58,227 bases of DNA from Myxococcales bacterium (GTDB lineage Bacteria; Myxococcota_A; Polyangia; GCA-2747355). A program made the translations under genes and the position numbers. How positions within the stretch are numbered: the first letter of the stretch is position 1; the number at the start of each line of letters is the position of its first letter. The notes under the pieces were generated by a model. The model had not been told where the DNA came from and searched no databases. It saw only the letters and a program-made list of their open reading frames with translations. The DNA lies in contig JAGQIK010000216.1 in NCBI GenBank assembly GCA_020431405.1, positions 1 to 58,227 on the forward strand. Reading direction: 5' to 3'. Positions 1 to 58,227 of the stretch are shown here, in pieces.

Positions 1-291
1 AGCGCGGCGGCGAGCGGCGCGGCGACGGCGCCCCAGCGCAAGCTGCAGGTCATCATGTTCTCGACGTCGTGGTGCCCTTCGTGTCGAGCGGCGCGCGCCT
101 TCTTTCAGAGCAAGGGCGTTCCGTTCCGCGAGTTCGATGTCGAGCGCAACCCGCAGGCGGCGCGTGCCTACGTCGCCATCGCGCGCAAGCACGGCCTGAG
201 GCCCGGCGCCGTGCCGCTGATCGTGATCAACGGAAAGGTCTATCAGGGCTTTTCGCGGCTGCAGATCGCGTCGGCGCTAAACCAGGGATGA
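1..291 (+). CDS. Glutaredoxin-like C-terminal domain, 5'-truncated by window edge
   Basis: The frame is open from the first base, so the true start lies outside the window. The visible 96 residues begin with an Ala/Ser-rich linker and then form a thioredoxin-fold domain. It has a CPSC redox motif (C25 and C28 of the visible part) after a beta strand ending in FSTSW, and a later VPLIVING segment that supplies the cis-proline of the glutathione/thiol site. The length after the CPSC motif matches a single glutaredoxin domain of about 80 residues. A GFSRLQIASAL ending fits the last helix. The low-complexity linker suggests it is the C-terminal domain of a larger, possibly envelope-anchored protein. 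The role is probably thiol-disulfide exchange; the partner is unknown. Confidence 0.8.
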   Translation, partial: SAAASGAATAPQRKLQVIMFSTSWCPSCRAARAFFQSKGVPFREFDVERNPQAARAYVAIARKHGLRPGAVPLIVINGKVYQGFSRLQIASALNQG

Positions 292-347
292 GCTGCGAGG
301 GCCCGTCAGCCCCTCGCGAGACAACTAGCTCTCAGCTGCCCCAGGCC

Positions 348-1901
348 CTAGGTGCCACAGCCGGTGACGACGCGCACGTCGTCGATGAAGACGCCCTCGG
401 CGAGGTTGGCCCAGTTGTCGACGGTGTCGAACTCGAAGCTGAGCGTCACGCTGCTGCCAGCGAGCGCCGAGAGATCGACCTCGATCGGGATCCAACGCCG
501 GTAGCTCGACGCCGGCACCGTCGCCGCGCTCTTTTGCCACAGCGTCTGGCTGCCGGCTTTGACGCGCAGCACGTCGGCGCTGTCGCTGGTCTCCACGTCG
601 AGGTAGACCCAGAAGAAGAGCGCCGCCTTCTGTCCCGCGGGCAGCGCGATGGCTGCGCGCGTGGCGCTGCCCTTGTTAGCGGCGCCGCTGTCGTAGTTGC
701 CGCTGCTGCTTTTGCCATACCACAGCGCCTTGCTGCCGCCGTGCGCGCGCCGCGTCGAGACCTGCCAGCCGACGCCGTTGTTGGCCGCATCGAGCGTGAA
801 GACCGTGCTCGTGCCTTCGAGGTCTTCGCCGGCGCTGGTCGCGCCGCTCTTGGCGCTCCAGTCGTCGCCGCTCTGCGCCGACGTGCAGACGCCGCAGCCG
901 CTCGCGCTCGGCACGCCCTCGTTGATGCAGACGTCGGCGATGCGGCACTTGCCGCTGGCCGGCGAGAAGCTCGTCTGGCTGCGCGCCGGATCGCAGACGC
1001 CGCAGGCGCCATCGGTGGCGCCCGACGCCAGGCACTGACCGTCGATGGCGCAGCTTTGCGGCGTGATCGTCCAGCTGCTGTTGCTCTTGGCGGGATCACA
1101 AACGCCGCAGCCGCTGCTGTCCTTCTCGCCAGGCGCGTAGCAGGCGCTGCCGATCTGACACTGGTTGGGCAGCGGCGTCCACGCGCTGGTGCTCGTCGCC
1201 ACGTCGCACTGCCCACAGCCGGTGTCGCGACGCTCTTTGTCGGCGTAGCAGGTGCTGTTGATGTTGCAGAAGCCGGCCTTGAGCTTGTTGCTGCAGCCAC
1301 CCTTGCCGTCGCAAGCGTCGTCGGTGCACTCGAGGTTGTCGCTGCAGTTGTAGCTGTCACCGGTGCAGCCGGTCTCGGTGCAGCGATCGTTCTTGGTGCA
1401 GTCGTTGCCGTCGTCGCAGGTGCCGCCAGCGGCGAGCGTCCAGCGCGTGGGGCTCTTGGTCGGATCGCACGCGCTGCACGGATCGTCGGGGCGGCGGTCG
1501 CCGCTGACGAAGCACTTGATCTCGCTGCCGCCGTTGGGCTTTGGCACCGAGAGCGCGCAGGTGTCTTTCTTGGGCTTGTTCTCGCACTTGCCCTGGCCGA
1601 GGCAGACGTCGGTGGTGCAGTCGAGGCCGTCGTCACAGTTCTGGCGGCGCTCGGCGCGGCAGTAGCCGTCGTCGCCGCAGATCGGGTTGATCGCGCACTC
1701 GTCGTGCGCGTTGCAGGGCTGGCCGGGGTTGGTGCACTCGAACAGCGGCGGCGCGTCACCGCCGCCGTCGGGACGCGGCGGGCGCGTATCGTTGCCGCCG
1801 CCGCTGTCGCCGCAAGCGGCAGCGCCGCAGGCCAGTGCGAGCGCGGCGGCGGCGCAGAGGATCGAGCGGGTGAGCTGATGGAAGCTAGGCTGATACGACA
1901 T
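348..1901 (-). CDS. Cys-rich repeat lipoprotein with C-terminal jelly-roll-like domain (paralog A)
   Basis: 517 residues. The N terminus is a signal peptide running into a lipobox-like ALACGAAAC, so it is probably an outer-surface lipoprotein. After a Pro/Asp/Gly linker come many short Cys modules, several of the form GCGVCDP..S..W followed by a C.I...CY element about 40 residues later. These look like disulfide-rich repeats (Dickkopf/EGF-like in style). The last ~160 residues lack that pattern and form a beta-rich domain ending in FEFDTVDNWAN..EGVFIDDV, which resembles the MAM/immune-inhibitor-A type carbohydrate-binding jelly roll. The gene follows its close paralog at 1934-3598 by only 32 bases and is probably co-transcribed. 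Specific function unknown; adhesion or substrate binding is an inference. Confidence 0.8.
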   Translation of the reverse strand: MSYQPSFHQLTRSILCAAAALALACGAAACGDSGGGNDTRPPRPDGGGDAPPLFECTNPGQPCNAHDECAINPICGDDGYCRAERRQNCDDGLDCTTDVCLGQGKCENKPKKDTCALSVPKPNGGSEIKCFVSGDRRPDDPCSACDPTKSPTRWTLAAGGTCDDGNDCTKNDRCTETGCTGDSYNCSDNLECTDDACDGKGGCSNKLKAGFCNINSTCYADKERRDTGCGQCDVATSTSAWTPLPNQCQIGSACYAPGEKDSSGCGVCDPAKSNSSWTITPQSCAIDGQCLASGATDGACGVCDPARSQTSFSPASGKCRIADVCINEGVPSASGCGVCTSAQSGDDWSAKSGATSAGEDLEGTSTVFTLDAANNGVGWQVSTRRAHGGSKALWYGKSSSGNYDSGAANKGSATRAAIALPAGQKAALFFWVYLDVETSDSADVLRVKAGSQTLWQKSAATVPASSYRRWIPIEVDLSALAGSSVTLSFEFDTVDNWANLAEGVFIDDVRVVTGCGT

Positions 1902-1933
1902 AAGGAGCGCAGTTTAAGCGCCCGCGCGCGCCG

Positions 1934-3598
1934 CTAGCAACCTTCGTAGAAGGTGATGTTGTCGATGAAGACGCCTTCATCCGAGTTGGAGAACTCGTCC
2001 TGCGTATCGAAGCTCCACTCGAGCTTGATCGTCTTGCCGGCGTGCGCGCTGAGGTCGACGACGACCTCGACCCACTGGCGATACGTGCTGATGCTGCTCT
2101 TCGACCACAGCACCGTCGACGTGCCGGAGATCTTGAGGTCGAGGTTGTCGTAGAGCGGATCGAGCTCGACGTCGAGGTAGATCCAGAAGCGCAGGCCCGC
2201 CTTCTTGCCGGCCGTCAGCGTCAGCGACGGCGTCGTCAGCGTGCCGCTGTTGCGGAAGCCGTCGTCGTAGTCGCCGGTGGTCGGGTTGCCGTAGTAGATC
2301 GAGTACGTGCCGGCGCCGGCGCGGCGGTTGCTCACCTGCCAGCCGACGGTGCTGCTCGTGTTGGCCACCACGTAACCGCCGAGCATGTTGTTCTCGAAGT
2401 CGTCGTTGGTGACGTTGGTGCTGCCGGCCTTGGTCCACGCACCCGGCGCGCCAGCGTACGAGCAGACCAGACAGCCCGCGGCGGGATCGGGCGCCACCGG
2501 GCCGGCGGCGTCGTCGTAGCACTTCTTGCCGATCAGGCACTTGTTGGTCAGCGGCGAGTAGGCCGTCTTCGACTTGGTCGGATCACACGCGGCGCAGCCG
2601 GTGCTGTCCTTGTCGCCGGGGTTTACGCACTTGCCGTCGACGAGGCAGTTGTTGGTGGTCACCGTCCAGCCGGTGGCGTTGGTCGAGGGGCTGCACTCGG
2701 CGCAGGTGCCTGCCGAAGTGAACTTGTCGCCCTGCTGGTAGCACTTGCTGTCGATGGTGCAGACGCCCGACAGCGGCGTGAACGCGGTGGTGCTCTTGGA
2801 CGGGTCACACTCGGCGCAGCCGGTGCTGTCCTTTTCGCCGGGCGTGTAGCACTTGCCGCCGACCAGACAGTGCAGCGTCAGCGCCGTCCACGCGGTGGTG
2901 CTCTTGGACGGATCGCACTCGTTGCAGCCGGTCGCGTCGCGCTCTTTGCCCTTGTAGCACTGGCCGTTGATCAGACACGAGTCGGCCATCAGCTTGTTGG
3001 CGACGCAGCCACCCTTGCCATCGCAGATGTCTTCGGTGCAGCTGAGGTTGTCCTGGCACTTGTCGCGGAAGTCGGTGCCCTGGCAGGTGCCGGCGTTGCA
3101 GTAGTCGTCCTTGGTGCAGCTGTCGCCGTCGTCGCAAGCACCGCCGTTGGCGGGGCTCCAAGCGACCTTGTCCTTGTCCGGATCGCACACGCGGCAGCCG
3201 TCGGCGCTCTCGCGATCGTCCTTGTTGAAGCACTTGATGACGCTGGTGCCGTCGCTGCCCTTGACCGGCAGCGCGCAGGTGCCGTCCTTGGGCATGTTCT
3301 CGCACTTGCCCTGGCCGAGGCAGGTGTCGGTGGTGCAGTCGAGCCCGTCGTCGCAGTTCTGGTAGCTCTGCGGGCGGCACAGACCGTCTTGGCCGCAGGT
3401 GGGGTTGATCGCGCACGGATCGTGCGGGTTGCACGCGCCGCCAGGGTTGCTGCAGGGCTCGAGCTTGGTGCCGGGCGGAAGGTCCGCGCCGCCGTCTTGG
3501 TTGGTGTTGGGCGTGTCGCTGTTGGGGGTATCGCCACTATCTCCGCACGCGACGAGCAGCAGCATCGACGCGGCGACCAAGTACGGAATACAGCGCAT
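1934..3598 (-). CDS. Cys-rich repeat lipoprotein with C-terminal jelly-roll-like domain (paralog B)
   Basis: 554 residues, starting MRCIPYLVAASMLLLVAC, a classic lipoprotein signal with lipobox LVAC (C18). It has the same architecture as the downstream gene at 348-1901: an Asn/Thr/Asp linker, a conserved CNPHDPCAINPTCG block, DGLDCTTDTCLGQGKCEN, a series of repeated DSTGCAECDPSKSTTAF-type modules, and a C-terminal beta domain ending in DTQDEFSNSDEGVFIDNITF. It carries one more Cys module than its partner, consistent with tandem gene duplication followed by module gain or loss. AG-rich sequence just upstream of the ATG can serve as the ribosome site. Surface display and binding are inferred; no catalytic motif is seen. 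Confidence 0.82.
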   Translation of the reverse strand: MRCIPYLVAASMLLLVACGDSGDTPNSDTPNTNQDGGADLPPGTKLEPCSNPGGACNPHDPCAINPTCGQDGLCRPQSYQNCDDGLDCTTDTCLGQGKCENMPKDGTCALPVKGSDGTSVIKCFNKDDRESADGCRVCDPDKDKVAWSPANGGACDDGDSCTKDDYCNAGTCQGTDFRDKCQDNLSCTEDICDGKGGCVANKLMADSCLINGQCYKGKERDATGCNECDPSKSTTAWTALTLHCLVGGKCYTPGEKDSTGCAECDPSKSTTAFTPLSGVCTIDSKCYQQGDKFTSAGTCAECSPSTNATGWTVTTNNCLVDGKCVNPGDKDSTGCAACDPTKSKTAYSPLTNKCLIGKKCYDDAAGPVAPDPAAGCLVCSYAGAPGAWTKAGSTNVTNDDFENNMLGGYVVANTSSTVGWQVSNRRAGAGTYSIYYGNPTTGDYDDGFRNSGTLTTPSLTLTAGKKAGLRFWIYLDVELDPLYDNLDLKISGTSTVLWSKSSISTYRQWVEVVVDLSAHAGKTIKLEWSFDTQDEFSNSDEGVFIDNITFYEGC

Positions 3599-3714
3599 GG
3601 TCTCTCTCTCTGTCGGTTAGAAAAGGCGCAGAACGTTAAGCGGCGCTACTTAGCACGGCCATCGGGCGAGGGTCCAACCACAATTCCCCCGATGTCAGAT
3701 GGAAAGCCCGCGGC

Positions 3715-3733
3715 GTCGTGGTAGACTCACGAC
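3715..3733. promoter_or_regulatory. Inverted repeat GTCGTG-N7-CACGAC upstream of the metalloprotease
   Basis: A perfect 6-base inverted repeat with a 7-base spacer lies 18 bases before the metalloprotease ATG, in the 153-base gap between divergent genes. The geometry suits a dimeric repressor site or a leader hairpin. No regulator is identified. Confidence 0.35.
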
Positions 3734-3751
3734 CCGCATCGCGAGGTCTTC

Positions 3752-5164
3752 ATGCGCCGCACCTTACATCTTGTATTTATTGCAATAATCGCGATTGTCG
3801 CACCCGCCGCCGAGGCCGCGCCGCACGACGTGCACGTGGCCGCGCAGCCCGAGCTGCACGCCAGCGCCAAGACGCTCTTTCACTACGGGCGCGACTACGT
3901 CGTGAGCAAGAGCTGCATCGACACGAGCGGCTTCACGCCGATCGCCGATCCCAACTTCAACCTCGTCGTCTATCTCAACTTCGACGGCGAGAAGCTCACC
4001 GCTGGCGGCAACGACTCGCGCACCAACCAGACGACGCTGATCACCGTGCCCGAGCTCGACTATCCGGCGCTCAGCTGGGACAAGTTCGGCGGCCGCGACA
4101 CCGCGGAGAAGAAGATCCTCGACGAGCTCAAGATCCTCTTCGGCGAGTACGCGCTCGAGTTCGTCACCACGCGCCCAGCCAGCGGCGACTACACGATGGT
4201 GATGGTCGGCGGCGTCGGCACCAACGTCAAAAAGGGCAGCCCCGGCACCGTCGGCATCGCGCCGCTCGACTGCAAGAACAACAACAAGAACGACCTCGCG
4301 GTGGTCTTTGGCGACAAGGTCTCGTCGGCGCAGAAGGTCGCCTTCGTCATCGCGCACGAGCTCGGTCACACGCTCGGCCTGGTGCACGTCAACGACAACC
4401 GCGCGATCATGAACCCTGGGCTGACGAGCGAGACGTGCTGTTTCGTCGAGGCCAGCCTCACCGAGCCCGGGCAGTGCTCGCGCGGCTCGACGCAAGACGC
4501 CAAGAAGATCCTCACCGAGAACGTCGGCACCGGTCAGGGCGACCAGATCCCGCCGCTGGTGTGGTTCGTGCGGCCGGGCGACGACGCGCTGCTGCCGTCG
4601 AGCTTCAGCATCGAGGTCGGCGCCGCCGATGACCTGCGTGTCGCGCGTGTCGATCTATACGTCGACGGCGAAAAGAAGCTCGAGCTCGACCGACCACCCT
4701 ACGTCCTGTCGCTGCGCGACATGGCCGACGGCGAGCACACGCTGCGCGCGGTGGCTTGGGACTTCAAGCCCAACCAGGTCAGCGCCGAGATCAAGGTCAC
4801 CGTCGACAAGCGCTGTCCCGCCGACGGCACGTGCTACCTCGGCGCCGGCGGTGTGGGCGCCAGCTGCGAAAACGGCGCCGACTGCACGTCGGGCGCGTGC
4901 GCCTCGAAGGATGGCAGCGGCGTGTGCGTGCAGAAGTGTCAGGCCGCCGGAGACACCTGCCCCGACGGTACGAGCTGCCTCGAGACCGCGGTGGGCACGC
5001 TCGCGTGTGTCGCCGGCGAGGGCTACAACTTGAGCACCTCGGGCGGCGGCTGCACCGTCGGCGCGTCGGACGGCGGCACGCCGCTCGCCGCTGCGCTCGC
5101 AACGCTGTTGCTCGCCTTGGTCGTCATCGGCCGGCGGCGGCGCCGCCGCAGCGCCAGCCGCTAG
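3752..5164 (+). CDS. Secreted zinc metalloprotease with MYXO-CTERM-like tail
   Basis: 470 residues. It starts MRRTLHLVFIAIIAIVAPAAEA, a clear signal peptide. The zinc-binding motif HELGHTLGLVH is at residues 202-212 (ligands H202, H206, H212; catalytic E203) and is followed by an IMNPG Met-turn, so this is a metzincin/M43-type peptidase. Residues ~255-350 are a bacterial Ig-like module (VRPGDDALLPSSFSIEV...). Residues ~355-425 are a Cys-rich domain. The last ~40 residues form a GGGC motif, a hydrophobic helix and an RRRRRR tail, the layout of MYXO-CTERM sorting signals, in which the Cys is cleaved and lipidated by a myxosortase. The enzyme is therefore probably surface-anchored through its C terminus. 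A dedicated promoter probably lies in the divergent gap upstream. Confidence 0.88.
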   Translation: MRRTLHLVFIAIIAIVAPAAEAAPHDVHVAAQPELHASAKTLFHYGRDYVVSKSCIDTSGFTPIADPNFNLVVYLNFDGEKLTAGGNDSRTNQTTLITVPELDYPALSWDKFGGRDTAEKKILDELKILFGEYALEFVTTRPASGDYTMVMVGGVGTNVKKGSPGTVGIAPLDCKNNNKNDLAVVFGDKVSSAQKVAFVIAHELGHTLGLVHVNDNRAIMNPGLTSETCCFVEASLTEPGQCSRGSTQDAKKILTENVGTGQGDQIPPLVWFVRPGDDALLPSSFSIEVGAADDLRVARVDLYVDGEKKLELDRPPYVLSLRDMADGEHTLRAVAWDFKPNQVSAEIKVTVDKRCPADGTCYLGAGGVGASCENGADCTSGACASKDGSGVCVQKCQAAGDTCPDGTSCLETAVGTLACVAGEGYNLSTSGGGCTVGASDGGTPLAAALATLLLALVVIGRRRRRRSASR

Positions 5165-5201
5165 CCGCTAGCCGCTAGCCGCTAGCCGCCAGCCGCTAGC
5201 G
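5155..5201. repeat. CTAGCCG heptamer tandem repeat after the metalloprotease stop
   Basis: About six near-perfect copies of the 7-mer CTAGCCG (one variant CCAGCCG) overlap the stop codon of the metalloprotease and run into the intergenic space. Each copy supplies a TAG, so the stop is effectively repeated. No hairpin with a T-tract is present. Confidence 0.85.
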
Positions 5202-5268
5202 CACACGCGCGCGCGCCCGCGCGACAGACGGCGGACAACCCCGAGGCGCCGTCGCGCGTCTTGGCAAC

Positions 5269-6684
5269 GTGCGCGCTCGCCACGTTCCGATTCTCGCCGC
5301 GCTGCTCGCGTGCGGTGGCTGCTGCCCACCGCCTCCCATCGTGCTGCACCACGTGGCGGGCAGCGTCTTCAGCCTCGCGCCCGTACCGCGGCCTCGCGCG
5401 TCACGCGCTCGCTTGTCCGACAACACGCCAGCCAGCGCGCCGAGCGAGCGAGCGCGCTACGCCGCGTTGATGGCCCGTCTTTCGCGCCTGCGCACGCGCA
5501 CGCGCGCCACCGCGGCCGCCGTGGCAGTGATTCGAGACGGCGCGGTGGTCTTTCGCGGCGGCGTGCCCGACGGCACGCGCACCGCCCGCGCGCGCTTCGT
5601 GTCCGCATCCATGAGCAAGATGATCACCGCGGCGACCGTGCTGGCGCTCGTCGACCGCGGCAAGCTCGCGCTGCATCGACCGATCCGCGGCGTGCTGCGC
5701 GAGCTGGCCGACCAACCACTCGGCGCCGTGACACCCCACCAGCTGCTCACGCACACCGCCGCAGTGGCCGACCTCGGCGGCTGCCCACCCGCCGGCTCGC
5801 CGCGCACGCGCTCGCACCTCGCCGCGCTGCTCCGGCCGCGGCTGCTCGCACCGCCGGGGCTGTTCTTCAACTACTCCAACGGTGGCTACGCCGTGCTCGC
5901 CGCGGTCGTCGAGCGCGTGACCGCGCAGCGCTTCGCCGACGCCGCCACGCGGCTGGTGCTGCATCCCGCCGGCATGAACGGCGCCCGCTATCTGCGCCGC
6001 GGCGAAGCGCCGCCGGCGGATCTCGTGCGCGGCGTGCTGCCGTCGGGCAAGCCGGAGTCGATCGACTACTGGCGCTGCGCGCTGTGGCACGGCTACGGCG
6101 GGCTCGTCGCCACGGTCGACGACTACGCGCGCTTCTTCGCGCTGCTCCTGCGCGGCGGCGCGCCGGTGCTCTCGGCGCGCTCGGCGGCGCTGATGCAGCG
6201 CGCTCACGTGACGATGGACGGCGATCGTCGAAGCTACGGCTACGGCCTGATGCGCGCGATGACTCGCGCCGGTCAGACGTTGATCTTTCACGGCGGCGGC
6301 ACGCCCGCCGTGACGACCCTCGGCATCGTCGCGCCCGAGACGCGGCGCGGCGTGGTGATATTTATCAACGCCATGCTGCCGCTCGGCCCTGCGCTCGGCC
6401 GCAGCCTGCCCGCCGTGCTCGGTGTGAGCGCGCAGCGGCGCCCCTTCCACCCGCCGCGCCCCAGCATCGACATCCTCGAAGCGCTCACCGGGTACTACGT
6501 CGCGCCCGCACCGCTGGGGCGTTTCGTGATCAGCCGGCGCGGCCACACGCTGCGCTTTCAGCCGCTGCTCAGCGCGCGCCAGGCCGTGCCGTCGCGGCTC
6601 ACCGGGCGCTTCGTGCGCGTCGGCGGGCGGCAGTACTTCGTCAGCCGCATCGGCGTGGCCCTACGGCGCGTCAAGCCTAGATGA
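5269..6684 (+). CDS. Beta-lactamase-family serine hydrolase lipoprotein
   Basis: 471 residues from a GTG start. The N terminus MRARHVPILAALLACGGCC has a lipobox ending at C15. The fold is the penicillin-binding-protein/class C beta-lactamase family: SMSK at residues 114-117 (nucleophile S114, K117), YSN at 202-204, and an HGGG motif beginning at H341 in place of KTG, a replacement typical of esterase-, LACTB- and Pab87-type members. A C-terminal beta-rich extension of about 80 residues (ALTGYYVAPAPLGRF...) resembles the accessory domain often found in this group. The substrate cannot be read from the sequence; an esterase or D-aminopeptidase acting at the envelope is as likely as a beta-lactamase. 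It stands alone between non-homologous neighbours. Confidence 0.85.
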   Translation: MRARHVPILAALLACGGCCPPPPIVLHHVAGSVFSLAPVPRPRASRARLSDNTPASAPSERARYAALMARLSRLRTRTRATAAAVAVIRDGAVVFRGGVPDGTRTARARFVSASMSKMITAATVLALVDRGKLALHRPIRGVLRELADQPLGAVTPHQLLTHTAAVADLGGCPPAGSPRTRSHLAALLRPRLLAPPGLFFNYSNGGYAVLAAVVERVTAQRFADAATRLVLHPAGMNGARYLRRGEAPPADLVRGVLPSGKPESIDYWRCALWHGYGGLVATVDDYARFFALLLRGGAPVLSARSAALMQRAHVTMDGDRRSYGYGLMRAMTRAGQTLIFHGGGTPAVTTLGIVAPETRRGVVIFINAMLPLGPALGRSLPAVLGVSAQRRPFHPPRPSIDILEALTGYYVAPAPLGRFVISRRGHTLRFQPLLSARQAVPSRLTGRFVRVGGRQYFVSRIGVALRRVKPR

Positions 6685-6744
6685 CGCGCCGCGACAATCG
6701 ACCATTTCGGGGATGACAGGTTTCAGGCTAAGGTCTGTCTGCTG

Positions 6745-6767
6745 GCGCCGCGAGGCGCTCATTTTCT
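6745..6767 (+). terminator. Possible intrinsic terminator after the serine hydrolase gene
   Basis: GCGCC-GCGA-GGCGC forms a short GC stem with a four-base loop and is followed by TCATTTTCT. The stem is short and the T run is interrupted, so the call is tentative. It sits 60 bases after the hydrolase stop and upstream of the next ATG. Confidence 0.4.
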
Positions 6768-6829
6768 AGGCTCCTAGGGCGCGGACTGAGGCGGGCAACA
6801 CCGGGCGGGGCCGTGCGAGGTTTGCCGCA

Positions 6830-7369
6830 ATGGAAAGCACGCTAACGCGCCTGATCTATCGCGAGTTTTTGCTCGAGCCGGACCTCTATCGCGAGGCGGG
6901 GCTCGAACAGCTTCCGGCCAAGATCGCCCAGGCGATCGAGGTGTCGCCCTCCGAGGCGCTCTCGCGTCTGACGGCCTCGCCGCTGCTCGAGCCGCTCGAT
7001 CTCGAGACGCTGCAGCACCTGGTGGCCGTGCGCGACATGGCCATCATCTCGCGCACGGCGGCCGCGCTCTCGCACGATCTGAAAGAGCCCGCCGTGACCT
7101 ACGACCAGTGCTGTCGCCAAGCGCTGATCTACGCGGTGGCCGGCATGAACGCGCACGTCTACGCCGCGCTGCGCGCCGCCGCCAGCAAAGAGGACAGCTA
7201 CGCGCGCCACCACTACCTCTACTCGCTGCTGCTCGGCCTCGAGGGCGACTACGACCGCGCGCTGTGGGAGCTCGAGATGGCGCTCGAGCGCGAGCCATAC
7301 GCCGAGGCGCGCGTGCGCCTGCGCTTCGCCGCCGAGGTCATCGAGAAGGCGCAGAAGGCGGCCGGCTGA
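6830..7369 (+). CDS. Small helical protein with C-terminal TPR-like hairpin
   Basis: 179 residues, no signal peptide or membrane segment, predicted all-helical. The last ~55 residues (SYARHHYLYSLLLGLEGDYD, then RALWELEMALEREP) have the spacing of a tetratricopeptide repeat. The N-terminal part has no motif I recognise. The start is an ATG at the beginning of the conserved-looking reading frame after a GC-rich leader. It is probably a cytoplasmic scaffold or adaptor; nothing in the neighbourhood indicates a pathway. Confidence 0.7.
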   Translation: MESTLTRLIYREFLLEPDLYREAGLEQLPAKIAQAIEVSPSEALSRLTASPLLEPLDLETLQHLVAVRDMAIISRTAAALSHDLKEPAVTYDQCCRQALIYAVAGMNAHVYAALRAAASKEDSYARHHYLYSLLLGLEGDYDRALWELEMALEREPYAEARVRLRFAAEVIEKAQKAAG

Positions 7370-7381
7370 GCGAGGCCCCGC

Positions 7382-8377
7382 TCAGGGACAGCCGATCGGC
7401 GTGAACGTCAGCGAGCCGACGCCGACGCTCTGCGAGTCCGGATCGGAGCCGGCGCCGGTGCCGTTGGTGTAGGTGATTCGGATCGTGTCGATCGGCGCGG
7501 TGAAGCTCACGCCGAGGTTGCCGATGTCGGCGTTGTTGGCGACGGACTGCGTGCCTTCGACGGTGGTGGCGTTGACGCTCGTGAGGGCCGAGCCGAGCGT
7601 GAGTGTCGGCGTGACGATGGCGCTGTTGCGCAAGCCGACCACGGTGATGCGATCGACCGAGCGCCCATTGCCCGAGCCAGCGCTGTCGATGTCATAGATC
7701 GTGAAGCTGGCGCTCCTGGCGCCGCCGCCGGCGAATCCGCTCACATCGATGCTGACGACGACGCTCTCTGACGCGTTGCCGAAGTCGGTGGTCAGCGAGA
7801 GCGACTCGATGTTGGTCGCGCTGCCAGTGAGCGTCGTGTTGTCGTCGGGCGTGTTGGCCTGATAGGCGCTGGTGTTTCCTGTCGAGGTCACGCTCGCGGT
7901 GCCGTCGCCGAGCGCGAAGGACGCGGTCAACGCGGCGGCCGGATAATCGAGCGTCGTCCAGTCGAGCAGCTCGGGACACGTCAGCGGCGGCGCCGTGTCG
8001 ACGGTGCTGTCGGGCGACGTCGTGTCGACGGTGCTGTCGGGTGACGTGGTGTCGACCGTGCTGTCGGGTGACGTGGTGTCGACCGTGCTGTCGGGTGACG
8101 TCTCGCTGCTGGTGTCAGCCGCACCATCGGACGAGGTCTCGGATCCGGTATCGAGCGGCTGGTCGAGCGCCTGGTCGAGCGGCTGGTCGAGCGCCTGATC
8201 GGGCGCTGCCTCGTCGATCCCTTGATCGGGCAGCGGAGCGCTGTCGGCGTCGAGCGTGCTGTCGACATAGTAGTCTCGGTGTCCCAGATCGACGGACGCG
8301 TCGCCGCCGCTGCTGCTTCGAACGCACCCGCCGAGTGCGAGCGCGAGGACAACCAGACATGAGCTCCAGCGGCGCAC
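7382..8377 (-). CDS. Repeat-linker lipoprotein with C-terminal beta domain
   Basis: 331 residues. The signal MRRWSSCLVVLALALGGC gives lipobox LGGC (C18). Residues ~50-135 are low complexity: first alternating LDQALDQPLD units, then four copies of the nonapeptide DSTVDTTSP encoded by perfect or near-perfect 27-bp repeats. Such Asp/Thr/Ser linkers are typical spacers that hold a domain away from the outer membrane. The last ~190 residues are beta-rich with Ser/Thr/Gly/Asn and end TFTPIGCP. They resemble extracellular domains of the PEP-CTERM or choice-of-anchor type, but no catalytic residues are evident. It has the same design as the lipoprotein at 50108-51109. Confidence 0.78.
   Translation of the reverse strand: MRRWSSCLVVLALALGGCVRSSSGGDASVDLGHRDYYVDSTLDADSAPLPDQGIDEAAPDQALDQPLDQALDQPLDTGSETSSDGAADTSSETSPDSTVDTTSPDSTVDTTSPDSTVDTTSPDSTVDTAPPLTCPELLDWTTLDYPAAALTASFALGDGTASVTSTGNTSAYQANTPDDNTTLTGSATNIESLSLTTDFGNASESVVVSIDVSGFAGGGARSASFTIYDIDSAGSGNGRSVDRITVVGLRNSAIVTPTLTLGSALTSVNATTVEGTQSVANNADIGNLGVSFTAPIDTIRITYTNGTGAGSDPDSQSVGVGSLTFTPIGCP
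7995..8102. repeat. Four tandem 27-bp repeats inside a lipoprotein gene
   Basis: Units begin at 7995, 8022, 8049 and 8076, each encoding the nonapeptide DSTVDTTSP on the minus strand. The copies differ at only a few positions, so copy number is likely to change by slippage or recombination without breaking the frame. Confidence 0.95.
8153..8200. repeat. Two tandem 24-bp (four 12-bp) repeats in the same lipoprotein gene
   Basis: The 24-bp unit starting at 8153 repeats at 8177 with one change, encoding alternating DQAL and DQPL tetrapeptides on the minus strand. Like the 27-bp array next to it, the period is a multiple of three and preserves the reading frame. Confidence 0.9.
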
Positions 8378-8419
8378 GAGCCAAATTGTAGCGCGATCAC
8401 GCAGCGCGGTGGCTGTGGC

Positions 8420-9619
8420 TCAGGCCTGTGCGCTGGGAAACAGCGTCGGATGCAGCCGCTGCCGCACGACAGCCCAGTTGTAGTACCAGAGCGCCGTCGA
8501 GCCGTAGAAGTTGACGTTGCCGTACATCTCGCCGAAGCGCTCGCCGTCGCTGTTCTGGTGCGTCCAAAAGCCGCCCGCGTCGTCCTGCATGCTGACGATC
8601 CAGTCGGCGGTGGCCTTGGCCTCGTCGCGGTGCTCGCCGAGACCGACGTAGGCGAGCAGCGTGGCGGCCGTCGGCCAGAGGCTGGCGTTGTGCGCGTCGT
8701 TGATGGCGGGCAACGGATAGACGGCGTCCTTTTCGGCGACGGCGCGCGACTCGCAGAAGGAGCCGGCGACCGGTCCGCGGCAGTGCGCGTGCACCCACGC
8801 CAACGCGCGCTGTGACTGCTCGCGCAGCGCGGGCAGCGCGATGGCGCCGTCGAGCGTGTCGAGCAGCCCTTCGGCGTCCATCATCGCCAGACAGTACTGC
8901 GGGCCGCGGCCGCGCAGTGCCAGCGGCAGCACGCGCTCGCTGATCTTGGCGATGGTCTTTCCCTTGAGCCCCAGCTTGCTCATGCTGCAGCGCAGCACTG
9001 GACCGAGACAGCCGCGCGTTAGCTCCATCCAACGCGGCACCTCGATGTCGCCAACGGTGTTCCAGTAGCCCTGCTCGACGTCGAACTGCGAGGTGATCGC
9101 CTCGAGGATCGCCAGCGCACCCTCGCGATGGCGATCGAGCCCGCTCAGCCGCCAGGCCAGCAGCGCGTGGTGCACGTACTCGCCGCACTCGATGAGGTTG
9201 CCGATAAGCAGGTGACCGTCGTCTGGATCGATGGTGCCGCTGATCATGCGGTCGGCCGCGCGCACCATCGCGTCGTGGCAGCGGCGGTCGCCGGTGAGGC
9301 GCTGATAGCTGGCGAGCCCCTCCATCACACACTGCGCGGCGTCGAGCGAGTAGCCGGCGTCGTGATGCCAGCCGCCGCGATCGTCCTGGCGCTCGAGCAA
9401 CCACTGGGCGCTCGTCTCGGCAGAGCGCCGAAAGCGCTCGTCGCCGGTGAGATACCAGGCGTAGACGCGCACGCTCATGGAGTGACCGATGAGCGACGCG
9501 TCGCCGGCGACGCCGTAGTACTCGTCGGCCGGCACGTTGATGAAGCCGTCGGCGTCCTGCATCGACACGAACCACTGCGCGTTCTTTACGATCGCCTCTT
9601 CGTAGCTGTTCAGTGTCAC
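8420..9619 (-). CDS. Alpha/alpha-toroid protein (six-hairpin/terpenoid-cyclase-like fold)
   Basis: 399 residues from a GTG start with a G-rich upstream site. Repeated segments such as WFVSMQDADGFINV, WLLERQDDRGGWHHDAGYS and DWIVSMQDDAGGFWTHQNSD are QxxDGGW-like motifs, which mark (alpha/alpha)6 toroids found in prenyltransferases, squalene-cyclase-like and six-hairpin glycosidase proteins. The DxDD acid motif of class II cyclases is absent. There is no signal peptide, so it is probably cytoplasmic. It lies 69 bases downstream of gltD in the same direction with no clear terminator between, so it may be read through from gltBD. Function unknown; a polysaccharide or terpenoid-type substrate is only a guess from the fold. 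Confidence 0.72.
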   Translation of the reverse strand: MTLNSYEEAIVKNAQWFVSMQDADGFINVPADEYYGVAGDASLIGHSMSVRVYAWYLTGDERFRRSAETSAQWLLERQDDRGGWHHDAGYSLDAAQCVMEGLASYQRLTGDRRCHDAMVRAADRMISGTIDPDDGHLLIGNLIECGEYVHHALLAWRLSGLDRHREGALAILEAITSQFDVEQGYWNTVGDIEVPRWMELTRGCLGPVLRCSMSKLGLKGKTIAKISERVLPLALRGRGPQYCLAMMDAEGLLDTLDGAIALPALREQSQRALAWVHAHCRGPVAGSFCESRAVAEKDAVYPLPAINDAHNASLWPTAATLLAYVGLGEHRDEAKATADWIVSMQDDAGGFWTHQNSDGERFGEMYGNVNFYGSTALWYYNWAVVRQRLHPTLFPSAQA

Positions 9620-9688
9620 CGCTCGCCCCCCTTCCGTGTTGATCCGCGGCCAGTTTGCACCAGCAGCAAAAAAATTGGGGGGGACGGG

Positions 9689-11238
9689 CTAGCGGCGGCG
9701 GCTCGGCTCGAAGCTGTCGTCGCGCCCGCGCGTAGGCAGGCGCGACGGCTTGCCGCGGCGCAGGTAGCGGTCGACGCCGCGCGCCGCCTCGCGCCCTTCG
9801 GCGATGGCCCACACGATGAGGCTCGCTCCGCGGTGCGCGTCGCCGGCACAGAAGACGCCGTCGACGTTGGTGGCGTAGTGCGCGTCGACGGCGACGTTGC
9901 CGCGCGCGTCGAGCGCCACGCCGAGCTGCTCGACGAGCGCCTCGCTGCGCGGGCCGAGGAAACCCAGCGCGAGGATCAACAGATCGACGTCGATGCGCAG
10001 TGGGTCGGCACCCTCGATCTCCTGCAGCTGCCCGTCGTCGAGGGTGACGCGCACGGCCTCGAGCGCGACAAGGTTGCCCGCGTCGTCGCCGACGAGGCGC
10101 TTGGTCAGCACGCCGAAGTCGCGCGCCCCGCCCTCGGCCTGGCTGCTCGAGGTGCGAAAGATCAGCGGCCAGCGCGGCCACGGGTTGCTCGCCGCGCGCG
10201 TGGCCGGAGGCTGCGGCAGGAGCTCGATCTGCTGCACGCTAGCGGCCCCTTGGCGAAGGGCCGTGCCGAGACAGTCCGAGCCGGTGTCGCCGCCGCCGAG
10301 GATCACGACGCGCTTCGCGTGCGCGTCGATGCGCCTCTCGCCGGGGCCGAGCTCGGCGCCGGCGACGAGCCGGTTCTGCTGCGTCAGATACGGCATCGCC
10401 AGCGTGACGCCGTCGAGCTCGCGCGCGCCGGGCACGTCGAGCTCGCGCGCGCGCTCGGCGCCGGTGGCGATCAGCAGCGCGTCGTGCCGCGCCCGCAGCG
10501 CGTCCCAGCCCTCGTGCTCGCCAGCGCGTACGCCGCAGACGATCTCGACGCCGGCCTGGCGCATCAGCGCCAGTCGCCGATCGAGGACCTGTTTTTCGAG
10601 CTTGAAGTCAGGGATACCGTAGCGCAGCAGGCCGCCGGCGCGATCGGCGGCCTCGAAGATCGTCACGCGATGGCCAGCCGAGCACAGCTGCGCCGCGGCG
10701 GCGAGGCCGGCCGGGCCGCTGCCGACGACGGCGACGTGCTTGTCCGAGCGCGTCTTCGGCGCGCAGGGCTCGACCCAGCCCTCGGCGAAGGCGCGCTCGA
10801 TGATGTGGCGCTCGATGTGCTCGATGGTCACGGGCCGGCCGAGCGACGGGTGCTCGGCGCCGAGACCGTCATCGCCGCCGATGCCGAGCACGCAGGCGCC
10901 CTCGCAGGGCGCCGGACAGAGCCGGCCCGTGAATTCGGGGAAGTTGTTGGTCGCCGACAGTTGCTCGTACGCACGTCGCCAGGCGCCGCGGCGCAGCGAA
11001 TCGTTGAAGTCAGGGATCGGGTTTCCCAGCGGGCAGCCCTGGTGGCAGAACGGCACGCCGCAGTCCATGCAGCGGCTGGCCTGCGCGCGAAGGTCGGCGG
11101 TCTCCTCGTCGCCGCGATAGACCTCGCGCCAATCGCCGAGCCGCTCGTCGACCGCGCGCGCCGCCGGCCCTCGCCGGCCCTCGCTGACGAACGCCCACCC
11201 GTTGCCGCTGCCGCTTCCGCTGCCGTTGCCGCCGCCGC

Positions 11239-11242
<4 letters not shown>
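9689..11242 (-). CDS. gltD: Glutamate synthase (NADPH) small subunit
   Basis: 517 residues. The protein feeds electrons from NADPH to the large subunit for reductive synthesis of two glutamates from 2-oxoglutarate and glutamine. The N-terminal Fe-S region has cysteines C58, C61, C66 and C70 (CMDCGVPFCHQGC) and a second CPAPCEGAC cluster. The FAD-binding GSGPAGLAAAAQL fingerprint follows near residue 173, then a DRAGGLLRYGIPDFKL block and an NADP-binding GGGDTGSDC motif, all diagnostic of GltD. The gene overlaps the gltB stop by 4 bases (ATGA), so the two are translationally coupled. An odd Gly/Ser-rich head (SGGGNGSGSGSGNG) precedes the usual start region and may be a spacer or an over-long start. 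Confidence 0.96.
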
Positions 11243-15843
<4,601 letters not shown>

Positions 15844-15899
15844 TTGGCTCCAAGCGCAGGCGGCGGGAGGTCGTTTGACGCACTGCGTAATCGGCAGGA

Positions 15900-15918
15900 T
15901 GACAGGTCTATTCTGTCA
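15900..15918. promoter_or_regulatory. Palindrome TGACAG-N7-CTGTCA upstream of gltB
   Basis: A perfect 6-base inverted repeat with 7-base spacer, 57 bases upstream of the gltB ATG and 16 bases past the end of the neighbouring lipoprotein gene. The shape fits a dimeric regulator site for gltBD. No clear sigma-70 or sigma-54 promoter elements could be assigned with it. Confidence 0.4.
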
Positions 15919-15933
15919 GACAAGCTCGCTCGC

Positions 15934-16866
15934 CTACTTTTTGTTCGTTGGCTTTGCTGGCGGCACGCGCTTGGCGAGCTTCCACGCCTTGGCGCTCGCC
16001 GACCAGACGTAGCGCTTGGCGCTCTTCATCATCTCTTTGCACGCGCTGCGCTTGTCTTCGTCGAGGTCGGAGTAGTCCCCGGCAGCGCCGGCGCATTGCT
16101 CGAGCGAGACCTGATCGGACGCGCTGGCGACGTAGATCTCCGACGGCTTGCCCTGTTCTGTCTCGACGATGGCGAAGTCGTCGCCGCCGCCCGCTCGGGT
16201 GGACATGCCTTGCATCGAGCCGAGGTCGAGCTGTTTGACCAAGCCGCCGTCAGCGAGCTCCCACAGGCTGCTGCTGCGTTCCCAATGCTCGCCGACGGCC
16301 GGACAGCCCTCGTCGACGGCCGAGAAGGTCAGCACGACGTCGGGTTTGCCGTTGGCGTTGCGGTCGCCGAACGTCGCTTGCACCTGGGCCTTGCACTTTT
16401 CGACGCCAACGTCGTCTTCGACGTGGTGGCCGATGACCCGCCAGCTCGAACCCGCCTTGCGCAGCGCCACGACGTGCGCGCGGCCCTTGGCAACCAGCGA
16501 CTCGTAGCGACACTCGCAGGTGTGGTCGATCTCGACATCGCCGTCGCCGTCGCCGTCGCCCTTGTTGCGCTTCTTCTTCTTTTCGCCGGGGCCCTTTTTG
16601 ACTGCGACGAGCGCCACCAGCCAGTAGTCACCTTTCTTCTGCGAGACGGCGACCTCGAGCTTGCCGATCTTCTCGGCGATCTTCTTCGCGAGCGCGCTGG
16701 CCAGCGCGCTGTCGCTGCCGGCCGAGGTGACAAGGCCCAACAGCGGCGACGCGCGCTTGGCCGGCTTTGCCGCCGGGGCGGCCTTCGGCGTCTTGGTCTT
16801 CGACGAGCTGCCGGCGCAGCCGGCGATCAAGCAGGCGAGCAGTAACAAGCGGTCGACGTGGCGCAT
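15934..16866 (-). CDS. Lipoprotein of unknown function
   Basis: 310 residues. The start MRHVDRLLLLACLIAGC gives lipobox IAGC (C17), followed by a Lys/Pro/Ala linker (KTKTPKAAPAAKPAKR). The mature part has a GDGDGDGDVEIDHTC segment that could bind calcium, and a handful of cysteines. The spacing of hydrophobic stretches suggests a soluble beta-rich domain in the periplasm. No enzymatic motif is recognised. It precedes gltB in the same direction with a gap of 90 bases and a palindrome between, so co-transcription is uncertain. The promoter region is shared with the divergent coiled-coil gene at 16937. Confidence 0.75.
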   Translation of the reverse strand: MRHVDRLLLLACLIAGCAGSSSKTKTPKAAPAAKPAKRASPLLGLVTSAGSDSALASALAKKIAEKIGKLEVAVSQKKGDYWLVALVAVKKGPGEKKKKRNKGDGDGDGDVEIDHTCECRYESLVAKGRAHVVALRKAGSSWRVIGHHVEDDVGVEKCKAQVQATFGDRNANGKPDVVLTFSAVDEGCPAVGEHWERSSSLWELADGGLVKQLDLGSMQGMSTRAGGGDDFAIVETEQGKPSEIYVASASDQVSLEQCAGAAGDYSDLDEDKRSACKEMMKSAKRYVWSASAKAWKLAKRVPPAKPTNKK

Positions 16867-16936
16867 GGCGCATCATAGCCGCCCGCGCGGCGGTGCTCGC
16901 GCTATAGTCGCGCCCCCCTCCGACGACGAGCTCACC

Positions 16937-18298
16937 GTGCGCAGAGTCCACATCGACGAGGTCCGCAACCACTTGGCCCGAGTGGCCGGTCGCGCCTACA
17001 CGGCGCAGCTCGAGTTCAGCAAGCTCGAGACCGACCTGCGCGCCTGGATCGCGCACCTCGAGCCGCGCGTGCAAGAGGCCACTGCCCTCGTCGCGCCAGC
17101 CTATCTGCGCGCCTTCAGCAAGGAGGGCCTCGCGTGGGCCGAGACGATGACGGGCTATCGCGGCTTTTCGCGACGCGATCCCATCGCGGCGATGGAGCAC
17201 GAGGAATTCAGGCTGCGCAAGACCATCGCCGCCGTCGAGGCCGACGATCGCTATCGGCGGCGAGAAGAGCTGCTGGCGCAGCTCGAGCGCGAGCGCGACG
17301 CGCACCGCGCCGAGCTGGCGCGCTGGCAGCAGAGCTGCGACCGCTTCGAAAAGCTCGAGGGGTTTCTCGAGCTCGTGATGGTCAAGTACGACACGCCCGA
17401 GTTCGCCGAGTCGTGGCTCGAGGCGCGCTACTGGCGCCACTGGAAGATGGGCGACGCCATCTGCGACGCGCTCGAGATGAAGGACTTCGGCGACGACGTG
17501 CTGCCCGCCTACCAGGACGTGGCCAAGCAGCGTGATCACTGGAAGCAAGAGGTCGAGCGCGTCGAAGCGGAGATCCGCGCTCTGCACGAGGTCGTGCGCA
17601 CGCGAGACAGCGCGCTGGCGCGGCTGCCGCGCCTGCCCGCGCTCTTTCTCGAGCAAGCCCAACGCGCGCTGGCCGAGTTCATCGCCGAGGCCGACATCCC
17701 GCTGCTCGCCGATTGGCTCGGCCGCGCCGAGGGCGACACGCGCCACATCGCCGTCGCGCTCCGGCGTGCCGCCGGCGCCCAAGCCAAGGTGCGCTACCTG
17801 CGCGAGATGGCCACGGAAGTGCACGCCATCGTCGAAGACCTCGGCGCGCGCATGCACAAGTACCAGCGCAAGGTGCGCAAGTACGAGCACTGGAAGTACA
17901 GCGCCGGCTACCAGCTCGAAAACGTGATGGACCTCAAGTTCGAGGCCAAATACCCGAAGCTGATGGAGCGCCTGCAGCAGCTGCGCGCCGCGGCGCAGGC
18001 CATCATCGGCTTCGAAGATCACGAGCGCTTCGACCTCAAGAACCCACCCGAGCTGTGGTGGCGGGCGATGACCGGCACGAAGCCGCCCGGCACCATGCGG
18101 CGGCTGCGCACCTGGTACAAGCGGTACCCCGAGCACAGGGTGATCTGGGTCGACGGCGTCGTCGACGAGGTCATCGAGGAGATCGAAGAAGAAGAGGACG
18201 ACGACGCGGCGATCGTCGCCGGCGTCGTGGTCGATCGCGTGGTGCGCGACGAGCTCGCGCGCGAAGAAGAAGAAGACGCCGACGAGTACCTCTCGTGA
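16937..18298 (+). CDS. Long helical coiled-coil protein, first gene of the radical SAM operon
   Basis: 453 residues from a GTG chosen because the upstream part of the open frame lies inside the opposite lipoprotein gene and looks non-coding. The protein is charged and almost entirely helical. Residues ~95-220 and ~300-390 are rich in heptad-like Leu/Glu/Arg runs (RREELLAQLERERDAHRAEL). Conserved-looking aromatic stretches (SWLEARYWRHWKMGDAI, YEHWKYSAGYQLEN) break the coils. A very acidic tail (EEIEEEEDDDAA...EEEEDADEY) ends the protein. No signal peptide or known catalytic motif. Its last four bases (GTGA) contain the start of the glycosyltransferase gene, so it is translationally coupled and probably a structural partner of the enzymes downstream. 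Confidence 0.75.
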   Translation: MRRVHIDEVRNHLARVAGRAYTAQLEFSKLETDLRAWIAHLEPRVQEATALVAPAYLRAFSKEGLAWAETMTGYRGFSRRDPIAAMEHEEFRLRKTIAAVEADDRYRRREELLAQLERERDAHRAELARWQQSCDRFEKLEGFLELVMVKYDTPEFAESWLEARYWRHWKMGDAICDALEMKDFGDDVLPAYQDVAKQRDHWKQEVERVEAEIRALHEVVRTRDSALARLPRLPALFLEQAQRALAEFIAEADIPLLADWLGRAEGDTRHIAVALRRAAGAQAKVRYLREMATEVHAIVEDLGARMHKYQRKVRKYEHWKYSAGYQLENVMDLKFEAKYPKLMERLQQLRAAAQAIIGFEDHERFDLKNPPELWWRAMTGTKPPGTMRRLRTWYKRYPEHRVIWVDGVVDEVIEEIEEEEDDDAAIVAGVVVDRVVRDELAREEEEDADEYLS

Positions 18299-20022
18299 GC
18301 GGCGCCGCGACAACGACGTCCGTTAGCAAGCTGCGGATCGTTTCTTACGCCATCAACGGCCGCGGGTTGGGCCACCTCACACGGCAGCTCGCGATCCTGC
18401 GCTGGGTGCGCAGGCTCTGCGCCGTGCTCGACGTGCGCTGCGAGTGCTGGGTGCTGACGACATCGGAAGCCGACACGCTCGCGCGACGCGAAGGCTTCTG
18501 TGCGCTCAAGATGCCCTCGAAGGCGATGCTTCGCGACGCCGACATCGCGCCGACGCGATACCTCTGCATCGCGCGCACCTGGGTGCTCGATGTGATCGCC
18601 TCGCTGCAGCCGGATGTGCTGTTGGTCGACACGTTTCCCGGCGGCAGCTTCGGCGAGCTCGTCGCGGCGCTCGAGCTCGTGCCGCACCGCGTGCTGGTGC
18701 GCCGTCGCGTCAAGGACAGCTATTCGCAGGACAAGTCGTACAACGCGCTGATGCCGCTCTACAGCGAGCTGATCGTGCCGGGCGAAGCGGGGCGACCGGC
18801 CATCGTCGACGCGCAGGAACGTGGGCGACACGTGGCGCCGATCCTGATCCGCGAGCGCGAGGAGCTCTTGCCGCGCGAGCAGGCGCGCGCCGCGCTCGGC
18901 ATCGAAGACGAGCGACGCGCCGTCTACGTCACGCTCGGCGGCGGCGGCTACGACAGCACGTCCTCGATGCTGCTGGCGTTGGTCGACGCGCTCGTGCCGC
19001 GCGGGTGGCACGTCGTCGTCGGCGCTGGGCCGCTCTACGTCGGCCCCGAGCGGCGCGGCCCGCACATCACCTGGCTCGAGCGCTACACGCCCGTGGAGTT
19101 GCTCGCGGGCGTCGACGCCGCCGTCTCGGCTGGCGGCTACAACGCATTTCACGAGCTGATGTTTGCCGGCGTGCCGACGGTTTTTCTTCCGCAGCCGCGG
19201 ATCGCCGACGACCAGCGCGCCCGCGTCGAAGCGGCACAGCGGGCGGGCGCAGGTCGCGTGGCGGCGAGCATCGACGAGGTCGCCGAGCTGCTCGACGCGC
19301 CGGGCTGCGCGGCGGCGGCGCGCGCGCTGGTCGAAACCAACGGCGCGCGCGACGCGGCGACGGCGCTGCTGTCGCGCGTTCTGCCCGCCGAGCATCTCGC
19401 CCTCGCCAACGCGGTGCTTTCGCCGCCGCTGATGCGCGCCCTGCGCCGCGTCGACGAGCGCGCCAACGACGTGCTGGCGCTCGTGCGCATCTTCGCCGGC
19501 GGCACGCCCGCCGAGCTCGCCGCCGATCGCACGGCCCTCGCGCGTCTCGTGGCGCGCGGTCGCGTCGACGAAGCGCACGCCGAGGTCGGCGACGATCGAG
19601 ACGACACGCGGCGCGCCGGCGAGCACATCGAAGCATTTGTCGCGCTGATCGAACGCGAGCGCGTGCCGCTCGACACGGCGCTGGCACTGATCACCGCCAT
19701 CTCGCGCAAGTTTCCGGCGGCGCGCGGCGCGGCGCTGCTCGAGGCGGCACACCTGTGTTTTGCGGCCTGGGCGCCTTTCGACGACTGGATGGGCGCCGTG
19801 CAGATGCTGCGCGCGGTGCCCCTGCAGCGCGAGGCCGATCTCGTCGAGGACTTCGCGCGGCCGCTGGCGACATGGCTCGCCGGCTGCGACGACCTCTTCG
19901 ACGCGCTGCGCGAGCTGAGCCATCTCGAGGGCGCGGGGCGGCGGCCCATCGCCGAGGTGCTCGGCGAGCTCGCGCAGCGCGCCACCGCGCCGCCGGCCAC
20001 CGCCGCCAAGGCGCGACGATGA
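18295..20022 (+). CDS. GT-B glycosyltransferase, MurG/UGT-like, with helical C-terminal extension
   Basis: 575 residues from a GTG overlapping the preceding stop by 4 bases. The N-terminal Rossmann domain opens with YAINGRGLGHLTRQLAILR, the G-x-GH-x-x-R acceptor loop of GT-B enzymes related to MurG. The second domain has VYVTLGGGGYDSTSSML and the donor-binding run SAGGYNAFHELMFAGVPTVF starting at residue 278, followed by a P.....DDQ...A block, all typical of nucleotide-sugar binding. Residues ~370-575 are an extra helical domain of unknown function, absent from MurG. No signal peptide, so it acts in the cytoplasm. The genetic coupling to three radical SAM genes suggests both activities modify the same product; the sugar and acceptor are unknown. 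Confidence 0.82.
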   Translation: MSGAATTTSVSKLRIVSYAINGRGLGHLTRQLAILRWVRRLCAVLDVRCECWVLTTSEADTLARREGFCALKMPSKAMLRDADIAPTRYLCIARTWVLDVIASLQPDVLLVDTFPGGSFGELVAALELVPHRVLVRRRVKDSYSQDKSYNALMPLYSELIVPGEAGRPAIVDAQERGRHVAPILIREREELLPREQARAALGIEDERRAVYVTLGGGGYDSTSSMLLALVDALVPRGWHVVVGAGPLYVGPERRGPHITWLERYTPVELLAGVDAAVSAGGYNAFHELMFAGVPTVFLPQPRIADDQRARVEAAQRAGAGRVAASIDEVAELLDAPGCAAAARALVETNGARDAATALLSRVLPAEHLALANAVLSPPLMRALRRVDERANDVLALVRIFAGGTPAELAADRTALARLVARGRVDEAHAEVGDDRDDTRRAGEHIEAFVALIERERVPLDTALALITAISRKFPAARGAALLEAAHLCFAAWAPFDDWMGAVQMLRAVPLQREADLVEDFARPLATWLAGCDDLFDALRELSHLEGAGRRPIAEVLGELAQRATAPPATAAKARR

Positions 20023-21131
20023 GCGCCGACATCAGACGCGCCGTGCTCGCCGGCATCGCCGCCGGACGGCCTCACATCGGCCCTCAGACGGTGCACGTCG
20101 ATGTGACCAACACCTGCAACGCCGCCTGCATCACCTGCTGGGATCACTCGCCGCTGCTCGACAACGCGCGCTCGGCGGCGTGGAAGCGGCGCCGCCTGCC
20201 GCGCGAGCGCTTCGAAGCGCTCGTCGACGAGCTCTCCGCGATGGGCTCGGTGCAGGAGATGATCCTCTCGGGCATGGGTGACCCACTGACGCACCCCGAC
20301 ATCTACGAGATGATCGCGGCGGTCAAGCAGCGCGGCTTTCGACTGACCATGCTGACCAACCTGGTCGCCGCCGACATCGACAAGCTCTGCGACAGCGGCG
20401 TAGACCAGCTGCTCGTCGGCGTGCACGGCGTGACGCCCGAGAGCTACTGCGCCTTTCACCCCGGCTGGACCGAGCAGCACTTCTTTCGCATGTGCCGCTA
20501 TCTGCGCGCGCTGCGCACCGCGGGCGTGTCGTGTCGGCACGTGCAGGTGATCAACCGCGACACGGCTGACGAGCTGTGCGAGATGGTGCGCTTCGGCGAT
20601 CTCTTCGCCGCCGATCGCGTCAACTTCAAGCTCGCGAGCCTGGCCGAGGGCACCGAGCGCTGCGCGATCACCGACGCGCAGCGCCGCCGCCTGCGCGAGC
20701 ACGACATCGACCTCGCGCGTGCGCTCGCCGACGATCTCGGCGTGCGCACCAACCTCGCACTGTTCGAGCGCCAGGTCGCGGCGGCAGACGCGCTCGGCGC
20801 GGCCCCACAGACCACCACGCCCATGCACGAGATCGGCTGCTACATGGGCTATGTCTACACGCGCATCACAGTCGACCTCGAGGTGCTCTACTGCTGCAAC
20901 ACCGAGGTCAAGGTCGGCCGACTCGACGAGGGCGAGCGTGGCACCGGCTTCGCGGCGCTCTGGCAAGGCGAGCGCTGGCAGGCGCTGCGCGCGGCGATGG
21001 CGCGCCACGAGTATCTTCCCGGCTGCGAGCGTTGCGGCAAGCTCGAGCAGAACGTCAAGTGGAGCGCGCGCGTACGCGAGGCCGCCGCCAAAGCCGCTGC
21101 GACAGACAGCAGCGAGGCGACTCGCGCGTGA
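20019..21131 (+). CDS. Radical SAM protein 1 with auxiliary Cys region
   Basis: 370 residues from an ATG overlapping the glycosyltransferase stop (ATGA). The [4Fe-4S]-SAM motif CNAACITC places ligands at C33, C37 and C40. A GMGDPLTHPDIY segment is the GGE-equivalent SAM-binding turn followed by the usual strand. The C terminus has C274, a 17-residue gap to C292-C293, then C336-x2-C339, suggesting an auxiliary iron-sulfur cluster of the SPASM/twitch class seen in peptide- and sugar-modifying radical SAM enzymes. It is the most divergent of the three radical SAM proteins in this operon. Reaction unknown. Confidence 0.88.
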   Translation: MSADIRRAVLAGIAAGRPHIGPQTVHVDVTNTCNAACITCWDHSPLLDNARSAAWKRRRLPRERFEALVDELSAMGSVQEMILSGMGDPLTHPDIYEMIAAVKQRGFRLTMLTNLVAADIDKLCDSGVDQLLVGVHGVTPESYCAFHPGWTEQHFFRMCRYLRALRTAGVSCRHVQVINRDTADELCEMVRFGDLFAADRVNFKLASLAEGTERCAITDAQRRRLREHDIDLARALADDLGVRTNLALFERQVAAADALGAAPQTTTPMHEIGCYMGYVYTRITVDLEVLYCCNTEVKVGRLDEGERGTGFAALWQGERWQALRAAMARHEYLPGCERCGKLEQNVKWSARVREAAAKAAATDSSEATRA

Positions 21132-22030
21132 GCCGGCAGCCGACCATCGAGTGGCAGGTCGCCGGCGCCTGTAACTACGACTGCAGCTACTGCATCCAGT
21201 CGGCGCGCTACCGGCGCGGCGCCCTCGACGTGCAGCGCGCTCAGCTGGCGCTCGCTTTCTTCGCTACGCTGCCGGGCAGCTGGGAAATCAAATGCAGCGG
21301 CGGCGAGGCCTTCGCCCACCGCGCCTTCATCGACGACGTCGTGCCGCAGCTGATGCAGCGCACGGCACATCGCATCAGCGTGCTGACCAACTTCTCTGCC
21401 AGCCGCCGCGACCTGATGCGCTTCGCCGCCGCGACGCGCGGACGGTTGGAGGTCTTCTCGGCCTCGCTGCACCTCGAGTTTGTCGCCCTCGATGACTTCG
21501 TCAGCAAGGCGCGCTGGTTCGTCGACCTGCTCGATCCGAGCGTGCGCTTCGTGGTCAACCAGGTCGTGCTGCCAGGGCGCGAACAGGACGCAGCGCGTTG
21601 CCGAGATCGCCTCGCGCACGATGGCATCCGCTGGTTTCCGCAGCTCTACAAGGTCAAGGGCGGCGTAGCGCCCTACCCCGACGCCGAGGCGCTGCGCGCG
21701 CTGGTCGGCGACGCGCCGAGCGCCACCGAAGCCAACGTCGCGCCATCCTATCGCGGGCGCCGCTGCTGGGCCGGCGTCGAGTACCTGGTCGTCGACAAGG
21801 AGGGCGATGTCTACGCCTGTCGCACAGCAAAACGTCACGGCGAAGGCCACCTCGGCAACATCTTCGCCGACCCGGGGGCCGTCAAGCGGCTCGCCGCGCC
21901 CGCGATCTGCGGCTACGACATCTGCCCGTGCACCGTGCCGGCCAACCGCGGCATGATCGAGGGCGTCGGGCCGGCGGCGGCGGCGCTCGACGACGAAACG
22001 GCCCACCACGACGAGGCGGCAAGCGCGTGA
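21128..22030 (+). CDS. Radical SAM protein 2 with five C-terminal cysteines
   Basis: 300 residues from a GTG overlapping the previous stop by 4 bases. It is short, starting directly with the core: CNYDCSYC gives SAM-cluster ligands C15, C19 and C22, and WEIKCSGGEAFAH is the GGE motif. The C-terminal part has C213 (RCWAGVEYLVVDKEG), C231 after 17 residues, then C261, C266 and C268 (CGYDICPC). The same pattern is conserved in the next gene, so these cysteines probably hold an auxiliary cluster. Its paralogy with the downstream gene indicates duplication inside the operon. Substrate unknown. Confidence 0.88.
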   Translation: MSRQPTIEWQVAGACNYDCSYCIQSARYRRGALDVQRAQLALAFFATLPGSWEIKCSGGEAFAHRAFIDDVVPQLMQRTAHRISVLTNFSASRRDLMRFAAATRGRLEVFSASLHLEFVALDDFVSKARWFVDLLDPSVRFVVNQVVLPGREQDAARCRDRLAHDGIRWFPQLYKVKGGVAPYPDAEALRALVGDAPSATEANVAPSYRGRRCWAGVEYLVVDKEGDVYACRTAKRHGEGHLGNIFADPGAVKRLAAPAICGYDICPCTVPANRGMIEGVGPAAAALDDETAHHDEAASA

Positions 22031-22896
22031 GCGAGGCGTTGCCCTACCCGCTCGAAGGGGTGGTGTCATGGAACATGAACACCACGTGCAACTACCGCTG
22101 CAGCTACTGCACGCAGCGCTTCGTCGAGTCGCGCGCGCGGTGGGCCCGCGACCTGCCCGGCTTTCTCGCCGCTTTCGCGGCGCTGCCTGGCGACTGGGAG
22201 ATCAAGCTCTCCGGCGGCGAGCCGTTCGTTCACCCCGGATTTCTGTCGGCCGTCGGCGAGCTGGCGCGCGCGGGCTTGCGCGTCAGCGTGGTCACCAACT
22301 TCTCGGCGTCCGACGACGAGCTGCGCCGCTTCGCCGAGCTGACGGCCGCGCGCCCGGGCCTCGTCTCGGCGTCGCTTCACCTCGAGTACGTCGATCCCGA
22401 GGTTTTTGTCGCGCGCGTCTCGCGCTTTCGCGAGCACCACCGTGGCACGCTCTGCGTCACGTGCGTCGCCACGCGCGACGCCTTGCCGCGCCTGGCTGCG
22501 CTAGCGCAGCGCTTCGCTGCAGCCGACCTGCGCTTCAAGGTGCAGCCAGAGAAACAGGATCGCGACGTGATCGACTACGCGCCACACGAGCGCGAGCTCT
22601 TGCTGTCGCTCGGTGGACACAACGAGACCGGCATGATCGCCGCCAACCTCGGCGGGCGCCTGTGCTGGGCCGGAGCGCGCTACCTCATCGTCGACCACGT
22701 GGGCGAGGCATACCGCTGCTACCCGGCGCGCCGCTACCGGCGCGAATACCTCGGCAACGTCCTCGACGAGACGTTCGAGCTGCGACTGGATCCGGTCGCG
22801 TGCGAATACGACTACTGCAACTGCACGGTGCCGCAACAGCGCGGCATGGTCGACATCACCGCGGCACCCGCGGCGCCTACGAAGGGAGCGCGATAG
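22027..22896 (+). CDS. Radical SAM protein 3, paralog of radical SAM protein 2
   Basis: 289 residues from a GTG overlapping the previous stop by 4 bases. Ligands C21, C25 and C28 (CNYRCSYC) bind the SAM cluster; WEIKLSGGEPFVH is the GGE motif. VVTNFSASDDELRRFAEL matches VLTNFSASRRDLMRFAAA in protein 2. The auxiliary cysteines are C213, C231, C259, C264 and C266, with nearly the same spacing as protein 2 (LCWAGARYLIVD...YRC...CEYDYCNC). Both end in a TVP..RGM stretch. The two enzymes may act on related positions of the same substrate or form a heterodimer; that is inference. A small membrane protein gene begins 5 bases after the stop. Confidence 0.88.
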   Translation: MSEALPYPLEGVVSWNMNTTCNYRCSYCTQRFVESRARWARDLPGFLAAFAALPGDWEIKLSGGEPFVHPGFLSAVGELARAGLRVSVVTNFSASDDELRRFAELTAARPGLVSASLHLEYVDPEVFVARVSRFREHHRGTLCVTCVATRDALPRLAALAQRFAAADLRFKVQPEKQDRDVIDYAPHERELLLSLGGHNETGMIAANLGGRLCWAGARYLIVDHVGEAYRCYPARRYRREYLGNVLDETFELRLDPVACEYDYCNCTVPQQRGMVDITAAPAAPTKGAR

Positions 22897-22900
22897 CACA

Positions 22901-23437
22901 ATGCTGGCTGGACGGGTCAGGCTCAAGACGTTCGTGATGGTGGCGATCCCGCTGCTGGCGGGCGCCGGCTTCGCGCTCTACTACTTCGTGCTGAGGCCTG
23001 CCGGCGATACTTCGCCGCCCGACACGCGAGGGTCGGCCTCGGCAGCGGCGAATACGCAGACGGCGCAGAAAGCGCCGCAGAAGACGACGCACGAGACGAC
23101 GCCGTCAAGACAGCCCGGGATGCCGCCCGCGGGCGATAACAGCAACCTCATCGCGCGCGCTGTCGACCTCTCGATCATGCGCTACGTAGGCAAAGACCTC
23201 GGCGCCAAGAAGATCAAGGACGCGCTCAAGGGCATGCCCTACAAGGTCAACCTCTATCAGGACAAAGACGCCACCACGCTCAGCCGCGTCAAGATCGACC
23301 TCGATCGCGATGGCACGTGGGACGAGGTGTGGAAGGTCGAGGGCAGCAAGGTCAAACGCAAGGCGTCGCCCGCCGACGACGGCAACTACACCGACAAGTA
23401 CCGCTGGACCGGCAATGGCTGGCGCCGCAAGCGCTAG
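22901..23437 (+). CDS. Membrane-anchored small protein at the end of the radical SAM operon
   Basis: 178 residues, starting 5 bases after the third radical SAM gene. Residues ~8-30 (FVMVAIPLLAGAGFALYYFVL) form one transmembrane anchor. Residues ~35-75 are a Ser/Thr/Gln/Lys/Pro linker. The C-terminal ~100 residues are a small domain with DLDRDGTWDEVW, which looks like a single calcium-binding DxDxDG loop, and a basic end (NGWRRKR). The DUF-type domain is not recognised. Its position makes it either the envelope end point of the pathway or a modified substrate; no leader/core layout of a RiPP precursor is visible. Confidence 0.7.
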   Translation: MLAGRVRLKTFVMVAIPLLAGAGFALYYFVLRPAGDTSPPDTRGSASAAANTQTAQKAPQKTTHETTPSRQPGMPPAGDNSNLIARAVDLSIMRYVGKDLGAKKIKDALKGMPYKVNLYQDKDATTLSRVKIDLDRDGTWDEVWKVEGSKVKRKASPADDGNYTDKYRWTGNGWRRKR

Positions 23438-23464
23438 CCACTGCCGCACCTAGCCACTGCCGCA
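23435..23464. repeat. Direct repeat of TAGCCACTGCCGCA
   Basis: The 14-mer occurs at 23435-23448 and 23451-23464, the first copy containing the stop codon of the preceding gene. It fills the 34-base gap between two convergent genes. No terminator-like stem is formed. Confidence 0.85.
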
Positions 23465-23471
23465 TTGGGCG

Positions 23472-25328
23472 CTAACGTGTCATGCGGCGATAAGACGCGA
23501 CGACCAGCGCGCCCTGGCCGACGTCTACGTTGATGAAGCTCAGCGTGTTGGCCGCGACGTTGTAGAGCACGCCCTTTTGTCGGCTGCGCGGGATGCGCAC
23601 GCCGTTGACCTCGACGATCAGCGACGCGCTCACCGGCCGCTCGCGCAGCTTGCGCGGTGAAGCCGCGGCGATGATGCTCTCGATGATCAGGTCGAGGGTG
23701 GCGCCGAGGTTGGCCTGGCAGACGTCGCCGACCTGCCCGCCGAAGCGCTGCGCCAGCGCCTGGTAGCCGTAGGCAACCTCGGCCTTGCACGCGTTCTTGC
23801 AAGTGCCGCCGATGACGTGCACCGCCGTGCGCGCTTGCGGATCGTCGCGCCCCGAGAACAGGTCGAACCACGGCTTGAGGTAGGCCTCCGTCTTGGCCTC
23901 GAGGTCAAAGGGCAGCGAGCAGCTGGTGCTGCGGTAGTCGCTGTAGCGCAAGAAGCCCGGCACGTCGTTGTAGCTGGCGCCTTGTTTGAGCTCTTGCGGC
24001 GCCTCGTCAGTGACGATGATGAGCACCAGCTCGGCGCCCGCGCGCACCTTCGTCGGGTCGTTGACCGCGCGCGGCAGGTGCCGCTTGACGGCGTGGTAGG
24101 CGTGCGCGAGGCCGTATTCGGCGCCGCCTTCGAAGTACGGCGGGTTGGAGATGCAGGCGCTGAAGGTGCTCTGCTCGTCGGCGCCGAGGAAGCGGTCTTG
24201 GCCGCCGTCGTCCTGCGGATCGCTCGAGATGTTCGAGCAGAACTTGCCCAGCACAGCGCCCTTGCTCGGGTTCTTCATGCCGGCGACGCCCATGCGGAAG
24301 TCGAGCCCGGCGGCCTTGGCCTTGGCGAAGAAGCGATTGGCGTTGTTGACGATGTCGGCGCGGTTGTCGTTCATCGAGCCCGACTCGTCGACGACGAAGA
24401 TGATGTCGGCCATCGCGCTGCCACGCGCCTGCGCCACGTCGCAGACGCGCTCGGTGCGCAGGCCCGCCACGCCGAGCGCGCTGCCGCCGCCGAGATCATC
24501 GACGCGCGTGCCGACGGTCGAGGTCACGTCGTCGTAGGCGCGCGCCGTGGCCACCGCGAGGCTGACGGCGATCTGATCGCCAGGGCGCAGCACCACGGTG
24601 AGCTTGGCGACAAACGACTCGCTCTGCTCGACGCCGGACGGCGCTGTCGGCATGTTGCTCAGCTGATGCGGCTGCACGGCGAGCACGGCCGCCAGGAGGT
24701 GGCTGCGCATGCCCCAGGCGCTCAGCCGCGAATTGCCGTTGATGTGCCAGACGGCGGCTTTGACGTCGGGGAAGCCGTCGGCCGAGGTGCCGCTGGTGCC
24801 CGAGCCGCGTACGGTGAGCGCCTCGCTGCCGATGCCTTCGCGGGCGAAGTAGTCGGCGGCGCGCTGCTGCAGCTGCGTCAGCACGTCGCGCGGATCCGAG
24901 ATCTTGTCCGGCTCGGCGACCGGCGCCGTGAGCGCGGCGGCGGCGACCTCGCCGTCGTCGGCGACGAGCACCGAGGTCAGCGGCTGATCACCCGGCACGC
25001 CGATGGCGCGCACCTTGACGATGTCGCGCGTGACGAAGGTCATTGTGCCGCGCGGATCGCGGTGCACGGTGGTCGCGATCTCGTCGGCCGGACACCCCGC
25101 ATCGCTCGGTCCATCAGGGATCACGATCGGCCCGTCGACGGCGGCGTCGGGGTCGGCGCGGCTGTCGCTGGCCGGCACCGGGAAGCGGTTGTCGCAGGCC
25201 GCGAAGACGACGATCAGCGTGACGAGCGCGAGGCGAAAGAGCGCGAGCAGTGCAGGACGAGTGATTGTGTTTGGGGTGCGAGCGTGTGGGGCGATAGGAG
25301 TAACTCTGTCGGTGGCTGGATGTTTCAA
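23472..25328 (-). CDS. VWA-domain lipoprotein
   Basis: 618 residues from a TTG that has GGAGG seven bases upstream. An upstream ATG at 25433 would put about 80 residues before the lipobox and is less likely. A hydrophobic stretch (ALLALFRLALVTLIVVFAAC) gives lipobox FAAC. The von Willebrand A domain has the MIDAS motif DESGS at D314 within ADIIFVVDESGSMNDNRAD and a later LVLIIVTDEAPQ strand. The C-terminal ~90 residues (LDLIIESIIAAASPRKLRERPVSASLIVEV) form a separate beta domain. It is probably a surface metal-dependent adhesin or binding protein. The promoter region is shared with the divergent 2054-residue protein gene. Confidence 0.85.
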   Translation of the reverse strand: MKHPATDRVTPIAPHARTPNTITRPALLALFRLALVTLIVVFAACDNRFPVPASDSRADPDAAVDGPIVIPDGPSDAGCPADEIATTVHRDPRGTMTFVTRDIVKVRAIGVPGDQPLTSVLVADDGEVAAAALTAPVAEPDKISDPRDVLTQLQQRAADYFAREGIGSEALTVRGSGTSGTSADGFPDVKAAVWHINGNSRLSAWGMRSHLLAAVLAVQPHQLSNMPTAPSGVEQSESFVAKLTVVLRPGDQIAVSLAVATARAYDDVTSTVGTRVDDLGGGSALGVAGLRTERVCDVAQARGSAMADIIFVVDESGSMNDNRADIVNNANRFFAKAKAAGLDFRMGVAGMKNPSKGAVLGKFCSNISSDPQDDGGQDRFLGADEQSTFSACISNPPYFEGGAEYGLAHAYHAVKRHLPRAVNDPTKVRAGAELVLIIVTDEAPQELKQGASYNDVPGFLRYSDYRSTSCSLPFDLEAKTEAYLKPWFDLFSGRDDPQARTAVHVIGGTCKNACKAEVAYGYQALAQRFGGQVGDVCQANLGATLDLIIESIIAAASPRKLRERPVSASLIVEVNGVRIPRSRQKGVLYNVAANTLSFINVDVGQGALVVASYRRMTR

Positions 25329-25335
25329 GCCACGG

Positions 25336-25340
25336 CCTCC
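25336..25340 (-). promoter_or_regulatory. GGAGG ribosome site supporting the TTG start of the VWA lipoprotein
   Basis: On the minus strand GGAGG is followed by seven bases (CCGTGGC) and then TTG at 25328. This spacing is ideal and outweighs the longer ATG start, which would create an unusually long pre-lipobox region. Confidence 0.65.
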
Positions 25341-25480
25341 AGACGTTTCCGAGCTGTGCTGCTGCTGCTGCCCGAGCAGTATAGCGTGGTGCGCCGAGCG
25401 AAGGCCCGTGATAATAGCGTCCGCTCGACACAACCGCGCGATCCCGCGCGGCGCGTTGTCGAAGACACAGGGAAAACGAC

Positions 25481-28400
25481 GTGGAACAGGTATCGGCGCT
25501 TACCGAGCGTATTCGCAGCCTCAAGGCCGTAGCCGCCTCGATGCACGAGGGTGCGATCCACACCGAGCTGATCCCCGAGATCGACAAGATCCTCGCGCTG
25601 CCCGACTCGCTTGCCAACCGCACGGTCGGCGAGCTCGAGGCGATCAGCCGCCAGCTGCGCGAGTACGAGCAGGTCTTCGACGCCATGGGCTACACGCTGC
25701 TCGAGCAGCTGATGCCCACCACCGGCGTGTCGCCGGTCTTTCGTGTGGTGCAGGCGGCCGACCGCTTCCGCCAGCGCTCGCGCCGCGCGGTGGGCCGCTC
25801 GGTCGAGCTACCGGGCGCCGCCGAAGGCGACGAGCCGCGAGCCGTCGAGATCGACCAGCGCGCCTTCCGCGCGCTCAACCGCTACAGCCTCTCCATCGGC
25901 ACGCCACCGGTGACGGCCAATATGCGCGAGCTCGTCTCGCGCACGCTGTTCGGTCGCGAGGTGCGCGAGCTGTTCGACTACCTCGAGGTGCTCGACTGCA
26001 ACCGCGCCGATCTCGCGGATCTGTTGGTGCTGCTGATCCAGCTGGTGGACTCGAGCATGCACTACTGCACCGCCGCCGAGGAGCGGCGCTTCCTCGACGA
26101 CGCCACCGAGTTCGTCAACTTCGAGGGCGGCCGGCTGTTCAACCGCGTGGTGGTCACCGAGAGCCCCGAGCGCGTGATCTTTCTCATCTCGCGCTACGTC
26201 TTCGACAAGTTCGGCACGCAGGCGCCGCCGGTGCGCCTCGTCGAAGGCGTCGACGAGCTCAACGACACGACGATTCGGCGCATGCGCGCCGAGCCCAACC
26301 ACGTCTTCGTCGTGCGCGTCACGCGCATCCCGCACGGGCTGTTTCAGCAGCGCAGCGGCGAGAGCCCGTGGCACGGCGTGCTCGGCCGGCTGATCCTGAT
26401 CGACTGCTCGGCGCGCGCGCGCCGCTCCAACACGACCATCGTCTACACGCTCTTTCCGCACGTGGCGCGCACGCTGCGCAACATCCAGACGAGCTTTGCC
26501 GGCCGCCCCGCCAACACGCAGTTGGTGCTGCGGCGCGTGCTCGAGCGCTTCACCGCCGAAGACCTCGACCACATCGGCGAGGCCGTGGCGCGGCGCCTGC
26601 GGCGGCTCGAGATCGACGGCGCGCTGTCGGCGTCGGTCGACGACATCCGCGCCAAGGAGTGGACGCGCACCAACGTGCGCGACTACCTCACGCTGGCCAA
26701 GCTCGAGCGCATGGTGCGCTTTTTGGCGCGCACGGCCGCCGGCGCCGACCGCGCCGCCGTCGACCAGCGCGACCGCGCGGCCGAGGCGACCCCCGAAGGC
26801 AGCGCCACGCAAGCGCTCAAGCGGCGCGTCGCCGAGCGCTGGATGCGCTACTTCTACAGCGGCCTGACGCCCGATCGCTACGGCGCCACGGTGGTGCCGG
26901 GCGGCGGCCGCGGCGCGCTGACGCTCGTCGGCGAATATCACCGCGAGTGCACGCAGCGGCTGACGCGCGAGTTTCGCGAGCACAAGCTCGCCGCCTGCCG
27001 CGCGCGGCTCGCCGAGCTCAAAGCGGGGCTCGAGATCCCCGACGCCTCCACCGACGAGATCGAGGCCGGCATCCGCCAGTCACAGCTGCGCGCGCTGGCG
27101 CCTTCGCAGTGGCGCACCGACGGGGACGCCAAGCTCACCGATCACCTGGCGCGCACGATGGTTTATCGCGCCGCCGATGCGGCGAGCAAGATCGCCGGCC
27201 GCACGCGCCATGGCCTCGACCGCGCCGCCTTCGGCAACGTCACCGGCGGCGCCGCGGCGCTGCTCAAGCGCGCCATGAAGAACACCGGCTTCGGCGCGCT
27301 TCACGGGCGGCTCGAAGACGTGGTCGGAAAGCGCGTGGGCGAGATCGATCGCCGCGTGCGCGACGCGCTGGCGCCCGTGCAAGAGGCGGTGCGCTCGGCC
27401 GAGCGCTCGCTGTCGGACATCAAGGGCGGGCTCGATCCGATCGCCGTCAGCGAGGTCGAGGCCGTGCTCAACCTCGTCGAGCAGGACCACTTCTACCCGA
27501 CGCTGATCCTGCCGGCGCTGTCGTGGACCTACCACGACGTCTTTCCGGAGAAGGACTATCCGCCGCAGGCCGTGCTGCGCGTCGATCTCACCGACGAGCT
27601 CGAGATGAACCCGCTGTCGCTCGAGCGGCGCCTCGAGCAGCTGCGCTATCTGTTCCGGCCGTTCCCCGAGATCTTCGAGCTCTACTGCCGCAGCATGCTC
27701 GTGGTGCTCAACACGCCGCACAACCCCACCGGCGTGGTCTATCGGCGCGAGACGATGCTCAAGCTGCTCGCCATCGCCAGCGAGTACGGGCTGACCATCG
27801 TCGACGACAACGCCTACCACAAGCTGCTGACGTCGGACGTCAAGGCGCGCGAAGGCGACCGCTGCGTGGCGCAGGTCTTCGAGACCTACCGCCAGCGCTT
27901 CAGCAAGCCGGTGCGATTGATCACGGTCGGCGCGACGACCAAGGGCCTGCAGGGCGCCGGCGATCGCACGGGCTTTGTCTGCTCGAGCGATCCGGCCGTC
28001 GTCGAGTTCGTCGAGGGACGCGCGTCGCGGCCGCACGAGCTTTCGCTCTACCTGACCGAGCTCAAGCTGGAGAGCGGCATCGCCGTCAAGCACTACACTG
28101 GCGAGATCGAAGAGCTCGCCGCGGCGCTGCTCGATCCCACCGGCGCGATGGAGCCGTGGTCACGCGTGCGCGAGCTGCTCTCGAGCTCGCTGGCCAAGCT
28201 CGCCGATCCGGACTTTCCGGTGGCGGTCTTCGAGACGCTGCTCGCCGGCTACGAGCGGCTGCTGCGGCTCAAGAACCGCGGCGCGCTGCAGCTGACACTC
28301 TCGTCGGCGGCCAGCGATCTGGTCGAGGACCTCAAGCAGCTGCGCATCGAGCGCAACCTGCGCAAGGATGTCGGCAAGCGCCTGCAGCAGGCCAAGCTGG

Positions 28401-31400
28401 CCGTGATGCGCGCTGACCCCGAGGCCAAGTACATCGAGCCCGGCGGCGCGTTCTATATGTGCGTCTCGCTGCCCGGCGCCGCCGAGGACGAGCGCGGGAT
28501 CCAAGCCTTCCTCGAGGCGGTGGCCGCCGCGCGCGGCGTCGACTACGTCTACGCCGGCTTCGGCTACGTACGCCTCTCTCTGGGTGGCGAGATCAGCGGC
28601 AACCGCCAGAGCTACGACCGTCTCGGCAACGCCGTCGAGACCTACACGCGCGTGCTCTTGCGCTACTGGAACGCCTACGCGGCGAGCGGGCGCGACGTGG
28701 CCGCCCTCGAGACGATCTTCGAAGACGACGGCGAGCGCGGCTGGCTGCAGAACAGCGTGCGCGATCTGGAGCCGCTGATCACCGCGGCGCCACCGGCCAA
28801 ACGGCCGACACAGGGCGGCATGGCGACCGTCATCGCCGACAGCGAGCGCGGCTTGGTCTACTGCATCGAGGAAGGCCGCTCGGTGGCCGACAAGGTGCAT
28901 ATCGAGACCGACAAGGCCTGCGAAAACGTCGACGAGCTGGTCGGCAGCCGCGCCTTCCGTGCGATCTACCGGCGCCTGTTGCGCAAGACCTACAGCGCCG
29001 ACGTCAGGCTCAGCGATCTATCGTTCGAGCAGGTCGAAAACCAGTACGGCCCACTGGCCTGCCGCACCGCCTATCACGACCGCAAGCTCATCGACGACGT
29101 CTTCCGCGACGTGCTGCTGCGCATCTATCGCGCCTGGCACGGCGCCAACACGGTCAAGGTGCTCTCGGCGCAGCTGCAGTCGGCCTCCTACGCCGAAAAG
29201 ACGTCGGCGCTGCGCGGCATCAACCGCAAGATCAACGAGCTGCTCAACGAGCTGCTCTTCGCCTTCGGCGTCGAGACCAAGAAGGTCACGGCGACGAGCA
29301 CCTTCGAGGTCGGCTACGAGCGGCTGCTGAACATCACACCGCACCCGCAGCTGCCCGAGTACCTGCAGCGCATCATCTCCGGCTGCGCCTTCGCCGGCGC
29401 CACGACGGAGCTCGATCCGACGCCCAACTGCACCACCGGCGCGGCCAAGCGCGTCGGCGACACGCGCTACGGCTTCATCCGCCGCGAGAGCGGGCTCGAT
29501 CTGAGCACGGGCGAAGGCGAGGTCGCCGCCGAGGCCGCCGCCGCCAAGCGCGAGCTCGGCGCGCGCGAGGCGCCGCCGCTGGCCTACTTCCAGCGCCGCT
29601 TCGCCGAGCTGCCCGTGCTGGCGCCGCTTCGCGACTACGTCTGCAAGGCGGTGCAGGTCGGGCCGTTCAAGATGCTGCTGCTGATGCACAAGTCGTACTT
29701 CCACCTGATCTCGGACGAGCTGAGGCTCTTCCCGCAGATCGAGGAGGTGCAGCTGCGCGAAAACCTCGAGCAGCTCGCTTGGGACGGCGTGCTTCTGTTC
29801 GGCGTGCCGGCCAAGCTGATGGGCGAGAGCTACAAGAGCGGCTACGTGCACGACCGCTACGGCGACGGCGCGATCCTGCCCACGGCGTGGGTCGCACGCG
29901 AGGACGCCACCGACTACGTCGGCTTCGTCAAGAAGTCGCTGCTGACGCTGCACAACGAGCGCGTCAAGGCGATGGGCGGCTTCCCGGTGCACGGCGCGAT
30001 GATCACCATCACGTTCAAGAACGGCCTGCGCAAGACGCTGGTCTTCTCGGCCGACAGCGGCACCGGCAAGAGCGAGACGATCACCGCGATGATGGAGCAG
30101 ATGATCTCGGGCGGAAAGCTCGCCGCCGAGCTCGACCGCGTCGACATCCTCGCCGGTGACATGCTGTCGCTATGGCGCGGCGAGGACGCGCAGATCTACG
30201 CCTTCGGCACCGAGACGGGCGACTTCATGCGCCTGACCGACATCACCGAGACGTGGCAGCGCCAGTTCGCAGACCTTCTGCAGCGCGGCAGCTACTCCAA
30301 CCTCGACCACCCGAAAAACCCGCGCGTGACGGTGCCCGGCATCTGCGAGCGCAAGCGCGTGCTCTCGCCGACGCGCGTCAACGGCTTCTTCTACATCAAC
30401 AACTACGAGGCGGCGCACGGCGCGCTGTCGGTGGAGCTGATCGAAGACCCCGGCCAGGTGCTGCGGCACGTGCTGGTGCGCGGCTTGCGCAAGAACAAGG
30501 GCACCAGCGGCGACCAGCCGAGCCTGCGCGCGGGCCTCGAGTTCGCCGGCGAGTCGGCGCTCGTCACGCGCTATCGCTACGACCTCGACACGCTGCTCGC
30601 CTGGGAGACGCTCGACATCGACGGCAAGGAGCGCACGTGTCTGGCCTATCGCGACGGCACCGAGGACGTCTACGCCGCGCGCGAGCTGGTCGGCCACGCG
30701 TTTCGTGGCAAGCGCGTCAAAGTCGACGGCGGCGAGCACACGATCCAGGGCGTCGAGTATGACGTGGGGCGCAACATCTTCCGCGTGGTGGTCGGCGGCC
30801 GCCGGCCCGTGCTCGATCGCGAGATCTACGACCAGGTCTACGAGCCGCTGGTCTCGACGTTCTGCGGCAACCCGTTTGTCGATCCCGAGGGCATGGACCG
30901 CACGCTGAGCATCTTCGCCGAGGCGATGCGCGAGGCGCGCGTTCACACCGGCGTGATCAAGACGCAGCTGGCGCGCCCCGGCTACGAGTTCACCGGCCCG
31001 GCCAAGGCGGCGTCCGACATCGTCGACTTTCTCAAGGAGGACGAGGAGGTCAACGCGCGCTTCCAGCGCAACAAGGACAAGGTGCAGCGCGGCATGCGCA
31101 AGAGCTACGGCGAGGTCATCGAGGCCGGCACCAACCCGCCGGTAGAGCTCGAGGGCTACAACCTGCTGTTGCTCGAGGAGCACGAGTCGACACACGTGCA
31201 GTTCCAGTCGCACCGCCGCGGCATCAGCCCCAACAGCGCCGACGACGACCTCGGCGACGACGTGCGCCTCTTCTCGGTGCCAACGCCGTACTTCCAGTAT
31301 CAGCCTGTCGCCGACAGCGCCGAGGAGCGCGGCCGCTACCGGCCGGCGATCGCGCTGCCCGAGCACATCCAGACCATCGTCGACGTGTGCGCCAACCCCG

Positions 31401-31645
31401 ACTACGACATGCCGCTCGAGGGGCTGTCGGTAGACGTCGGCGACTACGCGCGCATCGGCAGCTGGAACAGCATCGAGGAGCTGACCTACCAGGTGCTGCT
31501 GGTCAACGGCGTGATCACGCTCGGCTCGTCCGAGACCGAGCTGGCGCGCTTCCCCTTCGAGGTGCGCAAGGCGCGTCACATCGCCGAGCAGATCGTGCAG
31601 CGGCGCGAGACGTCGCGCCCCGAGCTGAGGGTCTCGAGTGGCTAG
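25481..31645 (+). CDS. Giant fusion: unknown N-terminal region, PLP aminotransferase fold, PEPCK/HprK-like P-loop domain
   Basis: 2054 residues from a GTG preceded by an AGGGAAAA-type site. Residues 1-650 are helical and unrecognised. Residues ~690-1080 are a fold-type I aminotransferase: HNPTG at 747-751, DDNAY at 775-779 (Asp and Tyr for the PLP ring), and GATTKGLQGAGDRTG with the Schiff-base lysine K821 and phosphate-binding Arg. Residues ~1100-1500 are unrecognised. The C-terminal third has a P-loop SGTGKSET (K1530) embedded in TLVFSADSGTGKSE and a following DILAGDML (D1555, D1560), the arrangement of kinase-1 and kinase-2 motifs in phosphoenolpyruvate carboxykinase and HPr kinase. No signal peptide or membrane segment. 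The next gene overlaps its 3' end by 8 bases. Substrates are unknown. Confidence 0.85.
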   Translation: MEQVSALTERIRSLKAVAASMHEGAIHTELIPEIDKILALPDSLANRTVGELEAISRQLREYEQVFDAMGYTLLEQLMPTTGVSPVFRVVQAADRFRQRSRRAVGRSVELPGAAEGDEPRAVEIDQRAFRALNRYSLSIGTPPVTANMRELVSRTLFGREVRELFDYLEVLDCNRADLADLLVLLIQLVDSSMHYCTAAEERRFLDDATEFVNFEGGRLFNRVVVTESPERVIFLISRYVFDKFGTQAPPVRLVEGVDELNDTTIRRMRAEPNHVFVVRVTRIPHGLFQQRSGESPWHGVLGRLILIDCSARARRSNTTIVYTLFPHVARTLRNIQTSFAGRPANTQLVLRRVLERFTAEDLDHIGEAVARRLRRLEIDGALSASVDDIRAKEWTRTNVRDYLTLAKLERMVRFLARTAAGADRAAVDQRDRAAEATPEGSATQALKRRVAERWMRYFYSGLTPDRYGATVVPGGGRGALTLVGEYHRECTQRLTREFREHKLAACRARLAELKAGLEIPDASTDEIEAGIRQSQLRALAPSQWRTDGDAKLTDHLARTMVYRAADAASKIAGRTRHGLDRAAFGNVTGGAAALLKRAMKNTGFGALHGRLEDVVGKRVGEIDRRVRDALAPVQEAVRSAERSLSDIKGGLDPIAVSEVEAVLNLVEQDHFYPTLILPALSWTYHDVFPEKDYPPQAVLRVDLTDELEMNPLSLERRLEQLRYLFRPFPEIFELYCRSMLVVLNTPHNPTGVVYRRETMLKLLAIASEYGLTIVDDNAYHKLLTSDVKAREGDRCVAQVFETYRQRFSKPVRLITVGATTKGLQGAGDRTGFVCSSDPAVVEFVEGRASRPHELSLYLTELKLESGIAVKHYTGEIEELAAALLDPTGAMEPWSRVRELLSSSLAKLADPDFPVAVFETLLAGYERLLRLKNRGALQLTLSSAASDLVEDLKQLRIERNLRKDVGKRLQQAKLAVMRADPEAKYIEPGGAFYMCVSLPGAAEDERGIQAFLEAVAAARGVDYVYAGFGYVRLSLGGEISGNRQSYDRLGNAVETYTRVLLRYWNAYAASGRDVAALETIFEDDGERGWLQNSVRDLEPLITAAPPAKRPTQGGMATVIADSERGLVYCIEEGRSVADKVHIETDKACENVDELVGSRAFRAIYRRLLRKTYSADVRLSDLSFEQVENQYGPLACRTAYHDRKLIDDVFRDVLLRIYRAWHGANTVKVLSAQLQSASYAEKTSALRGINRKINELLNELLFAFGVETKKVTATSTFEVGYERLLNITPHPQLPEYLQRIISGCAFAGATTELDPTPNCTTGAAKRVGDTRYGFIRRESGLDLSTGEGEVAAEAAAAKRELGAREAPPLAYFQRRFAELPVLAPLRDYVCKAVQVGPFKMLLLMHKSYFHLISDELRLFPQIEEVQLRENLEQLAWDGVLLFGVPAKLMGESYKSGYVHDRYGDGAILPTAWVAREDATDYVGFVKKSLLTLHNERVKAMGGFPVHGAMITITFKNGLRKTLVFSADSGTGKSETITAMMEQMISGGKLAAELDRVDILAGDMLSLWRGEDAQIYAFGTETGDFMRLTDITETWQRQFADLLQRGSYSNLDHPKNPRVTVPGICERKRVLSPTRVNGFFYINNYEAAHGALSVELIEDPGQVLRHVLVRGLRKNKGTSGDQPSLRAGLEFAGESALVTRYRYDLDTLLAWETLDIDGKERTCLAYRDGTEDVYAARELVGHAFRGKRVKVDGGEHTIQGVEYDVGRNIFRVVVGGRRPVLDREIYDQVYEPLVSTFCGNPFVDPEGMDRTLSIFAEAMREARVHTGVIKTQLARPGYEFTGPAKAASDIVDFLKEDEEVNARFQRNKDKVQRGMRKSYGEVIEAGTNPPVELEGYNLLLLEEHESTHVQFQSHRRGISPNSADDDLGDDVRLFSVPTPYFQYQPVADSAEERGRYRPAIALPEHIQTIVDVCANPDYDMPLEGLSVDVGDYARIGSWNSIEELTYQVLLVNGVITLGSSETELARFPFEVRKARHIAEQIVQRRETSRPELRVSSG

Positions 31646-32360
31646 AGTGGCTAGCGCGCTCGCGGCCATCATGGCGCTCGCGACACTGGCCAGCGCCACG
31701 GCCGAGGCGCGTTCCGCGACGGTGACCAGCGGTCCCTTCACCTTCACGCTGCCGCCCGGCTGGCGCGACGTCTCGCCGGGCGTGCCGGCGGCCAAGCTCG
31801 CCGATATCCCCGCGGCGCTCGTCGAGCGCGCACGCCGCTCGCGCTCTGCGATGATCGCCTTCGATCTGGCGGGCGCCAACGACGGCTTCGTCGAAAACGT
31901 CAACGCGCGTATCGCGCGCTGTCCCGCCGAGCTGACCGAAGCGTCGGTCAAGGGCATCAGCGCCAATCTCGCCAAGCGGCTGCGAGGCCAGGCGGGCGGA
32001 GCGCGGGTCGTGCCGCTGAAGGCGGGGGTGACGACCATCGGCGGCGTGCGCTGCGGGCGTGTCGTGCAGGACCTCGATCTCGGCACGGTGCGCGCGCGGC
32101 AGCTGGTCTACTACATGCCGGCGGGCAAGCAGTGCGCCGTCGTCACCTATTCGGCAGGGCGCGAGGCGTTCGCGCGCTACCGGCCGATCTTCGAAGCGTC
32201 GGCGAACGCCACGCGTGGTCTTCGCGCGCCCGAGCAGCGCGGCTTCTGGTCGCGCATCCTGCACTCGGCCGGACGCGGGGCGCTCATCGGCGGCATCGCC
32301 GGTGGGCTGGCCGTGCTGCTAGCGGGGCTCTTCGTGTGGGTGCGACGGCGCAAGCGCTGA
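31638..32360 (+). CDS. Exported single-pass membrane protein coupled to the giant gene
   Basis: 240 residues overlapping the end of the 2054-residue gene by 8 bases. The N terminus MARVASALAAIMALATLASATAEA is a signal peptide. Residues ~30-190 form an exported domain starting VTSGPFTFTLPPGWRDVSPG, a PsbP/Mog1-like opening often seen in small periplasmic beta proteins. It ends with one transmembrane helix (ALIGGIAGGLAVLLAGLFVWV) and a basic RRRKR tail, giving an outside domain and a short cytoplasmic end. Only two cysteines are visible in the domain, at positions that could pair. The coupling suggests a functional link to the giant enzyme although the two lie in different compartments. Confidence 0.75.
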   Translation: MARVASALAAIMALATLASATAEARSATVTSGPFTFTLPPGWRDVSPGVPAAKLADIPAALVERARRSRSAMIAFDLAGANDGFVENVNARIARCPAELTEASVKGISANLAKRLRGQAGGARVVPLKAGVTTIGGVRCGRVVQDLDLGTVRARQLVYYMPAGKQCAVVTYSAGREAFARYRPIFEASANATRGLRAPEQRGFWSRILHSAGRGALIGGIAGGLAVLLAGLFVWVRRRKR

Positions 32361-32397
32361 GCGCGCCGAGCGCGCGGCGGCGGCGAGCAGCGAGCGG

Positions 32398-33624
32398 CTA
32401 GTTGGTGGTTGGCCCGCCGCGGACGTTTCCGTTGTGATGCGTCGCGGGCAAGCCGGGCTCGATCAGCGTCACGTCGTGCAGCGACGAGCTGCGGCCCGGT
32501 CCGTGCTCGACATCGACGACGCGCAGCAGCAGCACGTGCTGTCGTCGGGTGAAAACCACGCGCAGAGCGCTCGCCTCGCCGATGGCTGCCACGTTGCCGT
32601 CGGCGTCCGTGTCAGCGTAGATCGGCTGCCCGGAGATCGTGACGCGCTTGGCGTTCTTTTCGGTCTTGCTGTGCGCGATGTTTGGACCGATGTCGAGCCC
32701 GCGGATGCCGTCGAGCGCGGCGGACCAGGTTCGCCGCGGCGCCATCTTCAGCACCCAGGCGCGGTCCTTGGCGCGTGGAAGGCGCGTGCGACGACGCAGC
32801 ACTACACCAGCCGGCGCCTTGACCACGATGTCGTAGAGCCACTCGAGGTGCTTGTCGCGTTTGCGCTCGTGATCGGCGCGCAGCACGAGCTTGCTGTCCT
32901 CGCGCCGCGTGGTGACCGTCACGAAGGGCGACGCCTCGACGCGCCAGAAGGCCCCCACGACGCTGTTTTCGGAGAGCTTGCGGGCAACCACCGTCACGTG
33001 ATTGCTGTCGGCCGCGACCTCGAGGCGCGCCTTCAATGCGGCCAGCGCGTCGAGCTCGATCACACGGACGCCCGTGGCAGAGACGCGAATAACCTCGCTG
33101 CTGGCGATAGCCTGGCGGGCCTTCAGGCGCTCGGCGCTCGGCGGCGTGACGATGTCGTCGCGATAGTCGCGCGCCTTGCGGCGCACGCGCACACCGGCGG
33201 GCACGCGCACGACGATGTGCTGCAGCTCGACGTCGTGCATGGCGTAGGTGCCTTCGCCCGTGGCCGTGATACCCAGCGTCTTTCCAACGCGCGTCAGCAC
33301 GAAGCGCGACTTGGACGCCTTGATCAGCGGCGGGCCTTGACTGCAGCCCGGGTGGTCGTAAACCGGAAGACCCGTCACGACGATCTTCTTCGCCGCCGCG
33401 ACCGTTTCGACCTTGGCCTTGTGAGCGACCTGCGTGAAGAGCACCACCTCGCGAATGCCCTCGGCGGGAAAGTGCTCGCTGATCGGCTTGATGCGCGCGA
33501 GCGCCTCGGCGCGCGTCGGGACATCACGGCGCCGGGGTTTCTTGCGCGAGCACCCGACAGCGACCAGCGCGATGATCGCTGCCGCTACGCTTGCCCCCGC
33601 GACCTGCCTCCGCAAATTCACCAT
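32398..33624 (-). CDS. Lipoprotein of unknown function (adhesin-like beta repeats)
   Basis: 408 residues. The ATG at 33624 is chosen because it gives MVNLRRQVAGASVAAAIIALVAVGC with lipobox VAVGC; the much longer open frame upstream is shadow sequence. A basic RKKPRRR stretch follows the lipid cysteine. The mature part shows two or three blocks alternating hydrophobic strands with phrases such as VVRVPAGVRVRRKARDYR and IVVKAPAGVVLRRRTRLPR. This recalls the DUF2807-type auto-transporter adhesin repeat, in which sharp beta turns repeat around a parallel helix. Function is not established. Its promoter faces that of the FGE-like lipoprotein across a 72-base gap full of inverted repeats. Confidence 0.75.
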   Translation of the reverse strand: MVNLRRQVAGASVAAAIIALVAVGCSRKKPRRRDVPTRAEALARIKPISEHFPAEGIREVVLFTQVAHKAKVETVAAAKKIVVTGLPVYDHPGCSQGPPLIKASKSRFVLTRVGKTLGITATGEGTYAMHDVELQHIVVRVPAGVRVRRKARDYRDDIVTPPSAERLKARQAIASSEVIRVSATGVRVIELDALAALKARLEVAADSNHVTVVARKLSENSVVGAFWRVEASPFVTVTTRREDSKLVLRADHERKRDKHLEWLYDIVVKAPAGVVLRRRTRLPRAKDRAWVLKMAPRRTWSAALDGIRGLDIGPNIAHSKTEKNAKRVTISGQPIYADTDADGNVAAIGEASALRVVFTRRQHVLLLRVVDVEHGPGRSSSLHDVTLIEPGLPATHHNGNVRGGPTTN

Positions 33625-33650
33625 CTCCCTCACCGATGGGCACCCCACGG

Positions 33651-33689
33651 CATTGTCGCATACGACAGACAATGGCGTATGGCGTATGC
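33651..33689. promoter_or_regulatory. Nested inverted repeats between divergent lipoprotein genes
   Basis: CATTGTC at 33651-33657 pairs with GACAATG at 33668-33674 (7-base arms, 10-base spacer). Inside it TGTCG-CATA-CGACA (33654-33667) forms a second inverted repeat, and GCATAC (33658) pairs with GTATGC (33684). The cluster occupies most of the divergent promoter region, as expected for an operator controlling both genes. Confidence 0.5.
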
Positions 33690-33696
33690 TCTTGCG

Positions 33697-35031
33697 ATGT
33701 TCGCTCGGTCGCTGTCTTTGATCGCGCTCGGCGTGGCAACGCTGGCGGCATGCGGCGAGGCGCCAGCCCTGCGCGACGCGGGTGCGAACGACGGGCGAGC
33801 CGATTTTCTGCGCGACCTCGGCCCGCGCACTGACGGCCCGGGCGCAACAAGCGACGCCGACGCGGGCGGTGCCTTCGGCGACGGCACGGTCGACGCGCCG
33901 CCGGGCACGTCGCTCGGCACGTTTCAAAACCCGATCGTCATCGGCGCGCTGCCTTACACGCACAGCGCCAACACGACGTCGGCGCCTTCGCACGTCGCCA
34001 ACGCCTACTCGCCGTGCGCGCCGGGGACCGACGAGAGCGGCGGCGAGGTGGTCTACAAGCTCGTCTTGACGCAGCCGACGACGCTGACGGTGAAGGTCGA
34101 CGACGTCGCGGGCGACAGCGTCGATGTCGACGTGCACCTGCTCGACGCGCCGTCGGCGCAAAGCTGCCTGGCGCGCGACAACGTCTCGCTGACGCACGCG
34201 GCGCCGGCGGGCACGTACTACATCGTCGTCGACACGTGGGTCGGAAGCGACGGCGTGCCGCGCGCTGGGCCCTATCGGCTCGACGTGACGGCAGGCGGCG
34301 GCGGCTCGACGTCCAACTGTCTCAAGTCGCCCATCCCGAGCTGCGTCGACGGCGTCTACCCGCAGGTCAACGGCGTGCCGCAGGAGGCCGCCGGCACGGG
34401 AGGCTGTCCGCCGGGCATGCTGCGCGCGAGCACGTTCTGCATCGATCGCTACGAGGCGATGCTCGTGCTCGAGACCTCGAGCGGGCTCGCGCCGTGGTCG
34501 CCCTATCAGAACCCGGGCACGCAGACCGTGCGCGCGCTGAGCGTCGCGGGCGTGGTGCCGCAAGGCTACATCAGCGGCATCCAGGCGGCGGCCGCCTGCC
34601 AGCGCGCCGGCAAGCGCCTGTGCACCGATACCGAGTGGCTGCGCGCCTGTCAGGGCGCGGCGCAGACGACGTATCCGTACGGCAACACGCGCCAGGCCGG
34701 CGTCTGCAACGACGCGCGCACCTGCCACCCGGCGATCCAGTACTTCGAGAGCAACGCCTCGTCGGTGTGGTCCAAGCTGGGCCACCCCTGCATCAACCAG
34801 CTTCCCGACGGCCTCGACAAGACCGGCGCCAACGCGGGCTGCGTCACGGCCGAGGGCGCCTTCGACATGATGGGCAACCTGCACGAGTGGACGTCCAACG
34901 CGAGCGGGATCTTCCGCGGCGGCTTCTACGTCGACACCGTCATCAACGGCAACGGCTGCCTGTACCGCACCACGGCGCACCCCACGTCGCATTGGGACTA
35001 CTCGACGGGCTTTCGCTGCTGCGCCGACTAG
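33697..35031 (+). CDS. FGE/sulfatase-modifying-factor-like lipoprotein with N-terminal PPC-like domain
   Basis: 444 residues from the ATG at 33697, which gives MFARSLSLIALGVATLAAC with lipobox LAAC (C19); an in-frame ATG at 33679 would add six residues. After an Asp/Gly linker, residues ~65-200 form a beta sandwich like the pre-peptidase C-terminal domain (VVYKLVLTQPTTLTVKVDD...GTYYIVVDTW). Residues ~225-444 show the formylglycine-generating-enzyme fold: MLRASTFCIDRYEAM, ACQRAGKRLCTDTEWLRAC, FDMMGNLHEWTSN and FRGGFYVD. The copper-binding cysteine pair of true FGE could not be confirmed, and a surface lipoprotein is an unexpected place for that reaction. It may be a binding domain using the same C-lectin-like fold. 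Confidence 0.83.
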   Translation: MFARSLSLIALGVATLAACGEAPALRDAGANDGRADFLRDLGPRTDGPGATSDADAGGAFGDGTVDAPPGTSLGTFQNPIVIGALPYTHSANTTSAPSHVANAYSPCAPGTDESGGEVVYKLVLTQPTTLTVKVDDVAGDSVDVDVHLLDAPSAQSCLARDNVSLTHAAPAGTYYIVVDTWVGSDGVPRAGPYRLDVTAGGGGSTSNCLKSPIPSCVDGVYPQVNGVPQEAAGTGGCPPGMLRASTFCIDRYEAMLVLETSSGLAPWSPYQNPGTQTVRALSVAGVVPQGYISGIQAAAACQRAGKRLCTDTEWLRACQGAAQTTYPYGNTRQAGVCNDARTCHPAIQYFESNASSVWSKLGHPCINQLPDGLDKTGANAGCVTAEGAFDMMGNLHEWTSNASGIFRGGFYVDTVINGNGCLYRTTAHPTSHWDYSTGFRCCAD

Positions 35032-35046
35032 CGCGCCAGGGCCGCA

Positions 35047-35067
35047 GCTGAGACGACTTGGCTCAGC
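35047..35067. terminator. Hairpin after the FGE-like gene
   Basis: GCTGAG pairs with CTCAGC across a 9-base loop, 16 bases after the stop codon. There is no T run, so it could end transcription only weakly or protect the transcript end. Confidence 0.35.
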
Positions 35068-35255
35068 GACGGAACCGCTGTCACCAGTAGATTTGAGCCA
35101 ACGTGGCGCAAAGGCAGCGTAGCGCGCCAACCCCTCTCTCAACATGCTGTAACGACGCGAGGATTTGTCTCCAGCGGAGCTGGCCCGCGCGCTGCAACGC
35201 CAGCGTGCACGACGCCAACGACCAACGCTCGCAATGTCGCGGGCGATGGCGCGTC

Positions 35256-35265
35256 GAGGGGAGAG
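35256..35265 (+). promoter_or_regulatory. GAGGGGAGAG ribosome site deciding the GTG start of the dockerin lipoprotein
   Basis: This purine-rich site lies seven bases before GTG at 35273. That start leaves a standard lipoprotein signal, whereas the upstream ATGs at 35234 and 35246 have no such site. Confidence 0.6.
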
Positions 35266-35272
35266 ACGCGAC

Positions 35273-37375
35273 GTGCTCCAACGAACCGCTGCGGCCTGCA
35301 CCGCCTGGTTGTTCGTCCTAACTCTGCTCGCCCCCGCGGGCTGCGGCGTCGAGGCGGATGAGCCCGGCCTACGATGGTCTCAGAGCCAGGGCAGCGGCAG
35401 TGGCAGCGGCAGCGGCGACGCGGGCAGCGACGCGACGTCGCCTGTCGGCCAGCCGATGACTGTTCGCGGTACGGTGCAGTCGGTCACGAGCAGCGGCGCG
35501 CGCACCATCGTGTGGCTGCACCCGATGGCCGGACCGTTCGCGGGCGCCAACGGCCGCGCACAGCTGGTGCTCGGCAGCGAGACGCCGCTCGAGGGCGGCG
35601 CGCTGTCGGTAGGCGACAAGGTGTGGGCCAGTGGCACGCTGCATCGCATGGCTGGCGCGGACAGTGACAGCCCCACCGTGCGGCTCTATCCGGTCAGCGC
35701 GGTGTATCGCCAGCTGACCTACTCGGCCTGCACGGCAGACTTCAATCACGACGGCAAGGTCGACCAAGCCGATGCCCTGCTGCTCGAGGCCAACCTCGGC
35801 TGCACGCAGTGCGGCAACTCGGCGGGCGATCTCGACCGCGACGGCGACGTCGATCTCGCCGACGCGACGCGCTTCGGCGCCGAGCTGGGCAAGCGCTGCT
35901 GGCCTTCGACGTTCGCCTCCACGCGGCTCGTACAGGGCGACGTCAATGGCGACGGAAAGGTCGACGACGACGACCGCTTCTGGCTGCGCGCCGTGCTGAC
36001 CTCGGTCGACGTGCCTGGCAGCGCGCTGCTGGCGGCGGACGTCGACCAGGACGGCAGCATCAGCATGGCCGACTACGCCGCGCTCGAGCTGCGACTGCAG
36101 CAGGGCGCGGCGGCCGCCAGCAACAACAACGGCGCCGCCGCTGACAGCAACGACAGCGACAGCAACGCCAAGAAGCCGCCGCGTCCCGACGTCTCGATGC
36201 ACATCGCCACGCGCCCCGAAAGCTCCGCCTTCTCGGTCGACGTCGACTGGACCTACGTCGGTGACGCCGATCGTGACGACCGCTGGGCTCAGGTCACCAT
36301 CAAGCCGGTGTTCGACACGGTCGACGGTTCGCGCCCCGCGCCGGAGGTCTATCCCAAGATGTTCGGCATGCGCGACCAGTGCCGCACCCCCGACGGAAGC
36401 GCAGCAACGCGCATCTATCGGCCGCACTGGGCCGCCGACTCGACCTACGTCGAGGTGGAGGTTCAGCTCAGCGAGGGGCTGCAGTTCTTCTTCCGCCCGG
36501 CGAGCTACGCTTACGGCAACGACGTCGACGAGCAACGCTCCAAAGAGCACAATCGCCGCGCCTGGGGCGGCTGCAACTGGGTCTTCAACGACACGCGCGC
36601 GTGGTGTCGCGCCAAGTGGTCCGACCTGTGCGGCACGCTCAGCACGCCCGTACGCTCGACGCACCTCTACTACAGGGTGCTGTACGACTCGAAGCAATGG
36701 CCTGCCACCGGCTTTTCGTGGCTCGCAGCCGGCAACCACCCGCCCAAGCCCGTGACCTGCGATGGCGTGGCCAAGAACGTCGAACACTGCTGCTTTGGTC
36801 TGTACGGCGACGTCGACCCCGACGATCCCTGCAGCGACAAGGGGCACGTTGGATGCACGTTTGACCTCGGCTGCTACTGGAGCGACGGCAAGTGCAGGCC
36901 GAGCACACGCGCCAACATTCGCGCTTGGCTGCCGCGCGACTGCACGCGCGAGGTGCTCTCCCACGTCAAGGAGTTCAACCCGCTCGACTACTCGTGGTTC
37001 AACGAGTGCGACAAGGTCTCGGTCGTCTACGTCGGCCACGGGCTGGGGCCAAGCGGCCTGGCCAGCAAGGCGCACCGCGTATGTACCAACCTCGGCGAGC
37101 AGTGCTCGGCGGTCAGCGTGCGCGATCGCGGCTGCAAGACGTTCGAAGACGCGGACAAAGCGATGAGCGCCGCACGAGACCTCGCGCAGTCACTCAAAGA
37201 CAGCGGCAGACACCCCAAGCTCGACGTTCGCCTGACGGCCAACACCTGGTACTCGCTGGGCTCGCCGTTTCACGACGTCGACTACATCCTCCACGGGCTG
37301 TCGCAGACCAAAAGGCACCTCGACATCGAGATCCGCGAGGACAGCGACTGCCCGACCTGCACGTTCCAGGACTGA
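35273..37375 (+). CDS. Lipoprotein with four dockerin-like calcium repeats
   Basis: 700 residues from the GTG supported by a strong ribosome site. MLQRTAAACTAWLFVLTLLAPAGC is a lipoprotein signal with lipobox PAGC. A Gly/Ser linker is followed by an OB-like segment (MTVRGTVQSVTSSGARTIVW). Four dockerin/EF-hand loops come next: DFNHDGKVDQADALLLEA, DLDRDGDVDLADATRFGA, DVNGDGKVDDDDRFWLRA and DVDQDGSISMADYAALEL, in positions ~145-280. The C-terminal ~400 residues are Cys-rich, with blocks such as CCFGLYGDVDPDDPCSDKG and FDLGCYWSDGKC, and belong to no family I recognise. Calcium-dependent folding or docking at the cell surface is likely; the partner is unknown. Confidence 0.82.
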   Translation: MLQRTAAACTAWLFVLTLLAPAGCGVEADEPGLRWSQSQGSGSGSGSGDAGSDATSPVGQPMTVRGTVQSVTSSGARTIVWLHPMAGPFAGANGRAQLVLGSETPLEGGALSVGDKVWASGTLHRMAGADSDSPTVRLYPVSAVYRQLTYSACTADFNHDGKVDQADALLLEANLGCTQCGNSAGDLDRDGDVDLADATRFGAELGKRCWPSTFASTRLVQGDVNGDGKVDDDDRFWLRAVLTSVDVPGSALLAADVDQDGSISMADYAALELRLQQGAAAASNNNGAAADSNDSDSNAKKPPRPDVSMHIATRPESSAFSVDVDWTYVGDADRDDRWAQVTIKPVFDTVDGSRPAPEVYPKMFGMRDQCRTPDGSAATRIYRPHWAADSTYVEVEVQLSEGLQFFFRPASYAYGNDVDEQRSKEHNRRAWGGCNWVFNDTRAWCRAKWSDLCGTLSTPVRSTHLYYRVLYDSKQWPATGFSWLAAGNHPPKPVTCDGVAKNVEHCCFGLYGDVDPDDPCSDKGHVGCTFDLGCYWSDGKCRPSTRANIRAWLPRDCTREVLSHVKEFNPLDYSWFNECDKVSVVYVGHGLGPSGLASKAHRVCTNLGEQCSAVSVRDRGCKTFEDADKAMSAARDLAQSLKDSGRHPKLDVRLTANTWYSLGSPFHDVDYILHGLSQTKRHLDIEIREDSDCPTCTFQD

Positions 37376-37422
37376 CAAAGGCCGAGCGGGAGAAAAAAGT
37401 CTGCGACAAGCCGGCGGCCGCG

Positions 37423-37449
37423 GTGTGTAGGGCTCGAAACCCAACACAC
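37423..37449. promoter_or_regulatory. Leader hairpin GTGTGT-A-GGG / CCC-A-ACACAC
   Basis: A nine-pair stem with one mismatch and a seven-base loop ends 13 bases before the ATG of the small OB-fold lipoprotein. No T run follows, so a leader hairpin or protein site is more likely than a terminator. Confidence 0.45.
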
Positions 37450-37462
37450 ACGGAGCCGATCC

Positions 37463-37948
37463 ATGTTCAAAAGCAAGACATTCGCCGTAGCCCTGACCCT
37501 CCTCGCCGTCGCCGCTGCCGGCTGCAGCAAACAGAGCGACGAGGAGCGCAACAAGCAAGCCGCCGCCATCGCCGCCTCCATCGGCAAGGCGCTCGACAAG
37601 GCCACCGCGCCGAAGAAGGCCGCGTCGTCGAAGAACCTCAACCGCACCGCGGCGGCGTTCTATAGCGAATACATGGCCGTGCGCGGCATGCAGGCCATGC
37701 GCTACATGAACGCCAAGATCGCCCTCGACGGCACGGTGCGCCAGGTGCTCGATATGGGCGGCGCCGGCTATCAGATCTGGCTCGCCGCCCCCGACAAGGG
37801 CCGCGTGGTGATCAAGTTCAAGGACAACGGCGCCCACGCCAAGACCAAGAAGCTCAAGCGCGGCGACAGCGTCAAGCTCAGCGGCTGCAGCGTGAGCGGC
37901 AAGACCACGCGCGCGGTGCACATGAGCGACTGCCGGCTCGCCTCCTAG
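37463..37948 (+). CDS. Small OB-fold lipoprotein
   Basis: 161 residues. MFKSKTFAVALTLLAVAAAGC is a lipoprotein signal with lipobox AAGC (C21). An Ala/Lys-rich helical stretch to about residue 70 is followed by a domain AKIALDGTVRQVLDMGGAGY, then IWLAAPDK and KKLKRGDSVKLSGCSV. This matches the tRNA_anti-like OB-fold found in many small periplasmic lipoproteins. C-terminal cysteines (GCSVSG..., MSDC) could form one disulfide. A GGAG ribosome site precedes the ATG. The protein is probably a binding module in the periplasm; ligand unknown. Confidence 0.75.
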   Translation: MFKSKTFAVALTLLAVAAAGCSKQSDEERNKQAAAIAASIGKALDKATAPKKAASSKNLNRTAAAFYSEYMAVRGMQAMRYMNAKIALDGTVRQVLDMGGAGYQIWLAAPDKGRVVIKFKDNGAHAKTKKLKRGDSVKLSGCSVSGKTTRAVHMSDCRLAS

Positions 37949-37959
37949 CGCGCCGAGCG

Positions 37960-39087
37960 CTAGAGCGGCAGGCCGCTGACCGGGTCGAGCCCCATCGCCA
38001 GCCGCCCGCAGAACAGCTGCTGCTTCTTTTCGGGCAGCGGGTGAAAGGGCGCGGCCTGGATGTCGCGCACCATGCGCTCGAGCGCCTGGCCGCGAAAGAA
38101 GGCGCGGCCGCCGCAGATCTCGACCGCCTTGCGCAGCGCCGCGAGGCACGCGTTGCTGCAGATCGTCTTGTAGGTCAGCGCGCGCGCGGCCGTCTGCACC
38201 GACGTATCGAAGTTGTAGTCGGCGTGGTTTTGCACCAGCGCGCTCAGCGCGAGCTGCGCCGTCGCCACGGCGCTGTCGAGCTCGCCCACCAGAAACGGCA
38301 TGTAGGGCTCGGACGCCTTGTGGCGCGCGGCGGCGTGCGCCTCGCGCTGCGCCTGCTCTGCGACGCCGACGTAAGGCGACATGTATAGCGGCGCCGCGCT
38401 GACCAGCGCCACGGTCCAGGCCGCATGCCAGCGCCCGCGCGGGCGGCGCAGCGCGATGGCCTCCTCGGGCACGAAGGCGTCCTCGAGCAGCACCGTGTGC
38501 GAGCCGCTGGCGCGCATGCCGAGGGTGTCCCAGTCATCGAGCAGGCGCACGCCCTCGTTCTCGTAGGAGAGCGGGAAGTGCAGCACCTGCGGGCCGTGCT
38601 GCGGATCGTCGTAACGCGCGCTGGTGATCATCATGTCGGCGACCTCGCAGCCGCTGGAGAAGATCTTGCGCGCCGAGACGCGGTAGCCGCCGTCGACCTT
38701 GGTCATCGTGCCGTTGGCGTCGACCCAGTCCGAGGCGCCGGTGCTGACCAGCACGAGCTGCTCGCGCGCCAGCCGCTCGAGCAGCGGGCGCGACTCGCCG
38801 TGGTGCACGAGCTTGTAGACCGCCGCGGCGACGAGATGTTGGTGCATCGAGAGCGTCAGCGCGGTCGAGGCGCAGCTGGCGGCGATGACGCGCAGCAGCG
38901 CGCTCATCTCGGCGAGCGAGGCGCCGCCACCGCCGAGCTCGCTCGGCACCAGGGCGCTGTAGATGCGCTCTCGCCGCAGCAGCTCGCTGTTTTCGCGGGC
39001 GAAGCTGCCTTCGGCGTCATGTCGCGCCGCCCGCTCGGCGAAGCGGGCCGCGAGCGCTGGCGCCAGCGCGCCGAGATCGATCGTCAT
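37960..39087 (-). CDS. Acyl-CoA dehydrogenase family flavoprotein
   Basis: 375 residues with a strong AGGGAGG ribosome site before the ATG. The N-terminal helical domain (LVPSELGGGGASLAEMSALL) and the central strand domain with DWDTLGMRASGSHTVLLEDAFVP are classic acyl-CoA dehydrogenase signatures. The ICGGRAFFRGQALERMVRDI stretch is the C-terminal FAD-contact segment. The catalytic glutamate was not assigned. The family includes true acyl-CoA dehydrogenases and flavin monooxygenases of the DszC/HpaC-dependent type, so the exact reaction is open. It diverges from the HxlR regulator across a long inverted repeat and is the likeliest target of that regulator. Confidence 0.85.
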   Translation of the reverse strand: MTIDLGALAPALAARFAERAARHDAEGSFARENSELLRRERIYSALVPSELGGGGASLAEMSALLRVIAASCASTALTLSMHQHLVAAAVYKLVHHGESRPLLERLAREQLVLVSTGASDWVDANGTMTKVDGGYRVSARKIFSSGCEVADMMITSARYDDPQHGPQVLHFPLSYENEGVRLLDDWDTLGMRASGSHTVLLEDAFVPEEAIALRRPRGRWHAAWTVALVSAAPLYMSPYVGVAEQAQREAHAAARHKASEPYMPFLVGELDSAVATAQLALSALVQNHADYNFDTSVQTAARALTYKTICSNACLAALRKAVEICGGRAFFRGQALERMVRDIQAAPFHPLPEKKQQLFCGRLAMGLDPVSGLPL

Positions 39088-39100
39088 GGTGAGCCTCCCT

Positions 39101-39151
39101 TTGTTGCTGCGCGACGGACATCACGGTGACCATCGACGGGCGCTGCAACAA
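39101..39151. promoter_or_regulatory. Long inverted repeat between acyl-CoA dehydrogenase and HxlR regulator
   Basis: TTGTTGCTGCGC at 39101-39112 pairs with GCGCTGCAACAA at 39140-39151, 12-base arms with one mismatch and a 27-base spacer. It lies in the divergent promoter region. Two half-sites at this distance suit a pair of HxlR-type dimers or a looped operator. Confidence 0.55.
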
Positions 39152-39202
39152 GTAAGGAATCTGTACCGCCCGCTTGGAGCGCGCCGTGCTAGACGCGGGG
39201 GC

Positions 39203-39943
39203 ATGAAGAGCTACGGACAGTTCTGCCCGGTGGCGCAGACGATGGAGATCCTCGGCGAGCGCTGGACGCTGCTGGTGGTGCGCGAGATGCTCGCCGGCAG
39301 CCGGCGCTTCAACGAGGTGGCGCGCGGTGTGCCGATGATGTCGCGCACGATGCTGTCACAGCGGCTGCGGCAGCTCGAGGACGCCGGCGTGGTCGAGAAG
39401 CGCCCGCGCCGCGGCGCCAGCGGCCACGAGTATCAGCTCACCGAAGCAGGCCTCGAGCTGCGTCCGCTGATCGAGCACGCCGGCGTGTGGGGCCAGCGCT
39501 GGGCGCGGCGCGAGCCCGATCGCGAGCAGCTCGACGCCGGCCTCTTGATGTGGGACATGCGGCGCAACCTCGAGCCGGGCGTGCTGCCGCCCGGGCGCAC
39601 GACGGTCGAGTTCGTCTACCGCGGCGCCGCGCGCGGCCAGGGTCGCTTCTGGATCGTCAGCACCGACGACGAGATCGATCTCTGCCTCTCGCCGCCCGGC
39701 TTCGCGATAGACCTGCAGGTGCGCTGCCACCTGCGCACCATGACCCAGATCTGGATGGGCGACATCGACATCCGCGCGGCGATCCGCGACGAGGCGCTGG
39801 TGCTCGAGGGGGCGCGCGCGCTGCAGCGAGCCTTTCCCAAGTGGCTAGCGCTCAACGTCTTCGCCGACGTGCAGCGCCCGCGGCGCGATGTAACGTCAGT
39901 GACACGGCCGCGGCGCGCCAGTCGTGCTAAAGATCGCGCATGA
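39203..39943 (+). CDS. HxlR-family regulator with C-terminal SCP2-like domain
   Basis: 246 residues from the ATG at 39203; the longer open frame upstream runs through the divergent promoter. The N-terminal ~105 residues are a winged helix of the HxlR family: QFCPVAQTMEILGERWTLLV with the conserved Cys at position 8, then FNEVARGVPMMSRTMLSQRL and a basic wing (EKRPRRGASGHEYQL). Residues ~130-235 (TVEFVYRGAARGQGRFWIVS) resemble a sterol-carrier-protein-2 lipid-binding domain, which may sense a hydrophobic ligand. The stop overlaps the arsM start (ATGA), so it is translated with arsM. Autoregulation and control of the divergent acyl-CoA dehydrogenase are inferred from the inverted repeat. Confidence 0.85.
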   Translation: MKSYGQFCPVAQTMEILGERWTLLVVREMLAGSRRFNEVARGVPMMSRTMLSQRLRQLEDAGVVEKRPRRGASGHEYQLTEAGLELRPLIEHAGVWGQRWARREPDREQLDAGLLMWDMRRNLEPGVLPPGRTTVEFVYRGAARGQGRFWIVSTDDEIDLCLSPPGFAIDLQVRCHLRTMTQIWMGDIDIRAAIRDEALVLEGARALQRAFPKWLALNVFADVQRPRRDVTSVTRPRRASRAKDRA

Positions 39944-41055
39944 GCACGATCGACACCAGCAACGACGACGTACGCGCCTGGGTCAAGGACTACTACGGCA
40001 AGGTCCTCGCCCAGAGCTCCGACCTCAAAACCAACGCCTGCTGCGCCACGGGCGCGCCGCCCGAGCACGTGCGCGCGGGCCTTTCGAACGTGCACACGCG
40101 CGTGCTCGAGCGCTTCTACGGCTGCGGCTTTCCGATCCCCGAGGCGCTTTCGGGCGCGACGGTGCTCGACCTCGGCTGCGGCACCGGCCGCGACGTTTAC
40201 CTCATCGCCCAGCTGGTGGGTGAAAACGGCATGGTGCACGGGGTCGACATGACCGACGAGCAGCTCGCGGTGGCCCGCGAGACGCTGCCCTGGCACATGC
40301 AGCGCTTCGGCTACGGGCGCGAAAACGTCGCCTTTCACCAGGGCTACATCGAGGACCTGCGCGCGCTCGACATCGCCGACAACAGCGTCGACGTCGTGGT
40401 CAGCAACTGCGTGGTCAACCTCAGCCCACGCAAGGACCTGGTGCTGGCCGAGGTCTTTCGTGTGCTCAAGCCGGGCGGCGAGTTCTATTTCTCCGACGTC
40501 TTCTGCGACCGCCGCCTGCCCGCCGACATCGCCAACGACGCGCTGCTTCACAGCGAGTGTCTGGGCGGCGCCATGTACGACGCCGACTTCATGCAGCTGG
40601 CCAAACAGAGCGGCTTTGTCGATCCGCGCGCCATCGAGTCGGCGCCGATCACGATCAACAGCGCCGAGGTGCAAGCGCGCGTCGGCGCAGCGCGCTTCGT
40701 CTCGACCACGCTGCGCCTGTTCAAGCTCGATGGGCTCGACGCGGGGTGCGAGGACTACGGCCAGATCGCGACCTATCGCGAGGTGATGCCCGAGGTCGGG
40801 CGGCTGTTCGCACTCGATGACCACCACCTGTTCGAGCTCGGCCGCCCCGAGCGCGTGTGCGGCAACACCGCCGCGATGCTCGGCGAGACGCGCTTCGCGC
40901 CGTACTTCGAGATCACTGGCGACCGCTCGGTGCACTACGGTGCCTTCAGCTGCGGCAACACGATGGCCGCCGACCAATACGGCAGCGCGGCCAGGGCGAG
41001 CGTCGGCTCGGGCGGCAGCACGAGCGGCGGCGGCGGCGGCGGCGGCTGCTGCTGA
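39940..41055 (+). CDS. arsM: Arsenite S-adenosylmethionine methyltransferase
   Basis: 371 residues from an ATG inside the regulator's stop. ArsM methylates As(III) stepwise with SAM. The SAM-binding LDLGCGTGRDVYLIAQLVG motif I is at residue ~76. The family cysteines are present: C34/C35 (NACC), C62, C157 (SNCVVNLSPRKD) and C207 (HSECLGG), and the 50-residue spacing of the last pair equals that of the arsenic-binding cysteines of characterised ArsM. The C terminus adds a Ser/Gly linker and ends GGGGCC, an extra vicinal cysteine pair that could bind arsenic. No arsR-type repressor is nearby. A second methyltransferase follows by 4 bases. Confidence 0.93.
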   Translation: MSTIDTSNDDVRAWVKDYYGKVLAQSSDLKTNACCATGAPPEHVRAGLSNVHTRVLERFYGCGFPIPEALSGATVLDLGCGTGRDVYLIAQLVGENGMVHGVDMTDEQLAVARETLPWHMQRFGYGRENVAFHQGYIEDLRALDIADNSVDVVVSNCVVNLSPRKDLVLAEVFRVLKPGGEFYFSDVFCDRRLPADIANDALLHSECLGGAMYDADFMQLAKQSGFVDPRAIESAPITINSAEVQARVGAARFVSTTLRLFKLDGLDAGCEDYGQIATYREVMPEVGRLFALDDHHLFELGRPERVCGNTAAMLGETRFAPYFEITGDRSVHYGAFSCGNTMAADQYGSAARASVGSGGSTSGGGGGGGCC

Positions 41056-41059
41056 GCGC

Positions 41060-41830
41060 GTGCAGCTGCCACCCGCCTTCTTCGAGGTACACCGCGATCT
41101 GGCGCGCGAAGGCCCCGGCTCGCCCGAGTCCACGCGGCGCGCGCTGCAGGCCATCGCGCCGGCGCTCGAGGCAGGCGCCGATGACGCCGCCATCAGCGTG
41201 GTGGACATGGGCTGCGGGCCCGGCCAGCAGACGCTGGTGCTCGCCGAGGCGCTGGGCGAGCGTGCGCAGGTGGTCGGTGTCGACGTGCACGCGCCCTTCC
41301 TCGCACAGCTCGAGGCCAGCGCGCGCGCCGCACGCCTAGCCGATCGCGTGCGCGGCGAGTGCTGCTCGATGCTCGACTATGTCCCTGACGCCCCACCGAG
41401 CTTGGTGTGGTCGGAGGGAGCCGTCTACACGGTGGGGCTCGAGCACGCGCTGCCGCGCTTCGCCGAGCTGCTCGCGCCCGATGGCTGGCTCGCCTTCAGC
41501 GAGCCTTGCTACACGACGGCGACGCCGCCGCGCGAGCTGGTCGATCTGTTCTCGGCCGAAGCCCCTGACACGAGCGACGTCGCCGGCACGCTCGCGCGCG
41601 CCGAGCGCGCAGGCTTTTCGGTACGCTCGCACTTCCTGCTCGACGCCGAGCGCGACTGGCGCGACGGCTACTACCGACCGCTGGCGGCGCGCGTGAAGCT
41701 GCTCGCGCCGCGCGCCAAGCGCGACGAGGCCCTCGCCGCCATGCTCGACGACACCCGCGCCGAGATCGCCCTCTACGAGCGCTTCCACGACAGCTTCAAC
41801 TACGTCTTCGTCGTGGCGCGACCGCGCTAG
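41060..41830 (+). CDS. Class I SAM-dependent methyltransferase
   Basis: 256 residues from a GTG four bases after the arsM stop. Motif I is VVDMGCGPGQQTLVLAEALG and an acidic GVDVHAP loop binds the ribose of SAM. Motif II/III follows with SLVWSEGAVYTVG. It is not ArsM-like and has no arsenic cysteine pattern. The placement directly after arsM in an operon with an HxlR regulator suggests a linked but separate methylation step; the substrate is unknown. It ends 16 bases before a hairpin that probably closes the operon. Confidence 0.85.
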   Translation: MQLPPAFFEVHRDLAREGPGSPESTRRALQAIAPALEAGADDAAISVVDMGCGPGQQTLVLAEALGERAQVVGVDVHAPFLAQLEASARAARLADRVRGECCSMLDYVPDAPPSLVWSEGAVYTVGLEHALPRFAELLAPDGWLAFSEPCYTTATPPRELVDLFSAEAPDTSDVAGTLARAERAGFSVRSHFLLDAERDWRDGYYRPLAARVKLLAPRAKRDEALAAMLDDTRAEIALYERFHDSFNYVFVVARPR

Positions 41831-41846
41831 GCGCAGCTGCACGTAG

Positions 41847-41876
41847 GCTGTGCCATCTGGCCCAGCCTGGCACAGC
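41847..41876. terminator. Perfect 9-bp hairpin after the methyltransferase operon
   Basis: GCTGTGCCA pairs perfectly with TGGCACAGC across a 12-base loop that itself contains CTGGCCCAG. It lies 16 bases after the stop of the last operon gene. There is no T run after it, so it may act as a Rho-dependent or RNA-stabilising end structure. Confidence 0.5.
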
Positions 41877-41960
41877 TCCCAGGCGAGTCACCCCTAGTAA
41901 TTCCAGACTGTTATCGCAGGTACGGCGAGTGCAAAGAGCCGGGCGCTCAGGAGAACGCCC

Positions 41961-43409
41961 ATGCACCGATACCCCCATCGCCTCGCCCTCGCCGCCCTCG
42001 CCCTGGCGATGTTGACGCTCGCCGCCGGCGGCTGCGGTGCCGACGACGAGCCGATGACGCCCGACGGCACGCGCGCGCTGGCTGCGTGCGGCGGCACGCC
42101 ACGCCACCACAACGTCAAGCCGGCCTGCTCGAGCGGCTGCAGCATCAACAGCGACACGCTGATCGACCCGGTGGCGCGCTGGCGCGATCGCGGCCCGACC
42201 CTCTTCTTCGACGACCAGGGCGCGGTGCGCGTGATCTACCGCCTCGCCAGCGACGCCGACCCACGCGCGACGTTTCCTGCCTCCGCCTGGAAGCAAGGCG
42301 ACGGCTTTCAGCACGAGCGGCTGCCGATGGACTTCGAGACCGGCGTGCTGACCTTCGACAACGACGGCACCAGCTGGCTGATCACCAACAGCGCGCGGCA
42401 CGGCTTCGAGCAGTGGACGCGCAGCGAGGCGATCACGTCGGGCAGCGAGCAGGCCGCGGCGAGCTGGAAGCACGCCGGCAACGCCGGCGCGTTCCCGCTG
42501 TGGTCGGGCGCGCTGGCGCGCGACGGCAAGGGCTGTCTGCACGCCGCTATGCCCCTCGGCGCCGACGCCGCCTACGGCGTTCGCGAGCCGGTCGGCGGCA
42601 ACGCCCAGAGCGACGCGAGCTGGTGGTTCGGGCCGCTGGGCGGCTTCGAGCGCGTGGCGCTGACGCTCGACGAAGGCGGCGCCGCGCACGTCGCCGGCTG
42701 GTCACAGGACGGCGACGGCTGGCACATCGCCTACCGCCACGCCGGCCGCAGCGAGCGCGTCGCGGGCATCAGCTCCGCCGCCGAGCGCGGCAAGGTCTTC
42801 ATCGCGCTCGCGCGTGACGAGCTGCACCCCGAAAAGCCGGCGCGCGTCTTCGTGCTGTTTGCCAGCCAGGTCTCGCAGCCATGGGGCGCGACGAACAAGG
42901 TCGTCGCCACGCTGCAGCTCGCCACCCGCAACGGCGACGGCCGCTGGTCGATCTCGGAGATCTCGCGCGACGAGAGCGCGCCTGCCTGCACCGGCGCGCC
43001 GGCGAGCAATCGCGACCGCTGCCCGTGGACCGCGCAGCAGCTCGAGCCGCTGGCGCTGCTCGGCGGGGCCTCGCTGCGGCTCGTGCTCGCCTCGCTGAGC
43101 GTCGAGGGCGAAGACTACGCGCGCTGCGACTATCTGCCCGGCGGCCAGACCGGCGACTGCCACTGGGAGCGCGCGACCTACAACCTCAGCGAGAAGCTGT
43201 CGCTGCAGATCGGCAGCCTCGAGGCGGGCGGCCAGATCGCGCGCACCACCGTCGTCAAAGGCCTCAGCAGCGAGCACCAGCTCGTCGGCGGCAGCCCGCC
43301 GCTGCGCGGCGACGCGCGCGTCGACGCCGACGGCACGATCCACGTCGTGTTCAACGACCGCGCCCGCTACGACAGCGGCTCGCGCGTGCGTTACCTCACC
43401 TTGCGCTAG
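41961..43409 (+). CDS. Secreted propeller-like lipoprotein
   Basis: 482 residues. MHRYPHRLALAALALAMLTLAAGGC is a lipoprotein signal with lipobox AGGC. The mature protein contains repeated blocks with D.G/D.D.G phrases (FFDDQGAVRVIYRLA, TFDNDGTSWLITNSA, TLDEGGAAHVAGWSQ, VDADGTIHVVFNDRA) spaced about 60-90 residues apart, as in sialidase-type or WD-like beta-propellers. A pair CGGTP...CSSGC near the N terminus and another pair later could form disulfides. Catalytic residues of sialidases were not identified. It may bind or cleave polysaccharide. It stands alone. Confidence 0.75.
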   Translation: MHRYPHRLALAALALAMLTLAAGGCGADDEPMTPDGTRALAACGGTPRHHNVKPACSSGCSINSDTLIDPVARWRDRGPTLFFDDQGAVRVIYRLASDADPRATFPASAWKQGDGFQHERLPMDFETGVLTFDNDGTSWLITNSARHGFEQWTRSEAITSGSEQAAASWKHAGNAGAFPLWSGALARDGKGCLHAAMPLGADAAYGVREPVGGNAQSDASWWFGPLGGFERVALTLDEGGAAHVAGWSQDGDGWHIAYRHAGRSERVAGISSAAERGKVFIALARDELHPEKPARVFVLFASQVSQPWGATNKVVATLQLATRNGDGRWSISEISRDESAPACTGAPASNRDRCPWTAQQLEPLALLGGASLRLVLASLSVEGEDYARCDYLPGGQTGDCHWERATYNLSEKLSLQIGSLEAGGQIARTTVVKGLSSEHQLVGGSPPLRGDARVDADGTIHVVFNDRARYDSGSRVRYLTLR

Positions 43410-43464
43410 CGCCAACACGCTGCACCGTTTGTGGCGACGCGGGTCGTTGGGCGATGATGTGACG

Positions 43465-44247
43465 ATGCGCCTTCACCTCATCATCGCATCGCTCGTCGCG
43501 CTTGTTGTCGTCAGCCTCGCACCGCGGCCCGCCGCGGCCATCCGTGGCGGCCGCCCCGCCGCCGCTGGCGAAGGCACGGCCGCGGTCTACTTCACCGTGC
43601 ACGGCGCCGGTGGCTACAGCGGCGGCTGCAGCGGCGTGCTCGTCACGCCGCGCCGCGTGCTCACCGCCGCGCACTGCGTCCGTCATCGCAGCGGCCGCCG
43701 GCTGCGCGTGCGCTGGGCGCGCGTCGGCAACCCGCGCGGCAAGGTCGTGCGCGCGCGCGTGGCCGCGGTGCACGTGCACCCGCGCTTCAAGCCGAAGCAG
43801 CCCTCGCGCGGCTACGACTTCGCCGTGCTGCTGCTCAAAAAGCCCGTCGCGGGCATCGCGCCGCTGCCGATGGCCGCGCCGTCGGACGACCCGCGCCGTC
43901 AGGGCAACAAGGTCTTCGTCTACGGCTTCGGCCTCACGCGCCACGGCCGCGTGGTCGTCTCGTCGCGCAGCCGGCTGCGCGTGGCCAAGCTCGAGTACCT
44001 CTCGCCGTTCGCGTGCTTTTCGGGGCCCGTCAAACGGATGGCCAAGACGCGCATGTGTATCGCCAACCCGCGCGCCGGCGTGTGCCCCGGCGACTCGGGC
44101 TCTGGCGCCACGCGGCGCGTGGGCAACAAGGACGTCGTCATCGGCATCGTCAGCGTGGTGCTCGACAGCGGCCAGTGCCACCGCGGCCCAACGATCATCG
44201 GACGCGTCTCGGTCGTCGCCGCGTGGGCGCGCAGCGTCGGCGGATGA
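43465..44247 (+). CDS. Trypsin-like secreted serine protease
   Basis: 260 residues from the ATG at 43465. MRLHLIIASLVALVVVSLAPRPAAA is a signal peptide and the mature part opens IRGG, like the activation site of chymotrypsin-family enzymes. The catalytic triad is H70 (TAAHC), D118 (YDFAVL) and S211 (GDSGSG). Cysteines C55 and C71 fit the disulfide bracketing the His loop. Arg and Lys are unusually frequent, consistent with a cationic secreted protein. It is probably an extracellular protease; specificity cannot be read reliably. Surrounded by unrelated genes. Confidence 0.92.
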   Translation: MRLHLIIASLVALVVVSLAPRPAAAIRGGRPAAAGEGTAAVYFTVHGAGGYSGGCSGVLVTPRRVLTAAHCVRHRSGRRLRVRWARVGNPRGKVVRARVAAVHVHPRFKPKQPSRGYDFAVLLLKKPVAGIAPLPMAAPSDDPRRQGNKVFVYGFGLTRHGRVVVSSRSRLRVAKLEYLSPFACFSGPVKRMAKTRMCIANPRAGVCPGDSGSGATRRVGNKDVVIGIVSVVLDSGQCHRGPTIIGRVSVVAAWARSVGG

Positions 44248-44262
44248 CCCGCGCCGCTCGGC

Positions 44263-44946
44263 CTACGTCAGGCGCGTGACGCGTCGAACCAGCGCGGGCA
44301 GCTCCCAGACACCCTCGATCAGGTGCGTCAGCGGCGTGCGACGCAGCGTCCGCGCCGGGTGCGCACCGCTCTGCACGCCGATAACCCACGCCGCGCCCGA
44401 GTTGCGCCCGGCGTAGATGTCGGAGGGCGTGTCTCCAACGACGGCGACGTCGGCCACCGACTCGATGCCGCAGCGCTGCATCGCGAGGTGGATCATGTAC
44501 GGCGCGGGCCGACCGCGCGGCACGTCGTCGACGCAGATCGCGGCGTCGATCTGCCCCTGCCAACCTAGCCGCTCGATGAGAATGTCCGTCACGGCGCGGT
44601 AGAAGCCGGTGTTGAGCGCGACCGCGATGCGACGCGCTCGCAGCCACGCGAACGCCGCCTCGCTGCCGCGCATCGCGCGCGCCGCGTCGCCGCGGTAGGC
44701 GTCCTCGAGGATCTGCTGAAACAACGCGTAGCCGCGGTCGCGCAGCGCCCGCGCGGCGGGCGTGTCGCCGAGCTGCCTGCGCGACAGCTCGTCGAAGACC
44801 TCGATCTTCGAGAGCCCCATACGCGCGTTGAGCTCCTCGGGCGTCGCCTCGAGCTCGACGGCGCGAGCCGCGCTGACGAACGAGGCCAGCACCAGCCCCT
44901 CGTCGTCGAGGGTCGTGCCGGCCATGTCGAATACGACGAGCTTCAT
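44263..44946 (-). CDS. Phosphonatase-like HAD hydrolase
   Basis: 227 residues from the ATG at 44946; a longer open frame upstream would include divergent promoter sequence. The HAD nucleophile motif is FDMAGTT (D7), the D-x-A-G-T-T form typical of the phosphonoacetaldehyde-hydrolase branch. K47 lies in the MGLSKIEVF block where true phosphonatases carry the Schiff-base lysine. The motif AVVGDTPSDIYAGRNSGA holds the C-terminal acidic pair. So hydrolysis of a phosphonate or a small phosphate ester is likely. No phosphonate transport genes are adjacent, and the family also contains phosphoglycolate-type phosphatases. Confidence 0.85.
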   Translation of the reverse strand: MKLVVFDMAGTTLDDEGLVLASFVSAARAVELEATPEELNARMGLSKIEVFDELSRRQLGDTPAARALRDRGYALFQQILEDAYRGDAARAMRGSEAAFAWLRARRIAVALNTGFYRAVTDILIERLGWQGQIDAAICVDDVPRGRPAPYMIHLAMQRCGIESVADVAVVGDTPSDIYAGRNSGAAWVIGVQSGAHPARTLRRTPLTHLIEGVWELPALVRRVTRLT

Positions 44947-45042
44947 CGCGGCCCGATTCTGATGCCAACCGCCGCTCGAGATCAACGACAGGCGATCGTC
45001 GGCGGCGCTTGCCCGAACCGACGTTTGTCCACCTCCTCGTCG

Positions 45043-45852
45043 GTGGGCGATGATGGAGAGGCGGCTCGCCCGCGACGGAGGTGGCAACTGGATCGATCAC
45101 GATCGCGCAGCGCTGTTCGAGCTGTCGTCGTGATCGCCGTCGCGCTCGTGGTGGCGATCAGCAGCCGCTGTGCAGGCAGCGCCGATCCGCGCTTCTGCCC
45201 GCAGATCCCGAGCTGTCCCGAGCTGGGCTGCTGCGACGTCGACACGCTCTGCCAGACGCGTGTCTGCCAGGGCGTGCAGTGGCTGTGCCGCGCGGTACCC
45301 GAAGGCGGGCTGCGCTGGCTCGCTGGCAACGGCCAGTGCGAAAGCAGCATCCCAGACGCGCTGCCCAACGATGCAACCGACGGCGGCGCGCCCGATGGCG
45401 GGGGCTGCACGAGCACATCGTGCGGCGCCAACGCCAGCTGCGAGCAAGGTGGCTGCAAGTGCAAACAGGGCTACGTAAACAGCGACTCCGCCTGGAGCAA
45501 CGGCTGCGAAGCCATCGACCCACAGTGCCGCTGGACCAACTGCGGACGCTGCCCCGCTGACTATTGCGGTCCCAACGCCGAGTGTCGCGACAACACCAAG
45601 TGCCGCTGCGCCAACATCAACTTCAAGGAGACGCTCGACAGCAATGGCATCTTCCTCGGCTGCTTGACGCCGACCAGCGGCTGCCGCGACGACAACTGCA
45701 ACAGCTGCTACACCGGCTACTGTGGCGTGCACGCCGACTGCCGACAGAACAAGTGCAAGTGCACCGACAGCGGCTGGATCAGCTGCAACGGGCAGTGGGA
45801 GCGCAGTGGCTGCGAGTGCAACGCGACCTGCAGCGGCGGCGTTTGTAAGTAG
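45043..45852 (+). CDS. Cys-rich EGF-like surface protein
   Basis: 269 residues from a GTG that is only the best of several weak choices; no good ribosome site is seen. A hydrophobic segment (AVRAVVVIAVALVVAISSRC) ends in a Cys that may be lipidated. The rest holds many cysteines in EGF-like patterns: CGANASCEQGGCKCKQGYVN, CGPNAECRDNTKCRC and CGVHADCRQNKCKC, about three modules. The final CECNATCSGGVCK closes the chain. Such modules mediate protein or calcium contacts at the surface. It diverges from the HAD hydrolase gene with about 100 bases between. Confidence 0.72.
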   Translation: MGDDGEAARPRRRWQLDRSRSRSAVRAVVVIAVALVVAISSRCAGSADPRFCPQIPSCPELGCCDVDTLCQTRVCQGVQWLCRAVPEGGLRWLAGNGQCESSIPDALPNDATDGGAPDGGGCTSTSCGANASCEQGGCKCKQGYVNSDSAWSNGCEAIDPQCRWTNCGRCPADYCGPNAECRDNTKCRCANINFKETLDSNGIFLGCLTPTSGCRDDNCNSCYTGYCGVHADCRQNKCKCTDSGWISCNGQWERSGCECNATCSGGVCK

Positions 45853-45858
45853 CGTTGC

Positions 45859-46839
45859 TCATTGGACCTGCGCGCGAGCGGCCGCGTCCCAGCGCGGCTG
45901 CAGCACCTGCACGCGCCGCTCGAGCGCGCCGATGACCGCGTCGACGCGCGGCGGCGTGTACGCGCGCGTCGGCAGCACGACCCACAGCCCGTGGCCGTGG
46001 TCGATGCGCCAGCGCGGCAGCACGCGCACCAGCCGGCCGTCGTCGAGCGCCGGCAGCGCCGAGAGCACCGGCAGCGCCGCCACGCCCACGCCGGCGAGCG
46101 TCAGCTGCGACTGCAGCTCGAAGCTGTCGACGGTGGTCAGCGCGCGCACGCGAAGCTCGAGCGTCGCTTCGGCCTCGTGCTCGCTTCCTCCCGCCGCGCC
46201 CGCGAAGCGCCAGCGATCCGCGCGGCCCACGCCGCCGAAGAGCACCCAGTCGCCCTCGAGGTCTGTCGGGTGCGCGACGCGATGGCCGTGGCGCTCGAGC
46301 CAGCGCGGAGCAGCGCAGAGCACGAAGCCCCAGTCGCCGATGCGCCGCGCGATCATGCTCGAGTCGGGCATGTGGCCCGAGCGCAAGGCGAGGTCGATGC
46401 CCTGGTCGACGAGATCGATGTAGGCGTCGCCGGCGCGCAGCTCGAGCCGCAGCGCCGGATGCTCGTGCGCGAGCGCGGCGACCACATCACTCCACAGCTC
46501 GGCGCCCGCCGCAGCGAAGGTCGCCACGCGCACCACGCCTTCGACGCGCTGGGCGTCGGAGGCTGCGAGCAGCGCGGCGACCGTCTCGGAGAGCGGCGCG
46601 CGCGTCTGCTGATAGAGGCGCTGTCCGAGCTGCGTCGGCGAGATGCTGCGCGTGGTGCGATGAAGCAGCCGCACGCCGAGCCCGCGCTCGAGCGTCATCA
46701 CGCGGCGGCTCATCAGCGTCTTGTCGATGCCGAGCCGCCGCGCCGCCGCCGTGAAGCTGCCCGTCTCGACGACTGCCGCGAAGGCGGCGAGGTGTGGCAG
46801 CAGCTTTGTTGCATTTTCTGCATCAGCAATAGCGCTCAT
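45859..46839 (-). CDS. LysR-family transcriptional regulator
   Basis: 326 residues. The N-terminal winged helix spans residues ~15-75 (LAAFAAVVETGSFTAAARRL, VMTLERGLGVRLLHRTTRSI), the standard LysR pattern. Residues ~100-310 form the two-lobed effector domain (VVRVATFAAAGAELWSDVVA). It diverges from the YciI-like gene at 46901 with only 61 bases between, so it is likely to control that gene and itself through the CTATC-ATC-GATAG site. A TATAAT box lies 8 bases before its ATG, so its own transcript may be leaderless. Confidence 0.93.
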   Translation of the reverse strand: MSAIADAENATKLLPHLAAFAAVVETGSFTAAARRLGIDKTLMSRRVMTLERGLGVRLLHRTTRSISPTQLGQRLYQQTRAPLSETVAALLAASDAQRVEGVVRVATFAAAGAELWSDVVAALAHEHPALRLELRAGDAYIDLVDQGIDLALRSGHMPDSSMIARRIGDWGFVLCAAPRWLERHGHRVAHPTDLEGDWVLFGGVGRADRWRFAGAAGGSEHEAEATLELRVRALTTVDSFELQSQLTLAGVGVAALPVLSALPALDDGRLVRVLPRWRIDHGHGLWVVLPTRAYTPPRVDAVIGALERRVQVLQPRWDAAARAQVQ

Positions 46840-46846
46840 GCAGGGG

Positions 46847-46852
46847 ATTATA
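46847..46852 (-). promoter_or_regulatory. TATAAT -10 box of the LysR gene
   Basis: A perfect -10 hexamer on the minus strand, only 8 bases before the ATG at 46839. Transcription would begin at or next to the start codon, giving a leaderless mRNA. No good -35 is visible, as expected if an activator is needed. Confidence 0.45.
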
Positions 46853-46855
46853 TAC

Positions 46856-46868
46856 CTATCATCGATAG
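46856..46868. promoter_or_regulatory. LysR-type operator CTATC-N3-GATAG
   Basis: Inverted repeat CTATC-ATC-GATAG in the 61-base divergent gap between the LysR gene and the YciI-like gene. AT-rich sequence (GGATTATATACC) flanks it. The location and symmetry match a LysR recognition site. Confidence 0.5.
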
Positions 46869-46900
46869 CCTACGCTTGGAGGCAGCAGGAGGGGCGAGTC

Positions 46901-47182
46901 ATGTACCTGGTGCTTCTAACGTTTGCCGACAAGGGCCGCGCGGGCGAGCTGATGGCCGCGCACAACGCGTGGATCGCGCGCGGCTTCGACGACGGCGTGT
47001 TTCTGATGGTTGGCAGCCTGCAACCAAGCCGCGGCGGCGCGGTGTTGGCGCACGGCACCTCGCGCGCGGCGCTACAGCATCGCGTCGACGACGACCCGTT
47101 CGTCGCGCACGGTGTGGTCAACGCCGAGATCCTCGAGATCGCCCCGGCGCGCACGGACGCGCGTCTCGCCTTCTTGGCCTAG
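46901..47182 (+). CDS. YciI-like small protein
   Basis: 93 residues with a strong AGGAGG ribosome site. The protein is a ferredoxin-like alpha+beta fold: MYLVLLTFADKGRAGELMAA, then HNAWIARGFDDGVFLMVGSL and DDPFVAHGVVNAEILEI. These are the YciI/YCII domain hallmarks, including the conserved His in the first helix and the DPF segment. Family members act as small dehydrochlorinases, lactone isomerases or stress proteins. It is paired with a divergent LysR regulator, a common arrangement for small detoxification genes. Its stop overlaps the stop of the convergent propeller gene by four bases. Confidence 0.85.
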   Translation: MYLVLLTFADKGRAGELMAAHNAWIARGFDDGVFLMVGSLQPSRGGAVLAHGTSRAALQHRVDDDPFVAHGVVNAEILEIAPARTDARLAFLA

Positions 47183-48117
47183 GGGCGTTGCGCCAGGCGC
47201 AAGATCTCGTTGGTGCCTTTGTTGGCGACGTACAGATGCTCGGCGTCGAGGGCGTAGCGCGCGGGCGAGCTGAGACCGGTGGCGACGGCCACGAGCCGTC
47301 GCGTGGCGGGCTCGAGCCGCCACAGCTTGGCGCGACCCGCGCCACCCTTCCAGTCGCGCCAGTACACGCGTCCCGCGTGCACGATCATGACCTCGTGGTT
47401 GCTCAGATGGCGGGCGAGCACCTCGACGCGCCCGCCACGGCGTGGCACGCGCACCACCGTCCCGGCGCGCTCGGCGCAGATGTAGACGAATCGCCGGTGC
47501 ACGGCTATGTCGACGGGGCGGCGGATCGCGCGCGTGAGCGTGCGGCGGCCCGTGCCGTCGGGACGCACCGAGAAGACGACACCACCGTAGTAGTCCGCGA
47601 CGTAGAGCCGCGCCGGACCGAAGGCCACGTTGCTTAGCCGGCGGCCGCGCGCGACGACTCGCGGCTTGGCGCGCGGCGCATCGAGGCGCACCGAGTACAG
47701 CGCGCGCGCCTTGCTGCGGATGAAGTAGATGTGCTGGCCGTGCAGCGCTAGCCTGACGGTGTCGCGCATGGGCACCAGGAGCTGCGGCGTGCCGCCGCGC
47801 AGGCCGAGACGATAGATGCCCTGACGGCTGGTAAAGAGCAGCCACTTGCCGCTGCGGCGCAGCGCGATGGCAAAGAGGCCGCGTTGTATCAGCTGTTGCT
47901 TGCTGCCGCCGCGTTTGGCCTTGCGCCAGATCGTGCCATCGCCTTCGGTCCAATAGACGTGTGTCGCGTCGAGCACCACGCCGTGGGGCACGAAGCGGGC
48001 CGCGGCGAAGCGCTGCGCGCCGAGGCCATCGCCGCGCGCAGCACGCGCCGAACAGAGCGCCACGAGCGCGAACACGAGCGCGAGCGGGTGCCAGCTGCGG
48101 CGCGCGATGTGTGCCAT
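47179..48117 (-). CDS. Secreted beta-propeller protein
   Basis: 312 residues. The N terminus MAHIARRSWHPLALVFALVALCSARAARG is a signal peptide. Seven or so similar 40-residue blocks follow, each with a V..D..HVYW / LYVADYYGGVV / RRFVYICAERAGTVVRV pattern, as in NHL or YWTD six-bladed propellers. Arg is very frequent, making the protein cationic. There are no catalytic residues visible; propellers of this kind bind proteins or glycans. It ends in a four-base overlap with the convergent YciI-like gene. Expressed alone. Confidence 0.8.
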   Translation of the reverse strand: MAHIARRSWHPLALVFALVALCSARAARGDGLGAQRFAAARFVPHGVVLDATHVYWTEGDGTIWRKAKRGGSKQQLIQRGLFAIALRRSGKWLLFTSRQGIYRLGLRGGTPQLLVPMRDTVRLALHGQHIYFIRSKARALYSVRLDAPRAKPRVVARGRRLSNVAFGPARLYVADYYGGVVFSVRPDGTGRRTLTRAIRRPVDIAVHRRFVYICAERAGTVVRVPRRGGRVEVLARHLSNHEVMIVHAGRVYWRDWKGGAGRAKLWRLEPATRRLVAVATGLSSPARYALDAEHLYVANKGTNEILRLAQRP

Positions 48118-48170
48118 CGCCGTCGTCTTACGCCGACGCGGCCCGCGGCCTCCCTGTCTCGATCAGCACA

Positions 48171-50105
48171 CTACGCCTGCAACGCGAAGTCGTCCTCGTC
48201 GTAGATGCGGTCGAACAGCGGGGCGAACTTGTGCTCGAGCTCGCGGCGCTTGACCTTCATCGTCGGCGTCAGCTCGCCCTCTTCCTGGCTGAAGTCGCGC
48301 TCGAGCACGCGAAAGCGCCTCACGTTCTCCACGCGCGCGAGCTTGCCGTTGCCGCGCCGCACCGCCTCGCCGATGCGCTTGCCGAACTCGGGGTGCACAA
48401 CGACCTTGGCCATCGCCGCGTTGAGCGCGTCGCTGCGCGCCGAGGGGTTGGCCACCAGCTCGTCGCTGAGCGCCTTGACCTCGGCGCCGCCGATGAGCTG
48501 CCGCGCGGCGCCCCACTCGAGCGTCTCGATCGGCGAGGGTGCGATCAGCGCCGAGATGTACGGCCGCTTGTCGCCGTGCGCGTGCACCTGGCTGATCAGC
48601 GGGTCTTCGTTCTTGATCGCGTTTTCGATGGTGGCCGGTGTGAGGTTCTTGCCGCCGGCGGTGATGATGAGGTGCTTCTTGCGATCGGTGATCTTGAGGT
48701 AGCCGTCGGCGTCGAGCGTGCCGATGTCGCCGGTGTGAAGCCAGCCGTCGATGATCGCCGCCGCGGTGGCCTCGTCGTTTTTGAAGTAGCCCTGAAAGAC
48801 CCACGGGCCCTTGAGCAAGATCTCGCCGTCGTCGGCGATGCGCTGCTCGAGCGGCGCGACGATGCGCCCGACGGTGCCGAGCCGCACCTGACCGGGGCGG
48901 TTGCAGTGCGTCAGCACCGTCGCCTCGGTCATGCCGTAGACCTCGTAGATCGGAATGCCCGCGGCCCAGAAGAACTCGAGGATCTCCACCGCCAGCGGCG
49001 CCGCGCCGGTGACGAACTGGCGCACGCGCCCGCCGAAGACCGCGCGGATCTTGCTGAAGACCAGGCGGTCGGCCACCGCAACCTGCAGCGCGAGCAGCAG
49101 CGGCACCTGCTCGCCGCGCTGCCAGAGCCGCGTCTTTTGGCGTCCAACGTCTTCGGCCCAGCGAAAGATCTTCTGCTTGATCGGGCTAGCCTTCTCGAGC
49201 TCGCTGAAGATCTTGCCGTAGGCCTTCTCGAACAGCCGCGGCACGGAGCCGAATAGCGTCGGCTTGACCTCGCCGACCTCGCCCAGCACGGCGGCGATGC
49301 TCGAAGCGTAACAGGCCGTGAGCCCCGCTTCGATGCGGCCGTAGAAGCCGAGCACGCGCTCGGCGACGTGCGCCATCGGCAGGAACGAAAACGAGAGGTC
49401 GTCTTGGCGCAGCTCGAGGATCTCGTCGTGCTGGCCGAGCATCGAGAGGATGTTGCGGTGGCTGATCATCGCCGCCTTGGGCGGACCGGTGGTGCCGGAG
49501 GTGTAGACGAAGATGGCCGTCTCTTCGCCGCGGCCGGCGAGGCGTCGATCACGCTCGGCGTCATCGATGGCGCCTGCGGCGAAGCCCGACGGCGGCACCA
49601 CGCGCGGCTCGCGCGCGGCGAACTTGGCGGCGAGCTCGGCCTGCCACGGCGCCACGGCGACGAGCTTGTCGTTGCCCTCGATGGCGGCCAGCACGTTGTC
49701 GGCCTCGTCCTCGCCGTCGACGAAGATCACGCGCGCGTCGCTGTGGTCGATGATGTAGCGCAGCTGCTCGACCGACTGGTGCGGGTAGATGCCGACGCTG
49801 ACGAGGCCGGCGAGCTGCGCGCCCATGTCGAACGTGCCCCAGCGGCCAGTGGTCGGTCCGAGGATGCAGATGCGCTGGCCTGCTTCGAGGCCCAGCTCGA
49901 CGAGCCCTTGCGCCACCGCGGCGGCCTCTTGGTAGAAGCGGCGCCAGCTGGTTGGCTGCCAGCGCCCGGCGCGCTTTTCATAGTAGGCCGGGCGCGTCGC
50001 GCTCTTCGCGCAGCGGCGCGCGAACATCTCGCCGAGGGTGCTGGCGCCGGCCGCGGCGTGATCGACGGGGATCGGCGGTCCCGTCTCGATGATGTGATCG
50101 GCCAT
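48171..50105 (-). CDS. Long-chain fatty-acid-CoA ligase
   Basis: 644 residues. ANL superfamily adenylate-forming enzyme. The P-loop-like motif YTSGTTGPPKAAMISHRN begins at Y201, the A5 motif is YGMTEATVLTHCN, and WLHTGDIGTLDADGYLKITD plus RKKHLIITAGGKNLTP complete the adenylation signature. The length and the GKNLTP C-terminal block are typical of long-chain acyl-CoA synthetases (FadD15/FAA1 type) that activate fatty acids for lipid synthesis or degradation. No signal peptide. It is followed two bases upstream by the start region of a lipoprotein gene stop and may share a transcript with it. Confidence 0.95.
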   Translation of the reverse strand: MADHIIETGPPIPVDHAAAGASTLGEMFARRCAKSATRPAYYEKRAGRWQPTSWRRFYQEAAAVAQGLVELGLEAGQRICILGPTTGRWGTFDMGAQLAGLVSVGIYPHQSVEQLRYIIDHSDARVIFVDGEDEADNVLAAIEGNDKLVAVAPWQAELAAKFAAREPRVVPPSGFAAGAIDDAERDRRLAGRGEETAIFVYTSGTTGPPKAAMISHRNILSMLGQHDEILELRQDDLSFSFLPMAHVAERVLGFYGRIEAGLTACYASSIAAVLGEVGEVKPTLFGSVPRLFEKAYGKIFSELEKASPIKQKIFRWAEDVGRQKTRLWQRGEQVPLLLALQVAVADRLVFSKIRAVFGGRVRQFVTGAAPLAVEILEFFWAAGIPIYEVYGMTEATVLTHCNRPGQVRLGTVGRIVAPLEQRIADDGEILLKGPWVFQGYFKNDEATAAAIIDGWLHTGDIGTLDADGYLKITDRKKHLIITAGGKNLTPATIENAIKNEDPLISQVHAHGDKRPYISALIAPSPIETLEWGAARQLIGGAEVKALSDELVANPSARSDALNAAMAKVVVHPEFGKRIGEAVRRGNGKLARVENVRRFRVLERDFSQEEGELTPTMKVKRRELEHKFAPLFDRIYDEDDFALQA

Positions 50106-50107
50106 GG

Positions 50108-51109
50108 CTACTGCGTCGGGATGCCCACGGTGAAGCCGTGCCAGTTCTCGCCCGGATTGACGCTCCAGGTCAGCTGCGAGACGGTGCCGTGAAAGACGAT
50201 CGCGCCGTGGCCTTCGGCGCCGTAGAGCGACGTCGGGCTGGTCTGCGTGATCGTGCCGTTGCCCCAGTAGCCGGCGCCGAAGCTGAGCAGCGTGAACGGC
50301 GTGTTGAACGTGTAGGTCACGGGGTTGCTGGTGTTGCCGAGGCTGACGATGGCCATCACCAGATCTTTGACCGGCGGGTTGAAGGTGATCGTGTTGCCGG
50401 TGCTGGGGCCGACGAGGCGGATGATGTCGGCCGCCGGCGGCGCGTTCTGCGTCAGCACGTTGATGTAGGGCGCGCCGGGGTTCCAGTAGTTGGTGCCGCC
50501 CGAGGTCTGCGCGCCGGCGATCTCGCCCGCATAGCTGACCTGGATCGTGCCCGACGGCGGCTGGATCGTGGCGCTGGCCGTACCGGAGGCGCCGCTGGTG
50601 GCGCTGGTCCAGTCGGCCCAGTAGAACGTCACCGGGTTGGCTGGAAAGTCGCGTGAAGCATCGGTCGTCGTGTCGACGGTGGCGTCGGTCGCGTCGTCGG
50701 TGCTGTCGACGCTGGCGTCGGGTGCGTCATCGGCGGCGTCGGCCGTGCTGTCCGCCGTGGCGTCGGGCGCGTCGTTGGTGGCGTCGGCGCTGGCATCAGC
50801 GGTGGTGTCGGGGCTGGCGTCGGCGGGCGCGTCGACGCCCGTGTCGGCGATCGTCTCGCCGCTGCCGTCGCCGCCGTCGAAGCGCTCGATGGGGCCTTCC
50901 GCGCGCCCATCGACCTGACCTTCGCCGAACAGGCCGTCGCGCGTGGCGTCGCCCGTCTGACCGTCGAACGTCGAGTCCGTGCTCGCGTCACGCCGCTGCG
51001 TCTTGTCGACGGTGGCGTCCTTGGCGTTGCCGGAGCTATCGCCGCATCCGGCGCCGGCAAACGATCCCACACACAGCAACAACACCCCGAGCAGCCACGT
51101 ACGCTTCAT
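50108..51109 (-). CDS. Asp/Ala/Thr-rich linker lipoprotein
   Basis: 333 residues. MKRTWLLGVLLLCVGSFAGAGC gives lipobox AGC (C22). Residues ~30-150 are a long low-complexity linker of DAT, DAS and DAP repeats (DASADATNDAPDATADSTAD), strongly acidic. The last ~180 residues form a beta-rich domain with VTFYWADWTSATSG, IQVSYAGEI and HGAIVFHGTVSQLTWSVN, resembling PEP-CTERM-associated or choice-of-anchor extracellular domains. It has the same design as the lipoprotein at 7382-8377. The gene stops two bases before the fatty-acid-CoA ligase ATG and is probably co-transcribed with it. Function unknown. Confidence 0.75.
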   Translation of the reverse strand: MKRTWLLGVLLLCVGSFAGAGCGDSSGNAKDATVDKTQRRDASTDSTFDGQTGDATRDGLFGEGQVDGRAEGPIERFDGGDGSGETIADTGVDAPADASPDTTADASADATNDAPDATADSTADAADDAPDASVDSTDDATDATVDTTTDASRDFPANPVTFYWADWTSATSGASGTASATIQPPSGTIQVSYAGEIAGAQTSGGTNYWNPGAPYINVLTQNAPPAADIIRLVGPSTGNTITFNPPVKDLVMAIVSLGNTSNPVTYTFNTPFTLLSFGAGYWGNGTITQTSPTSLYGAEGHGAIVFHGTVSQLTWSVNPGENWHGFTVGIPTQ

Positions 51110-51151
51110 CGTCGACCTTTCGCTGCGAGAAAGGCCTCCAGGATAGCAGGA

Positions 51152-51802
51152 CTACGCCTCCGCGAGATAGCGGGCCATCGCGCGCATCGCCTGACCGCGA
51201 TGGCTGAGGCGGTTCTTGTCGGCCGCCGAGGCCTCCGCGAAGGTGCAGCCGAGCTGCTCGACGTAAAACAGCGGGTCGTAGCCGAAGCCGCCGCTTCCGC
51301 GCGGTGCGTCGAGGATGCGCCCCTCGCAGGCGGCCTCGCGGATCACCGGCGCATCGAGGGCGGCGGGATCGACGAGCGCGATGGCGCAGCGAAAGCGCGC
51401 GGTGCGCCGCGCCTCGGGCACGCCCGAAAGCTCCTCGAGCAGCCAGCGGCAGCGATCGGCGTCGCTGGCAGCGAGCCCCACGCGCTCGCGAGCCATCTCG
51501 GGCAAGCCGAGATAGCGCGCCGAGCGTACGCCGGGACGTCCGTCGAGCGCGTCGACGTCGAGGCCGCTGTCGTCGGCGAGCGCGAGCAGCCCCGCGTCGG
51601 CCGCCGCGGCGCGCGCCTTGAGCGCGGCGTTTTCGGCGTAGGTCGCGCCCGTCTCTTCGACCTCCGCAGGCGGCCGCGCCAGGTCGTCGAAGCCGATCAC
51701 CGCGAGCTGGTCGCCGCGATAGCGCGCCTCGGCGAGCAGCGCGCGCAGCTCGCGCAGCTTGCCGGCGTTGCGCGTGGCGAACAGCAGCCGCCGCGTGGTC
51801 AT
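51152..51802 (-). CDS. rdgB: dITP/XTP pyrophosphatase
   Basis: 216 residues from the ATG at 51802 overlapping the rph stop by 4 bases. It removes non-canonical purine triphosphates (dITP, XTP) from the nucleotide pool. Signatures: [17 protein letters not shown] at the N terminus, [35 protein letters not shown] with the catalytic Asp, and [15 protein letters not shown]. Length is normal for RdgB/HAM1. The rph-rdgB pair is a common bacterial operon. Confidence 0.97.
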
Positions 51803-52503
51803 TGCCCCAGCGCGCGCGACTGCACGTCGCCGAGCGCCTGCACGCCGATCCAGCCGAGGTCCACCAGGCGATCCATCTCGGCGCGGCTGAACGTGCCGCC
51901 TTCGCCCGTGCCTTGCACTTCGATCAGGTCGCCGCCGCCGGTCATCACCAGGTTCATGTCGACGGTGGCGCGGTGGTCTTCCTCGTAGGGCAGATCGAGG
52001 CGCGGCTCGCCGTCGACGATGCCGACGCTGACGGCCGCCACCGAGAAGTTGGTGGGGTCCTTCTTGATCGCGCCTTCGCGCATCAGCTCGGCGATGGCGA
52101 GCTTGACCGCGACGTAGCCGCCGGTGATCGAGGCCACGCGCGTACCACCGTCGGCGCTCAGCACGTCGCAGTCGACGGTGATCGTGCGCTGGCCGAACGC
52201 GTCGAGATCGAACGCCGCGCGCAACGAGCGGCCGATCAGGCGCTGGATCTCCGTCTCGCGGCCGCCGGTGCGGCGCCGCTTGCGCGGCCGCGTGGAGCCG
52301 GGGAGCATGTTGTACTCGGCGGTCAGCCAGCCGCCACCGCTGCCGAAGCGATGGCGCGGCACCTCCTCCTCGACGCTCGCGGCGCACAGCACGTGCGTGT
52401 CGCCCCACTTGACCAACACCGAGCCGTGCGCGCTCGGCTGAAAGCCCGTGATCATGGTCACCGGGCGCAGCTCGTCAGGTTTCCGTCCGTCGTGTCGTGG
52501 CAT
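51799..52503 (-). CDS. rph: Ribonuclease PH
   Basis: 234 residues from the ATG at 52503. Phosphorolytic 3' exoribonuclease that trims tRNA ends. Signatures: [17 protein letters not shown], the N-terminal RPV block, [40 protein letters not shown] and the [10 protein letters not shown]-type [19 protein letters not shown], all diagnostic. Length is right. It is first in an operon with rdgB. The divergent amidase promoter lies 60 bases away. Confidence 0.97.
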
Positions 52504-52563
52504 GGCGCGGACCGTAGCACGGGTTTTTTGCCCGGTGCGACGGGCGTTGATAGCGTGGAGGCC

Positions 52564-53343
<780 letters not shown>

Positions 53344-53345
53344 GC

Positions 53346-53726
53346 ATGCGGTGCGTCGGCGCGGCTGCGCGTACCACCCTAGCGCTCTGCACGTTGTGCG
53401 CTACCGCCGCGCATGCGACCCCCGACAGCGCGCCACACTCACATCCCACCTCGCGGCCAACGACCGCCCCGGCGAGCGCCCCAGCGAGCGCACCCAGCGC
53501 GCCGCAGACGTTGCGCTTGCGGGTGTTGTTCAGCAGCGACCTCTTCGGCCGCTTCGCCTGGCCCGGCTGCAAGCGCGCTGCCGCCCCACGTGACCGCGCC
53601 GAGCTCGGCCACCTCGCGGCTGCCATCGCCGACCGCAAGGCGCGCGCGGTGCGCGCCGGCGAGCTCGAGCCGGTCGTCGTGCACGCTGCAGCCTCACACG
53701 TCTCGACGCCCTCGGAGCATACATGA
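53346..53726 (+). CDS. N-terminal part of a degenerate 5'-nucleotidase-like protein, frameshifted
   Basis: 126 residues with a signal peptide (MRCVGAAARTTLALCTLCATAAHA) and a Pro/Ala/Ser linker, then the first strand of a metallophosphatase fold (RLRVLFSSDLFGRFAWPGC). The usual D-x-H-G metal motif reads SSDLFG, so the first metal ligand histidine is missing. Two codons after HAAAS it runs out of frame and stops by overlapping the next ORF by 4 bases (ATGA). The neighbouring ORF continues the fold in the -1 frame. Best explained as one gene broken by a single-base indel, either real or a sequencing error; a translationally coupled split cannot be excluded. Confidence 0.7.
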   Translation: MRCVGAAARTTLALCTLCATAAHATPDSAPHSHPTSRPTTAPASAPASAPSAPQTLRLRVLFSSDLFGRFAWPGCKRAAAPRDRAELGHLAAAIADRKARAVRAGELEPVVVHAAASHVSTPSEHT

Positions 53727-55867
53727 TGGACGACGCCGCGCGCCAGGCGCGTGCGCTGTCGGCGCTCGTCGCGGTGGGCCTCGACGCCGCGTCCATCGGC
53801 CCCTACGACCTGTTGATGAAACGCGAGCGCATGGCGAGCTATCTGGCAGGCGCCGCGCGCCTCGGCCTGCCCTTGCTGTCGAGCAACCTCGCGTGCGACC
53901 GCAAGCTCGCCGCCAAGGACCCGCGCTGCGTGCCGCTCGCCAAGACGCCGCGCTACCGCATCCTGCGCCGCGGGCCGCTGACTATCGCCGTGCTGAGCCT
54001 CTTGCGCGCCGATCAGGCCACGCGGCTGCCGTCGACGTTGCGCGGCGCGCTGAGCGTCAGCGATCCGCTCGTCACCGCGCGCGCCGACATCCGCGCGCTG
54101 CGCACTCGTCAGGGCGTTGACCTGGTCATCGCCCTCGGCGAGCTCGACCTCGAAAACACTGCGCCGCGAGCCGCCTCGGAGCTCGTGCAGCGGCTCGGCG
54201 CCGACGCGCCCGATATCGTCGTCTCGGGCCAGATGTTCGAGCGCGGTCAGCAGGACTTTACATTCGTGCTGCGCCGCGGCAGCGGTCGCGTGATCGTGGG
54301 CACCGACCGATTTGGCCAGCACCTCGGCGAGCTTCACATCGCATTCGAGCGTCGCGACGATGACGTCGCCACCGGCGCGCGCACACGCTACCGCGTCGAA
54401 GCCACGCGCGCACGCAGGCTGCGCCCCGCCCACGCCAAGCCGCAGGCACAGCTCGCCGCCACGGCACGAACGTTCATGCGCGAGTTCTGTCGTGACGAAG
54501 ATCGCCCCCTCGGCCCCGACACGCGCATCGAGCCGCCGATGGTCTACGCCGACTTCGTCACCTTCGCGGCCGAGCTGATGCGCCGCGCGCTCGGCGCCGA
54601 GATCGCGCTGCTCGACCAGGCCGCCATCGCCGACACGACCTTCCCGCTCGGCGGCGTGCTGTCGCGCTCGAAGCTGTTGCGCGTGGTGCGCACGCGCTCG
54701 CTGTTGGGCACGTTCCGCGTCAGCGGCGAAAAGCTCGTCGCCCTGCTCAAGACACATGCCGCGGACAACGAGAGCGCGCTGCACGTCGTCGGCTTGCGCA
54801 AAGACGGCGACAAGTGGCTCGTCAACGAACGAGCGGTCGTCGAGGGGCAGAGCTACTCGGTGGCCACGACATCGTTTGTCGCCACCGGCGGCGACAGCCT
54901 CATCGACACCACGGGCATCTCGTTTTCGCGTTCGGACAAGACGCTCTTCTCGCTGCTAGCGAGCTACTTCAGCAAGCGGCGCCTCAAGGGCAACATCGCG
55001 CTGCACCAAGAGTTCTCGGCGCCGGCAAACCGCATCTTGCTCGCTGGCAGCGCACGACTGACCACGTCGCTGGCGCTCAGCGCCATCGGCAACGGCGCCT
55101 CCAGCACACGCTACTCGCGGCCGCTGCTGCGTCGCGACAGCGTCACCACGCTGGCGGTGGAGCTGGCGCTGTTCGGCAGCGCGTCGACGGTCGATCACAG
55201 CGTCGAGGTCGACGTGCAGATCCAGTACGGCCGTACCTGGACCACCGCGCAGGGCAGCCAAGAGACCATCGTCGCCGAGGCGCAGGACCGTTTCGCCAGC
55301 AACCTGCTCTATCGCTTCTCGCGCCTGCGCAACCGCTTCGGCAAGCGCTGGTTCGTGCCCGAGCCCTACGCCGAGCTAAACCTGATCTCGGAGCTGACGC
55401 CGAGCGGCACCTACGTCGATAGCGCGGGCGTGACGCAGACCTACCACTTGCTCGACCTCGCCGCGGCCGTCGGCCTCGGCCTGCAGCTACACCCGATGCT
55501 GTTTGCCAAGGTCGGCTTCGTAGTGCGCGGCGAGGCGCTCACGCCTACCGCAGCCGACCCCGACCTGCCGGCGCGTCCGGGCCTCTACCTCGGCTACACG
55601 CTGCGCCGGCTCAAGCTGCTGCAAGACAGCGCCACGCCGATCGAGCTCGAATCACGCCTCGATTTGGTGATGACCGAGCTGGCCAGCGACGTGCGACGCG
55701 ACCTGACTTGGCAAAACCAGCTCTCCATCGCGCTCTTCGACTACGTCAAGCTCAGCGTCTCGCAGCGGCTCTATGTCTTCGATACGACGCTGCGCGACGC
55801 GTCGGTGGCCAACGACGTGATGGTCGGTCTCAGCTTCGGCGTCGATCGGCGCCTGCAAACCTACTAG
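53723..55867 (+). CDS. Degenerate 5'-nucleotidase C-terminal part fused to an outer-membrane beta-barrel
   Basis: 714 residues. It begins DDAARQARALSALVAVGLDA and IGPYDLL where active enzymes have GNHEFD, so the catalytic His-Glu pair is lost. LPLLSSNLAC and a DIVVSGQMFERG block are further remnants of the metallophosphatase. Residues ~235-380 match the 5'-nucleotidase C-terminal domain (PPMVYADFVTFAAELMRRAL, IALLDQAAIADTTFPLGGVL, SLLGTFRVSGEKLVALLKTH). Residues ~440-714 form alternating amphipathic strands (VEVDVQIQYGRTWTT, NLLYRFSRLRNRFGK, YAELNLISELTPSG) ending in an aromatic LQTY, typical of an outer-membrane beta-barrel. The whole looks like a barrel with a dead surface nucleotidase scaffold. 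Confidence 0.75.
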   Translation: MMDDAARQARALSALVAVGLDAASIGPYDLLMKRERMASYLAGAARLGLPLLSSNLACDRKLAAKDPRCVPLAKTPRYRILRRGPLTIAVLSLLRADQATRLPSTLRGALSVSDPLVTARADIRALRTRQGVDLVIALGELDLENTAPRAASELVQRLGADAPDIVVSGQMFERGQQDFTFVLRRGSGRVIVGTDRFGQHLGELHIAFERRDDDVATGARTRYRVEATRARRLRPAHAKPQAQLAATARTFMREFCRDEDRPLGPDTRIEPPMVYADFVTFAAELMRRALGAEIALLDQAAIADTTFPLGGVLSRSKLLRVVRTRSLLGTFRVSGEKLVALLKTHAADNESALHVVGLRKDGDKWLVNERAVVEGQSYSVATTSFVATGGDSLIDTTGISFSRSDKTLFSLLASYFSKRRLKGNIALHQEFSAPANRILLAGSARLTTSLALSAIGNGASSTRYSRPLLRRDSVTTLAVELALFGSASTVDHSVEVDVQIQYGRTWTTAQGSQETIVAEAQDRFASNLLYRFSRLRNRFGKRWFVPEPYAELNLISELTPSGTYVDSAGVTQTYHLLDLAAAVGLGLQLHPMLFAKVGFVVRGEALTPTAADPDLPARPGLYLGYTLRRLKLLQDSATPIELESRLDLVMTELASDVRRDLTWQNQLSIALFDYVKLSVSQRLYVFDTTLRDASVANDVMVGLSFGVDRRLQTY

Positions 55868-55927
55868 TGCGCCGACCGCGTGAGCGCGGCTGCACCCGAC
55901 CGCGCGCTAGCGTACACTGCGAGGGAC

Positions 55928-57475
55928 ATGGGGTTTTCCGCACGTATCTCGTTGGTCTCGATCCTCACGATCGCCACCACGTTCGAGCTCGTGCTCAACC
56001 GCGTGATCGTGCGGCTCGTGCCGCGCCCCAAAGCCGCGGCCGCCACCAAGGCCGGCATCTACGACGCCATCGACAGCTTCGGGCTGTTCTTCTTCTACTT
56101 CGTCGGCCTGTTGGCGCTGGGGCTCGTCGCCTGGGGTGTGGTGGTCCTGATCCGCGACCGCAAGCTGCTCGACATCGCCAGCCGCACGGTGCTCGCCATC
56201 GCGGGCGCGCTGTTTCTGCCGCTCGCCGCGCTGGGCCAGGTGATCCAGCTGCCCGCCGCCGTGGCGCCGCACCTCAACACCGCCTTCGGCGTGTTCATCG
56301 CGTCGTTGGTGGTGATCACGCTGCGGCGCAACATCTCGCTGCGCCACAAGATCGGCATCGTCTATCTCGCCGCGCCGCTCTTGCTGCACGTCTACTGGCT
56401 GCTCACGCAGCAGATCACCGCCATCGCGCCGGTGGGCGCGCGTGCCGACCTGCCGAGCCGGCTGTTCGAGATCGGCGAGCACATGGTGATCGTCGGCGCG
56501 TTCGTGGCGTTCTTCTTCTTCGCGCCGCTGGCGCGTGTGCGCTCGTTCTTCGAGCCGATCCCGCTCGCGGTGGCGATCATCATCACCGGCGCCGTGGGTG
56601 CCTTCGCGCAGCTGCGCTACCCAGTGGCGGCGCAGGCCGCCTACTACGGGCTCGGCATCAACCTGCCGGCGCCGTCGTTTCAAGAGGCGCTGCATCTCGC
56701 TGCGCTGTTCTGGTTCACGCTCACCGCCACGGGGCTGTTTTCGCGCGGCGGCGCCGAGCGCGGACTGGGCTACGGGCTGGTGTTGATCGCGCTGAGCGGC
56801 TTTCAGCTGCAGCTGCCCTACCAGTTCTTGCTCACCGCCGCCGGCATGCTGCTGCTGCTGCGCGGCGCGCTGGCCAGCGAGAGCGAGCGCGAGGTCGAAG
56901 AGCAACGCTCCCATGCGAGCGCGCCCAAGCCCGAGCAGTGGAAGCGTTATCTCGAGCGCGTCGCCGAGCCCGACGACGCCATCGAGGCCGTCGTGCTGCA
57001 AAACGAGCGCAGCCACATCGCGCGCCTTCGCGCCACGCGTGATGGCCGCGAGCTGACGGTGCGCGTCATCGCGCGCGGCGCGCAGGTCGAAGAGCTCGAG
57101 CTGACGCTGGGCAGCCGTCCGCGCGGCGACGCGCCCGCGTGCCTGTCGCGGCGCCGCAACCGCCGCGGCCACCGCGTGCCCGGCGAGCGCGGCACGCGCG
57201 TGGACTTCGACTCCGAGTACACGCTGCGCGACAACACCGGCGGCGTCGCCGAGGCGCTGTCGAGCCCCGACCTGCGCGAGGGGCTCGCGCGGCTGCTGCA
57301 CGGCACGCTGCGCATCTGGCCCGAAGAGGGCCTGCGCTACACCACGCGCCCGCTCGAGGACGGCTGGCCGCTGCCCGTCGCCGAGATCGCCTTCGACCCC
57401 GAGGGCGCCGGCACCGAAGACGTCCAGGCGCTGGTGGCTCTGCTCGCCAGCATCGCCGACCGCACGCAAATCTAG
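55928..57475 (+). CDS. Multi-spanning inner-membrane protein with cytoplasmic C-terminal domain
   Basis: 515 residues from the ATG at 55928, chosen over a GTG at 55880 because GAGGG lies just before it. Eight to ten transmembrane helices occupy residues ~5-320 (SLVSILTIATTFELVLNRVI, LFFFYFVGLLALGLVAWGVV, HMVIVGAFVAFFFFAPLARV, and so on). The remaining ~190 residues are a soluble, charged cytoplasmic domain with no known motif (AVVLQNERSHIARLRATRDG). The order of helices suggests a transporter or an integral membrane enzyme, but no family is recognised. Its stop is followed by the palindrome-containing leader of the next gene. Confidence 0.75.
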   Translation: MGFSARISLVSILTIATTFELVLNRVIVRLVPRPKAAAATKAGIYDAIDSFGLFFFYFVGLLALGLVAWGVVVLIRDRKLLDIASRTVLAIAGALFLPLAALGQVIQLPAAVAPHLNTAFGVFIASLVVITLRRNISLRHKIGIVYLAAPLLLHVYWLLTQQITAIAPVGARADLPSRLFEIGEHMVIVGAFVAFFFFAPLARVRSFFEPIPLAVAIIITGAVGAFAQLRYPVAAQAAYYGLGINLPAPSFQEALHLAALFWFTLTATGLFSRGGAERGLGYGLVLIALSGFQLQLPYQFLLTAAGMLLLLRGALASESEREVEEQRSHASAPKPEQWKRYLERVAEPDDAIEAVVLQNERSHIARLRATRDGRELTVRVIARGAQVEELELTLGSRPRGDAPACLSRRRNRRGHRVPGERGTRVDFDSEYTLRDNTGGVAEALSSPDLREGLARLLHGTLRIWPEEGLRYTTRPLEDGWPLPVAEIAFDPEGAGTEDVQALVALLASIADRTQI

Positions 57476-57491
57476 CGCGCCCTCCCTCCCC

Positions 57492-57497
57492 TTGACG
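57492..57497 (+). promoter_or_regulatory. TTGACG -35-like box next to a palindromic operator
   Basis: TTGACG stands 8 bases before the 16-bp palindrome at 57506-57521. A matching -10 is not evident, but a -10 at the expected distance would overlap the palindrome, the classic layout of repressor control. Confidence 0.4.
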
Positions 57498-57505
57498 AGA
57501 GTCTA

Positions 57506-57521
57506 GAGAACGCGCGTTCTC
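57506..57521. promoter_or_regulatory. Perfect palindrome GAGAACGCGCGTTCTC, LexA-box-like
   Basis: A perfect 16-base palindrome containing GAAC-N4-GTTC, the core of the LexA (Cheo/SOS) box known from Gram-positive bacteria and several other phyla. It lies about 110 bases before the ATG of the small Cys-rich secreted protein. Binding by LexA in this organism is an inference. Confidence 0.55.
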
Positions 57522-57628
57522 GACGACGCGACGCGCGACGTGATCTCGACCTGTTCCCGCTGGCGCGGCAGGTGCAACCGCAGGTTGCCAGTCACCCATC
57601 ACGTCACCATCAGCACCGGAGGAAGACC

Positions 57629-58009
57629 ATGTCGCTACCCGCCAAAGCGTCGCTCATCACCTTCACCGCCTTCGCGCTCGTCGCCGGCCCGCTGGTGCAG
57701 ACGGCCAGAGCGACGCCAGGGCCCGGCGTCGTGCGCACGGCCGCCGGCTGTCGCGGCCGCATCGTGCGGCGCCCCAAACGCATGCGCTGCGTCGCCTGCG
57801 TCGCGCGCGGTGGGCACTTTCACAAGGCGGGCGCGCGCATCGGCTTCTGTCACATCCGGCCGGTCCACGGCGTGGTGTACACCGTGCCGGGCTGCCGGCG
57901 CCGCGCGCTGCGCGTGGGCAAGCGTCGCCGCTGCGCGGTGTGCGTGCGCGCGGGCGGGCTGTTTCATTTGATGGGCGTCAGGCCGGGGTACTGCAACCCG
58001 CGTCGCTAG
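57629..58009 (+). CDS. Small secreted cationic protein with two Cys4 repeats
   Basis: 126 residues from an ATG with a GGAGG ribosome site. MSLPAKASLITFTAFALVAGPLVQTARA is a signal peptide cleaved at ARA. The mature 98 residues are two near-identical modules: GCRGRIVRRPKRMRCVACVA, then RGGHFHKAGARIGFC, and GCRRRALRVGKRRRCAVCVR, then AGGLFHLMGVRPGYC. Each module has four cysteines in a C-x13-C-x2-C-x14-C layout with a GG.FH motif, and Arg/Lys make up about a quarter of the chain. It could be disulfide-stabilised or metal-binding. I recognise no family. The leader has a LexA-like palindrome, so damage-induced release is a possible role. Confidence 0.75.
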   Translation: MSLPAKASLITFTAFALVAGPLVQTARATPGPGVVRTAAGCRGRIVRRPKRMRCVACVARGGHFHKAGARIGFCHIRPVHGVVYTVPGCRRRALRVGKRRRCAVCVRAGGLFHLMGVRPGYCNPRR

Positions 58010-58019
58010 CGCCGCTAGC

Positions 58020-58227
58020 GGGGCCTCAGGCCTCGGGCCTCGGGCTTCGGGTCGCGCCGCGTGCGCGAGAGCGGGCTGGCCTCAGGCCTCGGGCCTCGGG
58101 CCTCGGGTCGAGCCGTAGGCTCGCGCTACGCGCTTCGCGGTGGGTCGCAACATCGACAGCGAAGCGCACAAAACGCTCGTGGACACCGTCTGCGCTGTGC
58201 CGCTGGCCCGAGGCCCGAGGCCTGAGG
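58020..58227. repeat. Direct and inverted CCTCGGG-type repeats at the window end
   Basis: CCTCAGGCCTCGGGCCTCGGGC occurs near 58024-58047 and again near 58080-58108 with an extra CCTCGGG unit. The complementary sequence CCCGAGGCCCGAGGCCTGAGG ends the window (58206-58227). The three copies could form a large stem enclosing about 100-180 bases. No gene is evident in this stretch. It may be an end of a repeat element, cut by the window edge. Confidence 0.8.

Follow-up and report, generated by a model that had tools for sequence, protein, structure and literature searches.

Aspartate aminotransferases (AspATs) and phosphoenolpyruvate carboxykinases (PEPCKs) are linked by a single metabolite, oxaloacetate, which is the product of the former and the substrate of the latter, and gene fusions often record functional links. 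The closest described systems for the protein analysed here are the subgroup Ib AspATs, with structures from Thermus thermophilus (1bkg, 1gc3) and Thermotoga (1o4s), and the ATP-dependent PEPCKs (PF01293; Thermus structure 1j3b). PPi-dependent PEPCK is unrelated to the ATP- and GTP-dependent enzymes (review, PMC8100219). Within a 58,227-nucleotide stretch of Myxococcales DNA (hereafter the window), one gene encodes a chain in which a domain resembling the first group is followed by a module resembling the second. We found no paper on an aminotransferase–PEPCK-like fusion, and the protein combines known superfamilies in a new architecture, undescribed in the literature searched.

The fusion gene is an uninterrupted frame of 2054 open codons with a GTG start on the + strand (25481-31645; all features of the gene below are given as window positions on this strand), in a 70% GC window from an 11.2 Mb genome. 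GC content by codon position (0.68/0.44/0.94) follows a coding-frame pattern, and in every relative the start lines up with MEQV. The preliminary description of this DNA reported the 2054-residue frame and a set of motifs, all of which we recovered where it had placed them: HNPTG (residues 747-751), DDNAY (775-779), K821, SGTGKSET (1526-1533, with K1530) and DILAGDML (1555-1562). In the six full-length sequences compared, residues N748, D776, Y779, K821, R829, R1031, K1484, K1485, H1504, K1530, D1560 and R1615 never vary, and, judged by this conservation, the motifs of both domains are not chance resemblances. Between two copies from two species of one genus, dN/dS is 0.04-0.33 in every segment except an insertion at residues 1691-1785, demonstrating purifying selection on both halves of the protein. 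The frame is a real gene.

Full-length homologues are encoded in six other genomes (G003, G001 (= L023), G226, G456, G457 and G491), where the fusion is kept as a single chain of about 1970-2054 residues with 55-65% identity along its length. One relative of the same family is catalogued as a Deltaproteobacteria MAG, a name that NCBI now assigns to Myxococcota. In an eighth carrier, G470, the fusion lies in two pieces on two contigs, as would be expected if it were two separate proteins or an artefact of assembly or frame. However, the G470 break falls at a contig end, and the gene is one uninterrupted frame in seven genomes including that of the window; in every relative uncut by a contig edge the two halves are one protein. 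We therefore rejected two separate proteins, and an artefact, already refuted by the sequence data, has a negligible probability. Distribution of the fusion is patchy, with 8 carriers, the window's genome included, out of about 318 genomes. Across some 310 genomes belonging to the class, a query with the N-terminal 430 residues and a query with the C-terminal third recovered the same eight carriers, the latter also returning one stand-alone relative (G030). Residues 1-430 were never found alone in this set and occur only within the fusion, demonstrating constant co-occurrence of the N-terminal domain with the fused C-terminal module. Searches of viruses, phages and plasmids returned only one stand-alone Limosilactobacillus gene.

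The neighbourhoods of the carriers contain no conserved neighbour or operon pointing to any pathway, and no biosynthetic cluster was recognisable among the neighbours examined. In the window, the fusion gene is flanked divergently by a gene for a 653-residue lipoprotein-like protein that weakly matches VWA (23472-25433, - strand), and a homologue (L035 16124-17893, 53% identity) likewise adjoins the fusion gene divergently in G003. This is the sole shared neighbour, limited to these two genomes and found beside the fusion in none of the other carriers, and is uninformative. A downstream gene (31638-32360, + strand) overlaps the fusion stop by 8 bases. Its 240-residue product has an apparent signal peptide and a C-terminal membrane helix, and is not conserved beside the fusion gene elsewhere. 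The window also encodes a 736-residue protein (35165-37375, + strand) that combines FG-GAP repeats with a dockerin type I domain (E 1.7e-12), which is unusual outside cellulosome bacteria, and a 1534-residue open reading frame with strong coding bias (11239-15843, - strand).

Two long insertions interrupt the class I/II fold-type I PLP domain, which spans residues ~440-1070. The Pfam family PF00155 matches residues 739-848 (E 1.5e-11, 44.5 bits against a curated cut-off of 19.7), and L004 and L005 match it too. With phmmer, residues 982-1048 are additionally matched as the small domain, in the correct order. Segment 1 (residues 440-500; 26798-26980) contains PGGGRGAL with R477 and is followed by insertion 1 (501-665; 26981-27475), which is absent from the aminotransferase profile and, from low-confidence predicted helices, is probably helical. 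Segment 2 (666-870; 27476-28090) holds the PF00155 match with N748, D776, Y779, K821 and R829, and insertion 2 (871-971; 28091-28393), delimited by profile alignment, separates it from the small-domain segment 3 (972-1070; 28394-28690), which includes GAFY and VRLSLGG with R1031 and supplies the second phmmer stretch, to positions 312-378 of Thermus AspAT. When residues 501-665 and 869-971 are cut out, the domain aligns nearly full length with ordinary aminotransferases of related genomes (HHalign E 3e-17; reversed-profile control E 0.006), and among solved structures Thermus AspATs come closest (E 8.5e-11), with Thermotoga aspartate aminotransferase also among the nearest. The mid-chain PLP domain of the preliminary description is borne out by the above-cut-off PF00155 match and the invariant PLP residues; the two interrupting insertions had been overlooked.

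The complete PLP-binding set is invariant in the six sequences, comprising the catalytic lysine K821 (codon 27941-27943, in the motif ATTKxLxGxGDRTG), D776 to the pyridine nitrogen, N748 and Y779 to O3′, the phosphate arginine R829 and the α-carboxylate arginine R1031. R477 is equally invariant and occupies the position of the acidic-substrate lysine of Thermus AspAT (GG[K]QAL), a suggestive correspondence at a position, GG[K/R]xAL, that is not unique to aspartate enzymes. The best NCBIfam match of the PLP part, far below cut-off, is GntC, an arginine-derivative cyclodehydratase. Judging from its closest structures and residues, the domain may act on an acidic amino acid, with aspartate the likeliest.

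The PEPCK-like module (residues 1120-1880; 28838-31120) is most conserved in its catalytic core (1386-1690; 29636-30550; 72-82% identity), which aligns with canonical PEPCK by HHalign. Direct profile comparison of the module with canonical ATP-PEPCK gives E 1.5e-5 and a score of 53.3, compared with a best E of 9.8e-4 and a best score of 38.9 in 100 column shuffles, and an indirect path leads from the module to stand-alone relatives (L006, L027 and L024; E 3.7e-37) and from those relatives to canonical PEPCK (E 1.1e-9). By these profile comparisons, with significant similarity across the nucleotide-binding core, the module belongs to the PEPCK superfamily (PEPCK/HprK fold) and not to an unrelated P-loop family. 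The separate PEPCK/HprK-like domain assigned earlier towards the C terminus thus stands, and its extent of ~750 residues and its stand-alone relatives are additions to that account, which had missed both. The module stays below cut-off with every Pfam and NCBIfam PEPCK model: the fusion protein (P0001) has no Pfam PF01293 match, L005 reaches 9.0 bits against a PF01293 cut-off of 26.5, and no HprK model appears among the Pfam and NCBIfam matches. Filing the protein as a member of the ATP-PEPCK or HprK family was rejected on these curated cut-offs.

Residues DYVGFVKKSLLTLHNERVKAMGGFPVHGAM of the module align ungapped with canonical PEPCK, and likewise with Thermus PEPCK 1j3b, so Y1479, K1484, K1485 and H1504 of the YxGxxKK(x18)H block (29915-29992) correspond to PEPCK Y207, K212, K213 and H232, in E. 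coli numbering. Profile and relatives' alignments locate the P-loop SGTGKS at residues 1526-1531 (30056-30073), followed by D1560, the kinase-2 aspartate equivalent to D269 (30158-30160), and R1615 in KNPRV (30323-30325), which is placed near TxNTR and is a plausible R333 equivalent. R1324 (29450-29452) is a tentative counterpart of the oxaloacetate-binding R65, placed by a low-confidence transitive alignment via L051. K1530, D1560, R1615 and R1324 are invariant in all ten aligned sequences. The module keeps the metal, nucleotide and CO2/oxaloacetate residues Y207, K212, K213, H232, K254 and D269 of PEPCK, with the metal ligands K213, H232 and D269 as K1485, H1504 and D1560 beside the P-loop, and among oxaloacetate ligands Y1479 is the clear one. 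One of two kinase-2 aspartates is replaced (GDM versus DDE). An insertion at residues 1691-1785 (30551-30835), absent from the stand-alone relatives, is probably a small beta-rich piece (local pLDDT about 60-75) and is under relaxed selection, with dN/dS of about 1 in the two congeneric copies.

Stand-alone relatives of the module are 569-675 residues long (L006, L027 and a Limosilactobacillus plasmid protein) and give weak PEPCK matches. We found no functional study of them in the literature and recognised no aminotransferase among the neighbours of their genes that we checked. A Limosilactobacillus fermentum plasmid gene (L024 3317-5026, CP033373.1) is annotated as PEP carboxykinase; its product is divergent and below the Pfam PEPCK cut-off, and that it is a true PEPCK is doubtful. 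Related genomes contain frames of 607-1252 residues (L051-L054) with two stretches of similarity to PEPCK_ATP, at E about 1e-30 to 1e-35; these form a PEPCK-like family intermediate between canonical PEPCK and the fusion's module.

The P-loop of the stand-alone relatives reads GDSGAGKSE, followed by DDM, which is nearer the HPr-kinase form than PEPCK SGTGKTT. This raises the possibility that the module phosphorylates some other small molecule, or a protein as HprK does, with the PLP domain making or modifying its substrate, for example in a pathway of specialised metabolism encoded by these large genomes. The patchy distribution and the GntC match would fit such a kinase, as would an ordinary PEPCK elsewhere in at least five of the eight carriers (an ATP-dependent one in the window's genome and GTP-dependent ones in four more). 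This last observation also counts against a PEP-forming two-site enzyme, and the fusion is consequently not the sole PEPCK in those genomes. Further points against such an enzyme are the sub-threshold PEPCK model scores, the tentative placing of R65, the replaced kinase-2 aspartate, the non-unique GG[K/R]xAL position, the GntC match, the HprK-like P-loop of the stand-alone relatives, the lack of a conserved neighbour pointing to a pathway and the poor structure models. Retention of K213 and H232, both metal ligands, and of Y207 as invariant residues is instead a PEPCK feature, and no biosynthetic cluster was recognisable in the neighbourhoods examined; we consider such a kinase somewhat unlikely.

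Large parts of the chain lie outside both domains. The N-terminal domain (residues 1-430; 25481-26770; 57-64% identity to five relatives) contains the conserved blocks LSIGTPP and RARxSNxTxxxTLFPHVAxTLRNxQxxxxGRPANTQ and has no match in Pfam, NCBIfam or PDB. Neither it, nor the C-terminal extension (1881-2054; 31121-31642), nor the three insertions matched a library entry or solved structure among those searched, in agreement with the ~1000 unrecognised residues of the preliminary description. AlphaFold models of the two halves have mean pLDDT of 37 and 31 and are too poor for use, probably because only two aligned sequences were supplied. Defence-system and phage libraries gave only generic matches to the P-loop or aminotransferase region. 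MocR regulators use aminotransferase folds as sensors, and with ~1000 residues lacking catalytic relatives and no conserved operon, the PLP and ATP domains might read amino-acid and energy state and act through the large N-terminal domain. Against a sensor or scaffold, Pfam and NCBIfam searches revealed no DNA-binding or signalling domain, and all catalytic residues checked are invariant in both domains, which exceeds the needs of sensing. The preliminary description suggested either linked transamination and phosphorylation or a sensor; the conservation of both active sites favours an enzyme, short of proof, and sensing is distinctly improbable.

As far as comparison of the sequences goes, the locus is established as one gene with two catalytic-type domains, invariant active-site residues in both and constant co-occurrence of its parts; activity at both sites, the choice of substrates, which way the flux runs and any channelling are what we infer. 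Because the AspAT and PEPCK families meet at oxaloacetate, a point overlooked in the preliminary description even as both its domain assignments hold, we favour a two-site enzyme. We tentatively propose that the single chain could convert an acidic amino acid through an oxo-acid to PEP or a related phosphorylated product. The PLP domain would deaminate the amino acid, most likely aspartate to oxaloacetate, the PEPCK-like domain with ATP and a divalent metal would convert oxaloacetate to PEP or a closely related phosphorylated product, and the N-terminal domain and insertions would probably tether the sites to each other or modulate their activity. The fullest form of this proposal, in which aspartate becomes PEP on one polypeptide, unstable oxaloacetate passes between the sites and the 430-residue domain is a new scaffold, is unlikely. 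By joining an oxaloacetate-making to an oxaloacetate-using family, the fusion makes it possible to ask directly whether amino-group transfer and the PEP–oxaloacetate step can share one chain. It is also a starting point for working out what an uncharacterised PEPCK-like family does in Bacillota and in the phylum of the window, and its conserved 430-residue domain is without known relative.

Among known proteins, DUF4914 (PF16260) is weakly linked, below cut-off, to one stand-alone relative and does not match the fusion protein itself. Stand-alone PEPCK-like proteins (for example AYP99509.1 from Limosilactobacillus fermentum plasmid CP033373, L006 and L027) match the whole length of the module at 24-27% identity, whereas they are unfused and lack the 95-residue insertion and the C-terminal extension. 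Subgroup Ib AspATs share with the fusion the fold-type I core, all PLP contacts, the α-carboxylate arginine and a basic residue at the acidic-substrate position; by contrast, the fusion has insertions of ~165 and ~100 residues, is distant in identity and is fused at both ends. Compared with ATP-PEPCK, the fusion falls below every curated cut-off, differs in its N-terminal half, carries the 95-residue insertion, lacks one kinase-2 aspartate and is joined to a PLP enzyme, yet it preserves, in unchanged order, the YxGxxKK...H block, P-loop, kinase-2 aspartate and, plausibly, an equivalent of R333.
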